Source: Haloarcula halophila (lineage in GTDB: Archaea > Halobacteriota > Halobacteria > Halobacteriales > Haloarculaceae). Taken from it: DNA of 64,000 bases. The stretch is from NCBI RefSeq assembly GCF_029278565.1, contig NZ_CP119560.1, positions 372,001 to 436,000 on the forward strand, in the 5' to 3' direction. The notes below the pieces were generated by a model that was not told where the DNA came from, made no database searches, and saw nothing but the letters and a program-made list of their open reading frames with translations. The stretch's first letter is position 1. Every line of letters begins with the position of its first letter. The position numbers were made by a program, and so were the translations under genes. Below, in pieces: positions 1 through 64,000 of this stretch.

Positions 1-26
1 CCCGGAAGCTCACGTGGACCGCGGTG

Positions 27-986
27 TCACTCGACCGAGTCGAGGAGGCCACGCATGTATCCGATGGCGAACAGCCTGCCCTTCGTGTGGTAGCCGGGGT
101 TGGAGTTGTCCTCCCCGGCCATCGTCGGGACGTGGTCCGGGCGCATGGGGACCTCGTCGGCCACGGCCTCCTCGTACGCGGCCATCGCGGCGTGCATATC
201 CGTCGGACCGTCATCGTGCCACGTCTCGACGAAGGCGTCTTCGTCGCCCTCGATATCTCTGAAGTGGACGAAGTTGATCCGGTCACCGAAATGCCGGATC
301 GCCGACGGGATGTCCGTGCCCATCGCGGCGAAGTTGCCCTGACAGAACGTCACACCGTTGTGTTCGCTATCGACCACGTCGAGAATCCGATCGTAGTTCT
401 CGACGCTGTTTGCGATCCGTGGCACATCACGGACCGTCTCGCGGGGCGGATCATCCGGATGGAGTCCCAGTTTCACCCCGGCTTCCTCAGCGACCGGAAC
501 GACCTCCTCCAGGAAGTACGCCAGGGCGTCGAAAATCTCTTCGTGGCTCTTCTCCGCGGCTGGGACCGGCGGACCGCCCTGCATGTCCGCGTTGTCGAAC
601 TCAGTGACGAGTGAGCCGCCTCGGGACTCGACGTGTGCACCCGTCCGAGCCCAACGGACCCCGGCCATCCAGTCGTAACAGACCACCGGGATACCCAACT
701 CACCACAGTCTCGGAGGAACTGCTTGAACTCCTCGATATCCTCGTCGCGCCCAGCAAGTCCGAGGCGAATCCGGTCTGTCAGCGGGACGCTCCCTTCGAG
801 CACGGAGAACTCGATACCGTCCCCCTCCAACCAGTTCTGTAACTGCCGGAGCTCGTCGAAGGTCCAGTTCGTCTTGTCGTCGCCGATCTCCAGCGGGTGG
901 ATAACCGCATCCGTGACACCCATCTGCTTTGCGAGCTCCCACCGCTCGTCGGGCTCCGGCGGAAGCACTAGGCTTGGTCGGACCAT
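27..986 (-). CDS. uxuA: Mannonate dehydratase (UxuA family), 319 aa
   Basis: Predicted cytoplasmic D-mannonate dehydratase, giving 2-keto-3-deoxygluconate (KDG) and water; a TIM-barrel metalloenzyme. Visible family motifs from the chosen start: HPDDPP at 176-181, CQGN with the metal-ligand Cys at 215, VHFRD with His at 241, and RPDH at 282-285. Length is somewhat shorter than bacterial UxuA (about 390 aa), as is common in archaea. An ATG nine codons further upstream overlaps the TATA-like element, so I chose the inner ATG (protein begins MVRPSLVL), about 30 nt from that element. No fructuronate reductase is seen beside it. Its KDG product could be taken by the DapA-type aldolase at 17.7 kb. 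Confidence 0.9.
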   Translation of the reverse strand: MVRPSLVLPPEPDERWELAKQMGVTDAVIHPLEIGDDKTNWTFDELRQLQNWLEGDGIEFSVLEGSVPLTDRIRLGLAGRDEDIEEFKQFLRDCGELGIPVVCYDWMAGVRWARTGAHVESRGGSLVTEFDNADMQGGPPVPAAEKSHEEIFDALAYFLEEVVPVAEEAGVKLGLHPDDPPRETVRDVPRIANSVENYDRILDVVDSEHNGVTFCQGNFAAMGTDIPSAIRHFGDRINFVHFRDIEGDEDAFVETWHDDGPTDMHAAMAAYEEAVADEVPMRPDHVPTMAGEDNSNPGYHTKGRLFAIGYMRGLLDSVE

Positions 987-1012
987 ACGGTCAGGAACGA
1001 CCCTCACTGGCA

Positions 1013-1022
1013 TATAATTTTT
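1013..1022 (-). promoter_or_regulatory. TATA box for uxuA
   Basis: AAATTATA-type element on the minus strand centred about 30 nt before the ATG at 986. This is the spacing of haloarchaeal leaderless promoters and it excludes the longer start at 1013. Confidence 0.5.
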
Positions 1023-1404
1023 CGTCTTCGATGGAAAGGCGGCTGTCTACCGTCGTGAGCGCTATATTATCCGCCGAAGTTGTCCGGGATCGCCCGCCAT
1101 AGATAGAGAGAGACAGGTCCGGCTATTCAAACAAGTGGGAGATCGCCCCCTAGATCACTGGAAAAGAAGTACAAAACCGGCGAACTCGATGGTACATACA
1201 GCGATAAAACGGATGTCGTAGAACGCTCCACTCACCGCAATCTCGGTACTCCGTGAAGCAATTCGGTGCTCGATCGAAGATGATATTCGTGAAGAGAGGG
1301 TTCCAGCCATCTGCGGAGCAACCTAAAATATCGCTTCCAGTCATCTGTGGCCACACGCTAGGTGTTTAGCGCCCCCTTCTGTATGGCCGGCCACGAATCG
1401 TCGG
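1023..1404. other. Intergenic region, no gene seen
   Basis: About 380 bases between divergent uxuA and a lipoprotein gene. Short open frames lack haloarchaeal codon pattern or recognisable motifs. I see only the uxuA promoter at its left edge. Confidence 0.5.
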
Positions 1405-2130
1405 ATGATGAGTGGAAAACGACCGTCATCCGAGGCACCGACACGACGACAGTTGCTCGCCCTATGTGGAACGATCACCACTGCGACCCTCGCAGGATGC
1501 GGTGGCAGCGGTAGTGAGGAGACGCCGGGCGGCGAGGACGACACGACTGATACCGAGGCTAGCGGGTCGAACGGTGACGTGACGGACACTCCGACGGAAT
1601 CAGCGGCAACCACGTCGAGCGAAGAATCGGCCGACCTCCCGTGGGAGCAGGACGACGGCGACAGCGGTGGCAGCGGCTGTCCGTCGGTGCCCATGTCGTA
1701 CACGAGCCGGGAGTGGCCCGACGAGGACCCGTACGTGAGCTTCGATATCCCGCAGGTAGACCTCGTGGGGACGGAGGTGGGCATCGCGAGACGGTTGCGG
1801 ATACAGTTCGACGAGGGTGCAACGGTGATCGCGGTACACGACACCGAGAATCTGGGATACTTTGATAGTAGCGTCGACGAGGTAGTGGAGAACGAAGACA
1901 ACCCCGAGTTGACCGACGAGTACGACGTCGGATCGGACGTGCATGTGTTCGCCTGGCCTGAGAAGCAGGAACTGCCGTACAACAGAACCTTGGTGGTACT
2001 GCCGAGTGGCTCCGGGAGCGTGCGAGTGAAGGTTACGATCGGTGTCAGCTCCACCGACCAAGGAGTCGTGTGCCAGGAGGCCCTCGCCGCCGCCCACAGG
2101 CGTCTCGTCGAGTCGATGCGGACAGTCTGA
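1405..2130 (+). CDS. Exported lipoprotein of unknown function, 241 aa
   Basis: The N-terminus has a twin-arginine pair (TRRQLLAL, around residue 14), a hydrophobic stretch and a lipobox LAGC with Cys near residue 31, so a Tat-exported lipid-anchored protein is expected. Residues about 32-85 are an acidic, Gly/Ser/Thr-rich linker typical of haloarchaeal surface lipoproteins. The rest is a compact beta-rich domain with two Cys (in GCPSVP and VVCQEA) that may form a disulfide. I do not recognise the family and the neighbours give no functional clue. A second ATG three bases downstream is an equally possible start. Confidence 0.7.
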   Translation: MMSGKRPSSEAPTRRQLLALCGTITTATLAGCGGSGSEETPGGEDDTTDTEASGSNGDVTDTPTESAATTSSEESADLPWEQDDGDSGGSGCPSVPMSYTSREWPDEDPYVSFDIPQVDLVGTEVGIARRLRIQFDEGATVIAVHDTENLGYFDSSVDEVVENEDNPELTDEYDVGSDVHVFAWPEKQELPYNRTLVVLPSGSGSVRVKVTIGVSSTDQGVVCQEALAAAHRRLVESMRTV

Positions 2131-2483
2131 GTGACGACGACAGCCTCCAAGGGGCTGTGACGGTACAAACGAGGGCCATATAAGGGTCCCCGAATCTAAC
2201 TACGGGCCTCCAAGAGAATCTCAAAGTTCTTAGGACAGGTTGAAGACGCAGATCGAGAAGTGTCTGTCCAATTATCCGTAAATTAGATACATAGATGGGA
2301 CAGATGGTCATAGTATTGCGCTTTTTTGCGAATTATGAATTTAAATACATAAATATGAGTCTATATACCCGATTTATCCTTATTTATATTTGCGAATTCC
2401 TCATGTCGGGTTTTATCAACCCCCAACTGTACGTAGTCTAGTGCCGTGTCCAAACCACCGTACTGCTACGTGCACGCCCGGTC
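2131..2483. other. AT-rich intergenic region
   Basis: No coding sequence seen. Positions about 2265-2410 are strikingly AT-rich (runs such as AATTTAAATACATAAATATG) compared with the GC-rich flanks. It may hold promoters or mark a past insertion; no inverted-repeat ends were recognised. Confidence 0.5.
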
Positions 2484-3071
2484 ATGTCCCGCGAGGTGGT
2501 CAGGCTCGTGCTACGGGAGTTACCGAAACTGACGAGCGACGATCCAACTGACGACCCCCAGTCCGCAGCGATCGAGCAACTCGAACAATTGGGATTGAGT
2601 CCTTACGCTGCGCGGACGTTCGTGGCCCTTGCGAGTTTGGGATCGGGGACAGCCAGGGACGTGAGCCAGGTGTCAGAGGTGCCACGGACCCGTGTCTATG
2701 ACGCGATCGACGAATTCACCACGGGGACTCGTCGATGTCCTCCAGTCGTCTCCCAAGCAGTTCTGGGCCATCTCGGCCGAAGAACCGAACGTTCGAACAC
2801 GAACTTCAGCACCGCACCGAGGTCCCGCGGACGGCGCTGGGCGACTCGTGATGATCGACGGACGAAAACCCTCGTGAGCGCACTCGTCAACGGTTTGGAC
2901 GCGTCACCAGCCGACCCGCGGTCGGAGACCACCATCTGGGGCGAAGGGAACTCGAACAGTCTGGTCGTCGTTCTGAAGACGATCTCCACGTGGCGGCTCG
3001 ATACGGAGACTCCGGACTACCGAGAAAACCAGGCGACGAAGCACTCGAAGATGCTCTCGACGCCGCCCTGA
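2484..3071 (+). pseudogene. Frameshifted TrmB-family regulator
   Basis: The first part encodes a TrmB-type winged helix (QLGLSPYAARTFVALASLG, then VPRTRVYDAIDE near residues 67-78). At about 2710 the homologous reading moves to another frame (RGLVDVLQSSPKQFWAISAEE, about 2731-2795). It then moves to the third frame (FEHELQHRTEVPRTALGDS, from 2792), which stops at about 2849. The C-terminal part of the family (TLVSALVNGLDASPADPRSE, ETTIWG, SLVVVLK) is again in the first frame. A coherent TrmB/HTH protein can be assembled only by crossing three frames, so the gene is broken. An error in the assembly is a less likely alternative. Confidence 0.8.
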
Positions 3072-3099
3072 GCGGAACAGTGTGCAACACAGGGGGCTC

Positions 3100-3438
3100 T
3101 CACGAGTGGCTCCGCAAGGAAAGTGAATAGATAATGAATCCGGTGCCGATAATTTTGACGATATTACTTACCATCGGTGAGTACAGTGTATACACGACCA
3201 GATCAAGTTCGAACTGTAGCGCAGTAACCGAGATTACAAGCGACATTATCGGGGAAACGACAGTAATGAGCGCGAGTCCGATCGCGAGAAACAGCATCTG
3301 TCGTCTGTCGCTTCGACGGTATCCCTGGTAGGCTTGGTAGGCGATAAATACCCCCATCCCAACAGCGAGTAAAGTCACTACCAATAGAACAAGGTAGTGC
3401 GGGGGGACCACCGAAGGGTCAATTTGATTCGGTTGCAT
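3100..3438 (-). CDS. Small membrane protein paired with a wHTH regulator, 112 aa
   Basis: About three predicted membrane helices: residues about 15-33, 45-65 and 85-105. A basic YQAYQGYRR motif follows the first helix. The start is the ATG overlapping the stop of the upstream regulator as TGATG, so the two are translationally coupled; a longer start five codons upstream would overlap the regulator more. The same arrangement and the YQAY.GYRR motif recur at 38077-38388. Function unknown. The fixed pairing suggests the membrane protein and the regulator act together, for example in envelope sensing, but that is inference. Confidence 0.8.
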   Translation of the reverse strand: MQPNQIDPSVVPPHYLVLLVVTLLAVGMGVFIAYQAYQGYRRSDRRQMLFLAIGLALITVVSPIMSLVISVTALQFELDLVVYTLYSPMVSNIVKIIGTGFIIYSLSLRSHS

Positions 3439-3785
3439 CAGATTTCTCCCCACATCTCGGTGAACCGATCCGCCATTTTGTCCGTCGGTTGTTCTTCGAC
3501 TTCGATTTTGAGTTCATCGTTTGCTAGTTCTATTGTGAGGCGTTTGAGCCGTGCCTTGTAGACACTGTAGTGGTGGCCGCCCTCTTCGACCTCGGTTTGT
3601 TCCTCGAGCAGTCCACAGTTGATGAGACGGTCGGTACGTCGATAGATCGTCGGGAGCGACGCATCACACTCGTCACTGAGTTCCTTCGCCGATTTCGCCG
3701 TCGCGTTCGTTGACGTGAGGATCGCACGAGCGTATTCGTCGTCGAGGAGGGCGTAAATCTCGCTCGACTGGGTATCCTCACTCAC
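3438..3785 (-). CDS. Winged-helix transcriptional regulator, 115 aa
   Basis: ArsR/MarR-like winged helix. ALLDDEYARAIL forms the first helices, SAKELSDECDASLPTIYRRTDRL is the helix-turn-helix, and a beta-wing with GGHHYSVYKA follows. The C-terminal signature ADRFTEMWGEI is nearly identical in the paralogue at 37704-38075. The start is GTG (GTGAGTGAGGATACC), matching the GTG start of the paralogue. The stop overlaps the start of the small membrane protein (TGATG). Likely a DNA-binding regulator whose signal involves its membrane partner; target genes unknown. Confidence 0.82.
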   Translation of the reverse strand: MSEDTQSSEIYALLDDEYARAILTSTNATAKSAKELSDECDASLPTIYRRTDRLINCGLLEEQTEVEEGGHHYSVYKARLKRLTIELANDELKIEVEEQPTDKMADRFTEMWGEI

Positions 3786-4135
3786 GTGTTAGTCGTTTAT
3801 CGGGGGCATGCTTGGTATGATTGCTGATTTTCTGGCTCTGAAAACCGACTCACACTATTTCACCGTCTGGAGTGAACGCCGTCGAAGCGTCTGTTCACGG
3901 AAATCTTTCGAGTGTGTATGAGAGTGTCAAACGGACGCTGACCGGCTCTAATGCAGTTTTTCCGGCTTGGAAAATCTGGATTCCTGTTTAACTCCCCACT
4001 CTCCTTCTGTTCGCTCGTGATACGAGAACTGTTGCAGCACACTGTTCGGTCACCATCAGCGGATGAAAGACTCTCCCGAATTCTACAGGGTTGGAGCCTG
4101 CTCACGACGAGCACGGTCCCACGGGGGGAGCCACG
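3786..4135. other. Intergenic region between divergent genes
   Basis: About 350 bases between the regulator pair and the CARDB/RND operon. No convincing gene. A purine-rich GGGGGGAG tract at about 4123-4130 sits five to six bases before the ATG at 4136 and could serve as a Shine-Dalgarno sequence, which is unusual here as most nearby genes look leaderless. Confidence 0.45.
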
Positions 4136-6076
4136 ATGAAGCGTAGCAGTATTGCGAGCGTCCTCTTCGCCGCCGTCATGGTGTCGGCCGCGACTGGGCC
4201 TGTCACTGCCGCCGTAACCGGAAATCCCGAGATCGAGGTCGCGCTCGCGGACAACACAGTCGCGGTGGGTGAGGAGACGACATTCGATGTCGTGCTCTCG
4301 AACAATGGCGAGCTCGATTCCAGTTCCATCAGGAACCCGAGTCTACACAACGAGGTGACCACCGCCCGTGGGTTGACGGTCGACGTCGGCTCCAGCGACG
4401 CTCCGATATCGATATCGACCTCACGGCAGCTTACCGGCGATCTCGCCATGGGTTCGTCGCGGACGGTGTCGTTCGAAGTCAGCGTCGACGACGACGCCGA
4501 CCCCGGCACCTATCGCGTCCCCATTGAGTTGAACTACGACTACTACAGCTACATCTCCGAGACGGTGGGCTCCCGTGACTCCGAGAGCGGCTCCCAAACT
4601 GAGTACGTCACCGTCCGGGTCAGCGACGACGCAACCTTCGACGTGGTCGATGTCGATTCGAGCGCGCGGGTCGGTTCGACAGGCGGCGTCGAACTCACCG
4701 TCGAGAACACGGGTGAGACGGCCGCAACTGACGCTGCAGTGACGCTGGCGAGCCAGAACGGCGAGTTCACCGTCGGCGGCGGCGAGCAGAGTTCCCGGTT
4801 CGTCGAGACGTGGGAGTCCGGCGAGAGCCGAACCTTCCAGTACCGGGTCGCTTCGTCCAGTGACGCCGAGCCCGAGCCGCACAACTTCGGCCTGTCCGTG
4901 GCCTTCGACAACACCGACGGCGTCCGAACGGAGTCAGTCGACAACACGGTCGGTATCGCCCCCGCACCCGAACAGTCGTTCGCAGTCGTCAACACCTCCT
5001 CGACGGTGCCCGTCGGCAACACCGGGGAGTACGAACTGACACTTCGCAACGACGGGCCGGTCACCGTCGACGACGCGACGGTGGCGGTCACCTCACAGAG
5101 CAGCGATATCACCTTCGGCGGAGCCACCTCCACCTCACAGTTCGTCGGGGAGTGGAGCCCCGGGGAGGTCCGGACCGTGACCGTCGACGCGACTGCGAGT
5201 GCAAACTCGGAGGTCCGCTCGTACGCGTTGTCGGCGTCGGTCGAGTACGATGACCCAGAGGGCGACGCGGGCACCGACGACAGTCTCTCGCTCGGTATCG
5301 AGACCACGCCGAAACAGGAGTTCTCGCTGTCGGACGTTTCCGGGACGCTGCAAGCGGGCCAGGACGGGACGCTCGAAGCCACGCTGGTCAACGATGGTCC
5401 CCGGACCGTCGAGAACGCCGTGGTCAACTGGGAGAGCGACCACTCCAATCTCTCCCCGCAAGAAACCCAGTACGCTGTCGGTAATCTGGAACCCGGCGAG
5501 TCGACGACAGTGAGTTTCGGCGTCGATACCTCAGACAGCGCCAGCGAGGGACCACGCCAGTTCGACTTTACCGTCGGCTACGAGGACGACAGCGGTGACC
5601 AGCAGACGAGCGACACGCTGTCGGTCCAGTCGGCCGTCGCCGCCAGCGAGGACGAGTTCGCTCTCGCGGTCGAAAACCGAACGATCACCGTGGGGAACAC
5701 ACGGGTCGTCTCGGTGGAAGTGACGAACAACCTCGACGAGACGGTTACCGACGTCGAGGCACGGTTGTTTGCCGACGACCCACTCAGCATCAGTGGAACG
5801 GACACCAGTTATATCGAGTCATTGGAGCCCGGTGAGTCCGCGACGCTGGCCTTCGAGGTGTCGGCGGCGTCCTCCGCGACAGCGGGGAGCACGTATCCGA
5901 TGTCGTTCGACTTCCGGTATACGGATAGCGGTGGCGATACCCATCTGTCGGACACGTTCAGGAAGCCAGTCGATGCGACTCCCCAGAGCGGCGGCGGCCT
6001 GCCGCTCCCACTCATCTTCGGGCTGGGAGTTGCTGTTATCGGTGGTGTCGCAGTCGTCTACTGGAGGCGTGACTGA
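4136..6076 (+). CDS. Exported CARDB-like repeat protein with C-terminal membrane anchor, 646 aa
   Basis: The Sec-type signal begins MKRSSIASVLFAAVM and ends near ...VTAAVTG. About five Ig-like repeats of roughly 100-110 residues follow, each with the CARDB/COG1361 pattern (VGNTGEYELTLRNDGPVTV; LEPGESTTVSF). A C-terminal helix (about 620-640) ends in YWRRD, so the bulk faces outside. I chose the ATG at 4136 over one at 4091 because it gives a clean signal peptide and has a GGAG tract just upstream. The stop overlaps the start of the RND gene as TGATG. In haloarchaea such proteins commonly pair with RND exporters, so an exporter-associated extracellular role is likely. Confidence 0.85.
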   Translation: MKRSSIASVLFAAVMVSAATGPVTAAVTGNPEIEVALADNTVAVGEETTFDVVLSNNGELDSSSIRNPSLHNEVTTARGLTVDVGSSDAPISISTSRQLTGDLAMGSSRTVSFEVSVDDDADPGTYRVPIELNYDYYSYISETVGSRDSESGSQTEYVTVRVSDDATFDVVDVDSSARVGSTGGVELTVENTGETAATDAAVTLASQNGEFTVGGGEQSSRFVETWESGESRTFQYRVASSSDAEPEPHNFGLSVAFDNTDGVRTESVDNTVGIAPAPEQSFAVVNTSSTVPVGNTGEYELTLRNDGPVTVDDATVAVTSQSSDITFGGATSTSQFVGEWSPGEVRTVTVDATASANSEVRSYALSASVEYDDPEGDAGTDDSLSLGIETTPKQEFSLSDVSGTLQAGQDGTLEATLVNDGPRTVENAVVNWESDHSNLSPQETQYAVGNLEPGESTTVSFGVDTSDSASEGPRQFDFTVGYEDDSGDQQTSDTLSVQSAVAASEDEFALAVENRTITVGNTRVVSVEVTNNLDETVTDVEARLFADDPLSISGTDTSYIESLEPGESATLAFEVSAASSATAGSTYPMSFDFRYTDSGGDTHLSDTFRKPVDATPQSGGGLPLPLIFGLGVAVIGGVAVVYWRRD

Positions 6077-8553
6077 TGTCACTGGCGGATCGGGTCGAAA
6101 CGGCGACAGAACGCCTCAACACGACGATCGTGGATCGACCGCGAGCAGTCATCGTCGTGTTTCTGCTTGTTACGGCGGTCTTTGCCGGCGGGTTGGCGTC
6201 TGTGCAAGTGAGCGCCGGCGGACTCGACGCGTTCACCGAGGGGCTACCGGAACAGGAAGCCGAAGACGCAGTCGCCCAGAAGTTTGAAGATCCGTTCCAG
6301 GCAGACACACAAGACACGACGCAACTCATTCGGACCGACAGCAACGTGCTGACCAAAGAAGCACTTGTCCGTGACGCACGCCTTATCGAACGCGTCGCGG
6401 ACCGTGACGACCTCCGGATGGAGTCGGCTAGTGGCCCTGCTCCGACCATCGCGCAGCATCTGAACCCGTCGGCGACGACACCGGAAGGGTACCGGCGGAC
6501 GCTCGAACGTGCGCCCAAGTCCGAAATCAGACAGGCTGTTCGGGAGCTCGAAGGGGAGTCCCGATTTACCGGGTCGGTCTCGAACGATTTCAATCCCACC
6601 AGTGTCTCGGCGTCCGCATCGATCACGACCATCTCGCACGACTTCCCCGGGAGTTTCGACGACCTGACTGCTGTCCAGACGAGCCTCCAGACGGTCGCTG
6701 ACGATATGCCCGGCGACGTTCGTGCGTTCGGATCGGGGACCACCGAAGCAGAGATACGGCAGTCGATGTCGGATTCGCTGCTGATCGTGATGCCAGTGGT
6801 GATACTCCTGTTACTGGTCTTCCTGGTGGTCGCGTACCGTGACCCCATCGACGTCCTGCTGGGGCTGGTCGCGCTCGTGATGACGATTATCTGGACGTTC
6901 GGGTTCCTCGGGTACGCACGGATCCCGTTCAGCCAGCAGATGATCTCGGTCCCGGTGTTACTGCTTGCTGTCGGCGTCGACTTCGGTATCCACATCATCA
7001 ATCGCTATCGAGAGGAGACGGCACGCGGGTTCGCGGCGGTCGAAGCGATGCGGGAGGCGAACAGCCAGCTCATCGTCGCGTTCGTCATCGTGACCGTGAC
7101 CGCAGTGTTTGGATTCGGTGCGAACGTCATCTCTACCCTCACACCGATTCGGAACTTGGGTATCGCTTCGGCAGTTGGGATTCTCTTCACCTTCCTTCTC
7201 TTCGGAGTGTTCTTGCCCGCGGCCAAGCTGGTGAGCGATGACCTACGCACGCGTCTCGGCGTTCCGGAATTCAACTCCACTCCGATCGCGTCGGAGGACT
7301 CAGCGCTCGGACGAGTGTTGGCGTTTCCCGCACAGGTGAGCCAGTACGCCCCGACGGTGATCGTCGTCGGGTTACTCCTGTCCGGTGGCCTGATGGGCGC
7401 GTACGGGTCGGGCGTCGGTACCTCGTTCGAGAACGAGGACTTCCTTCCGCCCGAGGAGATTCCGACCTATCTCACAGAGTTACCTGCGCCGTTTAGTCCA
7501 GGTGAATACACCATCACGTCAACGATCAACTTGCTGGACGAGAAGTTCGGGAGCAGTCAGGGGAGTACTGTGAAAATACACGTCCAGGGGAACCTCAAGC
7601 AAGATCACGCGCTCGAAGCCCTCGCCGCTCCGAACGACAATCCGCCGGAGTCACTTGCAGTCGGACCTGGCGGGCAGGCAGAGGCACGGAGCATCGTCAC
7701 CGTCATCAGATCCCACGCTGATCAAAACGAGGAATTCGCCGCCTTGGTCGCCCGAAACGACCAGAACGACAACGGAATTCCCGACCAAAACCTCGAACAG
7801 ATCTACGACGAACTGTTCTCGTCCTCGGCGAGTGACCGGGCCGAACGATACCTCACGGAGGATTACCGGTCCGCGCAGATCGAATATCAGACAGACTCCG
7901 ACGCCACACAGACAGAGGTGACCGCTGGCGGGGCTGAACTAGCGGACAGGCTCCAGTTCGAAGCGACGGCCACGGGGAGCGTCGTCGTCCTCGCGGCGGT
8001 GATGGATCGCATCTTCCAGTCGGCGATTCAGGGGCTCGTCATGGCAGTCGGACTGACCGCTGCGTTCCTCGTGATTATCTACGGTATCTTGGAACGGAAG
8101 CCACTGCTCGGGGTGGTCAACGTCTTCCCGATACTGGTGGCCATCGCGTTCTTGCTCGGAACGATGCGATATCTGAACATCACGCTGAACGCACTGACGG
8201 CGACGATCCTCTCTATCTCGGTCGGGGTTGGCATCGCCTATTCGGTGCATACGACCCACCGGTTCATCGACGAGTACGATGCGACGATCGGCGCCCACGA
8301 AGCGATGATGGTGACGCTGACAGGCACAGGCGGCGCACTGTTCGGAAGCATGCTGACGACCGCGCTGGGCACTGGTGCGCTCGCACTGGCCGTTACCCCG
8401 ATTCTCGGTAACTTCGGGGTCCTGATCGGTCTGAGTGTCACCTACTCGTTCCTCGCGGCGGTGATCGCACTTCCACCCGCTGTGTTGCTCTGGGAACGAG
8501 TACATCAGTGGGATCTCGATCGGTTCACGCGTCTCCGTCCGGTACTGCAATAG
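6076..8553 (+). CDS. RND-superfamily exporter (MmpL/COG1033 type), 825 aa
   Basis: Two-fold RND layout. An N-terminal helix (about 20-42) precedes an extracytoplasmic domain with ETTI-poor acidic sequence (about 45-230). A block of about five helices follows (about 230-395), then a second helix near 420, a second extracytoplasmic domain (about 455-640) and a final block of helices (about 645-810). Motifs include LLLAVGVDFGIHIINRYREE and SISVGVGIAYSVHTTHRF, typical of the sterol-sensing-like RND families. Translation is coupled to the upstream CARDB-like protein (TGATG). Substrate unknown; lipid or hydrophobic-compound export is the usual inference for this class. Confidence 0.87.
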   Translation: MSLADRVETATERLNTTIVDRPRAVIVVFLLVTAVFAGGLASVQVSAGGLDAFTEGLPEQEAEDAVAQKFEDPFQADTQDTTQLIRTDSNVLTKEALVRDARLIERVADRDDLRMESASGPAPTIAQHLNPSATTPEGYRRTLERAPKSEIRQAVRELEGESRFTGSVSNDFNPTSVSASASITTISHDFPGSFDDLTAVQTSLQTVADDMPGDVRAFGSGTTEAEIRQSMSDSLLIVMPVVILLLLVFLVVAYRDPIDVLLGLVALVMTIIWTFGFLGYARIPFSQQMISVPVLLLAVGVDFGIHIINRYREETARGFAAVEAMREANSQLIVAFVIVTVTAVFGFGANVISTLTPIRNLGIASAVGILFTFLLFGVFLPAAKLVSDDLRTRLGVPEFNSTPIASEDSALGRVLAFPAQVSQYAPTVIVVGLLLSGGLMGAYGSGVGTSFENEDFLPPEEIPTYLTELPAPFSPGEYTITSTINLLDEKFGSSQGSTVKIHVQGNLKQDHALEALAAPNDNPPESLAVGPGGQAEARSIVTVIRSHADQNEEFAALVARNDQNDNGIPDQNLEQIYDELFSSSASDRAERYLTEDYRSAQIEYQTDSDATQTEVTAGGAELADRLQFEATATGSVVVLAAVMDRIFQSAIQGLVMAVGLTAAFLVIIYGILERKPLLGVVNVFPILVAIAFLLGTMRYLNITLNALTATILSISVGVGIAYSVHTTHRFIDEYDATIGAHEAMMVTLTGTGGALFGSMLTTALGTGALALAVTPILGNFGVLIGLSVTYSFLAAVIALPPAVLLWERVHQWDLDRFTRLRPVLQ

Positions 8554-9102
8554 CCACAGAACGAGTGGTGCGTCGGCTACGCGAGCCCATCGAGGGGCCG
8601 GTCAGGCGTCCCCCGCTGTGACGTCTGCCCGGCGCTGCTCGTACGCCGCAGACGCATGGTATCCTCGTTGTCCTCGCCAGATAGCGATCGATACCGGCGA
8701 TATTGACACCGCTGACTGTAATCAACTCCCGGTCCGGCGTCGAACGGGAGCTGTCAACCTGGACTGGTTGCAGAACCCGAACCCGATTCTGACAACGATG
8801 CGATCGTTGCGACGGTAGTGTTGGCGTGCTTGTCCCCGATCACACGGGACGGTGGACAGCTATGTGAATTGGGTTCGACTATCGAGTCGTCCGGGATAGG
8901 GTTCCCAAATCTGAAAACGCGCCCGGATACTTATATACAAGCACTTCTGAAACCGGAGTGGATAAGGAGACTGATTCCGGTGGAGGATCGCTGTTGATAC
9001 GTAGCCGATCCCACGACGCCGTTATCGTTGAGCGTTTTGAAATGTGATATTGATATCGGATCATAGCGCCTGGGTGGCAGTCGAATCGTCTGGGAGAACA
9101 TA
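8554..9102. other. Intergenic region, no gene seen
   Basis: About 550 bases between the RND gene and a sensor kinase. Short open frames look random. A TATA-like ACTTATATAC at about 8928-8937 lies roughly 170 bases before the kinase start, so the kinase may have a leader, or this element may drive something unrecognised. Confidence 0.4.
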
Positions 9103-10785
9103 ATGCCCCTCTTTGCAAAACCGCTCATCGGGTTGGTGATGATCGGAGCGGCGCCGATTACCGGCCTCCTCGCGCTGCGAGTCAGATCCGATGTGGATAA
9201 ACCGGCGATAAAGTGGTTCTCTCTCATGATGCTCGCTGGTGTGGGGTGGGCACTCACCAGTGGTATCGAAACGATATTCTGGAACGCGACGGTATCGATC
9301 GTCTCCGATAGGTTCCTCCTCTTTATAGCTACTTTCACGGGGATCTCGTGGTTCCTGTTCGCTACCGAATTCGCCAACAAACAAACGGTTTCAGAGCATA
9401 CATTTCGTGTCTTGTTGCTTGTTCCAGTCATAACTCAGTGTCTCGTATGGATACCGGAATCTCGGTGGCTCGTCTACTCCCAGGTCACTCTGACGAACGG
9501 ACTGCTCACGACGACGCTTGGCTCTTGGGGGATGTTCGATCTCTGGGTTTTTGGATACGGCCTCACGTTCGCGGCGTTTGCGGTCCTGGGTGGCGAACTG
9601 TTGACTGCTGACAACCGGGCACGGAAAATTCAAGTCGGCTTACTAATCGGGGCGATGAGTATTCCCGTAGTAATTTCAGTAGCACATACTCTCGATCTCA
9701 CGTCTGTCAACTTCACAGCGTATGGAATCGCAGCGACTGGCGTGATTTTCTTAGTCGCCATTCGAGAGGAATCCAATCCCCACTTATTTAGTGTCAATCA
9801 CTTTGCCTGGGACCAGGCTATCAATGATATCGATGACCCCATACTGAACTTCGATTCGGAGTTCACCCTTACTGACGTCAACCCATCCGCTCGCCGTGTT
9901 TTTGACGTCGAAGTTGGGATGGACGCGGAGCGTCTCGGAGAACTGAATCCGGAATTAGACCCGATCTTTGACGAAGAGAGCCCTCAAGACCTCGTCACTC
10001 ACGTCGACGGTACCAAGCGGTACTATTCATATCAGTCGTCCCGAGTCGAATACGGACGCGGGGCGACAGGACAGACCGTTGTATTCCGAGATATCACTGC
10101 TCAAAAGCACCAGGAGAACCGTCTTCAGCGGCAGAACGAGCGGCTTGACGAATTCGCCAGTGTCGTGTCGCATGATCTCCGGAATCCATTGACAGTGGTT
10201 ACGGGCCGGCTCGAACTCGTCCGAGAAGACGTCTCTACCGACGAGTTTGAGACAATCCAACGGAACCTCCAGCGAATGGCGACAATCATCGACGACGTAT
10301 TGAAGCTGGCTCGAGCCGGCGAAACTGTCGAAACCGCGGAATCAGTTCGCCTCGCGGAGGTCGCTACCGAAGCCTGGCAACACGTACATACCGACCAGTC
10401 CACGTTCGATATGCGGATTTCGGAGGACGTACTCGTCGAGGCAGACCGCAATCGTCTCCTCACCGTCTTCGAGAACCTCTTCCGGAATACACTCGATCAC
10501 AACGAGCCCCCGGTTACCGTTCACATTGGCACGTTCAGAGCTGACGAAACCCTGACAGACGGTGAGGGGTTAATCGGCTTATACATTGAAGACGATGGGG
10601 ACGGCATACCCGCTGAGGAACGTGGAAGGATCTTCGAACACGGATATACGACGAGTGATGACGGGACCGGACTCGGACTCTCTATCGTCCACGACATCGT
10701 CGAAGCCCATGGCTGGGACATTCAGGTAACCGATAGCTCGGGCGCTCGTTTCGAGATAACTGGTATCCGGGAGGAGACCGGATAA
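9103..10785 (+). CDS. Membrane sensor histidine kinase (7TM-PAS-HisKA-HATPase), 560 aa
   Basis: Residues 1 to about 220 hold seven hydrophobic helices of the HisK_7TM type. A PAS-like domain (about 235-340) contains DDPILNFDSEFTLTDVNPSA. The phosphoacceptor His is residue 357 in VVSHDLRNPL. The ATPase domain carries the N box (ENLFRNTLDH), DDGDGIPAEERGRIFEHGY and GTGLGLSIVHDIVEAHGW. No response regulator lies beside it, so it is an orphan kinase. It is a clear paralogue of the kinase at 47130-48845. Its signal is unknown. Confidence 0.9.
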   Translation: MPLFAKPLIGLVMIGAAPITGLLALRVRSDVDKPAIKWFSLMMLAGVGWALTSGIETIFWNATVSIVSDRFLLFIATFTGISWFLFATEFANKQTVSEHTFRVLLLVPVITQCLVWIPESRWLVYSQVTLTNGLLTTTLGSWGMFDLWVFGYGLTFAAFAVLGGELLTADNRARKIQVGLLIGAMSIPVVISVAHTLDLTSVNFTAYGIAATGVIFLVAIREESNPHLFSVNHFAWDQAINDIDDPILNFDSEFTLTDVNPSARRVFDVEVGMDAERLGELNPELDPIFDEESPQDLVTHVDGTKRYYSYQSSRVEYGRGATGQTVVFRDITAQKHQENRLQRQNERLDEFASVVSHDLRNPLTVVTGRLELVREDVSTDEFETIQRNLQRMATIIDDVLKLARAGETVETAESVRLAEVATEAWQHVHTDQSTFDMRISEDVLVEADRNRLLTVFENLFRNTLDHNEPPVTVHIGTFRADETLTDGEGLIGLYIEDDGDGIPAEERGRIFEHGYTTSDDGTGLGLSIVHDIVEAHGWDIQVTDSSGARFEITGIREETG

Positions 10786-11244
10786 ATCGGGCTCGTCTCC
10801 CGCGAAACCTGGATGCTTCCCAGGTCGCTAGAAGCAGTCACTGAGACCGCATCGAACGGCTGGTTGAACTCGTCGGCGCCGGAAATTACAGTAGCCGTTG
10901 AGAATCAATGTACACCAGATCGAACTACAATCATCCGATCGACGTGTAAATTAGCTCAATGGGTACTATAACTGTCGGCTACTGTCGCCTCAATCGCGTC
11001 CTAATAGAGAATAGAACCCTTTAAACTCCAGAAGTTTGGATTTTGATCTGATTTAGGTCCCATTGTTCAAATCGATGACTTTTCAGACGTGAATATCCAT
11101 ATTATAATATCGTATAAGGAAATTGTACCGATATTTCGTTTCCACTCGTATAGCTCAGAAGTGCTGCACTCGATATGGAAACGTAGGTGCGTGAACGGAA
11201 GTCCGTCCGACTCTTTCTCCCCTCTGCGAGCCCTGTGAGACGCG
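10786..11244. other. Intergenic region holding dispersed repeat copy A
   Basis: About 460 bases. The left half carries copy A of the three-copy hairpin element (separate entry). The part from about 10990 to 11160 is AT-rich with no gene. Confidence 0.5.
10883..10970 (+). repeat. Dispersed hairpin element, copy A
   Basis: Related to copies at 35801-35889 (minus) and 50608-50694 (plus). Shared core: ACAC, a short internal loop, GATCG, a 13-nt loop, CGATC, another short internal loop, GTGT. Here the ACAC arm is at 10912-10915 and the GTGT arm at 10944-10947. All copies also stay open in one frame containing CTPDRT and RS.C, here ending in TAA at about 10972. Copy A is the most diverged of the three. 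Confidence 0.65.
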
Positions 11245-11430
11245 TTAGTCGTCGGTGATGACGACCGTATCGATGACCTCGCCACAGGCGGGACAGCGGG
11301 GCTGTGGGTCCTCGGCTGTCCCGCCGGGGACGAGACCGGGGATATCCGTCCAGCACTCCGGACACCTGACGGTATCGTGGCCCGGATACGGACAGATGTC
11401 TGTATCGTCCGGTGGCACGAGTGGACTCAT
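11245..11430 (-). CDS. Small zinc-ribbon protein, 61 aa
   Basis: Two CxxC knuckles are visible: CPEC near residues 23-26 and CPAC near residues 45-48. Together they form a likely four-Cys zinc ribbon. An additional Cys and His (CPYPGH, about 13-18) lie before them. Such short zinc-ribbon proteins are abundant in haloarchaea, and many lack an assigned function. It is divergent from the xylose-dehydrogenase-like gene with 72 bases between starts. Role unknown; nucleic-acid or protein binding is typical of the fold. Confidence 0.7.
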   Translation of the reverse strand: MSPLVPPDDTDICPYPGHDTVRCPECWTDIPGLVPGGTAEDPQPRCPACGEVIDTVVITDD

Positions 11431-11471
11431 TCACCTGGCGCGTAAAACTGTTTCGTTCACCGCAGGGGTTC

Positions 11472-11480
11472 GATTTATGA
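11472..11480 (+). promoter_or_regulatory. TATA box for xylose-dehydrogenase-like gene
   Basis: GATTTATGA centred 27 nt before the ATG at 11503, consistent with a leaderless transcript. Confidence 0.5.
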
Positions 11481-11502
11481 GCCACGGGCCAGTGGTGCCG
11501 AT

Positions 11503-12588
11503 ATGGAGCTGAGTGCAATCGTCGAGGATAGCTGTGCGCGTGACTGGGAAACGGTCGACCCCGACACCGTCGAGCCGGTACGGTTCGCGGTCATCGGTCT
11601 GGGCTGGTTCACGAAGGGGCGGGCGCTGCCCGCACTCGAAGCGAGCGACCGCTGTGAGCCGTCGGTCATGGTCAGCAGTTCGACGGAGAAAGCCGAACGT
11701 GTCGCTGCCGAGACGGAGGGAGCGGACCACGGGATCACCTACGAGCAGTTCCACGACGGCGTCGCCAGCGATGCCTACGACGCCGTCTACATCGTCACGC
11801 CCAACGCGCTCCACCTGGAGTACGTCGAGACCGCAGCCGACCTGGGCAAGGCGGTCCTCTGTGAGAAGCCGATGGAACGGGACAGCGAGCGAGCCGCGCG
11901 GCTCCGGGACGTCGCCGCCGAGGCCGGCGTCGAGTTGATGATCGCCTACCGGATGCATACGGAGCCGGCAGTCCGCCGGGCGCAGGACCTGATCGACGCG
12001 GGCTACGTCGGCGAACCGATGTCGGTCACCGGCGACATGTCACAACGCCTGCTCGACCGGATCGACCCGAACCCCGACCAGTGGCGGTTAGACGAGGAAC
12101 TGGCCGGCGGGGGCGCGCTGTTCGACATCGGCATCTACCCGCTCAACACCGCCCGGTACCTGCTCGACGCCGACCCGCGTTCGGTCACCGGCAACACGTC
12201 CAGTAGCCACGCCGCCTTCGACGAGGTCGACGAGACGGTCGCGTTCTCCGTCGAGTTCCCCGAGGAAGTGTACGGTCAGTTCTACGCGAGCCACAACGCC
12301 CGCCAGTCTTCGGGGATCACCGTCACCGGGACGGAGGGCCAGGTCCGGATCGAACCGGCCTTCTTCCAGGACCAGACCCGACAACTCCACGTCTCGCGGG
12401 GCGACGGCCGGGCGTCGGTGACCATCGAGAAAGTCGACCAGATGTTGGCGGAGTTCGACTACTTCGCCGACCGCCTCCGCGGCGACGAACCGATCCACGC
12501 CGACGGCGACCACGGGCTGGTCGACATGCGCGCGATGGAGGCCGTCTACGAAGCCGCGGAGACGGATCAGTGGGTCAGCGTCGACTGA
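11503..12588 (+). CDS. Gfo/Idh/MocA sugar dehydrogenase, D-xylose 1-dehydrogenase-like, 361 aa
   Basis: Rossmann fold with IGLGWFTKG at 31-39 and the family motif EKPM at 121-124, where Lys122 is catalytic in this superfamily. The sequence follows the haloarchaeal NADP-dependent D-xylose dehydrogenases closely: YDAVYIVTPNALHL, IAYRMHTEPAVRRA, PDQWRLDEEL.GGG, DIGIYPLNTARYLLDADP. Expected reaction: oxidation of an aldopentose or aldohexose at C1 to the lactone or acid with NADP. Context fits: sugar transporter, sugar-acid dehydratase and aldolase lie in the same island. Xylose is the best guess for substrate; another aldose, including a sulfo-sugar, cannot be excluded from sequence alone. Confidence 0.83.
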   Translation: MELSAIVEDSCARDWETVDPDTVEPVRFAVIGLGWFTKGRALPALEASDRCEPSVMVSSSTEKAERVAAETEGADHGITYEQFHDGVASDAYDAVYIVTPNALHLEYVETAADLGKAVLCEKPMERDSERAARLRDVAAEAGVELMIAYRMHTEPAVRRAQDLIDAGYVGEPMSVTGDMSQRLLDRIDPNPDQWRLDEELAGGGALFDIGIYPLNTARYLLDADPRSVTGNTSSSHAAFDEVDETVAFSVEFPEEVYGQFYASHNARQSSGITVTGTEGQVRIEPAFFQDQTRQLHVSRGDGRASVTIEKVDQMLAEFDYFADRLRGDEPIHADGDHGLVDMRAMEAVYEAAETDQWVSVD

Positions 12589-12601
12589 GAACGGGACGGA
12601 C

Positions 12602-14083
12602 TCAGGCGTTGAAGCCCTGGTGGAAGCCGACGAGTTTCTCCCGCGAGAAGTGCTCGACTGCGTACTTGATACCTTCCTTGCCGACGCCCGAATCCTTGAA
12701 CCCGCCGTAGGGCATGTGGTCGGCCCGGAAGCCGCTGACCGTGTTGATGTTGACGCCGCCGGCGTCGATCGTGTCGGCCGCACGCTTCGCACGGTCGATG
12801 TCCTGGGTGAACAGGCCGGCTTCGAGGCCGTAGTTGGTGTTGTTGGCCTCTTCGAGGGCCTCGTCGAAGTCCTCGACGGTGATGACCGGGACCAGCGGGC
12901 CGAACGTCTCCGCTTTCGCGGCCGGCATGTCCGGGGTCACGCCCGACAGTACCGTCGGCTCGAAGGTCCGCGGACCCAACTCGCCGCCGTAGTTACCGCC
13001 ACACTCGACGGTCGCGCCGGCGTCGACGGTCGCCTCGAAGATCTCGACGACGTCCTCGAACTGGCTGTCGTCGACCATCGAGGCGATGGTGGTTTCGTCG
13101 TCGAAGGGGTCACCGACGACCAGGTCTTCACAGGCGTCGACGAGTGCGTCGACGAACTCTTCTTCGATGTGCTCGGGGACGATGACCCGCTCGACGCTGT
13201 TACAGACCTGGCCGGCGTTCGAACAGGCACCGCCGACGACCTGGACCGCGGCTTCTTCGAGATCGGTGTCGTCCCAGACGATCGTCGGGTCGTTCCCGCC
13301 CAGTTCGAGCGTGATCTCTTTCATGCCGCTGTTGTTGGCGAGGTACTTGCCGACGGGCGTCGATCCCGTAAAGGAGATGGCCTCGACGGCGTCGTGGTCG
13401 AGGATCACGTCGCCGGTCGTCGAGCCGGAGCCGGTGACGACGTTGACCAGGCCGTCCGGGACATCGAACTCGACCGCGTCGGCAGCGTCGTCCAGGCACT
13501 CGAACAGTGCGATGGAGGTCAGTGGGGTGTTGGAGGCGGGTTTGCCGACGACGGCGTTGCCGGCGGCGATAGCGGGACCGACCTTGTGGACCATCAGGTT
13601 CAGCGGGAAGTTGAACGGGGTGATGGCGGCGACGACGCCCAGCGGTTCGCGCTGGGTGAAACAGTGGTCGCGGGCGAAGCCCTTCTGGGCGTCCATCGGA
13701 ACGTACTCCCCGAACATCCGTTTGGCCTGCTCGGCGGAGAGATCGAGCGTCTGAACCCCCCGGTCGACCTCGCCGCGGGCCTCCGAGATCGGTTTCCCCT
13801 GTTCGCTGGTGAGGATACGGGCGATCTCGTCTGCGCGTTCCTCGACCAGACGGGCGGTCTCGTGGAGGAACTCGTAGCGCTGGTAGGCGGAGAGATCGGA
13901 GGCCTGGAAGGCGGCCTCGGCGGCGTCGATCGCGTCGACGACCTGCCCGTCGCTGGCCATCGGGACCGACCCCACGAGATCGCCGTCGTACGGGTGGATG
14001 ACGTCTGTGCGCTCGTCGGCGTCGACCCACTCGCCGCCGATGAGCATCTGCTTGTCGAGGCGTGTCGCTGCTTGCTGGCTCAT
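12602..14083 (-). CDS. NAD(P)-dependent aldehyde dehydrogenase, 493 aa
   Basis: Complete ALDH-superfamily enzyme: Asn158 (PFNFPLN), Lys181 (GKPAS), general-base Glu260 (LELGG) and nucleophile Cys294 (NAGQVC). The closest flavour is the lactaldehyde / GapN / 2-oxoglutarate-semialdehyde group, and the C-terminus has YGGFKDSG.GKEG. A TATA box about 27 nt before the ATG at 14083 argues for this start (protein begins MSQQAATR) rather than the ATG six codons upstream. In the island it could oxidise glycolaldehyde or 2-oxoglutarate semialdehyde from a pentose route, glyceraldehyde from KDG, or sulfolactaldehyde; sequence does not settle this. It converges on the Gfo gene with 13 bases between stops. 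Confidence 0.88.
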   Translation of the reverse strand: MSQQAATRLDKQMLIGGEWVDADERTDVIHPYDGDLVGSVPMASDGQVVDAIDAAEAAFQASDLSAYQRYEFLHETARLVEERADEIARILTSEQGKPISEARGEVDRGVQTLDLSAEQAKRMFGEYVPMDAQKGFARDHCFTQREPLGVVAAITPFNFPLNLMVHKVGPAIAAGNAVVGKPASNTPLTSIALFECLDDAADAVEFDVPDGLVNVVTGSGSTTGDVILDHDAVEAISFTGSTPVGKYLANNSGMKEITLELGGNDPTIVWDDTDLEEAAVQVVGGACSNAGQVCNSVERVIVPEHIEEEFVDALVDACEDLVVGDPFDDETTIASMVDDSQFEDVVEIFEATVDAGATVECGGNYGGELGPRTFEPTVLSGVTPDMPAAKAETFGPLVPVITVEDFDEALEEANNTNYGLEAGLFTQDIDRAKRAADTIDAGGVNINTVSGFRADHMPYGGFKDSGVGKEGIKYAVEHFSREKLVGFHQGFNA

Positions 14084-14106
14084 ACTCGTGGGGTGGGTCA
14101 TCAGAA

Positions 14107-14114
14107 TTATAAGT
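14107..14114 (-). promoter_or_regulatory. TATA box for aldehyde dehydrogenase
   Basis: CTTATAAT-type box on the minus strand centred about 26-27 nt before the ATG at 14083; it decides the start codon. Confidence 0.6.
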
Positions 14115-14144
14115 GTTACGCAGCCCCGAACCGTCAGGGGCCGT

Positions 14145-15173
14145 TCAGACGCCGAAGTCCTCGACGACGTCGTCGAGGACGCCGACCTCGTTGTCGGCGC
14201 TGTCGTAGTCGCCGTGGGCCTGTACGTCGTCGGTAACGTCCCGATCGGTGTAGTTCTCCGGTGCCTCGGGTGCGTGAGCGATGCCCGTGTGTCCGACTGC
14301 GTCGGTCTGGTCGATCGCGTAGTAGCCCTGCCCGAGTACGGCGTCGTTGTCCGAATAGTAGTTGTACAACTCCCCGGCGGAGTACTCGATGGCCTCGCCC
14401 CACCGCCGGTTTAGTTGGACCGCGTCGTTGTCGATCGCTCCGCCCAGCAGGGCGACGGAGTCAACGACGCCCTCTTCGGGCGTGTGGTGGGAGCCCTGCG
14501 AGGAGTAGAACCGGCTCACGTCCAGGTGGAGTTCTTCCAGTAGCGAGCAGGTGACCCGTGCGCCCAGCGAGTGGGCGATGATCCGTATGGGCCGGTCGTC
14601 CGACTGGCGGATGTCCCGGACCCACTGGCCGAACTTGAGCGCGTTCCGCTCGGCGATCTCGTTGGCGTCGGGCCAGCTCACGTCCGAGTCCCAGGTGAAC
14701 GCGGCGGTGAACGCGTCGGTATACCCCGCGTCTCTGAGGCCGGTCCGGGCCTGGTCGGTCTGGTACCGTCCCCAGAGATGTGGGACGCTATCGACGAACC
14801 CGTGGACGAGGACCTGGATCTCGTCGGCGTCGTCGAACCCGCTCCAGTCACCGTGGAGGTCGTAACTCGTCGGCGTCTCCCCGTCGACGAGAGAGACCTC
14901 GCCGGGGTCGGACAGTGGAGTGAAGTGGCCGTCCGTCGAGATCGTCGGGAACGACTCCGGGACCGACGGCGGTTTCGTGGTACTGATATCTTCGGCCGCC
15001 GGGAATCCATCCGGAAGATCCGTCTCGTCCTCACCTTCCTGTGCAGCAACCGTCCCCGTTCCCAGAGCGATCGCCGAGGCTGTGCCGCCGAGTGCCGTAA
15101 GGAACTGTCGTCGTGATGGCACAAGTCGACGCTCGAACGCGGATAGCATAATTGTTATGACTCTCGTTGACAC
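14145..15173 (-). CDS. Tat-exported alpha/beta-hydrolase, 342 aa
   Basis: The twin-arginine signal SRRQFLTALGG is followed by a hydrophobic stretch ending in VAAQEG, so an extracellular location is expected. The nucleophile elbow AHSLGAR contains the Ser. Aromatic and acidic segments (VLVHGFVD for the oxyanion region; a late H in DAVGHTGIAHAPEAPE) complete a plausible Ser-Asp-His lipase/esterase-like site. An ATG eight codons downstream (15149) is an alternative start. It lies between the aldehyde dehydrogenase and the divergent chemoreceptor and shares an AT-rich promoter region with the latter. Substrate unknown; I cannot tell lipase from carboxylesterase. Confidence 0.78.
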   Translation of the reverse strand: MSTRVITIMLSAFERRLVPSRRQFLTALGGTASAIALGTGTVAAQEGEDETDLPDGFPAAEDISTTKPPSVPESFPTISTDGHFTPLSDPGEVSLVDGETPTSYDLHGDWSGFDDADEIQVLVHGFVDSVPHLWGRYQTDQARTGLRDAGYTDAFTAAFTWDSDVSWPDANEIAERNALKFGQWVRDIRQSDDRPIRIIAHSLGARVTCSLLEELHLDVSRFYSSQGSHHTPEEGVVDSVALLGGAIDNDAVQLNRRWGEAIEYSAGELYNYYSDNDAVLGQGYYAIDQTDAVGHTGIAHAPEAPENYTDRDVTDDVQAHGDYDSADNEVGVLDDVVEDFGV

Positions 15174-15212
15174 GGCGTCCGGTCGACTTCGAACGTGATA
15201 GCTGGAGGCGAA

Positions 15213-15222
15213 TTATTAAATA
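15213..15222 (+). promoter_or_regulatory. TATA box for chemoreceptor gene
   Basis: TTATTAAATA centred about 27-28 nt before the ATG at 15245. The box is nearly symmetrical and may also serve the divergent hydrolase gene. Confidence 0.55.
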
Positions 15223-15244
15223 CTATCATTAACTCGCCTCACAC

Positions 15245-17623
15245 ATGCCAGCGAGTTCAGCGTCCGCCTCGTCGGACGGAGAGTCACAGGTACGCTCCCG
15301 CGTGGTCTCTGCCGTCGGGGCAGCGGCGCGTCGTCTCACCCCGGAGTTCGTGCGCCGGCGGTACGCAGCGAAGTTCGCCATCTCGATGCTCGTCGTCCTG
15401 GTCGTCATCGCGACGATCGGCGCCGGGAGCTACCTCCAGATCCAATCGGAACTGCAGGAGGACACCCGGACGCAACTCCAGTCCCGGGCGTCGATGCAGG
15501 CGACCGCGATCGGCGGGTGGGTCGAAGAGATGCAAGTCCAGACGCGGTTCATCTCCGCTGCCGGGCCGATGCAGGCCCAGCAGTCCACAACCGTCGACCG
15601 CTATCTGCGGAGCGCACAGAACCTGGGAACACTCGACATCCTCGCCGTCCACGTCGTCGACACCGAAGCCGGCGAGGTCCGGAGTAGCACCGCCTTCGAC
15701 CTGGTGGGCCAGTCGATCGCCGAGACCGATCAACCCTGGACGCGTCAGGTCGAGGCGGTCCAGCAGTATTCCAGTGTCTCCTCGGTCGTCGCGACCAGTG
15801 ACGCCGCGTATCGGCGCTCGAACCAGACGGTGATGGCCTTCGTCAGCCCCGTCCCGGACACCGACCGCGCCGTCGTCGTCGTCGGCTCGATCGACGCTCA
15901 ACTCGATGGGATCGCGGGCGGGACCGACTCACAGACGACGATCGTCGACGCGGGCGGCAATATCGTTCTGGCTCCCGGCGGCAGGACCGCCGACGACCCG
16001 GCTTCGGTCGCTGCGGTGACTGATACCACCGCGTTCTCGACGACCGCAGAGAACGGGACCGTCAGTTCGGTCGAGCGGTCGGATCGGGTATTAGCCTTCG
16101 CCCCGGTCTCACAGACCGACTGGGTAGTGACGGTGTCGCTCCCGAGCAGCGAGGCCTACGCCATCGGCCGCTCGGTCGGCCAGAACGTGCTGGGGATCGT
16201 CCTCGGCAGTATCCTGGTCCTCGGGGTCGTCGCCACCGCGCTCGGTCGCCAGACGGTCGTCCCGCTCACGCGACTCCGCCGCCGGGCCGAACAGATGCAG
16301 GCCGGCGATCTCGACGTGGAGCTGTCGACCTCGCGTGACGACGAGATCGGCCGGCTCTTCGAGAGCTTCGACGGGATGCGCACCTCGCTCAAAGAGCAAC
16401 TCGCCGAGACCGAGGCCGCCCTGGACGACGCAGAGGCCGCACGCGCCGAGGCCGAGGCGGCACAGGCCGACGCGGAGGACGCTCGGGACCGCGCACATCG
16501 GCTCTCCGAACAGCTCCAGGAGCGAGCGGCCGCCTACGGCGAGACGATGCGGGCCTGTGCCGACGGACGACTCCACCGTCGCCTCGACGAGGACGTCGAC
16601 ACGGAGGCGATGGCCGAGATCGCCGCCGCGTTCAACGAGATGATGGACGACCTGGAGGGGACGGTCGCCGAGGTCCGACGGTTCGCCGACGACGTGGCGG
16701 CCGCAAGTGTCGACGTGGTCGAGCAGGCGTCGGACGTCGAGGAGCGCAGCGAGACAGTCAGTGATCAGGTCAGCCAGATCTCCGAGGGTGCCAGCGACCA
16801 GTCCCAGCGTCTCGACAACATGGCGGAAGAGACCTCCACGCTGTCGGCGAACGTCGAGGAGGTCGCCGCGAGCGCCAGCGAGGTCGCCGAGTCCGCACAG
16901 CGGTCGGTCGAGCGCGGGACCGAGGGGCGTGCGGCCGCCCGGACGGCCCTCGATGAGATGGACGCCCTGCAACAACACGCCGGTGAGACCGTCGAGCAGA
17001 TGGACGATCTGGACGAGCAGGTGCGTGCGATCGGGGACGTGGCGAACCTCATCGCCGATATCGCCGAGCAGACCAACATGCTCGCGCTGAACGCCAATAT
17101 CGAGGCGGCGACCGCCAGCGGAGAGGGTGATGGCTTCGCCGTCGTCGCCGACGAGGTCAAACAGTTGGCCGAGGAGACACAGGACGCCACCGACGAGATC
17201 GCCGACCGGATCGAGGCCGTCCAATCACAGACCGACCGGACCGTCGACGCGATGGACGAGATGCACAGCGCCGTCGGCGAGGCCGCTGGGACGGTCGAGG
17301 AGGTGCTCGCTGCCATCGACGATATCGTCGAGCACATCGAGGAGACCGACCAGAACGCTCGTGAGATCGATCGCGCGACCGGCGAACAGGCCCGGACGAC
17401 CCAGGAAGTGGCCGGCGATATCGACGACGTCGCCGAGATCAGCCAACACGTGACCACACGGGCCGAGTCGGTCGCAGACGCCGCTACCGAACAGAGTGAG
17501 ACCGTCTCGACGGTCACCGAACAGGCCCAGGAGCTTCGGGACCGTGCCACGACACTCTCGGATCGGCTCTCGACGTTCGAAGTGAGCGAGACGGGCAGTT
17601 CGGACCCGGAGACGCGGGGGTAG
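15245..17623 (+). CDS. Methyl-accepting chemotaxis transducer (Htr type), 792 aa
   Basis: Order of domains: TM1 (about 40-62); a large extracytoplasmic Cache-like sensor (about 63-305) with [13 protein letters not shown] near its start; TM2 (about 312-335); HAMP (about 336-388); an Ala/Glu-rich coiled coil; a second HAMP-like segment (about 430-480); and the signalling coiled coil. The hairpin tip [19 protein letters not shown] is near 620, and Glu/Gln methylation-like heptads flank it. Typical of haloarchaeal transducers that feed CheA/CheW, which are not in this window. Its place inside a sugar island suggests, but does not show, that it senses a compound consumed here. Confidence 0.92.
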
Positions 17624-17653
17624 TCTTCCCGCCGAAGTGTGTTGGGTCATCCC

Positions 17654-17663
17654 AAATTATAAC
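17654..17663 (+). promoter_or_regulatory. TATA box for DapA-type aldolase
   Basis: AAATTATAAC centred about 29 nt before the ATG at 17688; leaderless geometry. Confidence 0.6.
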
Positions 17664-17687
17664 TAAGTCCTCCTCCATGCGATAGTC

Positions 17688-18590
17688 ATGAATCTCTCGG
17701 GAACAGTCGTTCCCATGGCGACGCCTACCCATGGGTCTCGGCGGTCGGTCGACGACGAAGCTCTCAGGCAGTTCACGCGAAAACTCGTCGACGGTGGCGT
17801 ACACGGACTCTTTCCGGGGAGCTCTATCGGCGAGTTTCCCAGCCTGACGACCGAACAGAACCGTCGGGTCGTCCGGATCGTGGTCGAGGAGACCGACGGC
17901 GAGGCCGCCGTGCTCGCGGGCTGTTGTGACACCAGCGTCGACGCGGTCCTTGACAACGTCGAGGCAGCGGACGCCGCGGGCGCCGACGCGGCCGTCGTCG
18001 TCTCCCCGTACTACCTCGGGACTACACAGCCCGGCCTCGAACGGTTCTTCACTGCCATCGCCGACGAATCGCCGCTCCCGCTGTTGTTGTACAACATCCC
18101 GCCGCTGACGGGTAACGAACTCGGTGTCGACCTGGTCACACGGCTCGCCGAGCACGACACCATCGCCGGCCTGAAAGACACGTCCGGCGATCTGACCTAT
18201 CACCACCGGATCGCAAGTGAGACCCCGGAGGACTTCCTGCTCTTCCAAGGGGCGACGCAGTTGGCGACGGCCTCGCTCGAACTCGGGGCCGACGGACTCA
18301 TCGCCGGCCCGGCGAACGTCTTTCCCGGCCCGCTGTCTACCCTCTACGAGGCCTACGCCGCCGACGATCTAGCGGAAGCCCGCCGGCTGATGCAGGCAAT
18401 CGTCACGCCGTTCGTCACCGCGACCAGCGACATGCCCACCGCCGCAGCGATCAAACACCTCTCGGGGGTAGACGGACTAGAGATCGGCGGTCCGCTCCCG
18501 CCGTTGCCGGAACTGACCGACGAGGAACGGGCGTCGCTGGCGGCGACCTACAGTCGGATCTCCGAACAGGTCGGCGAACCGACGGTCTGA
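17688..18590 (+). CDS. DapA/KDG-aldolase-family lyase, 300 aa
   Basis: (beta/alpha)8 class I aldolase family that includes DapA, NanA and KDG aldolase. The Schiff-base Lys is residue 163 in GLKDTSGD, the catalytic Tyr is residue 135 in LLLYNIPP, and the substrate-carboxylate loop is GSSIGE at 44-49 (where DapA has GTTGE). Length is normal. A DapA role is unlikely given the sugar-acid context. Cleavage of a 2-keto-3-deoxy sugar acid (KDG, 2-keto-3-deoxypentonate, or the sulfo analogue) to pyruvate plus an aldehyde is the best reading, with the aldehyde passed to the dehydrogenase at 12.6 kb. A dehydratase role, as in KDX dehydratases of this superfamily, is also possible. Confidence 0.82.
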   Translation: MNLSGTVVPMATPTHGSRRSVDDEALRQFTRKLVDGGVHGLFPGSSIGEFPSLTTEQNRRVVRIVVEETDGEAAVLAGCCDTSVDAVLDNVEAADAAGADAAVVVSPYYLGTTQPGLERFFTAIADESPLPLLLYNIPPLTGNELGVDLVTRLAEHDTIAGLKDTSGDLTYHHRIASETPEDFLLFQGATQLATASLELGADGLIAGPANVFPGPLSTLYEAYAADDLAEARRLMQAIVTPFVTATSDMPTAAAIKHLSGVDGLEIGGPLPPLPELTDEERASLAATYSRISEQVGEPTV

Positions 18591-18702
18591 GGACTGGCGG
18601 TCGTTTTGGTCGAAACACGACACTGGCGAGCCGGGGGCTTCTCGGAATTGCGACCGGAAAACGGCGTGATGCAGACTGGGGCGTCGGACTGCCGGAAGAG
18701 CC

Positions 18703-20091
18703 TTAGGCGTTGTTGACCTCGCTGTCGATCTCTTCCTGGGCGTCGTTGAGCGCCTCTTCGGGCTCTTTGCTCTGGACGAGCGCGGCGTTGCAGTTGGTGT
18801 AGACGATCTCAGAGAACGTCGAGTAGTTTGCGGTCGCCGGCCGTGCGCTGGTCTGATCGACGATCTGTGCGAACGTCTCAAGCTGAGAGGCCTGCTCGTA
18901 GTACTCGTCGCTGTACAGTTCCTCCCGGACCGGCAGGCGGCTGTGTTCCAGCGCCATCGTCTCCTGGGCCTCCATCGAGGCCATGTAGCTGGCGAACTGC
19001 TGTGCGGCCTCCTTGTTCTCGGACGCGGCGTTGATAAAGAGGTTCCACCCGCCCAGACAGGAGTTCTGGGCGTCGGGGTTGCCCTCCGCTTTCGGCATCG
19101 GCGCCACGTCGAAGTTCCCCTGGACGGCCGAGCCGTCCTCGTTCATCAACGCGACGGCGTAGGGCCAGTTGCGCATGAAGATAGTGTTGCCCTGCTGGAA
19201 CGTCTGCCGGTTCTGGTCCGTCGAGGAGGCCGGGATCGACTCCGGCGTGACCTCGTACTCGTGGATGAGGTCGACGGCGTGTTGCAGCGCCGCGATTCCC
19301 TCTTCGGTGTTGACCACGAGGTTCCCGCTGCCGTCACGGACACTGCCGCCCATGCCCCACAGCCAGTTGAGCCACATGATGGTCAGCCCCTCGTTGGAGC
19401 CACCCTGCCAGATGTAGCCGTTGAGGTCCTGATCGGACTGCTCTTTGATGTCCTGGGCCATGTTGACTAGCTCCATGTAGGTCTCGGGCGGCCCGTCGTA
19501 GCCGGCCTCCTCCAGAAGGTCAGTCCGGTAGTAGAGCGCGTTGGCGTCCGTGTGGATCGGCATCCCGTACATGGTGCCGTCGACGGTCACCGAGTCGATG
19601 GGCGTCTGGAGCATGTTGTCGGTGTGGCCCTCGGGATCGCTGACCTCCGCGGCCCAGCCGTTCCCGGCGAACTCCGCCGGCCAGATGACGTCCATGTTCC
19701 CCACGTCGAACGAGGACGACCCGGAGACGAACTGGTTGACGTAGTACTCGCGTGTCGAGGACGCGTCCGAGGGAGTCTGCTGAGACTCGACGGTGATACT
19801 GCTGTTGGCCTCCTCGAACATCGGGACCAGGTTCTCGGCGTCGTTGCTGAAATAGCCCGGATAGACGTAGGTCATCGACGTCGATCCGCCGCCGTCGCCG
19901 GAACCGCCATCACCGGAACCGCCGTCGCCCGAGCCACCGTCACCGGAGCCTCCATCGCCGGAGCCACCGTCACCGGACCCGCCGTCGCCGGAGCCGCCGT
20001 CCCCGCCACATCCGGCGAGCATCACGACACTGCCACCGGCTACCGTTTTGATAAGCTGCCGCCTACGCTTGTCAGAGACTTCGTCTGTCAT
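18703..20091 (-). CDS. Sugar ABC transporter substrate-binding lipoprotein, 462 aa
   Basis: Tat lipoprotein: RRRQLIKTVAGGS, then lipobox LAGC. A linker of seven GDGGS units follows, and then an extracellular solute-binding protein family 1 fold (TYVYPGYFSND; MPIHTDANALYYRTDLLEEAGY; WQGGSNEGLTIMWLNWLWG). The start at 20091 (protein MTDEVSDKRR) is preferred because a TATA-like box lies about 29 nt upstream; an ATG seven codons earlier would sit too near it. Partner permeases are at 23945-25799 and the ATPase at 32937-34064, so one CUT1-type importer is split over three units. The ligand is probably a sugar or oligosaccharide. Confidence 0.9.
   Translation of the reverse strand: MTDEVSDKRRRQLIKTVAGGSVVMLAGCGGDGGSGDGGSGDGGSGDGGSGDGGSGDGGSGDGGSGDGGGSTSMTYVYPGYFSNDAENLVPMFEEANSSITVESQQTPSDASSTREYYVNQFVSGSSSFDVGNMDVIWPAEFAGNGWAAEVSDPEGHTDNMLQTPIDSVTVDGTMYGMPIHTDANALYYRTDLLEEAGYDGPPETYMELVNMAQDIKEQSDQDLNGYIWQGGSNEGLTIMWLNWLWGMGGSVRDGSGNLVVNTEEGIAALQHAVDLIHEYEVTPESIPASSTDQNRQTFQQGNTIFMRNWPYAVALMNEDGSAVQGNFDVAPMPKAEGNPDAQNSCLGGWNLFINAASENKEAAQQFASYMASMEAQETMALEHSRLPVREELYSDEYYEQASQLETFAQIVDQTSARPATANYSTFSEIVYTNCNAALVQSKEPEEALNDAQEEIDSEVNNA
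19891..19995 (-). repeat. 15-nt tandem repeat coding the lipoprotein linker
   Basis: Seven 15-nt units, each coding GDGGS with mostly third-position differences, just after the lipid-anchored Cys of the binding protein. It makes a flexible tether whose length could change by slippage. Confidence 0.8.
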
Positions 20092-20115
20092 ACACACCCA
20101 CGTTCGGAACAACCC

Positions 20116-20124
20116 CTATTAATT
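20116..20124 (-). promoter_or_regulatory. TATA box for substrate-binding protein
   Basis: AATTAATAG on the minus strand, centred about 29 nt before the ATG at 20091. Confidence 0.5.
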
Positions 20125-20167
20125 GTTATTGTTTTTCATACTACAATTACGGGAAAAGAAAGGGGAC

Positions 20168-21172
20168 TCAAGCGCTCTCGGCGATCGTTCGGACCTCGTC
20201 CCAGAGGTCGTCCTCGATCTCGACGGTGGTGACCGTCCGGTCACGTTCGACGGAGCGCTGGCCCGGTAATCGGATCTCGTCGACGTGGGCCGCCTGCTCG
20301 CTCTCGGTCAGCCGCGTCAGGAACGTACTCGCCCGTTCGCTGAACTCCCGAGCGCCCAGCGCTTCTGGGTCGATCGCCAGGAACAGGTCCCCCTTCGTAC
20401 AGGGGTCTTCCGTGTGGTAGGTCCCGGTAACGTCGGTTCCCATCGCGGCGCCGACCAGGCCGCCGGCCAACACCTCGACGGCGATGGCGAGTCCGGAGCC
20501 TTTCGCGCCACCGAACGGGAGGATCGTTCCGTCCAGAGCGGCGGCCGGGTCGGTCGTCGGCTGGCCGTCGGCGTCGAGCGCGACGCCCTCGGGCAGTTCC
20601 TGGTCGGTCTCCTTGTAGTGGAGGACGGTCCCGCGGGCGATCCCCGACGTAGACATGTCGAGGTTGAACGCCGGATCGGTCGGCAGGCCGATGGCGATAG
20701 GGTTGGTCCCCAGCACCGGTTCGGCGCCGCCGTAGGGGGGCATCGCCGGCTCGGTGTTCGTGATACCGACGCCGACGTATCCTTCCTGGAGCAGTTGGTC
20801 GGTGTAGTAGCCCAACATTCCGAGGTGGTTCGAGTCGTGGACGCCGACCGCGCCGACGCCGAACTCGTCGGCTCGGTCCATCGCCTCCCCGGCTGCGGCG
20901 CTGGCGACGACCGGACCGAGCCGCGAGCCACCGCTGATCGTGGCCGCGCCGCCCCGGTCGGATACCACTTCGATGGTCCCGTCGGGATCGACGTTGCCGT
21001 GTTCGATGCCGCGGACGAACCGCGGCAGTCGGAGCAGGCCGTGTGAGTGTTTCCCGCGGGCGTCGGCGCTCACCAGCACCTCGGCCGTCTGCTCGGCGTC
21101 GGCGTCGGAGATCCCGTGCGCGCGGAAGGCGTCGGCGGCGACCGCGACCGCGCGCTGCCGGTCGATCTCCAT
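20168..21172 (-). CDS. comC: LDH2/ComC-family 2-hydroxyacid dehydrogenase, candidate (R)-sulfolactate dehydrogenase, 334 aa
   Basis: LDH2-superfamily NAD(P) enzyme: SHGLLRLPRF at 43-52, catalytic His116 in DSNHLG, TNTEPAMPPYGG at 138-149, LGTNPIAIG at 154-162, DGQPTTDPAAAL at 202-213 and PFGGAKGSGLAI at 219-230. The stretch PCTKGDLFLAIDPE at 257-270 closely matches methanogen ComC (L-sulfolactate dehydrogenase), which I recall from that family. Its ATG overlaps the stop of the upstream large subunit as TAATG. In bacterial sulfolactate degradation ComC interconverts sulfopyruvate and (R)-sulfolactate beside SuyAB. Alternatives within LDH2 are malate, ureidoglycolate or 2,3-diketogulonate dehydrogenase. 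Confidence 0.78.
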   Translation of the reverse strand: MEIDRQRAVAVAADAFRAHGISDADAEQTAEVLVSADARGKHSHGLLRLPRFVRGIEHGNVDPDGTIEVVSDRGGAATISGGSRLGPVVASAAAGEAMDRADEFGVGAVGVHDSNHLGMLGYYTDQLLQEGYVGVGITNTEPAMPPYGGAEPVLGTNPIAIGLPTDPAFNLDMSTSGIARGTVLHYKETDQELPEGVALDADGQPTTDPAAALDGTILPFGGAKGSGLAIAVEVLAGGLVGAAMGTDVTGTYHTEDPCTKGDLFLAIDPEALGAREFSERASTFLTRLTESEQAAHVDEIRLPGQRSVERDRTVTTVEIEDDLWDEVRTIAESA

Positions 21173-22338
21173 TATGTCGAGGGGCCGATGCGGTGGATGG
21201 CGAACTGGCTCTCGCCCATCGCCTCGCTGAGGGTCACTTTGCCGTTGACGATGTCAATGACCTCGTCCCACAGCTCGTCGGTCGCCCACTCGATGGTCTC
21301 GTCGCCGACGAGCGCCTCACTCACGTCGACGTCGGTCTGTTCGGGCACCCGTTCGGCGCTGTGTGGGTTGCCAGTGATCTTCAGGGTCGGCATGACGGCG
21401 TTCGAGAGGGTGTGACCCTGGCCGGTCGAGATGACCATGAAGTGGGCGCCGCCGGCACCGATGCCGGTGACAGACTCGGCCCCGTGGCCGGGCGTGTCCA
21501 TGATGTACATCCCGGACTGGTCAGGGATCTTCGCCCCGTAGTCGACGATGTCTTGGATCGGGCCGTCGCCGGATTTGACGAGCGCGCCGAGGGACTTCTC
21601 CTCGATGGTGGTGAGCCCGCCGTCCATGTTGTCCGGGGTCGGCTGGGCGCCACGAACGTCGTAGCCGGTGGCCTGGAGACGCTTGTCCCAGTTTCCGACG
21701 CGATCGAGGATCTCCTGGCGGACTTCGTCGTTGACTGCCCGCTCGGAGAGTTCGGTCTCGCCACCGAAGAACTCCGGCGTCTCGGCGAAGCAGCCACGAC
21801 CGCCGTGTTCGTCGATGAGCCGCCAGACCGCGCCCGCGGTTGCCTTGTGCTGGCAGAGGCCGCTGGTGGTGTCCGAGGTGGCGCAGTTGATCCCGAACGT
21901 GAGATTCGACATGTCCGCCGGGACCCGACGCTGGGCGCTCGCGTCCTGGACCATCTCTCGTGCGGCGTCGACGGTGGCGTCGAGCGCGTTCATCACACCC
22001 TTCTCCTCGTGGATGTTGATCGACGCGCTCGGCCGACCGGTCTCTGCGACGTCTCCGGCCAGTTCGTCGCCGTCGACGATCTCGCCAGCGTGGGCGACCA
22101 CGACTGCTCCGTACGTGTTGGGGTGAGTGGCGTACCCAAGCAGCGTCCGGTAAGTCTGGAACACGTCGGGCTTGGTCTGGCAGCGCCCGAGCGGGTGTGT
22201 GATCGGGACCGCGTCGTCGACGATATCCGCCGCGCGTTTGACCGTGTCGTTGGCGTAGGGCGCCGTCGACACGATGACTGTGTGGTTGCGGATGCCGATA
22301 CTACCGTCGTCTCGTTCGTAGCCTAGGAATTCGGACAT
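21172..22338 (-). CDS. suyB: UxaA/SuyB-family large subunit, candidate sulfolactate sulfo-lyase, 388 aa
   Basis: C-terminal-type subunit of the altronate dehydratase / sulfolactate sulfo-lyase family. It starts GYERDDGSIGIRNHTVIV, and has Cys152 with SDTTSG at 155-160, GGLTTIEEK at 240-248, MDTPG at 280-284, STGQGH at 304-309 and LKITGNP at 319-325. At 48-54 it has HPLGRCQ where I expect HG.GCG in altronate dehydratases; HP.GR.Q and TGQG...KL.GNP are what I recall of SuyB. Other stretches (MDTPG, ESVTG, AGGA) look altronate-like, so the call is not certain. The gene begins 2 bases after the small subunit and overlaps comC, forming a suyA-suyB-comC operon. Expected reaction: (R)-sulfolactate to pyruvate and sulfite; alternative: altronate to KDG. 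Confidence 0.68.
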   Translation of the reverse strand: MSEFLGYERDDGSIGIRNHTVIVSTAPYANDTVKRAADIVDDAVPITHPLGRCQTKPDVFQTYRTLLGYATHPNTYGAVVVAHAGEIVDGDELAGDVAETGRPSASINIHEEKGVMNALDATVDAAREMVQDASAQRRVPADMSNLTFGINCATSDTTSGLCQHKATAGAVWRLIDEHGGRGCFAETPEFFGGETELSERAVNDEVRQEILDRVGNWDKRLQATGYDVRGAQPTPDNMDGGLTTIEEKSLGALVKSGDGPIQDIVDYGAKIPDQSGMYIMDTPGHGAESVTGIGAGGAHFMVISTGQGHTLSNAVMPTLKITGNPHSAERVPEQTDVDVSEALVGDETIEWATDELWDEVIDIVNGKVTLSEAMGESQFAIHRIGPST

Positions 22339-22340
22339 GG

Positions 22341-22664
22341 TTACTCGCTGACCGCCTCGACTTCTTCGTCACCCGCGAGGTCACCGCGGCCGTAGTTCGA
22401 TTCGACGTTGTGGACGTGGACGAACGTCCCCGCCGGGATGTCCTCTGTTGCGTTGCCGATACTCTTGCCGTATTTCGTGATGGTCTCGCCGTCGGCGATG
22501 TCCTCGATCGCGAGCTTGTGCCCGAAGTTCACGTCGTCGAGCATCTCGATCGTTCGCTCCTGGTCACCGACTGCGACCGTGACTGTCTCCCCGGCCTCGA
22601 CGTCACGAAGCGCTGTCGCGACGTTATCCTCCGGTTCGACGACTTCTAGATATCTGTCGGCCAT
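22341..22664 (-). CDS. suyA: SAF-domain small subunit (UxaA-N/SuyA family), 107 aa
   Basis: A single SAF domain: NFGHKLAIEDI at 46-56, KYGKSIG at 64-70, and HVHNVES at 83-89 followed by GRGDL. It matches the N-terminal domain of altronate dehydratase and the separate small subunit SuyA of sulfolactate sulfo-lyase. It lies 2 bases upstream of the large subunit, so the two form one enzyme. The GRGDL tail is common in archaeal UxaA-type small subunits and does not discriminate the substrate. A TATA-like box lies about 31 nt upstream. Assigned SuyA only on operon context with comC and the exporter gene. Confidence 0.68.
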   Translation of the reverse strand: MADRYLEVVEPEDNVATALRDVEAGETVTVAVGDQERTIEMLDDVNFGHKLAIEDIADGETITKYGKSIGNATEDIPAGTFVHVHNVESNYGRGDLAGDEEVEAVSE

Positions 22665-22690
22665 ACACTTCGGTTGACGGACGCCCCAGT

Positions 22691-22699
22691 TGATAACGT
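22691..22699 (-). promoter_or_regulatory. Promoter of the suyA-suyB-comC operon
   Basis: ACGTTATCA on the minus strand about 31 nt before the ATG at 22664. It indicates that the operon starts after the exporter gene, though read-through from it is possible. Confidence 0.4.
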
Positions 22700-22721
22700 T
22701 TTCTCCTGGGCCCGTGGACCG

Positions 22722-23699
22722 TCACAGCACCAGCGTCACTGCGCCGAGTGCCAACAGGCTCACTGCCAGGAACTGCGCGAGCACGACCAGGATCGGCTTG
22801 GCTCCGGTCGCTTTGAGCTGGCGTGGGTTCAGTTCGAAGCCGAGGCCGACGAACGCGAGCGCGAACAGCCAGTCCCCGGCCGTCCCGATCGCTGCCTGTG
22901 TCCCGGCCTGGATGAGCCCGAGGTTGACGACGACCGCGACGAGCAGGAACCCGATCAGGAACTTCGGGAACCGGTACCAGATCTCCCTCGCGTCTGCCTG
23001 GTCGGTCCCGGTGGCGTAGTAGATCGCGTAGCCGACGGCCAGGACGCCGATGAAGGTGTTGCGAACCAGTTTGGTGATCGTCGCCCACTGGCCGGCCGTC
23101 TCCGAGACGGCGAAGCCAACCGCCGCCGCCGGACCGGTCGAGAAGAGGCTCAGTCCGGCCCAGATCCCGAAGGTACGATCCGGGAGGCCAAGCGCCGACC
23201 CGACGATCGGAAAGACGACTAACGTGATCGCGTCGAACAGCAACACCGTGCCCGCGGCGTAGCTGATCTCGGCCTCGTCGCCGTCGATACTCCCGGCAAC
23301 GGCCAGTACTGCCGAGACGCCACAGACGCTCGCACCGGCAGCGAGCAGCGATCGGGTCCGTGACTCGATCCCAACCCGTTTCCCGACGGTCTCGATGAAC
23401 AGGACACCGAGGACGACGACGCCCATCGCCAGTACGATCACCAGCGGCCCGGTCTCGACGAGTTGGCCGACGGTCAACTGCGCGCCCAGCAGGACGATCC
23501 CGGTCTCTAACATGAGTTTGTGACGATCGATCCCGGCCTCGGCCCACTCGGGCACGCCGACGGTGGCGGCGACTCCTGCACCGCTGGCGATGGCAACGAC
23601 TAACGGACTCAGCGGCGTGGCGTCACCCACGACTCGGGCGAGGGCAGCTAGCACCAACAGGACCACCAGTCCCGGTGCCAGTTCGCGGACCGAACTCAT
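22722..23699 (-). CDS. YeiH/UPF0324-family putative sulfate/sulfite exporter, 325 aa
   Basis: About ten hydrophobic helices. Family-like segments: LMLETGIVLLGAQLTVGQL (about 61-79), AAGASVCGVSAVLAVAG (about 119-135), a helix beginning TVLLFDAITLVVFPIVG, and KLVRNTFIGVLAV. These fit the YeiH / Cons_hypoth698 (PSE) family, which includes TauZ/SuyZ. Those are the putative sulfate exporters encoded with taurine and sulfolactate degradation genes in bacteria. It lies 57 bases upstream of the suyA-like gene on the same strand. Exporting the sulfite or sulfate released by a sulfo-lyase is therefore the natural role; the family is not biochemically well proven and other anions are possible. Confidence 0.8.
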   Translation of the reverse strand: MSSVRELAPGLVVLLVLAALARVVGDATPLSPLVVAIASGAGVAATVGVPEWAEAGIDRHKLMLETGIVLLGAQLTVGQLVETGPLVIVLAMGVVVLGVLFIETVGKRVGIESRTRSLLAAGASVCGVSAVLAVAGSIDGDEAEISYAAGTVLLFDAITLVVFPIVGSALGLPDRTFGIWAGLSLFSTGPAAAVGFAVSETAGQWATITKLVRNTFIGVLAVGYAIYYATGTDQADAREIWYRFPKFLIGFLLVAVVVNLGLIQAGTQAAIGTAGDWLFALAFVGLGFELNPRQLKATGAKPILVVLAQFLAVSLLALGAVTLVL

Positions 23700-23910
23700 C
23701 AGGGAGCCAGCGTCGTCGCGAGGACGATCGTGACTCCGAGCGCGGTCGCCTTCCAGCCCCGGTCTACGGCCAGGACTTTCCGACGACAGCGGGACACGAG
23801 TCTCTCGGTCCGAGTGCGCGAACGCTTCACGTCCATGTGGGTGAACCCGGAACCGCCTCCTATATAAAATTTCACTGTCGACGCCGGCTCCCGCGGGCGT
23901 GCCCCCGTAG

Positions 23911-23919
23911 TTTTATAAT
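23911..23919 (+). promoter_or_regulatory. TATA box for ABC permease operon
   Basis: TTTTATAAT centred about 30 nt before the ATG at 23945. It rules out an in-frame ATG at 23918 inside the box and longer starts. Confidence 0.6.
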
Positions 23920-23944
23920 GAAAGACGACTCACGTCGGGGACGA

Positions 23945-24937
23945 ATGGCAGACTCAGTCGAGAGCTCGTCGGGGTCCGGCTACGCCGAGGACCCACGGCG
24001 GCAGAACAGATTACAACGGTATCGTGACCTCCGGTTCTCCGAGGAGGAACTGGCGGTAATCCTGCTGACACCGGTCGTTTCGTTCCTGTTGGCGGTGTCG
24101 TTCTACCCCATCTTCGACACTATCGTCGGAAGTTTCTACCAGGGGTACGTCCTGGAGATGACCCCCAAAGAGTTCGTCGGCCTGGAGAACTACCGGAGCC
24201 TCTACGGGAGCGGCCCCCTGCTGGAGCAGTTCCTCAGCGGCGACGGGTTCTGGAACGCCCTGCGGGTCTCGCTCATCTACACCTTCGTGAGCGTCCCCAT
24301 CGAGACTGCGCTGGGACTGGGCCTGGCACTGCTGCTCAACCGTGACTTCCGTGGGAAGTACTTCGCTCAGGCCGCGATCCTCTTTCCCTGGGCCATCCCG
24401 ACGGTCATCAACGCCCGGATCTGGGCCTGGATGTTCAACGGCCAGTACGGCGTGGTCAACGATCTGTTGATCCGGATCGGCATCCTCCAGACCCCGTTCC
24501 CGTTCCTGGCGAAACCCGACACCGCGCTCCTCTCGATGCTGTTTATCACGATCTGGAAGACCAGTTCGTTCATGGCGCTGATCATGCTCGCCGGCCTCCA
24601 GTCGATCCCGGACACCCTCTACGAGGCTTCCAGGATGGACGGTGCCGGTCGGATCAGACAGTTCTGGGACATCACGCTGCCGCTGTTGAAGCCGACGCTG
24701 CTCGTGGCGCTGATCTTCCGGACCCTCCCGGCGTTCCAGGCCTTCGGTCTCCCGTACGGCCTGACCGGCGGCGGTCCGGCCTCCGCGACGACCACGCTCG
24801 TGCTGTTCGACCACCAAATCACCTTCAACCGCCTCAACTTCGGAGAGGGGGCTGCGACCGCGAGCATCATCACGCTGATCGCGCTCGGCATCGCGATGCT
24901 CTATGTCGGGACGCTGTACGAACCGGAGGTGCGGTGA
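23945..24937 (+). CDS. Sugar ABC transporter permease (MalF/UgpA type), 330 aa
   Basis: Six or so membrane helices: the first at about 42-62 (ILLTPVVSFLLAVSF), the rest from about 115. The cytoplasmic EAA loop is YEASRMDGAGRIRQFWDITLP. LTGGGPASATTTLVL is the usual MalF-type C-terminal motif. The start is fixed by the TATA box (protein begins MADSVESSSG). The second permease begins one base after the stop. With the lipoprotein at 18.7 kb and the ATPase at 32.9 kb it makes a CUT1 family importer. Substrate probably a sugar, di- or oligosaccharide; a sulfo-sugar is an untested possibility. Confidence 0.9.
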   Translation: MADSVESSSGSGYAEDPRRQNRLQRYRDLRFSEEELAVILLTPVVSFLLAVSFYPIFDTIVGSFYQGYVLEMTPKEFVGLENYRSLYGSGPLLEQFLSGDGFWNALRVSLIYTFVSVPIETALGLGLALLLNRDFRGKYFAQAAILFPWAIPTVINARIWAWMFNGQYGVVNDLLIRIGILQTPFPFLAKPDTALLSMLFITIWKTSSFMALIMLAGLQSIPDTLYEASRMDGAGRIRQFWDITLPLLKPTLLVALIFRTLPAFQAFGLPYGLTGGGPASATTTLVLFDHQITFNRLNFGEGAATASIITLIALGIAMLYVGTLYEPEVR

Positions 24938-24938
24938 G

Positions 24939-25799
24939 ATGAGCTACGATTCCAACCCCCTCGAGATCGACCGGTTCCAGTGGGTCGGGAAGAAGGTCGG
25001 TTTCTACGGGAGCATCTTCATCATCGCTCTGGTCTCGGTGTTCCCAGTGCTGTGGATGCTGATCACCTCGCTCAAACAGCCTGGGAACGTCGTCACGTTC
25101 CCCGTCGAATACATCCCGCGGAACCCGACGTTGACGAACTACCAGGCAGCTCTGGAGCAGGCCCCGTTCTTCCGCTATATGCTCAACAGCGCCATCGTCG
25201 CCTCCGGGACCGCTATCCTGGACGTGTTCCTGGGCGCGCTCGCGGGCTATGCTCTCTCGCGGCTCCGCTTCCGGTTCAAGCTCCCCGTCCTCCTGCTCAT
25301 CCTCGGAACTGCCATGTTGCCCTTCATCGCCCGGCTGATCCCGCTGTTCAGCCTGGCTCGCTCGTGGGGGCTGCTCAACGACTACCTGGGACTGATCATC
25401 CCCTACGCCGCCTTCCAGTTACCGTTCGCAGTCTGGATCTTCCAGGCGTACTTCAAGGAACTCCCCGATTCACTGGAGGAGGCAGGCCTGATGGACGGCC
25501 TCTCCCGGATCGGCGTCCTCTTCCGGATCATCCTCCCGGTCTCCGCGCCGGCGATGGCGACTGCGGCGATCATCGTCTTCATCTACGCGTGGAACGAGTT
25601 CCTGTTCGCGCTGACGTTCATGACTGAAGACCAGATGCGGACGATCACTGTCGGGATCGCACTGTACCAGGGTGAGTTCCAGTATCCCTGGGGAACTATC
25701 TCGGCCGCCGTGTTCATGTCCGTGATGCCGCTGATCCTCTTCATGTTGTTCTTCCAGCGGAAAGTCGTCGAGGGGCTGACCGCGACCGGCAAGGCCTGA
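24939..25799 (+). CDS. Sugar ABC transporter permease (MalG/UgpE type), 286 aa
   Basis: Six helices, with TM1 about 22-42 (IFIIALVSVFPVLWMLITSL). The EAA loop LEEAGLMDGLSRIGVLFRIILP is near residues 180-200, and the C-terminus has VVEGLTATGKA, both characteristic of MalG-type permeases. The ATG lies one base after the upstream permease stop. An in-frame ATG 36 bases earlier would overlap the first permease and is not needed. Forms the channel dimer with the preceding gene product. Confidence 0.9.
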   Translation: MSYDSNPLEIDRFQWVGKKVGFYGSIFIIALVSVFPVLWMLITSLKQPGNVVTFPVEYIPRNPTLTNYQAALEQAPFFRYMLNSAIVASGTAILDVFLGALAGYALSRLRFRFKLPVLLLILGTAMLPFIARLIPLFSLARSWGLLNDYLGLIIPYAAFQLPFAVWIFQAYFKELPDSLEEAGLMDGLSRIGVLFRIILPVSAPAMATAAIIVFIYAWNEFLFALTFMTEDQMRTITVGIALYQGEFQYPWGTISAAVFMSVMPLILFMLFFQRKVVEGLTATGKA

Positions 25800-25814
25800 A
25801 CGGCCCAGTTTTCC

Positions 25815-25851
25815 CGTCCGCTTCCGCGTTCGCTCTGCTCGCCAGCGGACG
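25815..25851. terminator. Hairpin between convergent genes
   Basis: CGTCCGCT (25815-25822) pairs with AGCGGACG (25844-25851) across a 21-base loop. It lies in the 120-base gap between the convergent permease and 2-hydroxyacid dehydrogenase genes. No strong T-tract follows, so terminator function is only suggested by position. Confidence 0.35.
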
Positions 25852-25919
25852 CGTTCCGGACCGCGCTCCGGGTCACCGCTTGCTGTCCGACGAGCGACCC
25901 GTGAAAATCAGCGGCGGCG

Positions 25920-26885
25920 TCAGTCGTTGACGACGTTCCAGGGCTCGCCGCCCTCTAAGACCGTGCGGACGATGTCGGTCACCGTCCGCCGGCGCTGGTC
26001 GTTGGCCTCCTCGCTGTACCAGGCGACGTGTGGCGTCGTCAGCACGTCCGGGTGGTCCCGGAGCGGGTCGTCCGCGGCCGGGGGTTCCTCGGGGAAGACG
26101 TCCAGACCCGCGCCGGCGATCTCACCCGAGTCCAGGGCGTCGACGAGCGCTTGGCCGTCGACGATCGGGCCGCGAGCGACGTTGACGAAGTAGGCGTCCT
26201 CGTTCATCCGTTCGAAGGCGTCGGCGTCGAACATCCCGCGGGTCTCGGGGACCAGCGGGGAGTGGACGGTGACGAAGTCGGCCCGCTCCAACAGCTCCTC
26301 GAATTCCACGAGCGTCGCGGGGTCGTCGGCCACGTCCGCCTCGGAGAGGAAGGGATCGCTGGCGATCACGTCGGTTCCGAGTGCGTCGGCCCGCTCGCCG
26401 ACCGCGCGGCCGATCGCGCCGTAGCCGACGACGCCGACCGTCTGTGTCGAGAGCCGGTGGATCGGTGTCGCCACGTCACGGTCCCATCCGCCCGCAGCCA
26501 CGTCGGCGTCGTAGGGCTTCAGCCCGCGTGCGAGCGCGAGATACAGCGTCAGTGCGTGGACGGAGACCTCCTCCAGACAGTAGTCGGGAACGTTCGTGAC
26601 GGGAATCCCCCGCTCGCCGGCTGCCTCCACGTCGATGTTGTCGACGCCGATCCCGTACCGGGAGATCACCCGGCAGTCGGTCAGCGCGTCGATCGCCTCG
26701 GCGTTCAGGTCGTACCGGAGATTGATGACCGCGTCCGCACGGGCGAGCGTCTCGTGGGCGTCCTCGGCCGACTCGCCGACATCGCCGGTCAGTTCGACGA
26801 CCTCGGCGACCCCGTCGAGGCCCTCGCGTTCGATCGAGAGGTCCGTGAAGTCGTGGTCGGTCACGACGACAGTGTGTTCAGACAT
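25920..26885 (-). CDS. D-isomer-specific 2-hydroxyacid dehydrogenase, 321 aa
   Basis: NAD-dependent family: RYGIGVDNID at 76-85, dinucleotide loop GYGAIG at 154-159, catalytic Arg238 (VNVARGP), Glu267 (FPEEPP) and His286 (TTPHVAWYSEE). The variant HVAWYSEE tail is shared with the second paralogue at 38753-39727. Could reduce glyoxylate or hydroxypyruvate formed from pentose breakdown. In the sulfolactate model it could play the part of SlcC, the (S)-sulfolactate dehydrogenase of bacteria, which belongs to this same family. It follows the enolase-type dehydratase by 22 bases and is probably co-transcribed with it. Confidence 0.86.
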   Translation of the reverse strand: MSEHTVVVTDHDFTDLSIEREGLDGVAEVVELTGDVGESAEDAHETLARADAVINLRYDLNAEAIDALTDCRVISRYGIGVDNIDVEAAGERGIPVTNVPDYCLEEVSVHALTLYLALARGLKPYDADVAAGGWDRDVATPIHRLSTQTVGVVGYGAIGRAVGERADALGTDVIASDPFLSEADVADDPATLVEFEELLERADFVTVHSPLVPETRGMFDADAFERMNEDAYFVNVARGPIVDGQALVDALDSGEIAGAGLDVFPEEPPAADDPLRDHPDVLTTPHVAWYSEEANDQRRRTVTDIVRTVLEGGEPWNVVND

Positions 26886-26907
26886 AGTGTGAGAGAATTC
26901 GCGGGAC

Positions 26908-28173
26908 TCAGATGATCAGGTCGTAGCCGTCTACGAGGTACTCCTCGCAGATGTCACGGTCGAGTTCGACGCCCAGGCCGGGGCCTTCGGGGACGTCGAT
27001 GTAGCCGTCTTCGAGGATGGGGCCGGAGCCCTCGACCCGGTTGCACATGTCGTTCCACCACGGCACGTCCCGGGAGTGCCACTCCATACAGAGGAAGTTC
27101 GGGATGGCCGCCGAGACGTGTGCGCCGGCGACTGTCCCCAGCGGGCTGGAGATGTTGTGGGAGGCGACCGGAACGCCGTAGAGGTCACAGACCGTCGCGA
27201 TGTCGACGTACTCGCCCAGGCCACCGCACTTGTTCACGTCGGGCGCGGCGATGTCCATCATCCCCTCGCGGGCCGCTTCGTTGAACTGGTCCGTCTTCAC
27301 GAGGTTCTCGCCGGTCAGGACCGGCATGTCCAGGGCCTCGGTGACCCGTTTCTGGGACTCGGTCTTCTCCGGCGGGACGGGGTCTTCGAGCCACGCCAGG
27401 TCGAACCGTTCGAGTTTCTTGCCCAGCCGGATCGCGGTCTCGGTCGTGAAGTTCCAGTGGAGGTCCATCCCCAGGTCGATGTCGTAGCCGATCTCGTCCC
27501 GGACCGCCTCGACCAGGCTGACCTTGTGTTCCAGGGCCTCGTTGTCCATCCGCCGGTTGGCCTCGTCGTACTCGGCGTGGGTCGGCACGTCCAGATCGAA
27601 CTTCAGCGCCTCGAACCCCTCGTCGACGACCTCACGGGCCGCACGCGCGTAGCCCTCGGGCGTGTAGACGTCCTTCGGGTCGTGGTCGCGGGCCTCGCCC
27701 AGCGATTCGCCGCCGTGGGTGTCACAGTAGATCTTGATCTCGTCGCGGTACTTCCCGCCCAGCAGTTCGTAGACGGGCACGTCGAACAGCTTGCCCTTGA
27801 TGTCGTAACAGGCGGTCTCGATGGCCGTGAAGGCGGCCTGGCCGATGCGGCCACAGCCGGTGTAGCGCTGTTCGAGCAGTTCGCGGATGCGGTCGGTGTC
27901 CAGTGGGTTCTCGCCGACGAGGTCGACGTCCATCCGGCCGGCCATGTCCAGAGCTGCCTCGGCACGGAACGTCTCGCCCAGGCCGTAGACGCCGGAATCG
28001 GTCTCGACCTTGACGATGCCCCACGTGAAGTTGCCCGCGATGGCCATCGTCTTGATGTCGGTGATCTCGACATCTCGCTCGGGTGGGCGGTGAGTTTCCT
28101 CCATCCCCATGTCGCGCCAGGGGACGCCGCCGCCCTGTGGAATCCGGTAGTCGGGTTGATCGTCCTGTGTCAT
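26908..28173 (-). CDS. Enolase-superfamily sugar-acid dehydratase, 421 aa
   Basis: Mandelate racemase / muconate-lactonising type fold. The general-base region is KFDLD at 191-195. Mg ligands are Asp237 (MDLHW), Glu263 (WLEDP) and Glu289 (TGEN). The catalytic His339 is in ASHNISSPLG. Expected reaction: dehydration of an aldonic acid to the 2-keto-3-deoxy acid. Plausible substrates are xylonate or gluconate; residues for specificity cannot be read reliably. The 79-codon N-terminal extension of the open frame is Arg/Ser-rich and overlaps the GH3 gene, so I start at 28173 (MTQDDQPDYR), with a TATA-like element 30 nt upstream. It lies just downstream of GH3 in one minus-strand run. Confidence 0.85.
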   Translation of the reverse strand: MTQDDQPDYRIPQGGGVPWRDMGMEETHRPPERDVEITDIKTMAIAGNFTWGIVKVETDSGVYGLGETFRAEAALDMAGRMDVDLVGENPLDTDRIRELLEQRYTGCGRIGQAAFTAIETACYDIKGKLFDVPVYELLGGKYRDEIKIYCDTHGGESLGEARDHDPKDVYTPEGYARAAREVVDEGFEALKFDLDVPTHAEYDEANRRMDNEALEHKVSLVEAVRDEIGYDIDLGMDLHWNFTTETAIRLGKKLERFDLAWLEDPVPPEKTESQKRVTEALDMPVLTGENLVKTDQFNEAAREGMMDIAAPDVNKCGGLGEYVDIATVCDLYGVPVASHNISSPLGTVAGAHVSAAIPNFLCMEWHSRDVPWWNDMCNRVEGSGPILEDGYIDVPEGPGLGVELDRDICEEYLVDGYDLII

Positions 28174-28199
28174 CACCTGTGGAGTCGTGGATTGCCCGG

Positions 28200-28209
28200 T
28201 TAAAGATTG
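28200..28209 (-). promoter_or_regulatory. TATA-like box for the dehydratase gene
   Basis: CAATCTTTAA on the minus strand about 30 nt before the ATG at 28173; it supports the short start. Confidence 0.4.
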
Positions 28210-28216
28210 TGGTGGG

Positions 28217-30445
28217 CTATCGGGTCCGGACGGTCGACGCGGCGCGGTGGGGTCGCCGGTCCGGCCGCGTGGGTTCCCCGCGCAGTTCCACGGTCGCCCG
28301 CCCACGACTGTCGGCAGCCGACCGGCCCACGAGGAGGTCGACGGTCCCCGGCTCCACGACGAGTCGCCCGTCGCGGTCGTGGACGGCCAGCGTCGCCGTC
28401 GGAAGGGCAAACGTCACCGTCGCCCGCGCCCCGGCGTCGAGGTCGAGGCGCTCGAACCCGACCAGTTTCCGCTCGGGCCGGACCGTACGCCCGCCCCTGT
28501 GGCGGGCGTACAACTGGACGACCTCGCTGCCAGCCCTGTCGGCCACGTTCTCGACGCTGACGGATACGGTGATCGTACCGTCAGTCTGACTCTCCTCGGC
28601 GGCGACCGAGCACTCGCCGTACTCGAAGGCCGCGTAACTCTCCCCGTGGCCGAACGGGAACAGCGGCGTCCCTTCGGTGAAGACGTACTCGCCCCGGGAG
28701 ACAGCGTCCTGTCGGTAGTGGATCGGCAACTGGCCCACCGACCGCGGGAGCGAGACCGGGAGCCGGCCACCGGGGTCGGCTCCCAGCAACACGTCCGCGA
28801 TGGCGGCCCCGCCCTCTTGCCCGGGGAGCCACGCAGCCACTGTCGCGTCGGCCCGCTCGACCACGTCCGGGACCGCGAGCGGGCGACCGCTGACGAGAAC
28901 TGCCACGAGGGGCGTCCCCGTCGCCGCCACTCGCTCGATCAGCTCCGACTGCCGGCCTGGGAGTCCGAGTTCGGCACGGTCCAGGGCCTCACCGGCCGTC
29001 CCCGGCGAGTCACGCTCGACATCGATTCCGGACTGGCCGCCGACGCAGGCGACCGCCACATCCGCGCCGCGGGCGGCTTCCACCGCCGCTTCGATGTCGT
29101 CGTCCGGGCCGGCCCGGACCCCACAGCCCTCTGCGTACGCTACCGCGGCCACGCGCTCGCGAAGGGCGGCTCGCGGCGTCACCACCTCGATGCCACCGTC
29201 GGCGTTCTCAGCGCCGGCGTACGAGTAGTTCCCCAGCAGGTTCCGGCCCGCGTCGGCGTTTGGACCGACGACGGCGACCGACGAGGCATCCGCCAGCGGA
29301 AGGACACCGTCGGTTTCCAACAGCACCAGCGACCTGCGCGCGGCCCGGCGGGCGAGCGAGCGAACGGCGTCGGTCCCGAACGCTTCGTGTGCTTGCTCGG
29401 GGTCCGGGGTTGAATCGGACGCCGCGAACAGTCCCGCGTCGGCCTTCTGTCGGAGGTGGCGACCGACTGCCCTGTCGACAGTCGATTCGTCGACCTGGCC
29501 GTCCCTAACCGCGCCGACCAACCGGTCGCCGAAACACTCGGTCTCGGGGAGTTCCACGTCGATACCAGCCTCGATTGCCTGGACACCGGCCGCGGTCCTG
29601 TCGGGGGCGACGCCGTAGTCGTCGGCCAGCATCTCGATCCCTCGACCGTCCGAGACGACAGTCCCCCGGAACCCCCACTCCTCGCGGAGCAGTTCGGTCA
29701 GCAACCGCCGGTTCGCGTGACAGGGGACCCCGTCGACGGTGTTGTACGCTGCCATCACCGACGGCGCGCCAGCGTCGATCCCGGCCCGGAACGGGATCAG
29801 ATCGGCGTCGCGCAGCTCGCCGAGGCAGGCCTTCGGGCGCGCACGGTTGCGCCCGCCCGCGGGTCGTCCGTGCCCGACGAAGTGTTTCAGCGTGGCGTCG
29901 ACGCCGCTGTCGCCCAGTCCCCCGACGACTGCCCGTGTGAATTCGGCGGCCAGTGCCGGATCCTCGCCGAAGGTCTCCTCGATCCGCCCCCAGCGGGGTT
30001 CGACGCCCAGGTCCGCGACCGGCGAGAGGGTCACCTGACAGCCCACTGCTCGCAGTTGCTCGCCGACCGCCACCGCGACCTCGCGCGCGAGGGCGGGGTC
30101 CCAGCTACTGGCCAGCCCGATGGCCTGGGGGACCGTCGCCCCGCGACGGCCGGCGTAGCCACAGAGGCTCTCCTCGCGGACGAACGCCGGAATCCCGTGG
30201 GGTGTCTCCGCCCGGAGGAACGACTGGATGTCGGCGACGACGCCCGCGAGTTCGGTCGGTTCGAGGCCGCTCTCGCGGCCGACCCGCGTCACGCGACCGA
30301 TTCCGTGCGGAATCTCGGCACGTGCCCGCTCGCGGGAGAACGCGCCGTCGTCAAGCAGGGACCCGATCCGGACGGTCCCGAGTTGTGCGACCTTCGCGTC
30401 GAGGGACAACTCGGCGACGAGGTCGTCGATCGCTGGTCCTGTCAT
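28217..30445 (-). CDS. GH3 beta-glycosidase (beta-xylosidase/beta-glucosidase type), 742 aa
   Basis: Three-part GH3 architecture. The N-terminal TIM barrel has KH at 187-188 and nucleophile Asp266 in GTVVSDGRG, the alpha/beta sandwich follows, and the C-terminus is fibronectin III-like with FPFGHGESYAAFEY. GIDVELPE after the barrel is more xylosidase-like than glucosidase-like. No signal peptide is visible, so the enzyme should act in the cytoplasm on imported oligosaccharides. The start at 30445 (MTGPAIDDLV) is preferred over an in-frame ATG 16 codons upstream that encodes an untypical hydrophobic leader. Divergent from the GH31 gene with 91 bases between starts. Confidence 0.88.
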   Translation of the reverse strand: MTGPAIDDLVAELSLDAKVAQLGTVRIGSLLDDGAFSRERARAEIPHGIGRVTRVGRESGLEPTELAGVVADIQSFLRAETPHGIPAFVREESLCGYAGRRGATVPQAIGLASSWDPALAREVAVAVGEQLRAVGCQVTLSPVADLGVEPRWGRIEETFGEDPALAAEFTRAVVGGLGDSGVDATLKHFVGHGRPAGGRNRARPKACLGELRDADLIPFRAGIDAGAPSVMAAYNTVDGVPCHANRRLLTELLREEWGFRGTVVSDGRGIEMLADDYGVAPDRTAAGVQAIEAGIDVELPETECFGDRLVGAVRDGQVDESTVDRAVGRHLRQKADAGLFAASDSTPDPEQAHEAFGTDAVRSLARRAARRSLVLLETDGVLPLADASSVAVVGPNADAGRNLLGNYSYAGAENADGGIEVVTPRAALRERVAAVAYAEGCGVRAGPDDDIEAAVEAARGADVAVACVGGQSGIDVERDSPGTAGEALDRAELGLPGRQSELIERVAATGTPLVAVLVSGRPLAVPDVVERADATVAAWLPGQEGGAAIADVLLGADPGGRLPVSLPRSVGQLPIHYRQDAVSRGEYVFTEGTPLFPFGHGESYAAFEYGECSVAAEESQTDGTITVSVSVENVADRAGSEVVQLYARHRGGRTVRPERKLVGFERLDLDAGARATVTFALPTATLAVHDRDGRLVVEPGTVDLLVGRSAADSRGRATVELRGEPTRPDRRPHRAASTVRTR

Positions 30446-30503
30446 GGGGTGTTCGTCCCGAGTATCGACGCCCACCGAAAAAAAGCCACGCACGACGGGG
30501 TAG

Positions 30504-30511
30504 TTTTATTA
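30504..30511 (+). promoter_or_regulatory. TATA box for GH31 gene
   Basis: TTTTATTA centred about 29 nt before the ATG at 30537; leaderless geometry. Confidence 0.6.
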
Positions 30512-30536
30512 CCGAGAGACGCCCCCACCCGATAGG

Positions 30537-32879
30537 ATGACCAGCGAACGCATTACCGTCGCCGCCGTGGCCGACTACGAGGTCGACGGACAGCGGGTCC
30601 GGTTCGACTGTGAGATCGACGCCCCGGAGCCGGTGACCGACCGCACCGTCCCGGTGACACTGACCGTCTACGACCCGCGGACCTTCCGGTTCGAACTGCT
30701 CGCCAACCCCGAGACACACACGGACAGCGAGTACCCGCCCGTCGAAACCGACGCCGTCGAGACCGACGTGGCGCTGGACATCGTGGAGTCCAACGGCACA
30801 CTCACCGTCGACACCGGCGCGCTCTCGATCACCGTCGGCCTCGACGAGTGGTCTTTCGCCGTGGTGGACGCCGATACCGGCGAGACGGTCTTCGAGGAAC
30901 AGCGGGCCGATCCCGACGTGTTCGGCCGCCAGCGAGTCGACGCACTGGGGTTCACCCAGGAGGAGATCAACCACAACCCCCGGCGGGTCGACCGGACCGG
31001 AACCTCGTTCCGGCTCTCGCCCGACGAGAAGATCTACGGCGCCGGCGAGCAGTTCGTCGAGTTCGACCGCCGTGGCCGGGAACTGGACCTCTGGCACCAG
31101 GAACCGCTCGGCACGGAGACCGAGCGGGCCTACAAGAACATCCCCTTCCACCTCTCGACGAACGGGTACGGCCTCCTGCTGGATACCACCGCGCGGGTCC
31201 ACTACGACTTCGGGAAGACCTCCACTGCTTCGGGGACGATGTCGGTCGCCGACGACGACTTCTCGTTCGTCTTCTTCTACGGGCCGGAGTTCAACGACAT
31301 CCTCCAGCGGTACACCGCCGTCACCGGCCGTCCCTCGCGGCCACCCAAGTGGTCGTTCGGAACGTGGATGTCCCGACTGGGCTACGAGTCTCGCGAGGAA
31401 CTGGAGGACGTAGCAGCGCGCTTGCGCGAGGAGGAGATTCCCAGCGACGTGCTCCACCTCGATCCGTTCTGGATGCGGGCGAACAAGTCCACGGACCTGG
31501 AGTGGGACACCGAGCAGTTCCCCGATCCCGAGGGGATGATCGACGAGTTACGCGAGGACGACTTCCGGCTCTCCCTGTGGGAACACCCCCACGTCCCCGT
31601 CGGGACCGAAGCCTTCGAGGAGGGGGTCGACGAGGGCTACTTCGTCACCGACGGCACCGGCGACGCCTACGTGATGGACAACACCTGCCAGGGCGACTAC
31701 CGCGGGGCGCTCGTAGACTTCACCGACCCCGACGCCGTCGAGTGGTGGAAGGCCAAACACCACCGACTCCTCGAACAGGGCGTCGCCGTCTTCAAGACCG
31801 ACTACGGCGAGTACGTTCCCGAGGACGCCGTCTTCGCCAACGGCCGGAGCGGGAAGACGATGCACAACCTCTACCCGTACCTCTACAACGAAGCGGTCTA
31901 CGAAGCCGTCGGTGAGGTCAACGGCCCCGAGGAGGCCGTCGTCTGGGGCCGGTCGGCCTGGACCGGGAGCCAGGCGTTCCCGATGCACTGGGGCGGTGAC
32001 CCACAGACCAGTTGGAACGGGATGAGCGCGGCGCTTCGCGGCGGACTCTCCGCCTCGCTGTCGGGCATCGCCTTCTGGAGCCACGACATCGGCGGCTTCC
32101 GCGGCACGCCCGACGACGACGTCTACACCCGCTGGGCGCAGTTCGGCCTCCTCTCGTCGAACAGCCGGTGTCACGGGACCACGCCGCGGGAACCCTGGGA
32201 GTTCGGCGAGCAGGCCCTGGACGTCTTCCGGGAGTACGCCCGCCTTCGCTACCGGTTGCTCCCGTACCTCTACACGTACGCGGAGGTCGCCGCCCGGACC
32301 GGCCTCCCGGTCGTGCGCCCGCTGGTTCTGGAGTACCAGGACGACCCGACGGTCCACCGCATGGACACGCAGTATCTCCTGGGCGAGGATCTGCTTGTCG
32401 CGCCGGTCTTCGAGGAGAGTGGGACCCGGTCGGTGTATCTCCCGGAGGGCGAGTGGCGCGATTACTGGACCGGACAGCGTCACGAGGGCGGCCGGACCGT
32501 CGACGTCGACGTCTCCATCAGCGAGATGCCGGTGTTCGTCCGGGCCGGCAGTGTCCTCCCGGAACGCGAACCCACCCAGTCGGTCCAGCCCGGGACGCCC
32601 GCGGAACTGGAACTCGACGCGACACTGGCGGACGGCCACGCAGAGGGTCGGTTCTACGACGCGGACGCGGACGCACTCGTCGAGTTCACGGTCGACGCCG
32701 GCGGTGACACCCTGTCGGTCGACCTCGGGGCGTGCACGGCCGACCGCGTGACCGTGACCATCCGCGACGCGGCCCCCGAGACGGTCGTCGTCGACGGTGA
32801 GACGCTGGAGGCGGTCAGTACTGACCCCGACGCCGGTACCTGGACCGATACCGGAACCGGCGTGACGATCGTCGTCTGA
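30537..32879 (+). CDS. GH31 alpha-glycosidase, YicI-like alpha-xylosidase, 780 aa
   Basis: Full GH31 layout: N-terminal beta-sandwich (about 1-230), catalytic barrel, C-terminal beta domains. Nucleophile Asp422 lies in FKTDYGE and acid/base Asp488 in MHWGGD. IYGAGEQF, YKNIPFHLSTNGYG, HLDPFWMR, GLSASLSG..FWSHDIGGF and YLLGEDLLVAPVF all follow E. coli YicI, an alpha-xylosidase. No signal peptide, so cytoplasmic. Expected to release xylose from isoprimeverose-like xyloglucan fragments. Bacterial sulfoquinovosidases (YihQ) are also GH31, but I do not see the Arg/Trp sulfonate-binding segment, so I favour the xylosidase reading. Confidence 0.87.
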   Translation: MTSERITVAAVADYEVDGQRVRFDCEIDAPEPVTDRTVPVTLTVYDPRTFRFELLANPETHTDSEYPPVETDAVETDVALDIVESNGTLTVDTGALSITVGLDEWSFAVVDADTGETVFEEQRADPDVFGRQRVDALGFTQEEINHNPRRVDRTGTSFRLSPDEKIYGAGEQFVEFDRRGRELDLWHQEPLGTETERAYKNIPFHLSTNGYGLLLDTTARVHYDFGKTSTASGTMSVADDDFSFVFFYGPEFNDILQRYTAVTGRPSRPPKWSFGTWMSRLGYESREELEDVAARLREEEIPSDVLHLDPFWMRANKSTDLEWDTEQFPDPEGMIDELREDDFRLSLWEHPHVPVGTEAFEEGVDEGYFVTDGTGDAYVMDNTCQGDYRGALVDFTDPDAVEWWKAKHHRLLEQGVAVFKTDYGEYVPEDAVFANGRSGKTMHNLYPYLYNEAVYEAVGEVNGPEEAVVWGRSAWTGSQAFPMHWGGDPQTSWNGMSAALRGGLSASLSGIAFWSHDIGGFRGTPDDDVYTRWAQFGLLSSNSRCHGTTPREPWEFGEQALDVFREYARLRYRLLPYLYTYAEVAARTGLPVVRPLVLEYQDDPTVHRMDTQYLLGEDLLVAPVFEESGTRSVYLPEGEWRDYWTGQRHEGGRTVDVDVSISEMPVFVRAGSVLPEREPTQSVQPGTPAELELDATLADGHAEGRFYDADADALVEFTVDAGGDTLSVDLGACTADRVTVTIRDAAPETVVVDGETLEAVSTDPDAGTWTDTGTGVTIVV

Positions 32880-32886
32880 GGGGTGG

Positions 32887-32894
32887 ATTTATTA
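32887..32894 (+). promoter_or_regulatory. TATA-like box for ABC ATPase gene
   Basis: ATTTATTA just after the GH31 stop. It is about 46 nt before the ATG at 32937, so a transcript from here would carry a short leader of about 20 nt. Confidence 0.35.
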
Positions 32895-32936
32895 ATCGAG
32901 ATGCTGAATGGTGCGGTAACGAACCACGGTGATACA

Positions 32937-34064
32937 ATGGGACGCCTACAACTGAACGACCTGACGAAAGTATTCGAATCGGGCGCTAACGACATCGTTG
33001 CAGTCAACGAACTGAATATCGACATTCGGGACGGGGAGTTTCTCGTCCTAGTTGGCCCGTCGGGCTGTGGGAAGTCGACGACACTCCGGTGTATCGCCGG
33101 ACTGGAGCGGACGACATCCGGGCAGATCCTCCTCGACGACCGGGACATCACACACCGCAAACCCAAAGAGCGCAACATGGCGATGGTGTTCCAGAACTAC
33201 GCGCTCTATCCTCACATGTCCGTCCGGAAGAACATCGGCTACGGGCTGAAGATCACGAGCGACCTGGACAAAGACGAGATCAACCAGCGCGTCGAGCAGA
33301 CCGCGGAACTGCTTGAGATCAAGGAACTGCTCGATAAGGAGCCCGGTGACCTCTCCGGTGGGCAGCAACAGCGTGTCGCCCTGGGTCGGGCGATCATCCG
33401 TGAACCGGAGGTGTTCCTGATGGACGAGCCGCTGTCGAACCTCGACGCGAAGCTCCGGACGACGATGCGGACCGAGATCCAGCAACTCCAGCAGGATATG
33501 GATATCACGACGATCTACGTCACCCACGACCAGACCGAGGCGATGACGATGGGCGACCGGATCGCGATCCTCGACGATGGCGAACTCCAGCAGATCGGCG
33601 AACCCCTGGAATGTTATCACCGGCCGGTCAACCAGTTCGTCGCCGGGTTCATCGGCTCTCCGAGCATGAACTTCCTTTCCGTCCGTCAGAGCGACGACCA
33701 GCTCGAACACGACGAGTTTACGTACGATATCTCCACTGAGACCCAGGAGGCACTCACCGAGGCCAGCCGGAACCTGACACTCGGTATCCGGCCGGAGCAT
33801 ATCCAACTGGTTGGCGGTGACGAGGCGAACGCAGTCCCGACGACAATCCAGGTCGTCGAACCGATGGGCGAAGTAACCTACGCGTATTTCGAGGTCGGTG
33901 GCCAGAACTACACCGCCAGCATCGACGGTGAACGCCGGATCGAGTCCGGTGACGAGGTCCACGTCGTTTTCCCGGAGGAGAAGATCCACCTCTTCGACGG
34001 CCGGAACGGAGCGGCAGTCAAGAACAGCGAACTCGACGAGACGTTCGACACGGTCCGGGCGTAA
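32937..34064 (+). CDS. Sugar ABC transporter ATPase (MalK/UgpC type), 375 aa
   Basis: Walker A GPSGCGKS at 40-47, Q loop in MVFQNYALYPHMSV, signature LSGGQQQRVALGRAI, Walker B VFLMDEPLSNLDAKLR and H loop VTHDQTEA. A C-terminal TOBE/MalK regulatory domain (from about 240; GIRPEHIQLV) follows. The protein begins MGRLQLNDLT; further in-frame ATGs upstream (32883, 32901) lie at or before the TATA-like element. It should energise the permeases at 23.9-25.8 kb. The next gene is the IclR regulator. Confidence 0.9.
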   Translation: MGRLQLNDLTKVFESGANDIVAVNELNIDIRDGEFLVLVGPSGCGKSTTLRCIAGLERTTSGQILLDDRDITHRKPKERNMAMVFQNYALYPHMSVRKNIGYGLKITSDLDKDEINQRVEQTAELLEIKELLDKEPGDLSGGQQQRVALGRAIIREPEVFLMDEPLSNLDAKLRTTMRTEIQQLQQDMDITTIYVTHDQTEAMTMGDRIAILDDGELQQIGEPLECYHRPVNQFVAGFIGSPSMNFLSVRQSDDQLEHDEFTYDISTETQEALTEASRNLTLGIRPEHIQLVGGDEANAVPTTIQVVEPMGEVTYAYFEVGGQNYTASIDGERRIESGDEVHVVFPEEKIHLFDGRNGAAVKNSELDETFDTVRA

Positions 34065-34085
34065 CCCCCGTTTGTTTCTCGCGAA

Positions 34086-34093
34086 CAATTAAG
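34086..34093 (+). promoter_or_regulatory. TATA box for IclR regulator
   Basis: CAATTAAG centred about 28 nt before the ATG at 34118; leaderless geometry. Confidence 0.55.
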
Positions 34094-34117
34094 TGTGTAC
34101 TCGCCATACTGTCGAGT

Positions 34118-34897
34118 ATGAGCGAGCCACCGAGCCAGCCCGGATCGGGACGACGCGTCCAGGCAGTCCAGATATCCTGTGACATCCTCGAAGCGCTCCG
34201 TGAGAACGACGGGGCCGGCGTCTCCGAACTCGCGGAGCAGTTGGACCGGTCGAAAGCGACGATCCACAGCCACCTTGCGACGCTCACCGACAACGAGTTC
34301 GTCGTGAAGCACGGCGACACCTACGAGATCAGTCTCCGGTTCGTTGATGTCGGCGAGTACGCGAAAAACCAGATCGACATCTACGAGGTCGCCAAAGAGG
34401 AAGTCGATCGGTTGGCCGCCGAGACCGGGGAGGTGGCCCAGTTCATGGTCGAGGAACACGGCCGGGGCGTCTACCTCCACAAGGCACGTGGGGAGAACGC
34501 CATCCAGACAGCCTCCTACACCGGTAATCGGAAGGATCTCCACTGCACCGCGCTGGGGAAGGCCATCCTCTCGCAACTGTCGACCGAGCGGATCGACGAG
34601 ATCATTCAGCGACATGGGCTGCCACAGCGGACCGAAAAAACCGTCACCAGCCGCGAGGAACTGTTCGAGGCCCTCGAACGGATCCGTGAGGAGGGCGTTG
34701 CCTTCGACGACGAAGAGATCCTCAAGGGGCTGCGATGTATCGCTGCTCCGATCGAACATCCGACCGGCGCTATCTACGGTGCGATCAGCATCTCGGGACC
34801 GACGAGCCGGTTCAAGGGTGACCGGTTCCACGAGGAACTCCCCGAGATAGTCCAGGGAGCGGCGAACGTGATCGAAGTGAACGCGACGCAGGTCTAG
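34118..34897 (+). CDS. IclR-family transcriptional regulator, 259 aa
   Basis: N-terminal winged helix (about 10-75: GVSELAEQLDRSKATIHSHLATL) and C-terminal IclR effector domain (about 85-255: GEVAQFMVEEHGRGVYL, YTGNRKDLHCTALGKAILS). In Haloferax the IclR-type regulator XacR controls xylose and arabinose genes. This protein, at the edge of a similar island, is the natural candidate to control the transporter, glycosidases and oxidative enzymes here. Its ligand could be a 2-keto-3-deoxy acid or sugar acid, which is inference. I could not define an operator shared by the island promoters by eye. Confidence 0.9.
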   Translation: MSEPPSQPGSGRRVQAVQISCDILEALRENDGAGVSELAEQLDRSKATIHSHLATLTDNEFVVKHGDTYEISLRFVDVGEYAKNQIDIYEVAKEEVDRLAAETGEVAQFMVEEHGRGVYLHKARGENAIQTASYTGNRKDLHCTALGKAILSQLSTERIDEIIQRHGLPQRTEKTVTSREELFEALERIREEGVAFDDEEILKGLRCIAAPIEHPTGAIYGAISISGPTSRFKGDRFHEELPEIVQGAANVIEVNATQV

Positions 34898-35322
34898 ACC
34901 GTTCGCGCTAGCCAAACAGAGCGTTGTTCCGTCCCGTTACTGTATGGCCGTCTTGTGGGCGGATTCAGGATCTGGAACGTCGCCACGCACAGTTGCTCGT
35001 TCGTCGTCGTTTGTGAGACGCGAATACAACTGTGTGGTGTTCCTGTGGCTGCCGGTGACGGTCCCTGACGGTATCGCTGAGACACTGCGGCTCTCGTCTC
35101 CCGATACGCCGGTCACCGGTCAGCTATTCGGGATTTGACAGGCGTCCACGACGACGGTTCTCACCGGTTTGTAGTCCGTTCGCGAGTCGCAAATACTGCC
35201 AGTCGCTGTTTTGGGTGTGGAGCCGGGTTTTCAGGCGAAAGTAATCGCACGACTGTCCCGAATCCATAATTCAGTTCCCCATGACACCGAACTGGACCGG
35301 ACGCCGAGCTGTAGGGAACACG

Positions 35323-35342
35323 TAACAACCGTACGGCTGTTA
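35323..35342. repeat. 20-bp palindrome, copy 1
   Basis: TAACAACCGTACGGCTGTTA is self-complementary except for one pair of positions. Flanking AGGGA (about 35313-35317) and TCCCT (35343-35347) extend the stem past a five-base bulge. The sequence GTACGGCTGTTAT recurs about 58 bases downstream. Confidence 0.6.
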
Positions 35343-35381
35343 TCCCTCTCTTCGGTTATCGACACCGGTCTCCCTGGGTAA

Positions 35382-35399
35382 AACAGGTGTACGGCTGTT
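35382..35399. repeat. Related palindrome, copy 2
   Basis: AACAGGTGTACGGCTGTT: outer five bases pair perfectly and the centre is GTAC. The right half is identical to copy 1. It could be an operator pair with copy 1, or ends of a small mobile element. Confidence 0.5.
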
Positions 35400-35800
35400 A
35401 TTTGATCTGTGGGACACAGCCAACACCGAGACAGACAGTCCCGTGGCGCTGTTCCCGGGCCGATACAGGTTCGTTCGGGAGTCGCGAACACGACGTGAAT
35501 GAGGATCGTGACGCGTGCCCTCTCAATCCGTATCCAGCTCACTCATTAACACCGATAAACGGTAATACGTAGTCTCGAAGCAAGTACGTTCTTTATATCC
35601 CCGAGTTTGGGATTTGTATCGGCAGGTATCCGATATTAAATATAGAATTGGCAAATTATCCTTAAAGTAAATCCAAATAGAGTTATTTCAGAGATTTTCT
35701 ATCCTTCCAAGCAACTTAAAGGAGATATTGCTATTTCTATCGGCATTTGATGGATACAGTACGCATTATTAATGAATACTACGGGGTGAGTAGGGCAGAC

Positions 35801-35889
35801 GATAGTAACAGTTGAAACGATAGACACATGGATCGCATTGCAGTCGTACGATCGGGTGTGCAGTGATGTTCACAGGCTACTATCGAAGG
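35801..35889 (-). repeat. Dispersed hairpin element, copy B
   Basis: Reverse-strand copy of the element at 10883-10970 and 50608-50694. On the plus strand the outer arms are ACAC at 35824-35827 and GTGT at 35856-35859, and the inner arms are GATCG and CGATC. The minus-strand frame reads CTPDRTTAMRSMC and stays open past the conserved core. Confidence 0.65.
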
Positions 35890-36132
35890 TATCTCCTGCC
35901 AGTCGATCGAATCACTCGACGACTCATCTACTGCTCTGGCAGACAGTTCGTTGTGGACGCTGCCGACTACGGTGATCACCGGTGACTGTGTTCACTCGAA
36001 TCCGTGTCTACGGAAGCTCGGACCCGTGAGAAGAGGAGAGAGCCGAGTGACTGCCCTCCCTTCAGAAAGAGCGGGTTTAATACGACAGGCGATACACGTC
36101 TTACCCGAGTCCCCTCTCACGGAGCGCTTGAT

Positions 36133-37338
36133 ATGTCGAGACCCGCAGACCGTTACCGACGGCCCCTCTCGGTTACCACCCTTGTTATCGCTATCGCCTG
36201 TGCTGTCGCCGTTATATCGATTACCACCGCCGCCTGGGCAGCGGGTTCCACGGCGACCGCCGAGACACCAGCGGTACGATCGAATATCAGTGAAACGTAC
36301 GATTCCATCGGCGGCCTCAACGCGACCCGGACAACCGTTGTCAAACGGGACGGGACAGTTACGGCTCGTGCCACGTACGATGTCACGACGGTACCAGGGA
36401 GTGACAAACGCCGTCACCGACTGACGAGTAACTCGTCGCGACGATACGACCTCCGCGTCTCGAACGGTTCGACCCTCTGGTTGCACGATCGGAGTGAGCA
36501 AGCGGTAACCCGAATCGGTCTGCAAGATACCCCCTCGGACGACTCGACCCTAGAGCGGATCGAACGGATCCTCGTTCACACGCGCTTGGTTAGCGACGAT
36601 TCGAGCCCTTCGATGCCTGTCGAGCCACTACCGGTCGTACCCGGCGACCGCGGCGGCATGAACCCACCACACACTGTTCCGAACACCACGTATGAGATCC
36701 GATACACCGGGACGGATACGCTGAACGGACGGGAGGTGTATGTTATCAATATTACCAGTCCCGACGAAGATATCAGCCATCAGCAAACACTCTGGGTCGA
36801 TACGGAGTTGTTGTATCCGATCCAGCGACAGACCACGTGGATACACGACGGGGTAGAGCGGGAACTGACGACAACGTACACCGACGTGCATGTCACTCCT
36901 GAGCTCCCGAAAGGAACGTTCCGATTCGAACCGACCCCGAACACGACGCTTGAGACGCCGGCCACGCCCACTGTCCGACAGTACGACAGTATCGGCGAGT
37001 TACGGTCAGATACTACGGTCACGGTGCCGACGCCGGACCTACCGATGTCGTACGAACTAACCACAGCAACGAGGACCGAGGGGCAAATCCGCAGCGTCGG
37101 CCTCCAGTACGTCAACGAGACAAGCAGTATCTCGATCTCGGCGTACAACTTCACGTATCCGCCCGAGAACGGAGAAACGGCGGTTACTATCGATGGGCGA
37201 CAGGCGGTGCTTTCCTTTGGCCCGACACTGATGCTGTCCTGGAACTGTGAGAGATACCGATACACCGTTCGTGCAACGGGAACCACCAGACAACAGCTGA
37301 TCGCTGTCGGTCGGTCGGTCGGCTGTCCAGCTACTTGA
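36133..37338 (+). CDS. Exported LolA/DUF-type outer-surface protein, 401 aa
   Basis: An N-terminal hydrophobic signal or anchor (about 13-36: LVIAIACAVAVISITTAAWA) is followed by a two-domain beta-rich protein. The segments ATRTTVVKRDGTVTARATY, LWLHDRSEQAVTRI and QQTLWVDTELLYPIQRQTTW fit the LolA/RseB-like lipoprotein-sensing fold, which is common among haloarchaeal exported proteins. A 43-codon extension upstream has a different composition, so I start at 36133 (MSRPADRYRR). Function unknown; binding of lipids or lipid-anchored proteins is what the fold suggests. Confidence 0.72.
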   Translation: MSRPADRYRRPLSVTTLVIAIACAVAVISITTAAWAAGSTATAETPAVRSNISETYDSIGGLNATRTTVVKRDGTVTARATYDVTTVPGSDKRRHRLTSNSSRRYDLRVSNGSTLWLHDRSEQAVTRIGLQDTPSDDSTLERIERILVHTRLVSDDSSPSMPVEPLPVVPGDRGGMNPPHTVPNTTYEIRYTGTDTLNGREVYVINITSPDEDISHQQTLWVDTELLYPIQRQTTWIHDGVERELTTTYTDVHVTPELPKGTFRFEPTPNTTLETPATPTVRQYDSIGELRSDTTVTVPTPDLPMSYELTTATRTEGQIRSVGLQYVNETSSISISAYNFTYPPENGETAVTIDGRQAVLSFGPTLMLSWNCERYRYTVRATGTTRQQLIAVGRSVGCPAT

Positions 37339-37703
37339 TCCCACCAACTGCCTGTGTGGGCTCAAATACATTCCCCCCGGCTTCTGGGTCAGAAAGCCGG
37401 TTCCACATTATAAGATGGTACGACGCTACCCTCGAGTTGCGACGGATCACGGACGGCTATGCTAGCCGGTACGGAACACCCTCGGCCCGCAGTCACCCCC
37501 AGTCGGACCCTGACACCGAGGGCAAGTCATGGCCTGGGTCGCTTCACCGGTCCAGTCCGTCGCCTGACTCCAGTAACGGTATGTTGGTCCCGCCCCTCCC
37601 TCGGTCCCCTGACGCGCACACCCCTCCATCCCGTCCCCCGACCGTTTTCTGGGTCAGCAAGTGGCAAGGTACTTTATTCGCGCCCCAACTGTTGTTCGGG
37701 TAC
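37339..37703. other. Intergenic region with promoters, no gene seen
   Basis: A TATA-like CTTTATT at 37672-37678 is centred 29 nt before the GTG at 37704 and fits the next gene. Another TATA-like CACATTATAAG at about 37404-37414 has no recognisable gene at the right distance and might start a short RNA or long leader. Confidence 0.4.
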
Positions 37704-38075
37704 GTGAGCGAAGACCCGGCGCTGGAGGACGTTCTCGAGTTGCTCAGCGACCAGTACGCCCGGGATATCCTCGCAGCAACGAGTGAGCAACCAATGTCCG
37801 CCCAACAACTCGCACAGCAGTGTGATATGTCGGAACCGACGGTATACCGCCGAGTTGAGTGGTTACAGGAACACGGATTGCTGGCAGAGCGAACGGAGAT
37901 CCAGACTGGGGGAAACGATTACAGCGTCTACCGAGCGACGCTCTCGGAGTTCACACTTACCCTCGAAGATGGGGCGTTCGAGCCACGTATCGAACGCCGC
38001 TCGACGCCGGCGTTCCCGGGACAAGACGAGGACGATACGGCGGACCGGTTCACGAAAATGTGGGAGAATCTATAA
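37704..38075 (+). CDS. Winged-helix regulator, paralogue of 3438-3785, 123 aa
   Basis: Starts with GTG (GTGAGCGAAGACCC), like its paralogue, and has a TATA box 29 nt upstream. Helix-turn-helix SAQQLAQQCDMSEPTVYRRVEWL, wing GGNDYSVYRA, and the same C-terminal signature ADRFTKMWENL. A long in-frame extension upstream (from 37335) is Ser/Pro-rich and is not part of the family. The stop is one base from the ATG of the small membrane protein that follows, repeating the regulator/membrane pair seen at 3.1-3.8 kb. Confidence 0.83.
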   Translation: MSEDPALEDVLELLSDQYARDILAATSEQPMSAQQLAQQCDMSEPTVYRRVEWLQEHGLLAERTEIQTGGNDYSVYRATLSEFTLTLEDGAFEPRIERRSTPAFPGQDEDDTADRFTKMWENL

Positions 38076-38076
38076 T

Positions 38077-38388
38077 ATGGTCCTGATATCCACGATTGCC
38101 GACTGGCTCATTCTCACACTGGCTTTCGGGTCGACGATCATCGGTGCGTACATCGGGTACCAGGCATACCGGGGCTACCGCCGGCACGACAGCCTCACCA
38201 TGCAGTACCTGTCCGTTGGCCTGTTTCTCCTCACTGCCGCCGCGTTTACTGTCGCGTTCGTCGGCTCAGCCCTGCTACGGGGCAATCTTCTCCCGTCGAA
38301 TTTCCAGCAACCGCTCACTCTCGTCACGCGGATGCTCCAGTTCATCGGTGTCCTCTTCATTGCGTACTCACTCCACCGGCGCGGATGA
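38077..38388 (+). CDS. Small membrane protein, paralogue of 3100-3438, 103 aa
   Basis: Three predicted helices (about 5-27, 42-66, 80-98). The basic loop YQAYRGYRRHD follows helix one, as in the paralogue (YQAYQGYRRSD). It begins one base after the regulator stop, so the pair is an operon. Function unknown. The membrane protein may sequester or signal to the regulator; that is inference from the two conserved pairs. Confidence 0.8.
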   Translation: MVLISTIADWLILTLAFGSTIIGAYIGYQAYRGYRRHDSLTMQYLSVGLFLLTAAAFTVAFVGSALLRGNLLPSNFQQPLTLVTRMLQFIGVLFIAYSLHRRG

Positions 38389-38752
38389 CGATGCGCGTTC
38401 GAGCGACACAGTTATGATGGTGACACCGACCAACACGGTACGGTCCAGCCGAGTGCAAGGACGGTCCAAAGCGATACTCTCCAACCGCGAGGGGACGCAA
38501 TACACGTCTTCTAGAGCTGCACAACTGGGCGTTACTACCGCTCACGTTATCTAGCTGGTGAATCCGCCGAATCAGTCGTTGAATGTCTCGTTATCGGGGC
38601 TTTGCGCAATTCTACACGAGAGCGATCCAGTCGACGTCTACACTCTTCGATGTGCATATCTTGCATATCGCTATCTACACGTCGTGGTGGTTGACCACAG
38701 GCTGTCTCCGGCAGTAGTATTGTATGTGGAGGGTTCGATACCGTCAGTCAGG
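38389..38752. other. Intergenic region, no gene seen
   Basis: About 360 bases. An in-frame extension of the next gene into this region has atypical composition (many Cys, Tyr and Leu) and is not counted. Confidence 0.45.
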
Positions 38753-39727
38753 ATGACTGCAACCGTTGTACTCTGTGATTCCAAAACAGTTGATCCGACA
38801 GACCAATCCGACATACTGGAGGCTGCTGACGCGACGATAGAGATCCTTGAAGAGAAGACCGAAGCCGCCGTCAGCAGCGCTGTCCGGGATGCAGAGGCGA
38901 TCATTGTCGACGCACAGACCCCAGTCACGGCAGCGGTACTGAATAATACGGCATCGTTACAAGTCGTTGGGCGGGCCGGCATCGGCGTTGACAATATCGA
39001 CCTCGATGCGGCAGTCGCCAATGACATCACCGTGGTGAATGTGCCTACGTACTCCCTCGAAGAGGTCTCAACCCATGCCTTGTCGCTTCTGTTGGCATGT
39101 GTCCGTGCAGTCCCACAGTACGATCGGGCGGTGAAAGCTGGCACATGGGACTGGCAGCAGGGACAGCCGTTACATCGAATGACAGACCGGACGCTGGGGC
39201 TAGTCGGATTCGGCAACATCCCACGCCGACTCGCGTCGAAGCTCCGGACTTTCGGGGTCGAGGTGATAGCGACCGATCCCCACGTTTCCGAGGCCCGGAT
39301 GCGTGACTATGGTGTCGAAAAGGTGGCGTTCGAGACACTACTCGACCGGGTAGAGTATTGCTCAATTCACGTTCCACTGTACAAGGCGACTCGTCATCTG
39401 TTTTCGACGGCGGAGTTTGTACGTCTCTCCGAGGAGTGTATCGTGGTGAATACGTCCCGCGGTGGAGTCATCGACCAAGCTGCACTCGTCGAGGCCCTCT
39501 CTACTGGGGAAATCGCGCGTGCTGGCCTCGACGTGCTCGAATCCGAACCGCCAGCCGCCGACAGCCCACTGCTCAACCGTGACGATGTCGTGCTCACGCC
39601 CCACGCTGGATGGTACTCCGAAGAGAGCCAGACGGACCTCTCGAAAGGCGTTGCCGAGGGCGTTGCTGCAGTACTACGAGGTGAGCAACCCGACAACGCT
39701 GTCACCCCAGACACGGTGTGGAGCTGA
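38753..39727 (+). CDS. D-isomer-specific 2-hydroxyacid dehydrogenase, second copy, 324 aa
   Basis: GRAGIGVDNIDLDAAV near 75-90, dinucleotide loop GFGNIP (the second half departs from the usual GxGxxG, with Pro at the last Gly), catalytic Arg in VNTSRGG, Glu in LESEPP and His in LTPHAGWYSEES. Same subfamily as the enzyme at 25920-26885 (PHxxWYSEE) but clearly diverged. The start at 38753 (MTATVVLCDS) gives a normal-length protein; longer in-frame starts are rejected. No metabolic neighbours, so the substrate is unknown. Confidence 0.83.
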   Translation: MTATVVLCDSKTVDPTDQSDILEAADATIEILEEKTEAAVSSAVRDAEAIIVDAQTPVTAAVLNNTASLQVVGRAGIGVDNIDLDAAVANDITVVNVPTYSLEEVSTHALSLLLACVRAVPQYDRAVKAGTWDWQQGQPLHRMTDRTLGLVGFGNIPRRLASKLRTFGVEVIATDPHVSEARMRDYGVEKVAFETLLDRVEYCSIHVPLYKATRHLFSTAEFVRLSEECIVVNTSRGGVIDQAALVEALSTGEIARAGLDVLESEPPAADSPLLNRDDVVLTPHAGWYSEESQTDLSKGVAEGVAAVLRGEQPDNAVTPDTVWS

Positions 39728-39817
39728 CACCTCCATCACGGTCAGTCTCGTTGGCGAGGAACAGTTTCGAGGGGTCTACCAGACAGCGTTTTAGGAGCGG
39801 TTTCGTACCGTCGATAG

Positions 39818-41731
39818 ATGCGCTCGACGCTGTCGCCGTGGCAGATAGTCACTGTAGTCGGTCTCGTCGTCGCCCCCATCGTATTCGGTGCCGCGTTCGC
39901 GGCCGACCTCGGCAGCGAGCGGCCCGATCCCGTTCCGTTCGACCGGACCGTCCAGCGTGGCATCACGATGGCCGACGAACAGCGTGCGCTCAGTCGTGAT
40001 ATCAGCGTTCCACGAGCGGAGGTGTTCTATTCGCAGTACCGCTACGTGGTCGGGTACGTCGGCCTCGACCGGACGGTCGCGGCGCTGACCGAACCGGGTC
40101 ACGAACAACAGTTCGGCTACCCGCTCGCGGTGTACGTCTCCGACTACAGTGGCGCCGGTGCGACCTGTGGCGAGCGCGGTACGTTGCGGACCGACGGGCC
40201 GACAGGATGGACCGCAGCGATCGAGGCTCATTACGTCGTCAACGGGAGCACGCGGGCTCCCTCGGGACCCGTGGTGGTGCCGTTCGGGACCCACGCCGAC
40301 GCCGCGGCGTTCGCAGACCGCTGTGGCGGCCGGGTCATCGACTGGTCGATACTCCGCAACCACTCGTTCGGGGTGGAGGGTCCCCTCGCCGTTCGAGAAC
40401 AGGTCACGGACCGGCGATCGACGACCAACGAGACCGTCCAGACGGCCCGCACTCTCGACACGCGGCCGGTGTCGGTCGTCGTCGGTGAGGACGCACCCAC
40501 GGTACAGGCCGCCGTCGACGCCGCGCCGCCCAACACCACCGTCGTCGTCCCGAACGGTAGCTACCACGAGCGGGTGACCGTCGACGACCCGATAACGCTG
40601 CGTGGGCGGAACGCGACACTCGACGGCGGCGGCAACGGCACGGTCGTCAGGGTGACCGCCGACCGGGTCGGGCTCACCGGCCTCTCGGTCACCGGCGTCG
40701 GCAACCAGACAGTCGGGAACACGTCGACGGCGGAGGACTCCGCATGGGACGCGACCGTGACGGCGGCCTACGGGAACAGCGACGCCGCCGTGGCCGCGCG
40801 AAACGCCTCGGCGCTGTCCGTTTCGAACGTCACCGTCGAGACACGGTCGAGCGGGTTCGTTCTCAGGCGGACGCCGGACGCCGTCGTCGAGAACGTTACC
40901 GTCAACGGGACCGACAACTGGCAAGACGGCTTCATGGGCGTCGTCGGGATGCACAGCGATGTCGTCGTCCAAGACAGTACGTTCCGCGGCGGGCGGGATG
41001 GCATCTATCTCCACCGCGCCGACGGGACCGTCGTCCGCGACAACACCTTCCGGGACGGCCGCTTCGGCGTCCACCTGATGTACACCTCGTCGGCGCTCGT
41101 CGCGGACAACACCGCCCGCGAGCAGAAGTACGCGGGTATCGTCGTCATGACCAACCCCGAAGGCAACGCAGTCGTCGGCAACGACGTTCGGGACGCCGGC
41201 AGCGGCATCTTGATGGCCGGGAGTCGGAGCTACGTCGGCCACAACGTCGTCGCCAATACGACACGCGGGCTGTCGGCGAACGCCGGCCGCTCCCTGTACG
41301 AAGACAACGTCGTCTACGGGAGCGACATCGGCATCACCGCTGCCACGGTCCTGCCGTCGAACACCGTCACCGAGAACGACTTCGTGGCGAACGACAAGCA
41401 TGCCGTCTCCGGTCCCGGACCGTTGCGGTGGTACACCGACGACGGCCGAGGGAACTACTGGAGCGGCGCCTACGATCTCTCGGTGGACGGTGGGCCGACG
41501 CTGACCCGACCGTACTCACCGACCGACACCGTGGACAGACGACTCCACCACACTGACTCGGCGGTCGTCCTCCGTTCGGCACCCAGCGTCCGCGCGCTCC
41601 GAGCCTTACGCGGGACGACACCCGGCTTCCGCCGCGGGAGTATCGTCGACACTCACCCGCTGTCAGCGCCTGCCCACCCCGAGACTGTCGCTATGGTACG
41701 GAACGAAACCACGACGGATGTATCGCCATGA
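39818..41731 (+). CDS. nosD: NosD-like copper-maturation protein with N-terminal NosL-like domain, 637 aa
   Basis: One signal or anchor helix (about 8-28). The next part (about 45-195) has NosL-like features: YVVNGSTRAPSGPVVVPFG, then a HADAAAFADRCGGRVIDW segment. From about 225 to 560 it is a right-handed parallel beta-helix of the NosD/CASH type (VVGEDAPTVQAAVDAAPPN; GIYLHRADGTVVRDNTF; GVHLMYTS; GILMAGSRSYVGHNVV; GNYWSGAYD). NosD with NosF and NosY supplies copper or sulfur for the CuZ centre of nitrous oxide reductase. The gene overlaps nosF by ATGA. No nosZ is in the window, so another copper target is possible. Confidence 0.82.
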   Translation: MRSTLSPWQIVTVVGLVVAPIVFGAAFAADLGSERPDPVPFDRTVQRGITMADEQRALSRDISVPRAEVFYSQYRYVVGYVGLDRTVAALTEPGHEQQFGYPLAVYVSDYSGAGATCGERGTLRTDGPTGWTAAIEAHYVVNGSTRAPSGPVVVPFGTHADAAAFADRCGGRVIDWSILRNHSFGVEGPLAVREQVTDRRSTTNETVQTARTLDTRPVSVVVGEDAPTVQAAVDAAPPNTTVVVPNGSYHERVTVDDPITLRGRNATLDGGGNGTVVRVTADRVGLTGLSVTGVGNQTVGNTSTAEDSAWDATVTAAYGNSDAAVAARNASALSVSNVTVETRSSGFVLRRTPDAVVENVTVNGTDNWQDGFMGVVGMHSDVVVQDSTFRGGRDGIYLHRADGTVVRDNTFRDGRFGVHLMYTSSALVADNTAREQKYAGIVVMTNPEGNAVVGNDVRDAGSGILMAGSRSYVGHNVVANTTRGLSANAGRSLYEDNVVYGSDIGITAATVLPSNTVTENDFVANDKHAVSGPGPLRWYTDDGRGNYWSGAYDLSVDGGPTLTRPYSPTDTVDRRLHHTDSAVVLRSAPSVRALRALRGTTPGFRRGSIVDTHPLSAPAHPETVAMVRNETTTDVSP

Positions 41732-42444
41732 CTCCCCCACCACTCTCGACAGACGAACTGACGAAGTCGTACGGCGACGTGACCGCACTCGACTCGGTCT
41801 CACTCGACATCCCAGCGTCCGCGGTGACCGGGTTCATCGGCCCGAACGGGTCCGGAAAGACGACGCTCCTAGAACTCCTGCTCGGCGTCGAGCGGCCGAC
41901 GCTGGGGACCGTCGAGTACAATGGCCCCGAGGCTGTCCGACGCTTCGGCTACCTTCCCCAGCAACCGACGTTCCGGCCGGGGTTCACCGTCGCCGAAACG
42001 GCCGCGTTTTACGCCGATCTCGTCGACGACGACCCCGACCGACTGTTGGACGCAGTCGGTCTGGCGGCCGTGACCGAACGCCCGGTGACAGGCCTCTCGG
42101 GCGGGATGCGGCGGCTACTGGGTATCGCACAGGCGCTGGCCGGTGACCCGCCGGTGGTGGTACTCGACGAACCAGCCAGCGGGCTTGACCCGGCGATGAG
42201 CGAACGGATTTTCGAGATCATCGACTCTATCGCCGCCGAGGGCCGGACCGTCGTGGTGAGTTCCCACGACCTCCCGCTCGTCGAGCGAACAGCCGACCAT
42301 CTCGTCGTCCTCGAATCGGGGGAGGTGCGTGCGGCCGGCAGTCCGGCGTCGCTCCGGGAAAGAACCGGTGGCCCCCTACACGAGACGTTCGCGTCACTGC
42401 TGGCGGGTGAGACGACCGTCGTTACGGGACGGAGTGACGCATGA
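41728..42444 (+). CDS. nosF: ABC transporter ATPase, NosF-like, 238 aa
   Basis: Walker A GPNGSGKT at 38-45, signature LSGGMRRLLG, Walker B VVVLDEPASGLDP and H loop SSHDLPL. Short CcmA/NosF-type ATPase. Overlaps nosD (ATGA at 41728) and nosY (ATGA at 42441), so all three are translationally coupled. Energises the NosY permease. Confidence 0.87.
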   Translation: MTPPPLSTDELTKSYGDVTALDSVSLDIPASAVTGFIGPNGSGKTTLLELLLGVERPTLGTVEYNGPEAVRRFGYLPQQPTFRPGFTVAETAAFYADLVDDDPDRLLDAVGLAAVTERPVTGLSGGMRRLLGIAQALAGDPPVVVLDEPASGLDPAMSERIFEIIDSIAAEGRTVVVSSHDLPLVERTADHLVVLESGEVRAAGSPASLRERTGGPLHETFASLLAGETTVVTGRSDA

Positions 42445-43253
42445 CGACGGCCGAACGTGTCTGGCGCGTCTTCGCCCGAGAGGTGCAGGCGGCAGTCCGA
42501 ACACGGAGTTTCCTCGCGCTGGCGCTGGTGACGACGATAGCCGTCTTCGGCGTCGCCACCGCCGGCGGCCCGGCGGGCGGCTACGTCCCGACCGTCGTCG
42601 ACGTGCTCGTCGTCGTCGAGATACTCGTCCCGACCGTGGCCTTCGCAGTCGGCTACCGCGCGATGGCCGACCCGATCGCCCGGGGTGAACTCGACGTGAT
42701 GGAGACCTACCCGTTGCCGACGTGGGGGTACGTCGGTGGCACGTACGCGGGCCGTGCCGTAGTATTGTCGGCCGTCGTCGGTGTCCCCCTCGCAGCACTC
42801 GGCGTGTACGTCGCGACGACGGCGGGTCCCGAGACGACGGTGTTCGCGAGTCATCGCGGCATCGACTCGCCCCTGTTGTACCTGCGGTTTCTCGCGCTAA
42901 CGCTGCTGTACGGGTTCGTCTCGCTCTCACTGGTGGTCTTGCTGTCGGTGCTAGCCGGTTCCCGCAGCCGCGCCCTGGTTCTCGCACTGGCTGGCCTGCT
43001 CGTGCTGACCGTGGGCGGGGACGTAGCGGTGTTTGCGGCACTGGACGGGAGTGTCCTGCCGAGCGAGTCACTCGGCGGGGTCCTCGCAGTCACACCGGCC
43101 GGTGCCTACCGCGGGCTGGTCTTCGACCAGGTGTTGTACGTGGCCGTCCCGACCCGGTCGTCGTTCGTCCCGGGGTGGCTCGCGACCGGTGCGCTGGTTG
43201 GCTGGTGGGCGGCGACGCTAGCTGGCGCAGCGGCGGTCGCCCACCTGCGGTGA
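42441..43253 (+). CDS. nosY: ABC-2 type permease, NosY-like, 270 aa
   Basis: About six membrane helices: the first at about 24-45 (SFLALALVTTIAVFGVATAG), the last at about 250-268. AFAVGYRAMADPIARGELDVMETYPLPTWGYVGG in the first third is characteristic of NosY/ABC-2 permeases. Start overlaps the nosF stop. Its stop is one base from the convergent regulator gene. Confidence 0.85.
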   Translation: MTTAERVWRVFAREVQAAVRTRSFLALALVTTIAVFGVATAGGPAGGYVPTVVDVLVVVEILVPTVAFAVGYRAMADPIARGELDVMETYPLPTWGYVGGTYAGRAVVLSAVVGVPLAALGVYVATTAGPETTVFASHRGIDSPLLYLRFLALTLLYGFVSLSLVVLLSVLAGSRSRALVLALAGLLVLTVGGDVAVFAALDGSVLPSESLGGVLAVTPAGAYRGLVFDQVLYVAVPTRSSFVPGWLATGALVGWWAATLAGAAAVAHLR

Positions 43254-43254
43254 C

Positions 43255-43773
43255 TCACCTGGAATCGGCCAGACTCTCGTCGACGAGGCGCGTGAACCGG
43301 TCGACGAGGCGGTCTGCGAGCGATGGCGTCACGTCATCAAGCAGCCGGCGCGTCTCGTCCGGCCGAGCCAGTTCGACGACGACACGGCCGTTCTCACCGT
43401 ACGACTTCTCGACGATGCCGGTGTCGTTCAGCGAGGAGACGTGCCACGCGACAGTACTCCGGCTGAGGTCGAGTCGGTCGGCCAACTCGGCCGCTCCGAG
43501 CGGTCCATCGTCGATGAGGTGGGCCAGTAGTGCCCGCGCCGTCTCCCGCCGGACGAACGCGAGGACGCGACGCTCCCACGGGTCGTATGACCGGTCGTAG
43601 TAGTGTGTCCGGCCCTGGATCTCCTCGGCGACGATATCGCCGGCCCGTTCCAGCTTTCTGAGGTGGTACTGGGCCTGTCCCGTGGCGATATTCAGGTCTT
43701 CCCTGACCGCGGTGAAGTGGACCCCTGGGTTGGCTTCGACGTGCTCGTTCACTCGCTCTCTGACCGTGGGCAT
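43255..43773 (-). CDS. Tandem winged-helix regulator, 172 aa
   Basis: Two winged-helix domains. Residues about 1-65: VNEHVEANPGVHFTAVREDL, then GQAQYHLRKLERAG. Residues about 75-150: LLAHLIDDGPLGAAELADRL, then SRSTVAWHVSSL. This matches the haloarchaeal ArsR-like double-wHTH proteins. It converges with nosY and lies downstream of nosL on the minus strand. Probably regulates the nos cluster, perhaps in response to copper or oxygen; no metal-binding Cys motif is visible. Confidence 0.85.
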   Translation of the reverse strand: MPTVRERVNEHVEANPGVHFTAVREDLNIATGQAQYHLRKLERAGDIVAEEIQGRTHYYDRSYDPWERRVLAFVRRETARALLAHLIDDGPLGAAELADRLDLSRSTVAWHVSSLNDTGIVEKSYGENGRVVVELARPDETRRLLDDVTPSLADRLVDRFTRLVDESLADSR

Positions 43774-43841
43774 TCGGTATCTCTCGATTACCCACCGGAG
43801 TTACAACAGCCCACCGTTCGTTCTCACTTCTCGGGAATCCC

Positions 43842-44402
43842 CTACCCGCGACTGACTAGTTCGCGCTGGATGGCTTCTGCGGGGAGGGTCTGGCCCCCGT
43901 ACTCCTCGGTGAACGACTCGGCGTCACCCTCGTCCCCGAACGGGACGATGGCAGTCCCCATCGCACTTTCCACATCGCTGTTGGCGACGACAGTGAGCTC
44001 CGCCGACACGGTGAACGCTGACGCGTCCAGATGGTGTGTCAGCACGGTGGCACCCCCGTCGGTCCGGACCTCGTAGTCGACGGCGCTGTAGTCGGTGAGA
44101 AACGTCGTCGCCGGCGTCCATCCCTCCTGTTCTTTGGCGAACCGGTGACGATAGGTGCAGCTCGTGCTGCAGAACCGGGCCGGTTCGTCGTGTCCGGTGG
44201 GAGTGTTGTTCCGATAGTACGTCTCCCCGACCGGCCCGGGATGTTCGGAGATGACCATGCCACACTGGTCGCAGTTCTCGTCCGTTGCGATGGTGACCGG
44301 CGCAGCTGTTTCTCCACCGCTTTGACAGCCGGCGAGTGTCAGCATCGCCGCTGTCCCGGTGAGCAGGTCTCGTCGTGTCGGGCCGCGTTTCCGTTCGGTC
44401 AT
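43842..44402 (-). CDS. nosL: NosL-like copper-binding lipoprotein, 186 aa
   Basis: Tat signal (TRRDLLTG) and lipobox LAGC with Cys26. CDQCGM at 44-49 is the Cu(I) site of NosL (Cys44, Cys47, Met49). FCSTSCTYRHRF follows, and then a NosL fold ending VPFGDEGDAESFTEEYGGQ. Delivers Cu(I) to the NosD/NosZ system in known cases. The start is the ATG at 44402; an upstream ATG adds nine hydrophobic residues before the Tat motif and is less likely. It lies between the small membrane protein and the double-wHTH gene on the minus strand. Confidence 0.87.
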   Translation of the reverse strand: MTERKRGPTRRDLLTGTAAMLTLAGCQSGGETAAPVTIATDENCDQCGMVISEHPGPVGETYYRNNTPTGHDEPARFCSTSCTYRHRFAKEQEGWTPATTFLTDYSAVDYEVRTDGGATVLTHHLDASAFTVSAELTVVANSDVESAMGTAIVPFGDEGDAESFTEEYGGQTLPAEAIQRELVSRG

Positions 44403-44459
44403 ACCGGTGGATACCCCGACGACGGACAAATGGCTCTTGGTGGGGTCATCGAAAACCAG

Positions 44460-44780
44460 TCACTCCGGGGCCTCTGGCCTGTCGACGGCGAAGATAGCCG
44501 CTAGCACCAACAGCGCGATCGAGAGGTCGACACCGTGACCGGCGAGGTGGTGAATCGGCATTGGGACGGCACCGAACACGGTTCCGAGACCCACGACAGA
44601 CCGGACGACGAGCAGCCCGATAGCGACCGTCAACAGCAGGTACGTCCGGTTCCGACGGCGGAGCGTCCCGGCGGTGGCGACGAGAAACAACGCTACTGTG
44701 CCCAGTGTCGCGAGTCCGATGAGTACCAGCAGGACCGTGGCTTCGCCCCGTCCCAGCCACTCGCCGGTTAGTTGGAGCAT
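44460..44780 (-). CDS. Small membrane protein of the nos cluster, 106 aa
   Basis: Three helices (about 15-37, 45-63, 82-99) with HHLAGHG before the last one: several His that might bind metal. The start at 44780 (MLQLTGEWLG) gives a compact protein; the longer open frame upstream is Ser/Arg-rich and not membrane-like. Stop lies 58 bases before nosL on the same strand. Role unknown, but its place suggests involvement in copper supply or sensing. Confidence 0.7.
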   Translation of the reverse strand: MLQLTGEWLGRGEATVLLVLIGLATLGTVALFLVATAGTLRRRNRTYLLLTVAIGLLVVRSVVGLGTVFGAVPMPIHHLAGHGVDLSIALLVLAAIFAVDRPEAPE

Positions 44781-45042
44781 CGCTCGACACGTGACTTCGG
44801 GAGTGACCGTAGAAACGTTTTCGACGTCCAACTGCGTCTTCGCGTGGTGTAGAGTCGTGACGGTTCTGCAAAGACGAGTAAGCCCCTCGACGATACCGGG
44901 GCGGACGTGGTCAGGTCGACGGAAGCGTCGGCAACTAGCTGTCGACAGTTGCCACAGGACAACTGGACGAACGAGCCCGGCCGGTAGTCCTGCATGTGCG
45001 GAAGAGCTCGGGCTTCTATCGACACCCTCCAATACTCCGCAA

Positions 45043-46935
45043 TCAGGCCTGTTCGGTTCCAGTGATCTCGAAGCGTGCTCCACCGGTCTCGCTTTCTGTG
45101 AGCCTGATAGTCCACCCATGGGCGTCAGCGACCTGCTTGACGATGCTCAGACCGAAGCCCGTCCCGTCGTCTGCCGTTGAGTATCCCGCATCGAACACCG
45201 ACTCGCGCTCGTCGGCTGGAATTCCCCGCCCGTCATCTGCAATGTAGAACCCACTGTCGAGGTCCCCCACTGTCACTGTGGTAGCATCACCCCCGTGTTC
45301 GACAGCGTTCCGAACGAGGTTCTCTATCAGTTGCTGGAGACGGCTTCGGTCGGCTTGGATCGTTTTGTCGGTCGTGATTTCGAGTGTTGCCTCGCCCGTT
45401 TCGACGTGTTGCCAGCACGCGTCGCAGACTTCTCCGAGGGCAACGTCTTCCATTTCGTTCACTCTGACGCCCTCGCGAGCCAACGTCAGGATATCCTCGA
45501 TCAACACATCCATTCGGTCAAGCGCTCGCTCGATGGGGGCTACTTGTTCGGTTTCACAGTCTTCTTTCAGGAGTTCCAGTCGTCCCTGGGCCACCTGCAG
45601 TGGATTCCGCAGATCGTGGGAGACGACGCTGGCGAACTCCTCAAGGCGTTCGTTCTGACGTTCCAGTTCCGCCTCGCGAGCGCGTATCTCTGCAGTCCGC
45701 TCGACCTGTTCGAGCGCCGCTGTGATGTTGCTGGCCAAGATCTCCACGAGGACGCTATCCTCGTCGTCGAAGGTTGCTGCCGTCGGTGAGCTGGCGATCA
45801 AAACTCCCGCCTCGCCGAGTGGGAGGATGAGTTCACTCCGTACTGGGGAGTTCGGATTGTGTATGTCCGGGTGGTCGTGGACGTCCTCGATCGCGAGTGG
45901 TTCGCCCTGTTCGTAGACGCGCCACGCGATGCTGTCCTCGCCCGTGAACGTCGGCGGATCGCCGACGAGATCGTGTCCAGCGTCGGTTTGCGCGACCGGG
46001 ACAAGCCCGCTCTGCTCATCGTATAGATGAATCCCGTTCGCCTCCAACCCCAGCACGTCGGCGGCGGCCTCGACCCCGATCTCGGCGACTTCCGTCCGCG
46101 TCTCTGCGGCCATCAACTCCGGCGTCGTTTCGTTGAGGGTTGCGAGACGCCTCTCGTATGTCTTGCGCTCGGTGACGTCCGCTGCGATACCGAGGACAGC
46201 GCGATCGTCGACATCGCCGAACTCGTACGGTTGTAATCGCGGTTCGAAGACGTGTGTCTCACCGTCCGGATCGGAAACTTCGACCTCCGGAGCCCGCTTT
46301 GTCGTCCCCGTTTCGAGTGTTTCGCCGATAAATTGCTGGAACTGCGCGGCGGCGGACCCATCGAGCACCTCCGCGATATTCGACCCTTCGATATCCTCGA
46401 CAGTGGAGTCGTGAAAGGCCGCGAGCGCTTCGTTCACGAGAAGGTAGTTCCCGTTCTCGTCGAGTACGTAGAGCAGATGAGGGAGCGAATCGACGATCTC
46501 ACGCAACCGCTGCTCGCTTCGCTCGACGTGTTCCCGTGTCCGCTGGTGTTCGACGGCGTTCGTGATACGGTTCGCGAGTACCGTATACTGGTCAGTACCG
46601 CCTTCCTTCTGGAGGTAGTCGGTCACGCCAGCAGAGATCGCATCGCTAGCCACTTCCTCCGAACCCTTCCCAGTGAAGAGGATGAACGGCAACTCGGGAT
46701 ACTGCTCCCGGACAGACTTGAGGAACTCAATCCCGTTCTGGCTGGGCATATCGTAGTCCGAGATCACACAGTCGAACCGATTCTGTTCGAGTTGCGCTGC
46801 TCCAGCGCTCGCACTGGTGGCTGTCTCGATAACGAACCTCTCGTCCTCGCGTTCAAGAAAGGTAGCAGTCATATCAGCGAAATCAGGTTCGTCGTCGACG
46901 TGAAGAACCTGAATGGTGTCTGGAAGCTCGTTCAT
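45043..46935 (-). CDS. Hybrid sensor kinase (receiver-PAS-GAF-HisKA-HATPase), 630 aa
   Basis: N-terminal receiver domain (about 8-125) with acidic pocket HVDDEPD, phosphoacceptor Asp60 in ISDYDMP, and FTGKGSEEVASDA. Then PAS (about 140-265), GAF (about 270-415), HisKA with His440 in VVSHDLRNPL, and HATPase with DDGRGIPADERESVFDAGYS and GTGFGLSIVKQVADAHGW. No membrane segment, so it is cytoplasmic. The start at 46935 (MNELPDTIQV) is supported by a TATA-like box 28 nt upstream. It lies next to another kinase on the same strand; no separate output regulator is seen. Confidence 0.9.
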   Translation of the reverse strand: MNELPDTIQVLHVDDEPDFADMTATFLEREDERFVIETATSASAGAAQLEQNRFDCVISDYDMPSQNGIEFLKSVREQYPELPFILFTGKGSEEVASDAISAGVTDYLQKEGGTDQYTVLANRITNAVEHQRTREHVERSEQRLREIVDSLPHLLYVLDENGNYLLVNEALAAFHDSTVEDIEGSNIAEVLDGSAAAQFQQFIGETLETGTTKRAPEVEVSDPDGETHVFEPRLQPYEFGDVDDRAVLGIAADVTERKTYERRLATLNETTPELMAAETRTEVAEIGVEAAADVLGLEANGIHLYDEQSGLVPVAQTDAGHDLVGDPPTFTGEDSIAWRVYEQGEPLAIEDVHDHPDIHNPNSPVRSELILPLGEAGVLIASSPTAATFDDEDSVLVEILASNITAALEQVERTAEIRAREAELERQNERLEEFASVVSHDLRNPLQVAQGRLELLKEDCETEQVAPIERALDRMDVLIEDILTLAREGVRVNEMEDVALGEVCDACWQHVETGEATLEITTDKTIQADRSRLQQLIENLVRNAVEHGGDATTVTVGDLDSGFYIADDGRGIPADERESVFDAGYSTADDGTGFGLSIVKQVADAHGWTIRLTESETGGARFEITGTEQA

Positions 46936-46960
46936 TATGTACAGCGTGATTGAGGCAACC

Positions 46961-46966
46961 AATAAC
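46961..46966 (-). promoter_or_regulatory. TATA-like box for the hybrid kinase
   Basis: GTTATT on the minus strand, centred about 28 nt before the ATG at 46935. Confidence 0.4.
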
Positions 46967-47129
46967 GGTTGGGGCGTGAGTATCGGCCATCTTCAACCCT
47001 AGTGACAAATAGTACCACAGACCGGATAGTGAAAGACGTACTTCGGGGGCAACGAAAGATATCGAACTCTGGTCAGCGATGGCTGCGACCTGAGGGGGTT
47101 CTAGTACGTCAGATGAGTTCAACTCTGCG

Positions 47130-48845
47130 TCACGCCGAGTCGGCCTGTTGTCTGTGAGGAGTCGCTCCGGTGAGATCGCCGAAAACGAAACGCGCACCGC
47201 CGTTCTGACTCTCAGTGAGACGGACAGACCAGCCATGTGCCTGAGCGATCGTCTGGACGATCGCCAAGCCGAATCCGGTCCCCGAAGACGACGAGGTGTG
47301 CCCGTACTCGAAGACACGGTCACGTTCCGTAGCTGGGATGCCCGGACCGTCGTCTTCCACATATAACTCGTCATCCTCGCGACCAACGGTGATCGTCACC
47401 CCCGACCCGCCATGTTCGACCGCATTTCGGAAGAGGTTCTCGAACAGTTGTTGAAGACGCTGGGTATCCGCCTTGAGGACCCCTTCGGCATTATTGACCA
47501 GCGTGGCTTTCTCGTGGTCATCGACGTTCTGCCACGCATCGTCGACGACCGAGGCTAACGTCACCTGTTCGACATCGTCTACCGATTGTCCCTGACGGGC
47601 CAACGCCAGAAGATCCGTGACGAGTGCGTCCATCCGATCGATCGCGTCGGCCGCTTTGTCGAGGTGGGCCGTGTCGTCCTCCTGACGGGCCAGAGCAACG
47701 GATCCGTCCGCGACAGCCAACGGGTTCCGCAAGTCGTGGCTGACAACACCTGCAAACTCCTCAAGGCGTTCGTTCTGACGCTCTAGCTCTGCCTCTCGGC
47801 GTACTTGTTCGGTCACGTCACGCAGGACGATCAGCAGTCCCCGACGGATGCCGAACTGGTCCTCTATCGATGTCACGTTCGGGTCCAATGTCACCGAATC
47901 GTTCTCGCTGGTCGTGTAAACGAAGGGTTCCTCGTCATCTATCGCCGCTGCGAGCGACGGCGAAACGTCCGTCAGTGACCGTCCAGTCAGACTCCGCTCA
48001 GAGTCCGCGTTCACCGCAGACGGAGTCTGGTCCCGGGCAAACAGCCGCTCGGCCGCGCCGTTTGCGTCGTAAATTTTCTCCTCCGGGCCGGTCACGAGGA
48101 CAGCGTCGTCCATCTCTTCGATCAGTAGATCAGCTGCGAGAGGAGTCACATCGAGGAAATCGTACCGAAACAGTGCGATCCAGATAATGCCACTGTTGAC
48201 CACGAGCGCGAAGGGAGTCAAGTTGATCGGCGTAACTCCACCGTGATACAGGAACCCGCCGATCGGAATGAGGAGACCACCGAGTAAGATCAGGCCAGTC
48301 TGCTTCCGATAGAAGCTCCGGGTCTGAGAATAGAAGCGTACCAGTAGAGCGTACCCAGCCACCGTCAAGAATAGGACGTAGAGGATCTGGAGGTCCGAGA
48401 CCACTGTCGGCTGAATTTGAATCGTTGTCAGCCCCTCGAACTGGGTAGTGTTGACGTCGTGCAGTACTACCCTGTGAAACGGGTTCGTGGCCAATAGAAG
48501 TGTAAAGGCGATTGGCTCTCCCCCGAGGAGTGCGACCCGCCGGGACGTGAGCCAGGCCCGGTTTCCCGTATACACGACTACGAATAGGACGAAGAGCACG
48601 GCGATTCCCTGTATAAAGCCTGTATAGATCACGTGGCTCGCGAAGGCGACCGGAACGCTGGGGCTGAGATACATCGCGAGTATCGCGACACAGGTCAGTG
48701 CACTCGCGAGATTGAGACCGAAAAACGCACGATTGACGGGCATATCGTTCCGATACGCGACCGTTGCCAGCCAGACGCTGACGACTACGCCGAGCGATAC
48801 GCCGAGCAGAATCGTACTCCCCAGTATCGTCAGTGCTTCTGCCAC
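47130..48845 (-). CDS. Membrane sensor histidine kinase (7TM-PAS-HisKA-HATPase), 571 aa
   Basis: Seven helices in residues about 1-230 (HisK_7TM type: a first helix beginning LTILGSTILLGVSLGVVVSV, and LYVLFLTVAGYALLVRFY). PAS follows (about 240-350; EEMDDAVLVTGPEEKIYDANGA). His370 is in VVSHDLRNPL. HATPase has ENLFRNAVEHGG, DDGPGIPATERDRVFEYGH and GTGFGLAIVQTIAQAHGW. Same architecture as the kinase at 9103-10785. It is followed on the same strand by the hybrid kinase after 195 bases. Confidence 0.9.
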   Translation of the reverse strand: MAEALTILGSTILLGVSLGVVVSVWLATVAYRNDMPVNRAFFGLNLASALTCVAILAMYLSPSVPVAFASHVIYTGFIQGIAVLFVLFVVVYTGNRAWLTSRRVALLGGEPIAFTLLLATNPFHRVVLHDVNTTQFEGLTTIQIQPTVVSDLQILYVLFLTVAGYALLVRFYSQTRSFYRKQTGLILLGGLLIPIGGFLYHGGVTPINLTPFALVVNSGIIWIALFRYDFLDVTPLAADLLIEEMDDAVLVTGPEEKIYDANGAAERLFARDQTPSAVNADSERSLTGRSLTDVSPSLAAAIDDEEPFVYTTSENDSVTLDPNVTSIEDQFGIRRGLLIVLRDVTEQVRREAELERQNERLEEFAGVVSHDLRNPLAVADGSVALARQEDDTAHLDKAADAIDRMDALVTDLLALARQGQSVDDVEQVTLASVVDDAWQNVDDHEKATLVNNAEGVLKADTQRLQQLFENLFRNAVEHGGSGVTITVGREDDELYVEDDGPGIPATERDRVFEYGHTSSSSGTGFGLAIVQTIAQAHGWSVRLTESQNGGARFVFGDLTGATPHRQQADSA

Positions 48846-49011
48846 TATCCAACCATTAAACGGTTCTCAGATCCTATGCTTTTCGGTAGATCTACACAGG
48901 GCCCAGATCATTTGTGGCTAAAGCCGGTACGTTTTCTCAGCTATCGTACCAACTGAAACAGTCTGTCAACAAGATCTCCGTATTGACCGATAGGTCTCAC
49001 GCTCCCGTTGA

Positions 49012-49280
49012 TCAGCTTTCAGCAGTGATCCACTTTTCTCCCCACTCGTGGATCTCATCGAACGCCGAGTGGAGTTCTTCCCCTTTCGGCGTCAGGGAGT
49101 ACGACACTGCGACAGGACTTCCCGTCGTCTGTGGTGACGGTACGATCCGACAGTTCCGTCCACGGACACTACGTCGCCGGTATCGAACGATCCGAACGTG
49201 CGAATCTGGCAACACTGGGCGGTCTCCCGGCGGGAATGGTTCGGTATGCCAGTCCGCTTCGAGCGGTCGGCCATCCGCTG
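49012..49280 (-). pseudogene. HxlR-type regulator remnant
   Basis: The end of an HxlR winged-helix protein is recognisable: SYSLTPKGEELHSAFDEIHE, then WGEKW. The sequence just upstream continues the family only in another frame (DRTVTTDDGKS, about 49115-49150), so there is a frameshift at about 49113. Nothing like the helix-turn-helix survives further upstream. A degraded gene. Confidence 0.6.
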
Positions 49281-50135
49281 AACTCCGGAAGGATGTCATG
49301 CCCGGTCGGCCGATCCCTTGTGTTCGCCGGTCGATCGTTTCGGCAGGTGCGACTCCATCCGGAAACTCCGGCACTCAATGGTTAGGTTTGCCAGTCTCGG
49401 CGCCACCAGCAGGGATGACACCGACCGACGACCAGCAGCCAGGGATCCCTGTTGTTGTCGGCGAGCGTGATGTACTTACCCAGCTCCGGGAGCCGACTCA
49501 TCGGCCACCTCCGACGGGGCCGCCCTCTGGCGATCCAGAAAATTTATGTCTGTGGTGGCCACACCGATCTAGTGGGTCCCGGTTCCCGCTTCACAGTCCC
49601 CTTCCACACGCCCCGAGCACTCCCACCGGGGCCCGACTGACCACCTGTTTCAGCGCCGACCGCGGGGTCGTCATGTCTCCTCGCGGTTCGGCGGTTCCCC
49701 TTTGGGTTCTCCGATTCGGCAGGAGCGACTGCGCCGTCGTCGCTACCTCCTGCCCCGAGTCGGTTACGAGATACACGTCCAGCAGACCTGCTCGGGCGGG
49801 GGCACGTGATAGGAGGGCAGCCCGTCGTGACGGCCGTCCAGCCCAGGCGCTGTTGGATAGCTAGCAGCGGGCTCTTCCCTGACCGGGAACCGCGGTACAG
49901 CGCTCGATATCGACCGACGATTTATCACCAGACCACCCGACTCGGTCGGTGGGGCCCTGGATGATCCCCGACTCTCTCCTGAGCGATCGTGCATCACTCG
50001 CTCCGGGGCCCCAGTTCTGGCTTACTGGTGGAGCCAACAGGTCAACCGGTCGTGAATACAGCGCTGGAGAGTCGTTCGCGAGAGGAGAGTTTCGGCTATC
50101 GAGATCATACGCTCTCTTGACGACTGAGACAGCCG
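49281..50135. other. Probable decayed, gene-free DNA
   Basis: About 850 bases with no intact gene. Scattered minus-strand stretches such as YLVTDSGQEVATTAQS (about 49725-49775) look like former coding sequence in shifting frames. No mobile-element ends were recognised. Confidence 0.4.
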
Positions 50136-50561
50136 TCACTCGCTGGCGTTCCTCGATACGACGGTGAGTTGGCGTGCAAACTCTGTCTGGGTCGCTACTT
50201 CCGAGAACGGGATCGTTTCGTCGCCGACCTGAAGGAAGCGCACCTCCGGTCGCTGCTTGAGACGGTTGTACAGGCGGTTCGCGAACAGATGAGATGGGAC
50301 TGTCGTGTCCGTGGCGACCGATAGTTCCAGAAGATTGCGGTAAATCGGGGAGAGACCCGGCGTCAGACAGTAGCGAACCGGGTTGACTGCTTGTATGTAG
50401 GGTTCTACAGCCAGTTCTGAAGCCAACTCGTTGGTCGCAGATCTAACGCTTGGTATCGTGTCTGTATCCCGAGGGTCGACTAACGACTCGTCAATCTCGA
50501 AGTATAGCTCCATTTCCAGACCGGAGACATCTACGATGGGCGTGTCTCGGCGCTGGTCCAT
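50136..50561 (-). CDS. Hypothetical protein, 141 aa
   Basis: An acidic, evenly coding protein without membrane segments or Cys motifs. It starts MDQRRDTPIVDVSG and contains a conserved-looking core (VEPYIQAVNPVRYCLTPG; RFLQVGDETIPFSEVATQTEF). I do not recognise the family. The acidic composition argues that it is real, but no neighbour gives a function. A weak CGTAAC element lies about 27 nt before the start. Confidence 0.5.
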   Translation of the reverse strand: MDQRRDTPIVDVSGLEMELYFEIDESLVDPRDTDTIPSVRSATNELASELAVEPYIQAVNPVRYCLTPGLSPIYRNLLELSVATDTTVPSHLFANRLYNRLKQRPEVRFLQVGDETIPFSEVATQTEFARQLTVVSRNASE

Positions 50562-50962
50562 ACAGAATACACCGGCTACGGCAAGTTACGCGTTGGGTAG
50601 CAGGCCAAAAATTACAGGAGCCAGTGAACATCGCTGCACACCCGATCGTACGGTTGCAGTCCGATCGGTGTGTACATCGTTTCAATTGGTACTGTCGATC
50701 CCGCGGGTGTCCCGGAAACCCATGGATTGCCGTGGCTCGGCAAGTCACGATACCGGTACTGTTCGGAAGAACGCGTCGCTATCTCCGACGAATCGGACTG
50801 AGAACGGCGTACCATCGCTTGCCTGGCAGCAGCGAACTGATGAACCGAGATAGCTACAAAACCGTGCCAACGTGGCCCGCGTTATCTGCCGAATTGCGGC
50901 AACAATTTCGTCATACCACGAAACTAATACTTTAGATTCGTGTTGGCTGAGATAGAGTTTCG
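50562..50962. other. Intergenic region with repeat copy C
   Basis: About 400 bases between the hypothetical gene and the AAA+ gene. It holds the best-preserved copy of the hairpin element and no other recognisable gene. TATA-like ATACTTTAGA at about 50928-50937 lies about 30 nt before the AAA+ start. Confidence 0.5.
50608..50694 (+). repeat. Dispersed hairpin element, copy C
   Basis: Third copy of the element. The stem arms CCGATCG (50642-50648) and CGATCGG (50662-50668) are perfect here; an outer ACAC/GTGT stem lies beyond, and the loop is 13 nt. The open frame reads CTPDRTVAVRSVC. It lies about 270 bases upstream of the AAA+ gene. Confidence 0.68.
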
Positions 50963-52828
50963 ATGTCTCTAGCAGTGACGTTGGCGCTCTTCGTCGTCGC
51001 CGTACTATCGTTGCTGCCCGAGACTGACAGACTCCCGCCGCTGCTACTCGTTGGAGCGGTCGTGGGAGCGACAGTTGGAACAGTCACGACCTTCGACCCC
51101 CGATATGCCGGTATTGCAGCGGGAGGGCTCGTTATATGGAGTGTCGTCTATCTGCTCGTCAGTGACACAGCCGATACGGAGGCCGGCGAGGAGCCTACGC
51201 CGAGAATACGAAAGCCGTCGGAACTACCGGATTTCGACGATGTAGGCGGGTTAGAAGATCTAAAACAGCGACTCGAAGAACGAGTAATCGCTCCGATAAC
51301 ATCGCCTGATGCGTACGAGGAATACGATATCAGTCCCGTGAACGGGATCCTCCTCTATGGCCCTCCCGGGTGTGGAAAAACGTTCGTCGCGAACGCGTTG
51401 GCGGGGGAGTCCGGGTTCGCATTGATTTCCGCCACACCGACCGACATTACGAGCAAATGGGTCGGGGAGGCCGCACAGAACATCCAAGTGCTCTTCGAGA
51501 CAGCTCGGGCGAACGAACCCTGTGTTCTGTTATTGGATGAACTCGATGCCGTGGCCGCCAGTCGCTCGGAAATGGGGACCAGTTCACAACAACAGATGGT
51601 GAACCAGTTGCTCGTCGAACTCGCGGCTATCGACGGCTCCGATGTCGTCGTCGTCGGGACGACAAACCGACTCGAAGACATCGACACGGCGATCAGGCGG
51701 TCGGGGCGGTTTGACGACAGGATCGAGGTCCCGCCACCGGATGCCGGAGCCAGACGTGAGATACTGCGTGTCGCACTCGACGGTCGGCCAGTGACGAGTA
51801 CTCTCGACCTCTCGAAAACGGTGTCGGCGACGGCCGGGTACGCCTCCAGCGACGTGGAAACGCTGGCCGAGATCGCTTCGAGGCACGCCCTCAGTGCGAG
51901 CGAACCGATCGACGAACACCATCTTTCGGCGGCAGTTGCCGAGACCGGGACGAGCATTGCCAACTGGCTCCCCGCATACGATTCTGTCACAGAGGGTCGG
52001 ACCGACGTGTCGGTAGTCCAGCCCGATGGGGTGAACATCTCAGCGACAGAGACGCTCGAGACGGACGTGCAAACCCGCTTTTCGGACGTATTGGGGATGG
52101 AAGAGACGAAACAGCGGATCCAGACGCGCCTGCTTGATCCGGTTCGGAACAACGCATGGTACGAGACGGTCGGGCTGGCTGATGTCGACGGGGCATTGTT
52201 TCATGGCCCCTCCAGCTCAATCCTGACCAAGTTGGCGCGGGCGACCGCAGGTGAACTCGGGCTCCCGCTTGTCGTCATTTCCCCGGAACAGCTCGGCACG
52301 GAGTTGCAACGGGGTCCAGCCAACAGGATGTCCGAGTTGTTCGCTATCGCACGAGCGAACACCCCCTGCGTCGTTGTTATAACCGACCTCAACCGGCTCG
52401 CACCGATCACAACGGACGTCAGACAGGGGATCACGTTCGTCGATCGGCTTGCGGGGCAGCTACGACAGTTGGCAGCGGCGGACTTACTCGTCATCGGAAC
52501 TGCCACAGGGACAGCAGAGGTCGCATCACCCGTCCGAGACACTGGCTGTTTCGAGGTGAGAATCGAAGTCAGTCGGCCAGATGTCGACACCCGAAAAACA
52601 GTGCTTCGCTCCACGCTTACGGACGAGATCCTCGAAGACGGGTTCGACTGGGACCAGGCAGCGGCTGCGGTTGCGGGACTCGCGTCCGACGACATCCGTT
52701 CGGTCGCCGAGATGGCCGCTCGGACCGCAGTACGTAACGAACAGCCCCTTTCGACCGAGGGACTTGCGGCAGCAGCGTCTGAGTACCAGTCAGACGGGGA
52801 AGACGGACCACCACGATACATCACCTGA
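50963..52828 (+). CDS. Membrane-anchored tandem AAA+ protein with degenerate second ATPase domain, 621 aa
   Basis: Two N-terminal helices (about 3-19 and 27-66 region) anchor the protein. D1 is a complete Cdc48/FtsH-like AAA+ domain: Walker A GPPGCGKT at 133-140, Walker B LLLDELD at 189-195, sensor GTTNR at 232-236 and arginine finger RRSGRF at 245-250. D2 (about 370-600) keeps the fold, but its P-loop position reads HGPSSSILTK (414-423), without the GK[ST], and its Walker B reads VVITDLNRL (471-479), without DE. D2 is therefore probably inactive. The next gene starts immediately after the stop. An ATP-driven membrane remodelling or protein-extraction machine is plausible; I know no exact match. 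Confidence 0.85.
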   Translation: MSLAVTLALFVVAVLSLLPETDRLPPLLLVGAVVGATVGTVTTFDPRYAGIAAGGLVIWSVVYLLVSDTADTEAGEEPTPRIRKPSELPDFDDVGGLEDLKQRLEERVIAPITSPDAYEEYDISPVNGILLYGPPGCGKTFVANALAGESGFALISATPTDITSKWVGEAAQNIQVLFETARANEPCVLLLDELDAVAASRSEMGTSSQQQMVNQLLVELAAIDGSDVVVVGTTNRLEDIDTAIRRSGRFDDRIEVPPPDAGARREILRVALDGRPVTSTLDLSKTVSATAGYASSDVETLAEIASRHALSASEPIDEHHLSAAVAETGTSIANWLPAYDSVTEGRTDVSVVQPDGVNISATETLETDVQTRFSDVLGMEETKQRIQTRLLDPVRNNAWYETVGLADVDGALFHGPSSSILTKLARATAGELGLPLVVISPEQLGTELQRGPANRMSELFAIARANTPCVVVITDLNRLAPITTDVRQGITFVDRLAGQLRQLAAADLLVIGTATGTAEVASPVRDTGCFEVRIEVSRPDVDTRKTVLRSTLTDEILEDGFDWDQAAAAVAGLASDDIRSVAEMAARTAVRNEQPLSTEGLAAAASEYQSDGEDGPPRYIT

Positions 52829-54961
52829 ATGCCAGAGGACACACAGAGTGAACCAACTGCTGATAAGACAGCTGATGAGCCGTCGCTTCGGCAGTCCGAT
52901 GCACCAGCCACCGCTGACGGGACCACAGCCGTCGAATCCGGCCTGACGGAGCGGCTTCGACAACTGGTTTATTGGCTCTTCGGTTTCGATCTCTCCGCGA
53001 ACTTCCTCCCGCGCCTCCTCGATTGGCTGGCCGGCTCTGGACTCGTTCTCCTGCGACTACAGGAGATCGAGTGGCTAGAGTCGGTCGTTGTTTTCGTCTC
53101 GGTGGTCGGATACGGGAACTTGATGTGGGGGCTGAGTTGGCTGTTCCTGTTTGCATTAGCGCTCTACTACGTCCCCCGACTGATCCGTCCTGCGGACACG
53201 GAGTGGCCCTCCTCTCCTCTGGCCAGGCTGCTCTTAGTCGTCCCGTTCGCGGCCGCCGGTCTGCTAGCTGAAGCGGGCTTCCGACAGCTATTCGCCACCA
53301 TCGGTGTCCGATCCACTGCACCACTTACGGTCCCACTCACCCCGTTGATCGTCGGGGGAACCGCTCTCGGGAGCGGCGTGCTATTCGCTGGCGTGTATGC
53401 GACTATCCCTCATGGCTCATCTCGGGCAAACAGTCTCCCTGGCTATGTCGTCCGTGGATTGGTTCTGGTCGTACTCGTCGGCGTGTTTCTCGCGGAATTC
53501 AGTCTGTTGAGTCCGATCGCCGAGGTGTTCGCTCTCGGGTTCCTCCTCGTCTCGCGGAACTCTCCGCTGCCCAGCGATCCTGCGGAACGCCTTATCGAGG
53601 GTGCGACCACCGTTTGGGAACACGCAGCACTGGTCGTGATGGCAGTGTGGGTCACCTCCGTGCTTGCTGTCGTCGGGTTGGTCGCTCTCGTGATTCGGTT
53701 CCGTTCGCCAGCCGATTTTTTCTCCGTGGCTCCACTGGGGTTTCTGTTTCTGCTCCTCGTCGCGACGAGTGTCGGTCTCTACGCGTATCTGTACTGTAGC
53801 CGCGCGCTCTTGATATCTCGGCGTAACGCTGATCTACAACGAGAATCGCTTACTTCGCTTGCAGTGGGACTGTTGCCGACGGCAATCGGCGTGGGTCTGC
53901 TGGTAGACCGCTACGTGTTTTCCGACCCAGTGGGCGGTCCCACCTTGTTTCAGTTTCTTGTTGGGGGCCTGTTGGTTTACTTCTCCCTGGTCTCTCTGTT
54001 GTTCTCGGAACTCGATGGCGGCAACGACCACGACGAGTTGCGCGTCCGGAAATCAGTCACAAAGAGCGACGATGGCGGTGAAAAACTCGTACAGTTCAGT
54101 CTGGATTCGGAGTACGATGAGAGCGTCGAGGTGTCAATCAGCGATCCGTTGACGAAATGGCAACACCACGAGATATGGATGTACGATACGAACCAGGTCG
54201 AGGACTGGGCACGCACGGACGCTGGCGTGGAGTTTACTACAGTTGTTCCGGCAGCCGGTGAGAAAGAGATCAAGTACGGTGTTGCTATCCCGCAACGAAT
54301 CGGGGCTCGGAACTACCAGACCGAGTACGATACGGTGGTTCGACCCGCGGAACGCGCACACTTCGACGATGGGGAGTCGGCACACACGAGTAACGAGAAT
54401 ATCGCGTCGTTCAACTACCCAAGACATCATCAGGCAGTTTTCGATGTCGGCGTGTTTTTCGGATTGACCACGCTGTGGATTCGACAGTTCGCTCCGATGG
54501 CACCAGTATTCGAGATGACGGGGCCTGTCGTCGGGAGTGGTCCAATAGCAGGAGCGGCGGTGCCGCTTCTCACTGTCGTTGCTAGTTATCTCCCGTTTGC
54601 GGTCGCCATTCAGATCCGAGAGCTTGCTGCTGCCTCTAGTCTGGGTACTGAATCACGAACAGGGATACGACAGACAGTCGTCGCCAACAGGAGCATACTT
54701 GTAGCCGCGGGAGCGGTCCTCTCGGTGACTGTGTTTGCGTTCTGTTACAGGATACCAGCCCGGTTCGGGATCTCGACTACCCTCGTGGGTCTCGTCGGTA
54801 GCCTCTGTTTCTTGCTTTTCGCTCGCTTGTCGATCGGAGTCAGTCGGACACTCGAACTCGTGGTCCAGGTGTGTCGCTCGGGTATGCTCCTTGTCTGGAA
54901 ACAACTGGTGGTGCTGTTCACTACGTTGTTGATTGTCCCTGCCATCGTCTTCGACTGGTAG
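52829..54961 (+). CDS. Large polytopic membrane protein partnered with AAA+ protein, 710 aa
   Basis: An acidic cytoplasmic N-terminus (about 1-45) is followed by about nine or ten helices (about 60-410). A soluble domain (about 415-540: DELRVRKSVTKSDDGGEKLVQF; HEIWMYDTNQVEDW) comes next, then about five more helices to the C-terminus. The ATG directly follows the AAA+ stop (TGAATG), so the two are surely co-translated. I do not recognise the family. The pair looks like a two-component membrane machine in which the AAA+ protein acts on or through this protein. Confidence 0.8.
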   Translation: MPEDTQSEPTADKTADEPSLRQSDAPATADGTTAVESGLTERLRQLVYWLFGFDLSANFLPRLLDWLAGSGLVLLRLQEIEWLESVVVFVSVVGYGNLMWGLSWLFLFALALYYVPRLIRPADTEWPSSPLARLLLVVPFAAAGLLAEAGFRQLFATIGVRSTAPLTVPLTPLIVGGTALGSGVLFAGVYATIPHGSSRANSLPGYVVRGLVLVVLVGVFLAEFSLLSPIAEVFALGFLLVSRNSPLPSDPAERLIEGATTVWEHAALVVMAVWVTSVLAVVGLVALVIRFRSPADFFSVAPLGFLFLLLVATSVGLYAYLYCSRALLISRRNADLQRESLTSLAVGLLPTAIGVGLLVDRYVFSDPVGGPTLFQFLVGGLLVYFSLVSLLFSELDGGNDHDELRVRKSVTKSDDGGEKLVQFSLDSEYDESVEVSISDPLTKWQHHEIWMYDTNQVEDWARTDAGVEFTTVVPAAGEKEIKYGVAIPQRIGARNYQTEYDTVVRPAERAHFDDGESAHTSNENIASFNYPRHHQAVFDVGVFFGLTTLWIRQFAPMAPVFEMTGPVVGSGPIAGAAVPLLTVVASYLPFAVAIQIRELAAASSLGTESRTGIRQTVVANRSILVAAGAVLSVTVFAFCYRIPARFGISTTLVGLVGSLCFLLFARLSIGVSRTLELVVQVCRSGMLLVWKQLVVLFTTLLIVPAIVFDW

Positions 54962-55178
54962 TGTGGTCTGATGCCCTCAGACGGGTCGACGACGAACCCT
55001 ACAGCGGCTCATGTCGGCGCGGATCGCTCGATCAACACCAGGGCGTGGCCTCCGCCGTTTCGATCTGCGACCAGCAACCAGCACCAATCGCCGCGACACC
55101 AACGGGTACCCGTTCCACGACGGCCCGTGGAGGGAATACCACGACGTGACCCAACAGCGAGCCGACAGCACCCGAACG

Positions 55179-56210
55179 TCAGTCGGTCAGCGGGAACGAT
55201 CCATCCCACACGGTCGTCGGGATCGCGTCCGCGTACGCACTCCGGACGCAGTTGTCCAAAATCGCCTCTGTCTGAATGGCGTCCCGACCGGTCGAACGGT
55301 TCGTCTCCCCGTCCAAAAGGACGGCCTCCACGTGATCGAGGAGGCCACCGTGTGTCGATTCTGGTTGGTTGCATGCGACACTCCCCGACTCTCCGGCGAC
55401 CTCGTAGGTGAAACCGCCGCTGTCCAGCGTCTCGGCGACGATCGAACCCGCCGTGCCTCGAATCACGAAGCGATCAGTCGAACCCGCGCCGACGAAATCA
55501 CTCGTCACTGTACAGCAGATCCCATCCGCGACAGCGAGTGACAGGGAGACGGCCGTCTCCGTTCGACTGTCTCCGTCATCACAGCGGACGACGCCGGTAG
55601 CCTCAGTCGGCGCGCCCAACAGGTGACAGAGTAGGTCGACGCGATGAGAAGTCGCATCGACGAACCAGCCGCCGCCACTGATCTCGGGTGTTTCGCGCCA
55701 TCCGCTGTCGTTCGGTCGCGGGAATGCGTGGTTGACGATGGCGGACACCGGTTCACCGATCCGGCCCTCCGCGAGCAACTTCTGTATCTCCTCGACATGC
55801 GGGTGGAACCGCCGGTAGTACGCGACAAACAGTTCGACACCGGCCCGGTCGCAGGCGTCGATCATTTCACGCCCCTCCGTGAGACTACGCCCCATCGGCT
55901 TCTCAACGAGGACCGGTTTGCCAGCCTCGGCCGCGGCAACGGTGAAACCCTCATGGGTGTTGGGCGGCGACGCCACGTAGACGGCGTCGATCTCCGGGTC
56001 CGTGATGACTTGTTCGGCGTCACCGGTTGCGACCGGCACGTCGTGGGCCGCCGCGTACCGTGTGGCCGATTCGCCGTCGCTGGAGGCGACGGCCCCGATG
56101 CGACTTCGTTCGGATCGGTGGAACGCGGGACCGCTCTTCCGTTCGAGAACATCGCCACAGCCGATCACGCCCCATCGGATTGGCGTGGACAGGCTGTTAC
56201 GTTCGTACAT
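55179..56210 (-). CDS. Gfo/Idh/MocA-family oxidoreductase, 343 aa
   Basis: Rossmann fold RWGVIGCGDVLERK at 12-25 and catalytic-Lys motif EKPMGRSL near 98-105. AYYRRFHPHVEEIQ and GGGWFVDATSHRVDLLCHLLG contain the Asp and His typical of the family. NAD(P)-dependent oxidation of a sugar or polyol is expected. The second Gfo enzyme of the window is only distantly similar to the one at 11503. No sugar genes lie next to it and substrate cannot be assigned. The N-terminal ATG gives normal length. Confidence 0.86.
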   Translation of the reverse strand: MYERNSLSTPIRWGVIGCGDVLERKSGPAFHRSERSRIGAVASSDGESATRYAAAHDVPVATGDAEQVITDPEIDAVYVASPPNTHEGFTVAAAEAGKPVLVEKPMGRSLTEGREMIDACDRAGVELFVAYYRRFHPHVEEIQKLLAEGRIGEPVSAIVNHAFPRPNDSGWRETPEISGGGWFVDATSHRVDLLCHLLGAPTEATGVVRCDDGDSRTETAVSLSLAVADGICCTVTSDFVGAGSTDRFVIRGTAGSIVAETLDSGGFTYEVAGESGSVACNQPESTHGGLLDHVEAVLLDGETNRSTGRDAIQTEAILDNCVRSAYADAIPTTVWDGSFPLTD

Positions 56211-56670
56211 ATGTCGTGCTCACCCCCACCCGTGCTAAAACTTCGCCCCGAGAACGAAACAGCGGTACGCCGAACGATTCGCTGTTCGGTGAGCACGTTG
56301 ACGTTCGACTCTTCGTAGTCGAGCAACTGTGACAGTACGGGTCGCACTGCTATCGAAAGCCAGTGGGGTCGTCGTCGAGGAGACAGGCGTGTTCGTCTAT
56401 ACGCTCGTTCGTGGCCCCAACGGGAGATCGAATTCGATCCACGGTCCGGCGCGAGTTTCGGGCGGATCGAGTCCAATTCGTCGGAGTGGCCCGCACGAGG
56501 CTATTCCGTATCCGAACCCATAACTAAGCGGGATTCATCCTGAAGTGGTATACCACTAAGATGGCGGAGTACAACCAGCACTGCCCCAGCAGTTCCGGTA
56601 TCGATCCGACCGCTTCGACTGTCTGTGGCGTTCACAATTACTAAACCGTCTGCGACCCCGTGCTGGCAAT
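56211..56670. other. Intergenic region, no gene seen
   Basis: About 460 bases between divergent genes. A TATA-like CAATTACTAA at 56635-56644 lies about 31 nt before the HD-hydrolase start. Nothing else recognised. Confidence 0.45.
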
Positions 56671-57336
56671 ATGCCCTCCACAGTCGGCGATCGTGCCCGA
56701 GAGTTGTCGCTCCAATACTACGAGGACGCTCTCCCCGCCCACGATATCTTCCACGCCAAACGGGTCCGTGACGTCGCAGTCCGACTCGCCGAGAGGCATC
56801 CCGATCGTGTGGATCGAGATGTCCTGGTTGCAGCAGCCTGGTTACACGATATCGGTCGCCCACTCGAACGTATCGACGAGGTCGACGAGCACGGCGACTG
56901 GGCGGCAACAGAAGCGACAGCACTCCTCGGGGACGAGGGGGTATCCGACGGTCAACTGACTGCGATCGAGCACTGTCTGCGAGCCCATAGTCTCAGAGTG
57001 AGCTCCCCCGATCCGGAGACGATCGAAGCGAAACTGCTGTTCGACGCCGACAAGCTGGACGCGGTCGGGGCTGTCGGGATCGTCCGACTCGCCTGTATTG
57101 TCGGCGAACGGTCGGGACGATCCGGCACGCAGTACGCCGTGATCGACGACACAGCCACGCTCGATACCGAGTCCTCGGAGCTCCCCGATATCGGACTCGT
57201 TCGCGAGTGGGCTCGTGAACGACTCGACGCGCTGTACACTGAGCCCGGCCGACACCTCGGTGAGTCACGCTGGGAGTTCCTGCAACAGTTCTTCGCCCGA
57301 TTCAGCCGCGAGATCGGGACCAGTGAGATCCCTTGA
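56671..57336 (+). CDS. HD-domain phosphohydrolase, 221 aa
   Basis: HD fold of the YedJ/COG1418 type: HDIFHAKRV (24-32), the metal pair His59-Asp60 in AAAWLHDIGRP, His96-like residues in AIEHCLRAHS, and Asp in LLFDADKLDAVG. A metal-dependent phosphohydrolase acting on nucleotides or similar; the exact substrate is unknown. A TATA-like box is about 31 nt upstream. It converges with the following exported-protein gene. Confidence 0.86.
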   Translation: MPSTVGDRARELSLQYYEDALPAHDIFHAKRVRDVAVRLAERHPDRVDRDVLVAAAWLHDIGRPLERIDEVDEHGDWAATEATALLGDEGVSDGQLTAIEHCLRAHSLRVSSPDPETIEAKLLFDADKLDAVGAVGIVRLACIVGERSGRSGTQYAVIDDTATLDTESSELPDIGLVREWARERLDALYTEPGRHLGESRWEFLQQFFARFSREIGTSEIP

Positions 57337-57342
57337 CCTCGC

Positions 57343-58335
57343 TTAGTCGCCCGTTTCGTTCACCACCGTGATATTCGATTCGTTGAGTTCGATAGCGACG
57401 GGGCCGGAGCTCTCAGACGCGTTTCGGACGTCGATCGAACTGTTTTCATCGGCCATCGTGACGTCCGATCGGTCGAGTTGGATTTCGACCCCAGACGTGA
57501 CAACGGTCTCTCTGTCGAGATCGACGGTTATCGTCACCGAACTACCGTTTCTGTCGGGGCGCCGAAGTTCGACATCGACGTAGCCGTCGGCGGTCGCTTT
57601 TGTGACCGTCGCTTGCAACGTCGTCGCATCCAGATGTGCCCGGACGTTGTAACTCGTCTGCGGATCGCTCACGACAAGCCGCTCGATCAGCTCCCGGTCG
57701 TCCCGATCGAGCGACTCGACCCCGTCGGTGAAATTCAGCCGAACCTCGTCCACGTCCGTTCGGGCAGTCTGTACCGACATCGTCTCGTTGGTGCCATTGA
57801 GTGTCCCACGGACGTATGGAAGGCAGTCCCCGGCGGGTCGAACGCGGATGCCAGCGATATCGAGCGGGTCCTCGCGTGCTGTGGACTCGTAGTACTGATT
57901 GACCTGAACTTCGAGGTGGGTGTACGCACCGAGACCTGCACGAGTGTGGGTCGCGTCGACGACGCGTTCAGCGAGATGCTGGCGCCCGACTTCCTCGACG
58001 ACCATGCCGTCGTGGTGGGAGACGAGCGTCACTGTCACGTTTCCGACCTGGTGGATGGTGCTAGTGTGGTTCGGACTGTCCAGGCGGAGGGCACCACTGC
58101 ACGTGCGCTTGGCTTGCTGGAAGGTGTATACACCGTTGGCTTCGCGAACCGTCTCAGAGTCCTGTTGCTGGTCAGTATTCGGCTTCGTACTACTCGTGTC
58201 GGTTCCAGGATCCTCCACAGGGCCAGCGGATGGACTGGCACCCACCATTAGGGCAGCACCGCTGGTCGCAAACAGAACGATCGCGATACCGAACGCGTAC
58301 GTCGCGAGTCTGTAGTCACGTTGCATTCTGCTCAC
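57343..58335 (-). CDS. Exported or membrane-anchored protein of unknown function, 330 aa
   Basis: An N-terminal hydrophobic helix (about 12-32: YAFGIAIVLFATSGAALMVG) is followed by a Thr/Asp-rich linker. The extracellular part has two Cys (TCSGAL, AGDCLPYV), many N-glycosylation-type sequons (NHTS, NGTNETMS, NESN) and a repetitive C-terminus of short beta-like acidic repeats. An ATG three codons downstream (58326) is an alternative start. Divergent from the exported-protein operon at 58.6 kb, with which it may share a function. Family not recognised. Confidence 0.7.
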   Translation of the reverse strand: MSRMQRDYRLATYAFGIAIVLFATSGAALMVGASPSAGPVEDPGTDTSSTKPNTDQQQDSETVREANGVYTFQQAKRTCSGALRLDSPNHTSTIHQVGNVTVTLVSHHDGMVVEEVGRQHLAERVVDATHTRAGLGAYTHLEVQVNQYYESTAREDPLDIAGIRVRPAGDCLPYVRGTLNGTNETMSVQTARTDVDEVRLNFTDGVESLDRDDRELIERLVVSDPQTSYNVRAHLDATTLQATVTKATADGYVDVELRRPDRNGSSVTITVDLDRETVVTSGVEIQLDRSDVTMADENSSIDVRNASESSGPVAIELNESNITVVNETGD

Positions 58336-58596
58336 TCCGTTCGAATCGATCGTGTTGTGTCATCGTGTTCTCCGGCAACAGCCGGGTGGAGACCGATCGG
58401 GCGGCCGCGGGTCCGTCGAAAGTGAACCCGCAGTCCACTGCAACTGGTCGTCCCGACTGCTGTGCTCGCGGGTTGTACGAAAACCCTTGTAAGTCACCGT
58501 TGGAAACGGGCGTGAAACACGTCTGAAACGCGTTTCACTCCTGTTTCATCCCTGGAAACCATCAGATTCTTACTGTCGATATCGCCAGTCCCAATC

Positions 58597-59241
58597 ATGC
58601 CCGTGGTCCCCTCCTCCCGACTGGTGTTCGTCCTGTCACTGGTCGTCCTCGGTAGTAGCATAGGCGTCTTCAGCAGCGTCATCGGGCTCGTGCCCGACGA
58701 TTCGCACCGACTGACGATCGAGGACGGGAGCCTCGTCACCACAGTCGGCGACGGACGACCACAGGTGTTGGTCGAGGACGTTCGCACCGTTTCTCGGGTC
58801 GAGATACGCCGAACAGACGGCTATCACATCGTTCGAGTCGTCGACCGTGAGCCGCCGGCCGTGTCGGCAGAAACCCGTCTCCGAGCCCAACAGGTCGTCT
58901 CGTCCGCCAAAACAGTCGGTGCGGACATCCCGCCACCGAACGACGCCACATACGCTGTCCATCGGATCCCAGCACGGCTCGCCAGTGACCGCGCAGCCGT
59001 CGTCGGTGCGACACCGAACGCCTCACTACGGACGGCGCTGGCCGCTAACGCGTCTGCATTCTCCGTCGAGAAGCGAGACGAGACGATCGTCTTCGAACGA
59101 CGCGAGTCCTGGTGGAGCACCGACCGCGTGCTCGTGGTCGTGACACCGGCCAACTCCAACGCACAGTACAGTGTCGTGGTGGATCTCCCCACAACGACCG
59201 TCGAATCACTCGTTCGACTCGACAGGGGGAGCAGCCGATGA
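58597..59241 (+). CDS. Exported or membrane protein of unknown function, 214 aa
   Basis: An N-terminal helix (about 9-30: LVFVLSLVVLGSSIGVFSSV) precedes an extracytoplasmic beta-rich domain. The stop overlaps the start of a 48-codon gene (ATGA), which overlaps the wHTH gene in the same way, giving a three-gene operon. A secreted partner plus a membrane-anchored wHTH suggests surface sensing linked to transcription, which is inference. Family not recognised. Confidence 0.68.
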   Translation: MPVVPSSRLVFVLSLVVLGSSIGVFSSVIGLVPDDSHRLTIEDGSLVTTVGDGRPQVLVEDVRTVSRVEIRRTDGYHIVRVVDREPPAVSAETRLRAQQVVSSAKTVGADIPPPNDATYAVHRIPARLASDRAAVVGATPNASLRTALAANASAFSVEKRDETIVFERRESWWSTDRVLVVVTPANSNAQYSVVVDLPTTTVESLVRLDRGSSR

Positions 59242-59384
59242 ACGAGGAACGGCCACTCGATCGACCGCCCGTTGTGCATTGCCTACAGCGGTCGTGCTGG
59301 ATCGCTGGTAGCCGTCTCACGACGCAGATGCGGCCGCACTGGCGGTCACTTCTGGCGAGCACGGGAGCGGGTGAACGCCGATGA
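59238..59384 (+). CDS. Small coupled ORF, 48 aa
   Basis: Begins on an ATGA overlap with the preceding gene and ends on an ATGA overlap with the following one, so it fills the 139-base gap exactly. The product (starts MNEERPLDRPPVV) is basic and Arg-rich, with Cys residues at about 15 and 20. Perfect coupling at both ends argues for translation, possibly just to carry ribosomes to the next gene. The basic composition is unlike its acidic neighbours, so a functional protein is not certain. Confidence 0.45.
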   Translation: MNEERPLDRPPVVHCLQRSCWIAGSRLTTQMRPHWRSLLASTGAGERR

Positions 59385-59920
59385 CACGGTTCCCACGTTC
59401 CGAACTGCTTGCGGCAGGGACCCTCGTAACCGCGACAGCGGTTCTCGTCGCACAGTTCCTGACTGCAACACCGACCGTGGTTGCAGTCGCCGACGGAAGC
59501 ACACGGCTCGGGACCGCGAGCTGGCAGTTCACGCTCCGTGATATCGTTAGTATCACGCTCGCGGCTGTCGGCGCCGGGGCCAGTGCGACGGCCCTTCTCT
59601 CCGACGGCTCAGCACCGACACCCACAACAGACGACGAACAAGTAGACTCGTCTCTCGGGCAGTCTAGGGATGGTTCCAGCAACGAGCTACTACAGGCCCG
59701 TCGGAACGAGTGGGAGTCGGTTTCGGAGCGGCTCACGGACAACGAGGAGGTGGTGTACCGAACGGTACTCGCTGCCGATGGTGTCCTCCCACAGAGCGAG
59801 ATTGTCGAGCGGACAGACCTCTCGAAAGCAACCGTCAGTCGGACACTGGACAGCCTGGAGACGAGAGAACTCGTCGAGCGCAAACGCAGAGGGATGGGTA
59901 ACGTAGTGTTGCTCACATAG
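59381..59920 (+). CDS. Membrane-anchored winged-helix regulator, 179 aa
   Basis: Two N-terminal helices (about 10-30 and 50-72) precede a Ser/Asp linker (about 73-100). A C-terminal winged helix (about 110-179) has DNEEVVYRTVLAADGVLPQSE, then ERTDLSKATVSRTLDSLETR and a basic wing VERKRRGMGNVV. The topology places the DNA-binding domain in the cytoplasm and the tether in the membrane. Start overlaps the 48-codon ORF. Likely transduces a membrane or surface signal directly to transcription. Confidence 0.82.
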   Translation: MTRFPRSELLAAGTLVTATAVLVAQFLTATPTVVAVADGSTRLGTASWQFTLRDIVSITLAAVGAGASATALLSDGSAPTPTTDDEQVDSSLGQSRDGSSNELLQARRNEWESVSERLTDNEEVVYRTVLAADGVLPQSEIVERTDLSKATVSRTLDSLETRELVERKRRGMGNVVLLT

Positions 59921-60033
59921 CAGCAACGTCGACCGATAAGCCAGTCGGTGCCAATCGGGAACCGCACACGAGTACCACTGGGAGGTACCACCGTGTAGAA
60001 ACCTTCATACGGCGCGTGTTCCGAACCGGTGGT

Positions 60034-61359
60034 ATGCAAACGCCGACGGGTAGCAGGGAGCCGACATCGGCCGGCCGGGTGAGATCGTACCTCTCGAACA
60101 TGGGGCCGTCGTGGGTCGCCGGTGCGATCGCCGCGGGTCCGGCGACGATGGGATCGCTTATCACTGCCGGCGGTGCCTTCGGATACGAACTGTTCTGGGT
60201 CGTCGTCCTCTCCGCCGTCGCCGGGGCGTTCGCCCAGTACCTCGCGATGCGTCTCGGACTGCTCACCGAACGCGGTATCGTCGGCGTCGTCGCGGACCAA
60301 CTCGGAGACACCTGGGCCTGGCTGCTCGTTCTCGACGTGGTGGTTGCAGCCGGTGCTGCACAGCTGTTGATCATGAAGACCGTCGCCGGCGTCTCGGCGA
60401 CCGTAACTGGCGTCGACAGTCGTATCTGGGGTGTCGTATGGGCGGGTATCCTCGCGATCGGGCTCGCCACTCGGGGGTACCGGTTCCTCGAAGTCGCCGC
60501 CAAAGTCCTCGTCAGCGGCGTCGTCGTCGCGTTCGTCGCGTCGCTGTTCGTCGTTCCGATCGATTCGACTGCAGCGGTCAGCGGACTCGTTCCGTCGCTC
60601 CCATCCGGAAGCGCGCTGGTCGCGGCGGGAATCCTCGGCGGTGCCGTCCACATCACACTGATAACCATGCATTCCTACACGATGCGTGCACGCGGCTGGA
60701 CCGACGACGACTCCGATCTCGCGACGTTTGACGTCGTCGCGTCGATGTTGGTCGCGTTCGGGACCTACAGCGTCGCGATCTACCTCGTCACAGCGAGTGT
60801 CCTCACCACTGGCGACCTCTCGACCGTGGAAGCGGCACAGTCGCTGGGACCGCTCGCGGGTCCGTTCGCACAGTCACTCTTCCTCGTCGGGCTCCTGGGC
60901 GCAGCAGTCTCAACGCTCGGTGCAAACACGATCGTCCCGCCGTTCCTCCTCGCGGACAAACTCGGCTGGGGAACGACCGTCGAGGACGACCGATACCGCG
61001 GGCTACTCGTCGTCGCGGCGCTCCTCTCGGCTCCGGGCGCGTTCATCGGCGGGCCGATCCTGAGTCAGCTGGCGCTCGTGCTCGCGATCGGGACCGTCGG
61101 AACGCCGTTCGCGATCGCTGTCGTGCTGTCTCTGCTCAACTCGTCGGCGGTCCCCGAACCGAACTCGACGCTCGCAAATCTCGCCGGACTCGCCCTGCTG
61201 TTCGTCTCCGGAACGCTCGCGGCGAACTTCGTCAGAGAACAGGTCGCTACGGGCATCAGCCCGCTGTCGGGAGCGATTCTGCTCTTCGCAGTCGTACTGG
61301 GAGTGGGGACACTCGGAGTGTTCGGGAAGTTCATCCGAGGGGAGGGCGCGCTCGCGTGA
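60034..61359 (+). CDS. Nramp-related transporter with altered metal-site motif, 441 aa
   Basis: About eleven helices with Nramp/SLC11 character. GPSWVAGAIAAGPATMGSLITAGG (first helix, about 24-47) aligns with the Nramp helix 1, but the metal-binding DPGN is replaced by AGPA. The helix-6 MPH segment is replaced by ITLITMHSYTMRARGW. The ion specificity is therefore probably not that of classical Mn/Fe Nramp. The ATG at 60034 (MQTPTGSREP) is chosen over one six codons upstream. The stop overlaps the GTG start of the P-loop gene (GTGA). Confidence 0.78.
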   Translation: MQTPTGSREPTSAGRVRSYLSNMGPSWVAGAIAAGPATMGSLITAGGAFGYELFWVVVLSAVAGAFAQYLAMRLGLLTERGIVGVVADQLGDTWAWLLVLDVVVAAGAAQLLIMKTVAGVSATVTGVDSRIWGVVWAGILAIGLATRGYRFLEVAAKVLVSGVVVAFVASLFVVPIDSTAAVSGLVPSLPSGSALVAAGILGGAVHITLITMHSYTMRARGWTDDDSDLATFDVVASMLVAFGTYSVAIYLVTASVLTTGDLSTVEAAQSLGPLAGPFAQSLFLVGLLGAAVSTLGANTIVPPFLLADKLGWGTTVEDDRYRGLLVVAALLSAPGAFIGGPILSQLALVLAIGTVGTPFAIAVVLSLLNSSAVPEPNSTLANLAGLALLFVSGTLAANFVREQVATGISPLSGAILLFAVVLGVGTLGVFGKFIRGEGALA

Positions 61360-61913
61360 CTGAACTGGACTTTCCGCTCGAGGGATCGACGCTGATCGTC
61401 GGCCCCTCCCAAGCCGGCAAGACACAACTCACTGCCCGCGCCATGGAGGCGTGGATCGAGCGTGAGGGGCAGAGGGACGTCGTTCTCCTCGAATTCGGCC
61501 CGGAGTACGATCGCGACGGGACCATCCTCGGTCGATGGCTCGAACGGTATACGGATATCCCGACGGACGTCTGGATCGGGAGAGTTGACGCGCACGCGCC
61601 CCGGGCCGAAAGTGAAAGTCAAGCGGAAATGCGGGAGCTCGCCAGGGAAAATGCGATGGCGGCGGCCGACCGGCTCGCGGACGCGCCAGCCGCTCCCGCC
61701 GCCGTCTTCGTGAACGACGTTACGATCGGCTACCAGCACGCGCCTGAATCGGTCGAACAGCTGCTTGACTACTGTGACACCGCCGAAACGGCCGTTCTCA
61801 ATGCGTTCGAGAGTGACGAACTCGGGACGGACAACCCGGTTTCCGTTCGGGAACGCGACGTCGTCCAGGGACTGCGGGCGTGGGCCGACCGGACTATTCC
61901 GCTCGGTGACTGA
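61356..61913 (+). CDS. Small P-loop NTPase coupled to the Nramp-like transporter, 185 aa
   Basis: Walker A GPSQAGKT at 16-23 directly after a beta-strand (STLIVG), and a Walker B-like strand AAVFVND near 113-119. The rest is helical and acidic. The GTG start overlaps the transporter stop as GTGA. Family not recognised beyond P-loop; it may be a regulator of the transporter or an unrelated signalling NTPase. Such a pairing is not a standard Nramp arrangement. Confidence 0.72.
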   Translation: MTELDFPLEGSTLIVGPSQAGKTQLTARAMEAWIEREGQRDVVLLEFGPEYDRDGTILGRWLERYTDIPTDVWIGRVDAHAPRAESESQAEMRELARENAMAAADRLADAPAAPAAVFVNDVTIGYQHAPESVEQLLDYCDTAETAVLNAFESDELGTDNPVSVRERDVVQGLRAWADRTIPLGD

Positions 61914-61920
61914 TAACGGC

Positions 61921-62260
61921 CGAAAACAGCCTGTCAACGTGCCTGAGACAGTCGCCGAGACGCTCTGTCTCACCGGGGCGAGAGGTCGTGACCGACTGAC
62001 CGGTCGCGTCGAAGCCGCCGGGTTCGAGCGATAGGATGTTCCCGCCGCCCTCGGACCCGGCCCCTATTTTGTCGTCGAACGTGACCCTCTGGCTGACTTT
62101 GCGACGCCGATAGGGACGAACCGGGACCGGTCGAGGACTGTGCGACTCTCTTTGCTGAGAGCGATGTATTTCTTGAGGCTGCACAGAGGATTGCACTGTC
62201 GCGTGATGACGAAGTCGTCAAAGACATCGTCGATCAGCGAATCCGTCCCGTTTCGTCGGT
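61921..62260 (+). pseudogene. Decayed coding remnant of unknown family
   Basis: A run of protein-like sequence continues across defects. PVNVPETVAETLCLTGARGR leads to a TAG stop at 62032-62034. The frame then continues DVPAALGPGPYFVVERDPLA, and a frameshift near 62110 leads to LFAESDVFLEAAQRIALSRD followed by DEVVKDIVDQRIRPV. Beyond about 62260 the DNA becomes AT-rich and non-coding. The source family is unknown to me. Confidence 0.35.
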
Positions 62261-62429
62261 ATTTTCCTATTCGTGTCTCTTTTGTAGTTATATTTTCCAT
62301 ATACATTTGTGTTTTTGCCCGCTGCACATTACAATTCACTTATTTGAATGTGCTAATTGCCAATACGTCTCGAAGCATCCCAGACGATTATTCAGACGGC
62401 TCTCGATCGCTTTACCCAGCCGATACGCG

Positions 62430-62779
62430 TTATCGCTTCGGCCCCGATTGGGCGAGGGGTCCAGCGGCGTCTGCGATGATCTCGGCGATGTCCTGTCGTG
62501 AACGCACGGAACGAAGTTCCTGGCTCGTCTGCCGGAGGACTTCGATGCGCTGCTCTCTGCGTTTTACGTCCGTAATATCTTGAACAGTCCAATGCAAGAG
62601 TGATCCCCGTCTCTGGACTGCCGGGATTCACAGTGGAGGCGGAGCGAGCGCTTCGTCGTACCGCCATCGGAGAGGGTCGCGTCGGTGGTGAACCCGTCAG
62701 ATTCGGTGACAGCCTGCTCGAACAGTTCGAGCAGTGCAGCCTCGTCGGTCTCGATGAACCGAGTGGGTTCCCGATTCAC
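62430..62779 (-). pseudogene. Frameshifted PAS sensor fragment
   Basis: The minus strand reads ETDEAALLELFEQAVTESDG and RSLRLHCESRQSRDGDHSCI in one frame. After about 62590 it passes to a second frame with the PAS-exit signature QDITDVKRREQRIEVLRQ and QDIAEIIADAAG, ending at TAA 62430-62432. This is the middle of a haloarchaeal PAS/GAF sensor, truncated at both ends and shifted. The gene is broken. Confidence 0.55.
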
Positions 62780-62897
62780 TCACCGAGAGGCCGTTGCCCA
62801 CATCGAACCAGTAAAAACGGATGTTGGTCTTCGACTACTCGACATCTGTCAACTGCACCGGCACTCACCTGAGGACAAAGTAGATAGAGGAAAGTGC

Positions 62898-63779
62898 TCA
62901 GACACCGGTGGTCCGGAACCCCTCGAGAAGGTACTGTCTGAGGAAGAAGACAAACACGAACGCTGGTAGGACGATCAGGATACTCGCGGCCATGATCTGT
63001 CCCCAGAAGACACGTTGCCCCTCCGAGAGCGTGAACAGCCCGACAGTCAGGGGCCACAGTTCACGATCGGACATCAGTACCTTCGGGATCGTGTATTCGT
63101 TCCAAGAGACTGCGTAGGAGAACAGCGCGACGGCGATCATTCCCGGTTTCGCCATCGGGAGCGAGATATCCTTGAACGCCTCGAACCGCGTCGCACCGTT
63201 GATGCGAGCCGATTCTTCGAGTGTCTGTGGAACCGTCTGGAAGAACTGCCACATCAGCCAGAGCGAGAAAGGAAGCGAGAGGGCTGTTTCGGCCAGAACA
63301 AGCCCCACGAGGTTGTTTGTGAGGTTGATCTCGTTCCAAATGATGAACATCGGGATTGATAGCAGGATGGCTGGAAACATGTATCCGAACAGGACCAAGC
63401 GGGCAAACCGTCGTTTGAACGGGAAATCGATACGCGCGAGTCCGTACCCGCCCAACGTTGACAACAGCACAGTCAGGCCCACGACACCCCCGGCTACGAG
63501 GAGGCTGTTCTTGTAGAACGTCAGGAAGTCCGTCTCAAACAAGAGCGTCCGATAGTGCACCAGTGAGATCGTTTCCGGGATGAGCTGAAGTTGCTCAGTG
63601 AAGATCTGATCCTGGGGACGGATGGACGTATGCAACATCCAGAGGATCGGTACGAGAACGACGGTAAGAACCAGTGCGACTGTTCCCCAGAGTGCCAGTT
63701 TCTTCAGTCGACGAACCCGCCTGTACCCGATACGTGACGCGAGCGACTGCTTGTCGACCACACTAGGCGGGGAACTCAT
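62898..63779 (-). CDS. Sugar ABC transporter permease (MalG type), second system, 293 aa
   Basis: Six helices, with TM1 about 28-50 (LALWGTVALVLTVVLVPILWML). EAA loop LEESARINGATRFEAFKDIS near 190-210; C-terminus LLEGFRTTGV. The ATG overlaps the stop of the upstream permease (ATGA at 63776-63779). Only about 25-35% like the permease at 24939 by eye, so it belongs to another importer. The rest of this transporter lies beyond the window. Confidence 0.88.
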   Translation of the reverse strand: MSSPPSVVDKQSLASRIGYRRVRRLKKLALWGTVALVLTVVLVPILWMLHTSIRPQDQIFTEQLQLIPETISLVHYRTLLFETDFLTFYKNSLLVAGGVVGLTVLLSTLGGYGLARIDFPFKRRFARLVLFGYMFPAILLSIPMFIIWNEINLTNNLVGLVLAETALSLPFSLWLMWQFFQTVPQTLEESARINGATRFEAFKDISLPMAKPGMIAVALFSYAVSWNEYTIPKVLMSDRELWPLTVGLFTLSEGQRVFWGQIMAASILIVLPAFVFVFFLRQYLLEGFRTTGV

Positions 63780-64000
63780 TCAGTCCGCACCTCCTTGGCC
63801 GGTTCAAGGACTCTGAAGTAGACGACAGCAACGCCGGCTAGGAACACGAACAACAGTGTCGACATTGCTGCTGCCATTCCGAGCCGTGTGAGACCGAATC
63901 CGAGTTCGTACGCGTAGATCGGGGCTAGTCGCGTCGCGTCGCCGGGACCGCCTCCCGTCAGGATGTAGACGATATCGAACTTGTTGAACATCCAGACGCC
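63776..64000 (-). CDS. Sugar ABC transporter permease (MalF type), C-terminal part
   Basis: Incomplete: the 5' part lies beyond the window end. The visible sequence has FNKFDIVYILTGGGPGDATR, the standard MalF C-terminal motif, then a last helix and the tail EPAKEVRTE. Overlaps the next permease by ATGA. Confidence 0.85.
   Translation of the reverse strand, partial: GVWMFNKFDIVYILTGGGPGDATRLAPIYAYELGFGLTRLGMAAAMSTLLFVFLAGVAVVYFRVLEPAKEVRTE

Follow-up and report, generated by a model that had tools for sequence, protein, structure and literature searches.

Results

The window, that is the whole stretch of 64,000 nucleotides of Haloarcula halophila DNA analysed here, contains three copies of a short hairpin element, designated A, B and C, located at 10886..10971 (+), 35800..35885 (-) and 50612..50697 (+), respectively. 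Against a covariance model, R1, built from 28 copies, these 86-bp units score 54.9 bits (E=1.7e-11), 79.7 bits (E=7.5e-18) and 79.3 bits (E=9e-18), and copy C, with which the present analysis is chiefly concerned, belongs to the blastn family as well. A previous sequence-only reading had placed three homologous copies here, all intergenic. Their existence is confirmed, with blastn similarity far above chance in the genome itself (E<1e-4), and all three do lie between long open reading frames in the ORF list; the places given were right, although every end was 1 to 4 bases away from the covariance-model borders. Similarly, the ACAC-GATCG-loop-CGATC-GTGT core described in that reading is present but forms just the inner part of an 86-bp imperfect palindrome.

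In copy C the terminal inverted repeats lie at 50612..50629 (+) on the left, where the sequence is TTACAGGAGCCAGTGAAC and the family consensus CTATAGTAGCCATTGAAA, and at 50680..50697 (+) on the right (family consensus TTTCAATTGTTACTATAG), as established from alignment A3 and the helix 1 pair count. The inner hairpin spans 50635..50674 (+) according to the helix 2 pair count and reads TGCACACCCGATCG-loop-CGATCGGTGTGTA, a single C being bulged. The layout is a degenerate C-TA followed by the 80-bp element and TA-G, with borders that read TTACAG...CTGTCG. Copy B retains complementarity between its ends, CGATAG/CTATCG, and copy A is the most divergent of the three. None of the window copies keeps the consensus CTATAG ends, all three being degenerate, and the string CTATAG does not occur anywhere in the window. 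All three are old copies, altered by mutation, of a haloarchaeal family of 80-bp hairpin elements. No orthologue of their flanks spanning the sites, and hence no empty site, was found among 30 other sampled Haloarcula genomes.

The family unit is 86 bp long, CTATAG...CTATAG, and is parsed as C-TA-[80-bp imperfect palindrome]-TA-G, with the consensus CTATAGTAGCCATTGAAAATCAATGCACACC(C/T)GATCGCACGACNGCAGTGCGATC(G/A)GTGTGTAAATCGTTTCAATTGTTACTATAG. CTATAG is found at both borders of most family copies and the flanks are unrelated. As expected of a MITE, the 86-bp unit has terminal inverted repeats and exact borders, and its 18-bp ends are paired in ∼100 copies; the 80-bp element encodes no transposase gene. 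Two unusual derivatives were seen. On the Natronococcus sp. CG52 plasmid NZ_CP099392.1 (locus L020, 3001-3130) a copy carries a ∼40-bp insert in its loop with the palindrome GAGCGAGCGAAGCGAGCGAG; this is one small repeat inside another, and a copy with such an unrelated insert shows that the hairpin loop tolerates additions. On Haloarcula hispanica pHH400 (contig C2, 269356-269395) the two ends of the element are separated by just 40 bp, this copy being a derivative with an internal deletion.

The 4.04 Mb genome of H. halophila holds ∼15 copies, 14 of them blastn matches at E<1e-4 together with copy A, which was found by the covariance model only. Thirty of 60 relatives have the element, with large differences between congeners, some having none and others more than 15 scored copies, and it is present, patchily, in 79 of 243 sampled Halobacteriales genomes (E<=1e-6) across 31 of 77 genera, carriers including Haloarcula, Halomicrobium, Natrinema, Natronorubrum, Natronococcus, Natrialba, Halovivax and Halobiforma. 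The sequence-only reading had proposed a search for further copies, the lack of which would speak against it, and many were found across the order. Plasmid records with the element number 29; a phage collection searched with the element gave no match, and a search of viral contigs with one element pattern returned none. Within each of genomes G029, G012 (H. hispanica) and G006 there are near-identical copies with unrelated flanks, which indicates recent movement. All 8 full-length copies examined on pHH400 lie outside annotated genes, as judged from an incomplete gene table, and one is directly 3' of a gene's stop codon.

Comparison of occupied sites with empty ones in relatives shows in each case 4 bp in the relatives versus 86 bp in the occupied genome. 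One H. hispanica site reads GGTAC-CTATAG...CTATAG-CTTCGG, and the empty counterpart is GGTAC-CTAG-CTTCGG in G005, GACAC-TTAG-CTTCGG in G009 and GACAC-CTAA-CTTCGG in G019; at a second H. hispanica site relatives read CTGA, a stop codon. In Natrinema, one empty site is GTCGG-CTAG (G238, right flank poorly conserved) and another CCGG-CCAG-TGGT with clean flanks (G186 and G112). The simplest reading is that 80 bp enter CTAG at its TA, which is duplicated, giving C-TA-[80]-TA-G. An empty CTAG faces CTATAG...CTATAG in both Haloarcula and Natrinema, as would be the case for a MITE that inserts into TA and duplicates it, and for the variants TTAG, CTAA, CTGA and CCAG a single mutation away from CTAG or TA has to be assumed. 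Tandem copies with a single common CTATAG (L113, 1000-1165; L129, 921-1086) are predicted if the second copy inserts into an existing border. TA duplication is a signature of IS630/Tc1-mariner elements. Shigella IS630 prefers TA within 5'-CTAG-3' (Tenzen and Ohtsubo 1991, cited in PMC2170065). In the window CTAG is 2.4-fold rarer than dinucleotides predict, with 45 observed and 108 expected.

An initial automatic consensus fold, calculated from 13 own-genome copies, contained only 6 pairs and no compensatory changes, a weakness that was resolved by a wider set of 28 copies with the full palindrome specified. In these 28 sequences 89.6% of pair cells are standard pairs and 13 pairs show changes on both sides, 10 in the outer stem and 3 in the inner; cells changed on both sides number 39, where shuffles give 14.4 and slid versions no more than 11. 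The inner stem (helix 2) is paired in 92.4% of cells, and shows changes such as that at columns 32/56, where 11 sequences have T-A in place of C-G. Structural covariation, which the sequence-only reading had put forward as a check, is therefore seen in both stems. In the outer stem it can be explained by co-evolution of two transposase-binding ends, while that of the inner stem is not something for which a transposase need account. An Rfam scan of the window gave no match above the gathering score.

The open frame that the three copies had been noted to share is real: of 109 distinct copies, 98 have a frame +2 (IVASENHCTPDRTTAVRSVCTSFQLLL and a stop) that is free of internal stops. However, we find no significant constraint at the level of protein. 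Frame 2 of the opposite strand is likewise stop-free in 101 of 109, and the synonymous excess does not reach significance (p=0.10 and 0.06). Variability is greater at third codon positions (0.156) than at the other two (0.064 and 0.082; permutation p=0.006); this test is confounded, however, because the inner stem pairs third positions with third positions. The frame is most readily understood as a by-product of the conserved palindrome.

A search for IS630 transposases located a frameshifted copy in the H. halophila genome (L163, 820-1878; contig C1 near 2.382 Mb) whose ends read CTATAGTAGTCGTTAGAA... and are of the CTATAGTA type; the element's own genome carries here a damaged relative of its candidate partner. 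Full-length elements of this kind, annotated in one case (Natrinema pellirubrum) as 'ISNpe3 family', are found in many haloarchaea; they measure ∼1,061 bp between CTATAG borders, have the ends CTATAGTA...TACTATAG around a transposase gene, and their transposase, at 131 bits, exceeds the NCBIfam IS630 cut-off of 100 bits. Between the right end of these full-length IS630 elements and the left end of the small one, up to 24 of 30 positions are identical, and over the inner 22 positions the observed value is reached by none of 10,000 shuffles, so that together with the CTATAGTA ends the small element has terminal repeats in common with an autonomous IS630, as a MITE should. Past the first 9 bp the two differ at several positions (TTAGAA versus TTGAAA). 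Across the 243 genomes, and uncorrected for phylogeny, the element and IS630 occur together more often than expected (Fisher p=0.0015 when any IS630 is counted and 0.0004 when close relatives are).

A transposase sharing the ends had also been suggested as a check, and here the outcome is divided: borders and a partial end match are provided by the ISNpe3-like elements, but a partner with the exact ends was not found. Using the element's own 18-bp ends, CTATAGTARCMAYTGAAA, no full-length transposon was recovered in G012, G041, G029 or G057, where these ends pair at 86 bp and not at ∼1 kb. The IS630 elements of other subfamilies that occur in H. hispanica and H. amylolytica lack CTATAGTA ends; at two H. 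amylolytica loci (L343 and L347) TTAAGATAACNTTTGAAAGTCAAGG, which resembles the inner repeat part TTGAAAATCAATG, lies near a different IS630 gene, on one side only. No IS630 transposase was detected in the copy-rich genomes G029, G027, G041 and G057 with Pfam DDE_3 or NCBIfam IS630 models, nor in copy-rich G093 with NCBIfam alone, and the enzyme of the latest bursts may thus have been lost, reside elsewhere or be one that our searches did not find. MITEs are known in general to outlive their transposase, but a closer partner than the ISNpe3-like elements may exist.

Discussion

The defined unit, its dispersed copies, the bursts and the empty sites support the view, already offered in the sequence-only reading, that this is a small non-autonomous mobile element, and its ends and landing sites suggest movement by an IS630 enzyme. 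Judging from sequence comparison, it is very probably a non-autonomous IS630-type MITE that would be mobilised in trans by an IS630-family transposase. By analogy with IS630/Tc1-mariner biochemistry, and ISY100 in particular (PMC2170065), such a trans-acting transposase would bind both ends, the 80-bp element would be excised through double-strand breaks and the excised element would then be pasted into the TA of a CTAG. Since CTAG is scarce in this sequence and has a stop codon within it, surviving copies would tend toward intergenic DNA or gene ends. That some copies sit at stop codons is probably explained in the same way, the target CTAG containing TAG, and beyond those positions we found nothing to support the proposal that the copies are DNA derived from a gene end.

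Of the other explanations, the one that is closest in kind retains a mobile element but assigns it to a transposase of another family that makes TA- or CTAG-type duplications (IS5/IS427-group, for example), with the likeness to IS630 ends reflecting target convergence. The lack of detectable IS630 in genomes with the youngest bursts and the differences between the inner terminal-repeat parts and the ISNpe3-like ends would both fit. We nevertheless regard it as unlikely, given that the 24/30 matches extend well beyond the CTATAGTA border into the repeat, that C-TA...TA-G borders are common to IS630 elements and the small element, and that the presence of the two is associated across genomes. 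The haloarchaea contain many palindrome-associated elements of the PATE and IS200/IS605 type (PMC3119063), and a remnant of hairpin ends recognised by TnpA, as the IS200/IS605-like proposal of the sequence-only reading would have it, must be considered. PATEs and IS605-type elements are likewise short and hairpin-bearing, PATEs also being transposase-free, but by definition they are without terminal inverted repeats and produce no target duplication (PMC3119063). Terminal inverted repeats are present here, as is the TA duplication within CTAG at empty-site comparisons, and the ends match IS630, so that an IS200/IS605 derivative or PATE is ruled out as a class and the chance of such an origin is next to negligible.

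The covariation of inner and outer stems, with 13 pairs changed on both sides, and the pHH400 copy that abuts a stop codon are what one would look for in a structured-RNA family, or in 3'-end regulatory hairpins (terminators, RNA-stabilising hairpins), kept for a host function. Copy numbers that run from 0 to more than 15 among congeners, sites that are empty in relatives and the lack of an Rfam match make this highly unlikely, and for the outer stem co-evolving transposase-binding ends can account for the covariation. The regulatory RNA that had been suggested is not needed as an explanation; if the copies act as RNA at all, this would be a secondary effect. Selection of the frame as a C-terminal tail (IVASENHCTPDRT...LLL and a stop), in the manner of the Rickettsia palindromic elements, would agree with its openness in 98/109 copies and with the variable third positions (p=0.006), yet seems most improbable with the other strand's frame 2 equally open, the synonymous excess not significant and the codon-position test confounded by third-third pairing in the inner stem. 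In addition, each insertion adds a net 82 bp and invariably changes the frame, and the element cannot therefore be in-frame inside a gene.

There is a further, rather unlikely possibility that the hairpin is itself selected in the mobile form, beyond recognition of the ends, as the bulged inner stem of ∼40 nt keeps compensatory changes across families while a transposase would need only the ends. Were this so, movement or copying could proceed via a folded single strand, or the hairpin could be protected or processed by a host factor, and bursts in genomes without IS630 would fit a route independent of a resident IS630.

An IS630-type MITE accounts for the intergenic hairpins scattered through one third of the Halobacteriales genomes sampled, hairpins that might be taken wrongly for regulatory RNAs or small proteins. 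It provides a precise annotation model, 80 bp with TA duplication in CTAG and tied to a candidate transposase, as well as presence/absence markers of recent genome change in Haloarcula and Natrinema.

Comparison with known systems

In the literature searched there is no name for the element family or for ISNpe3. The ISNpe3-like IS630 elements (Natrinema pellirubrum NC_019967 and relatives) have the same C-TA...TA-G borders, CTATAGTA repeats and up to 24/30 end identity, but are ∼1,061 bp in length with a transposase gene, whereas the 80-bp element has none of that coding part. The small mobile repeats (SMRs) of Haloquadratum walsbyi are likewise haloarchaeal, 80-110 bp in size, with prominent inverted terminal repeats and no transposase; by definition they cause no duplication of the target, and their repeats bear no relation to known transposons (PMC3119063). 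Our element gains TA and matches IS630 ends and so is not an SMR, a separation that is based on the SMR description and not on sequence. The element is comparable to the repeat unit of pneumococcus (RUP), for which mobilisation by IS630-Spn1 has been proposed (PMC2229807). Both are non-autonomous, ∼100 bp in size and dispersed in intergenic copies, with a TA target and ends that resemble those of an IS630 element. RUP has stops in all six frames while the haloarchaeal element has one open frame per strand, and the latter differs further, by description and not by sequence, in its almost complete hairpin, its covarying inner stem and its occurrence in many haloarchaeal genera. The element is a known kind, an IS630-type MITE, and not a new system, and it forms a widespread haloarchaeal family.
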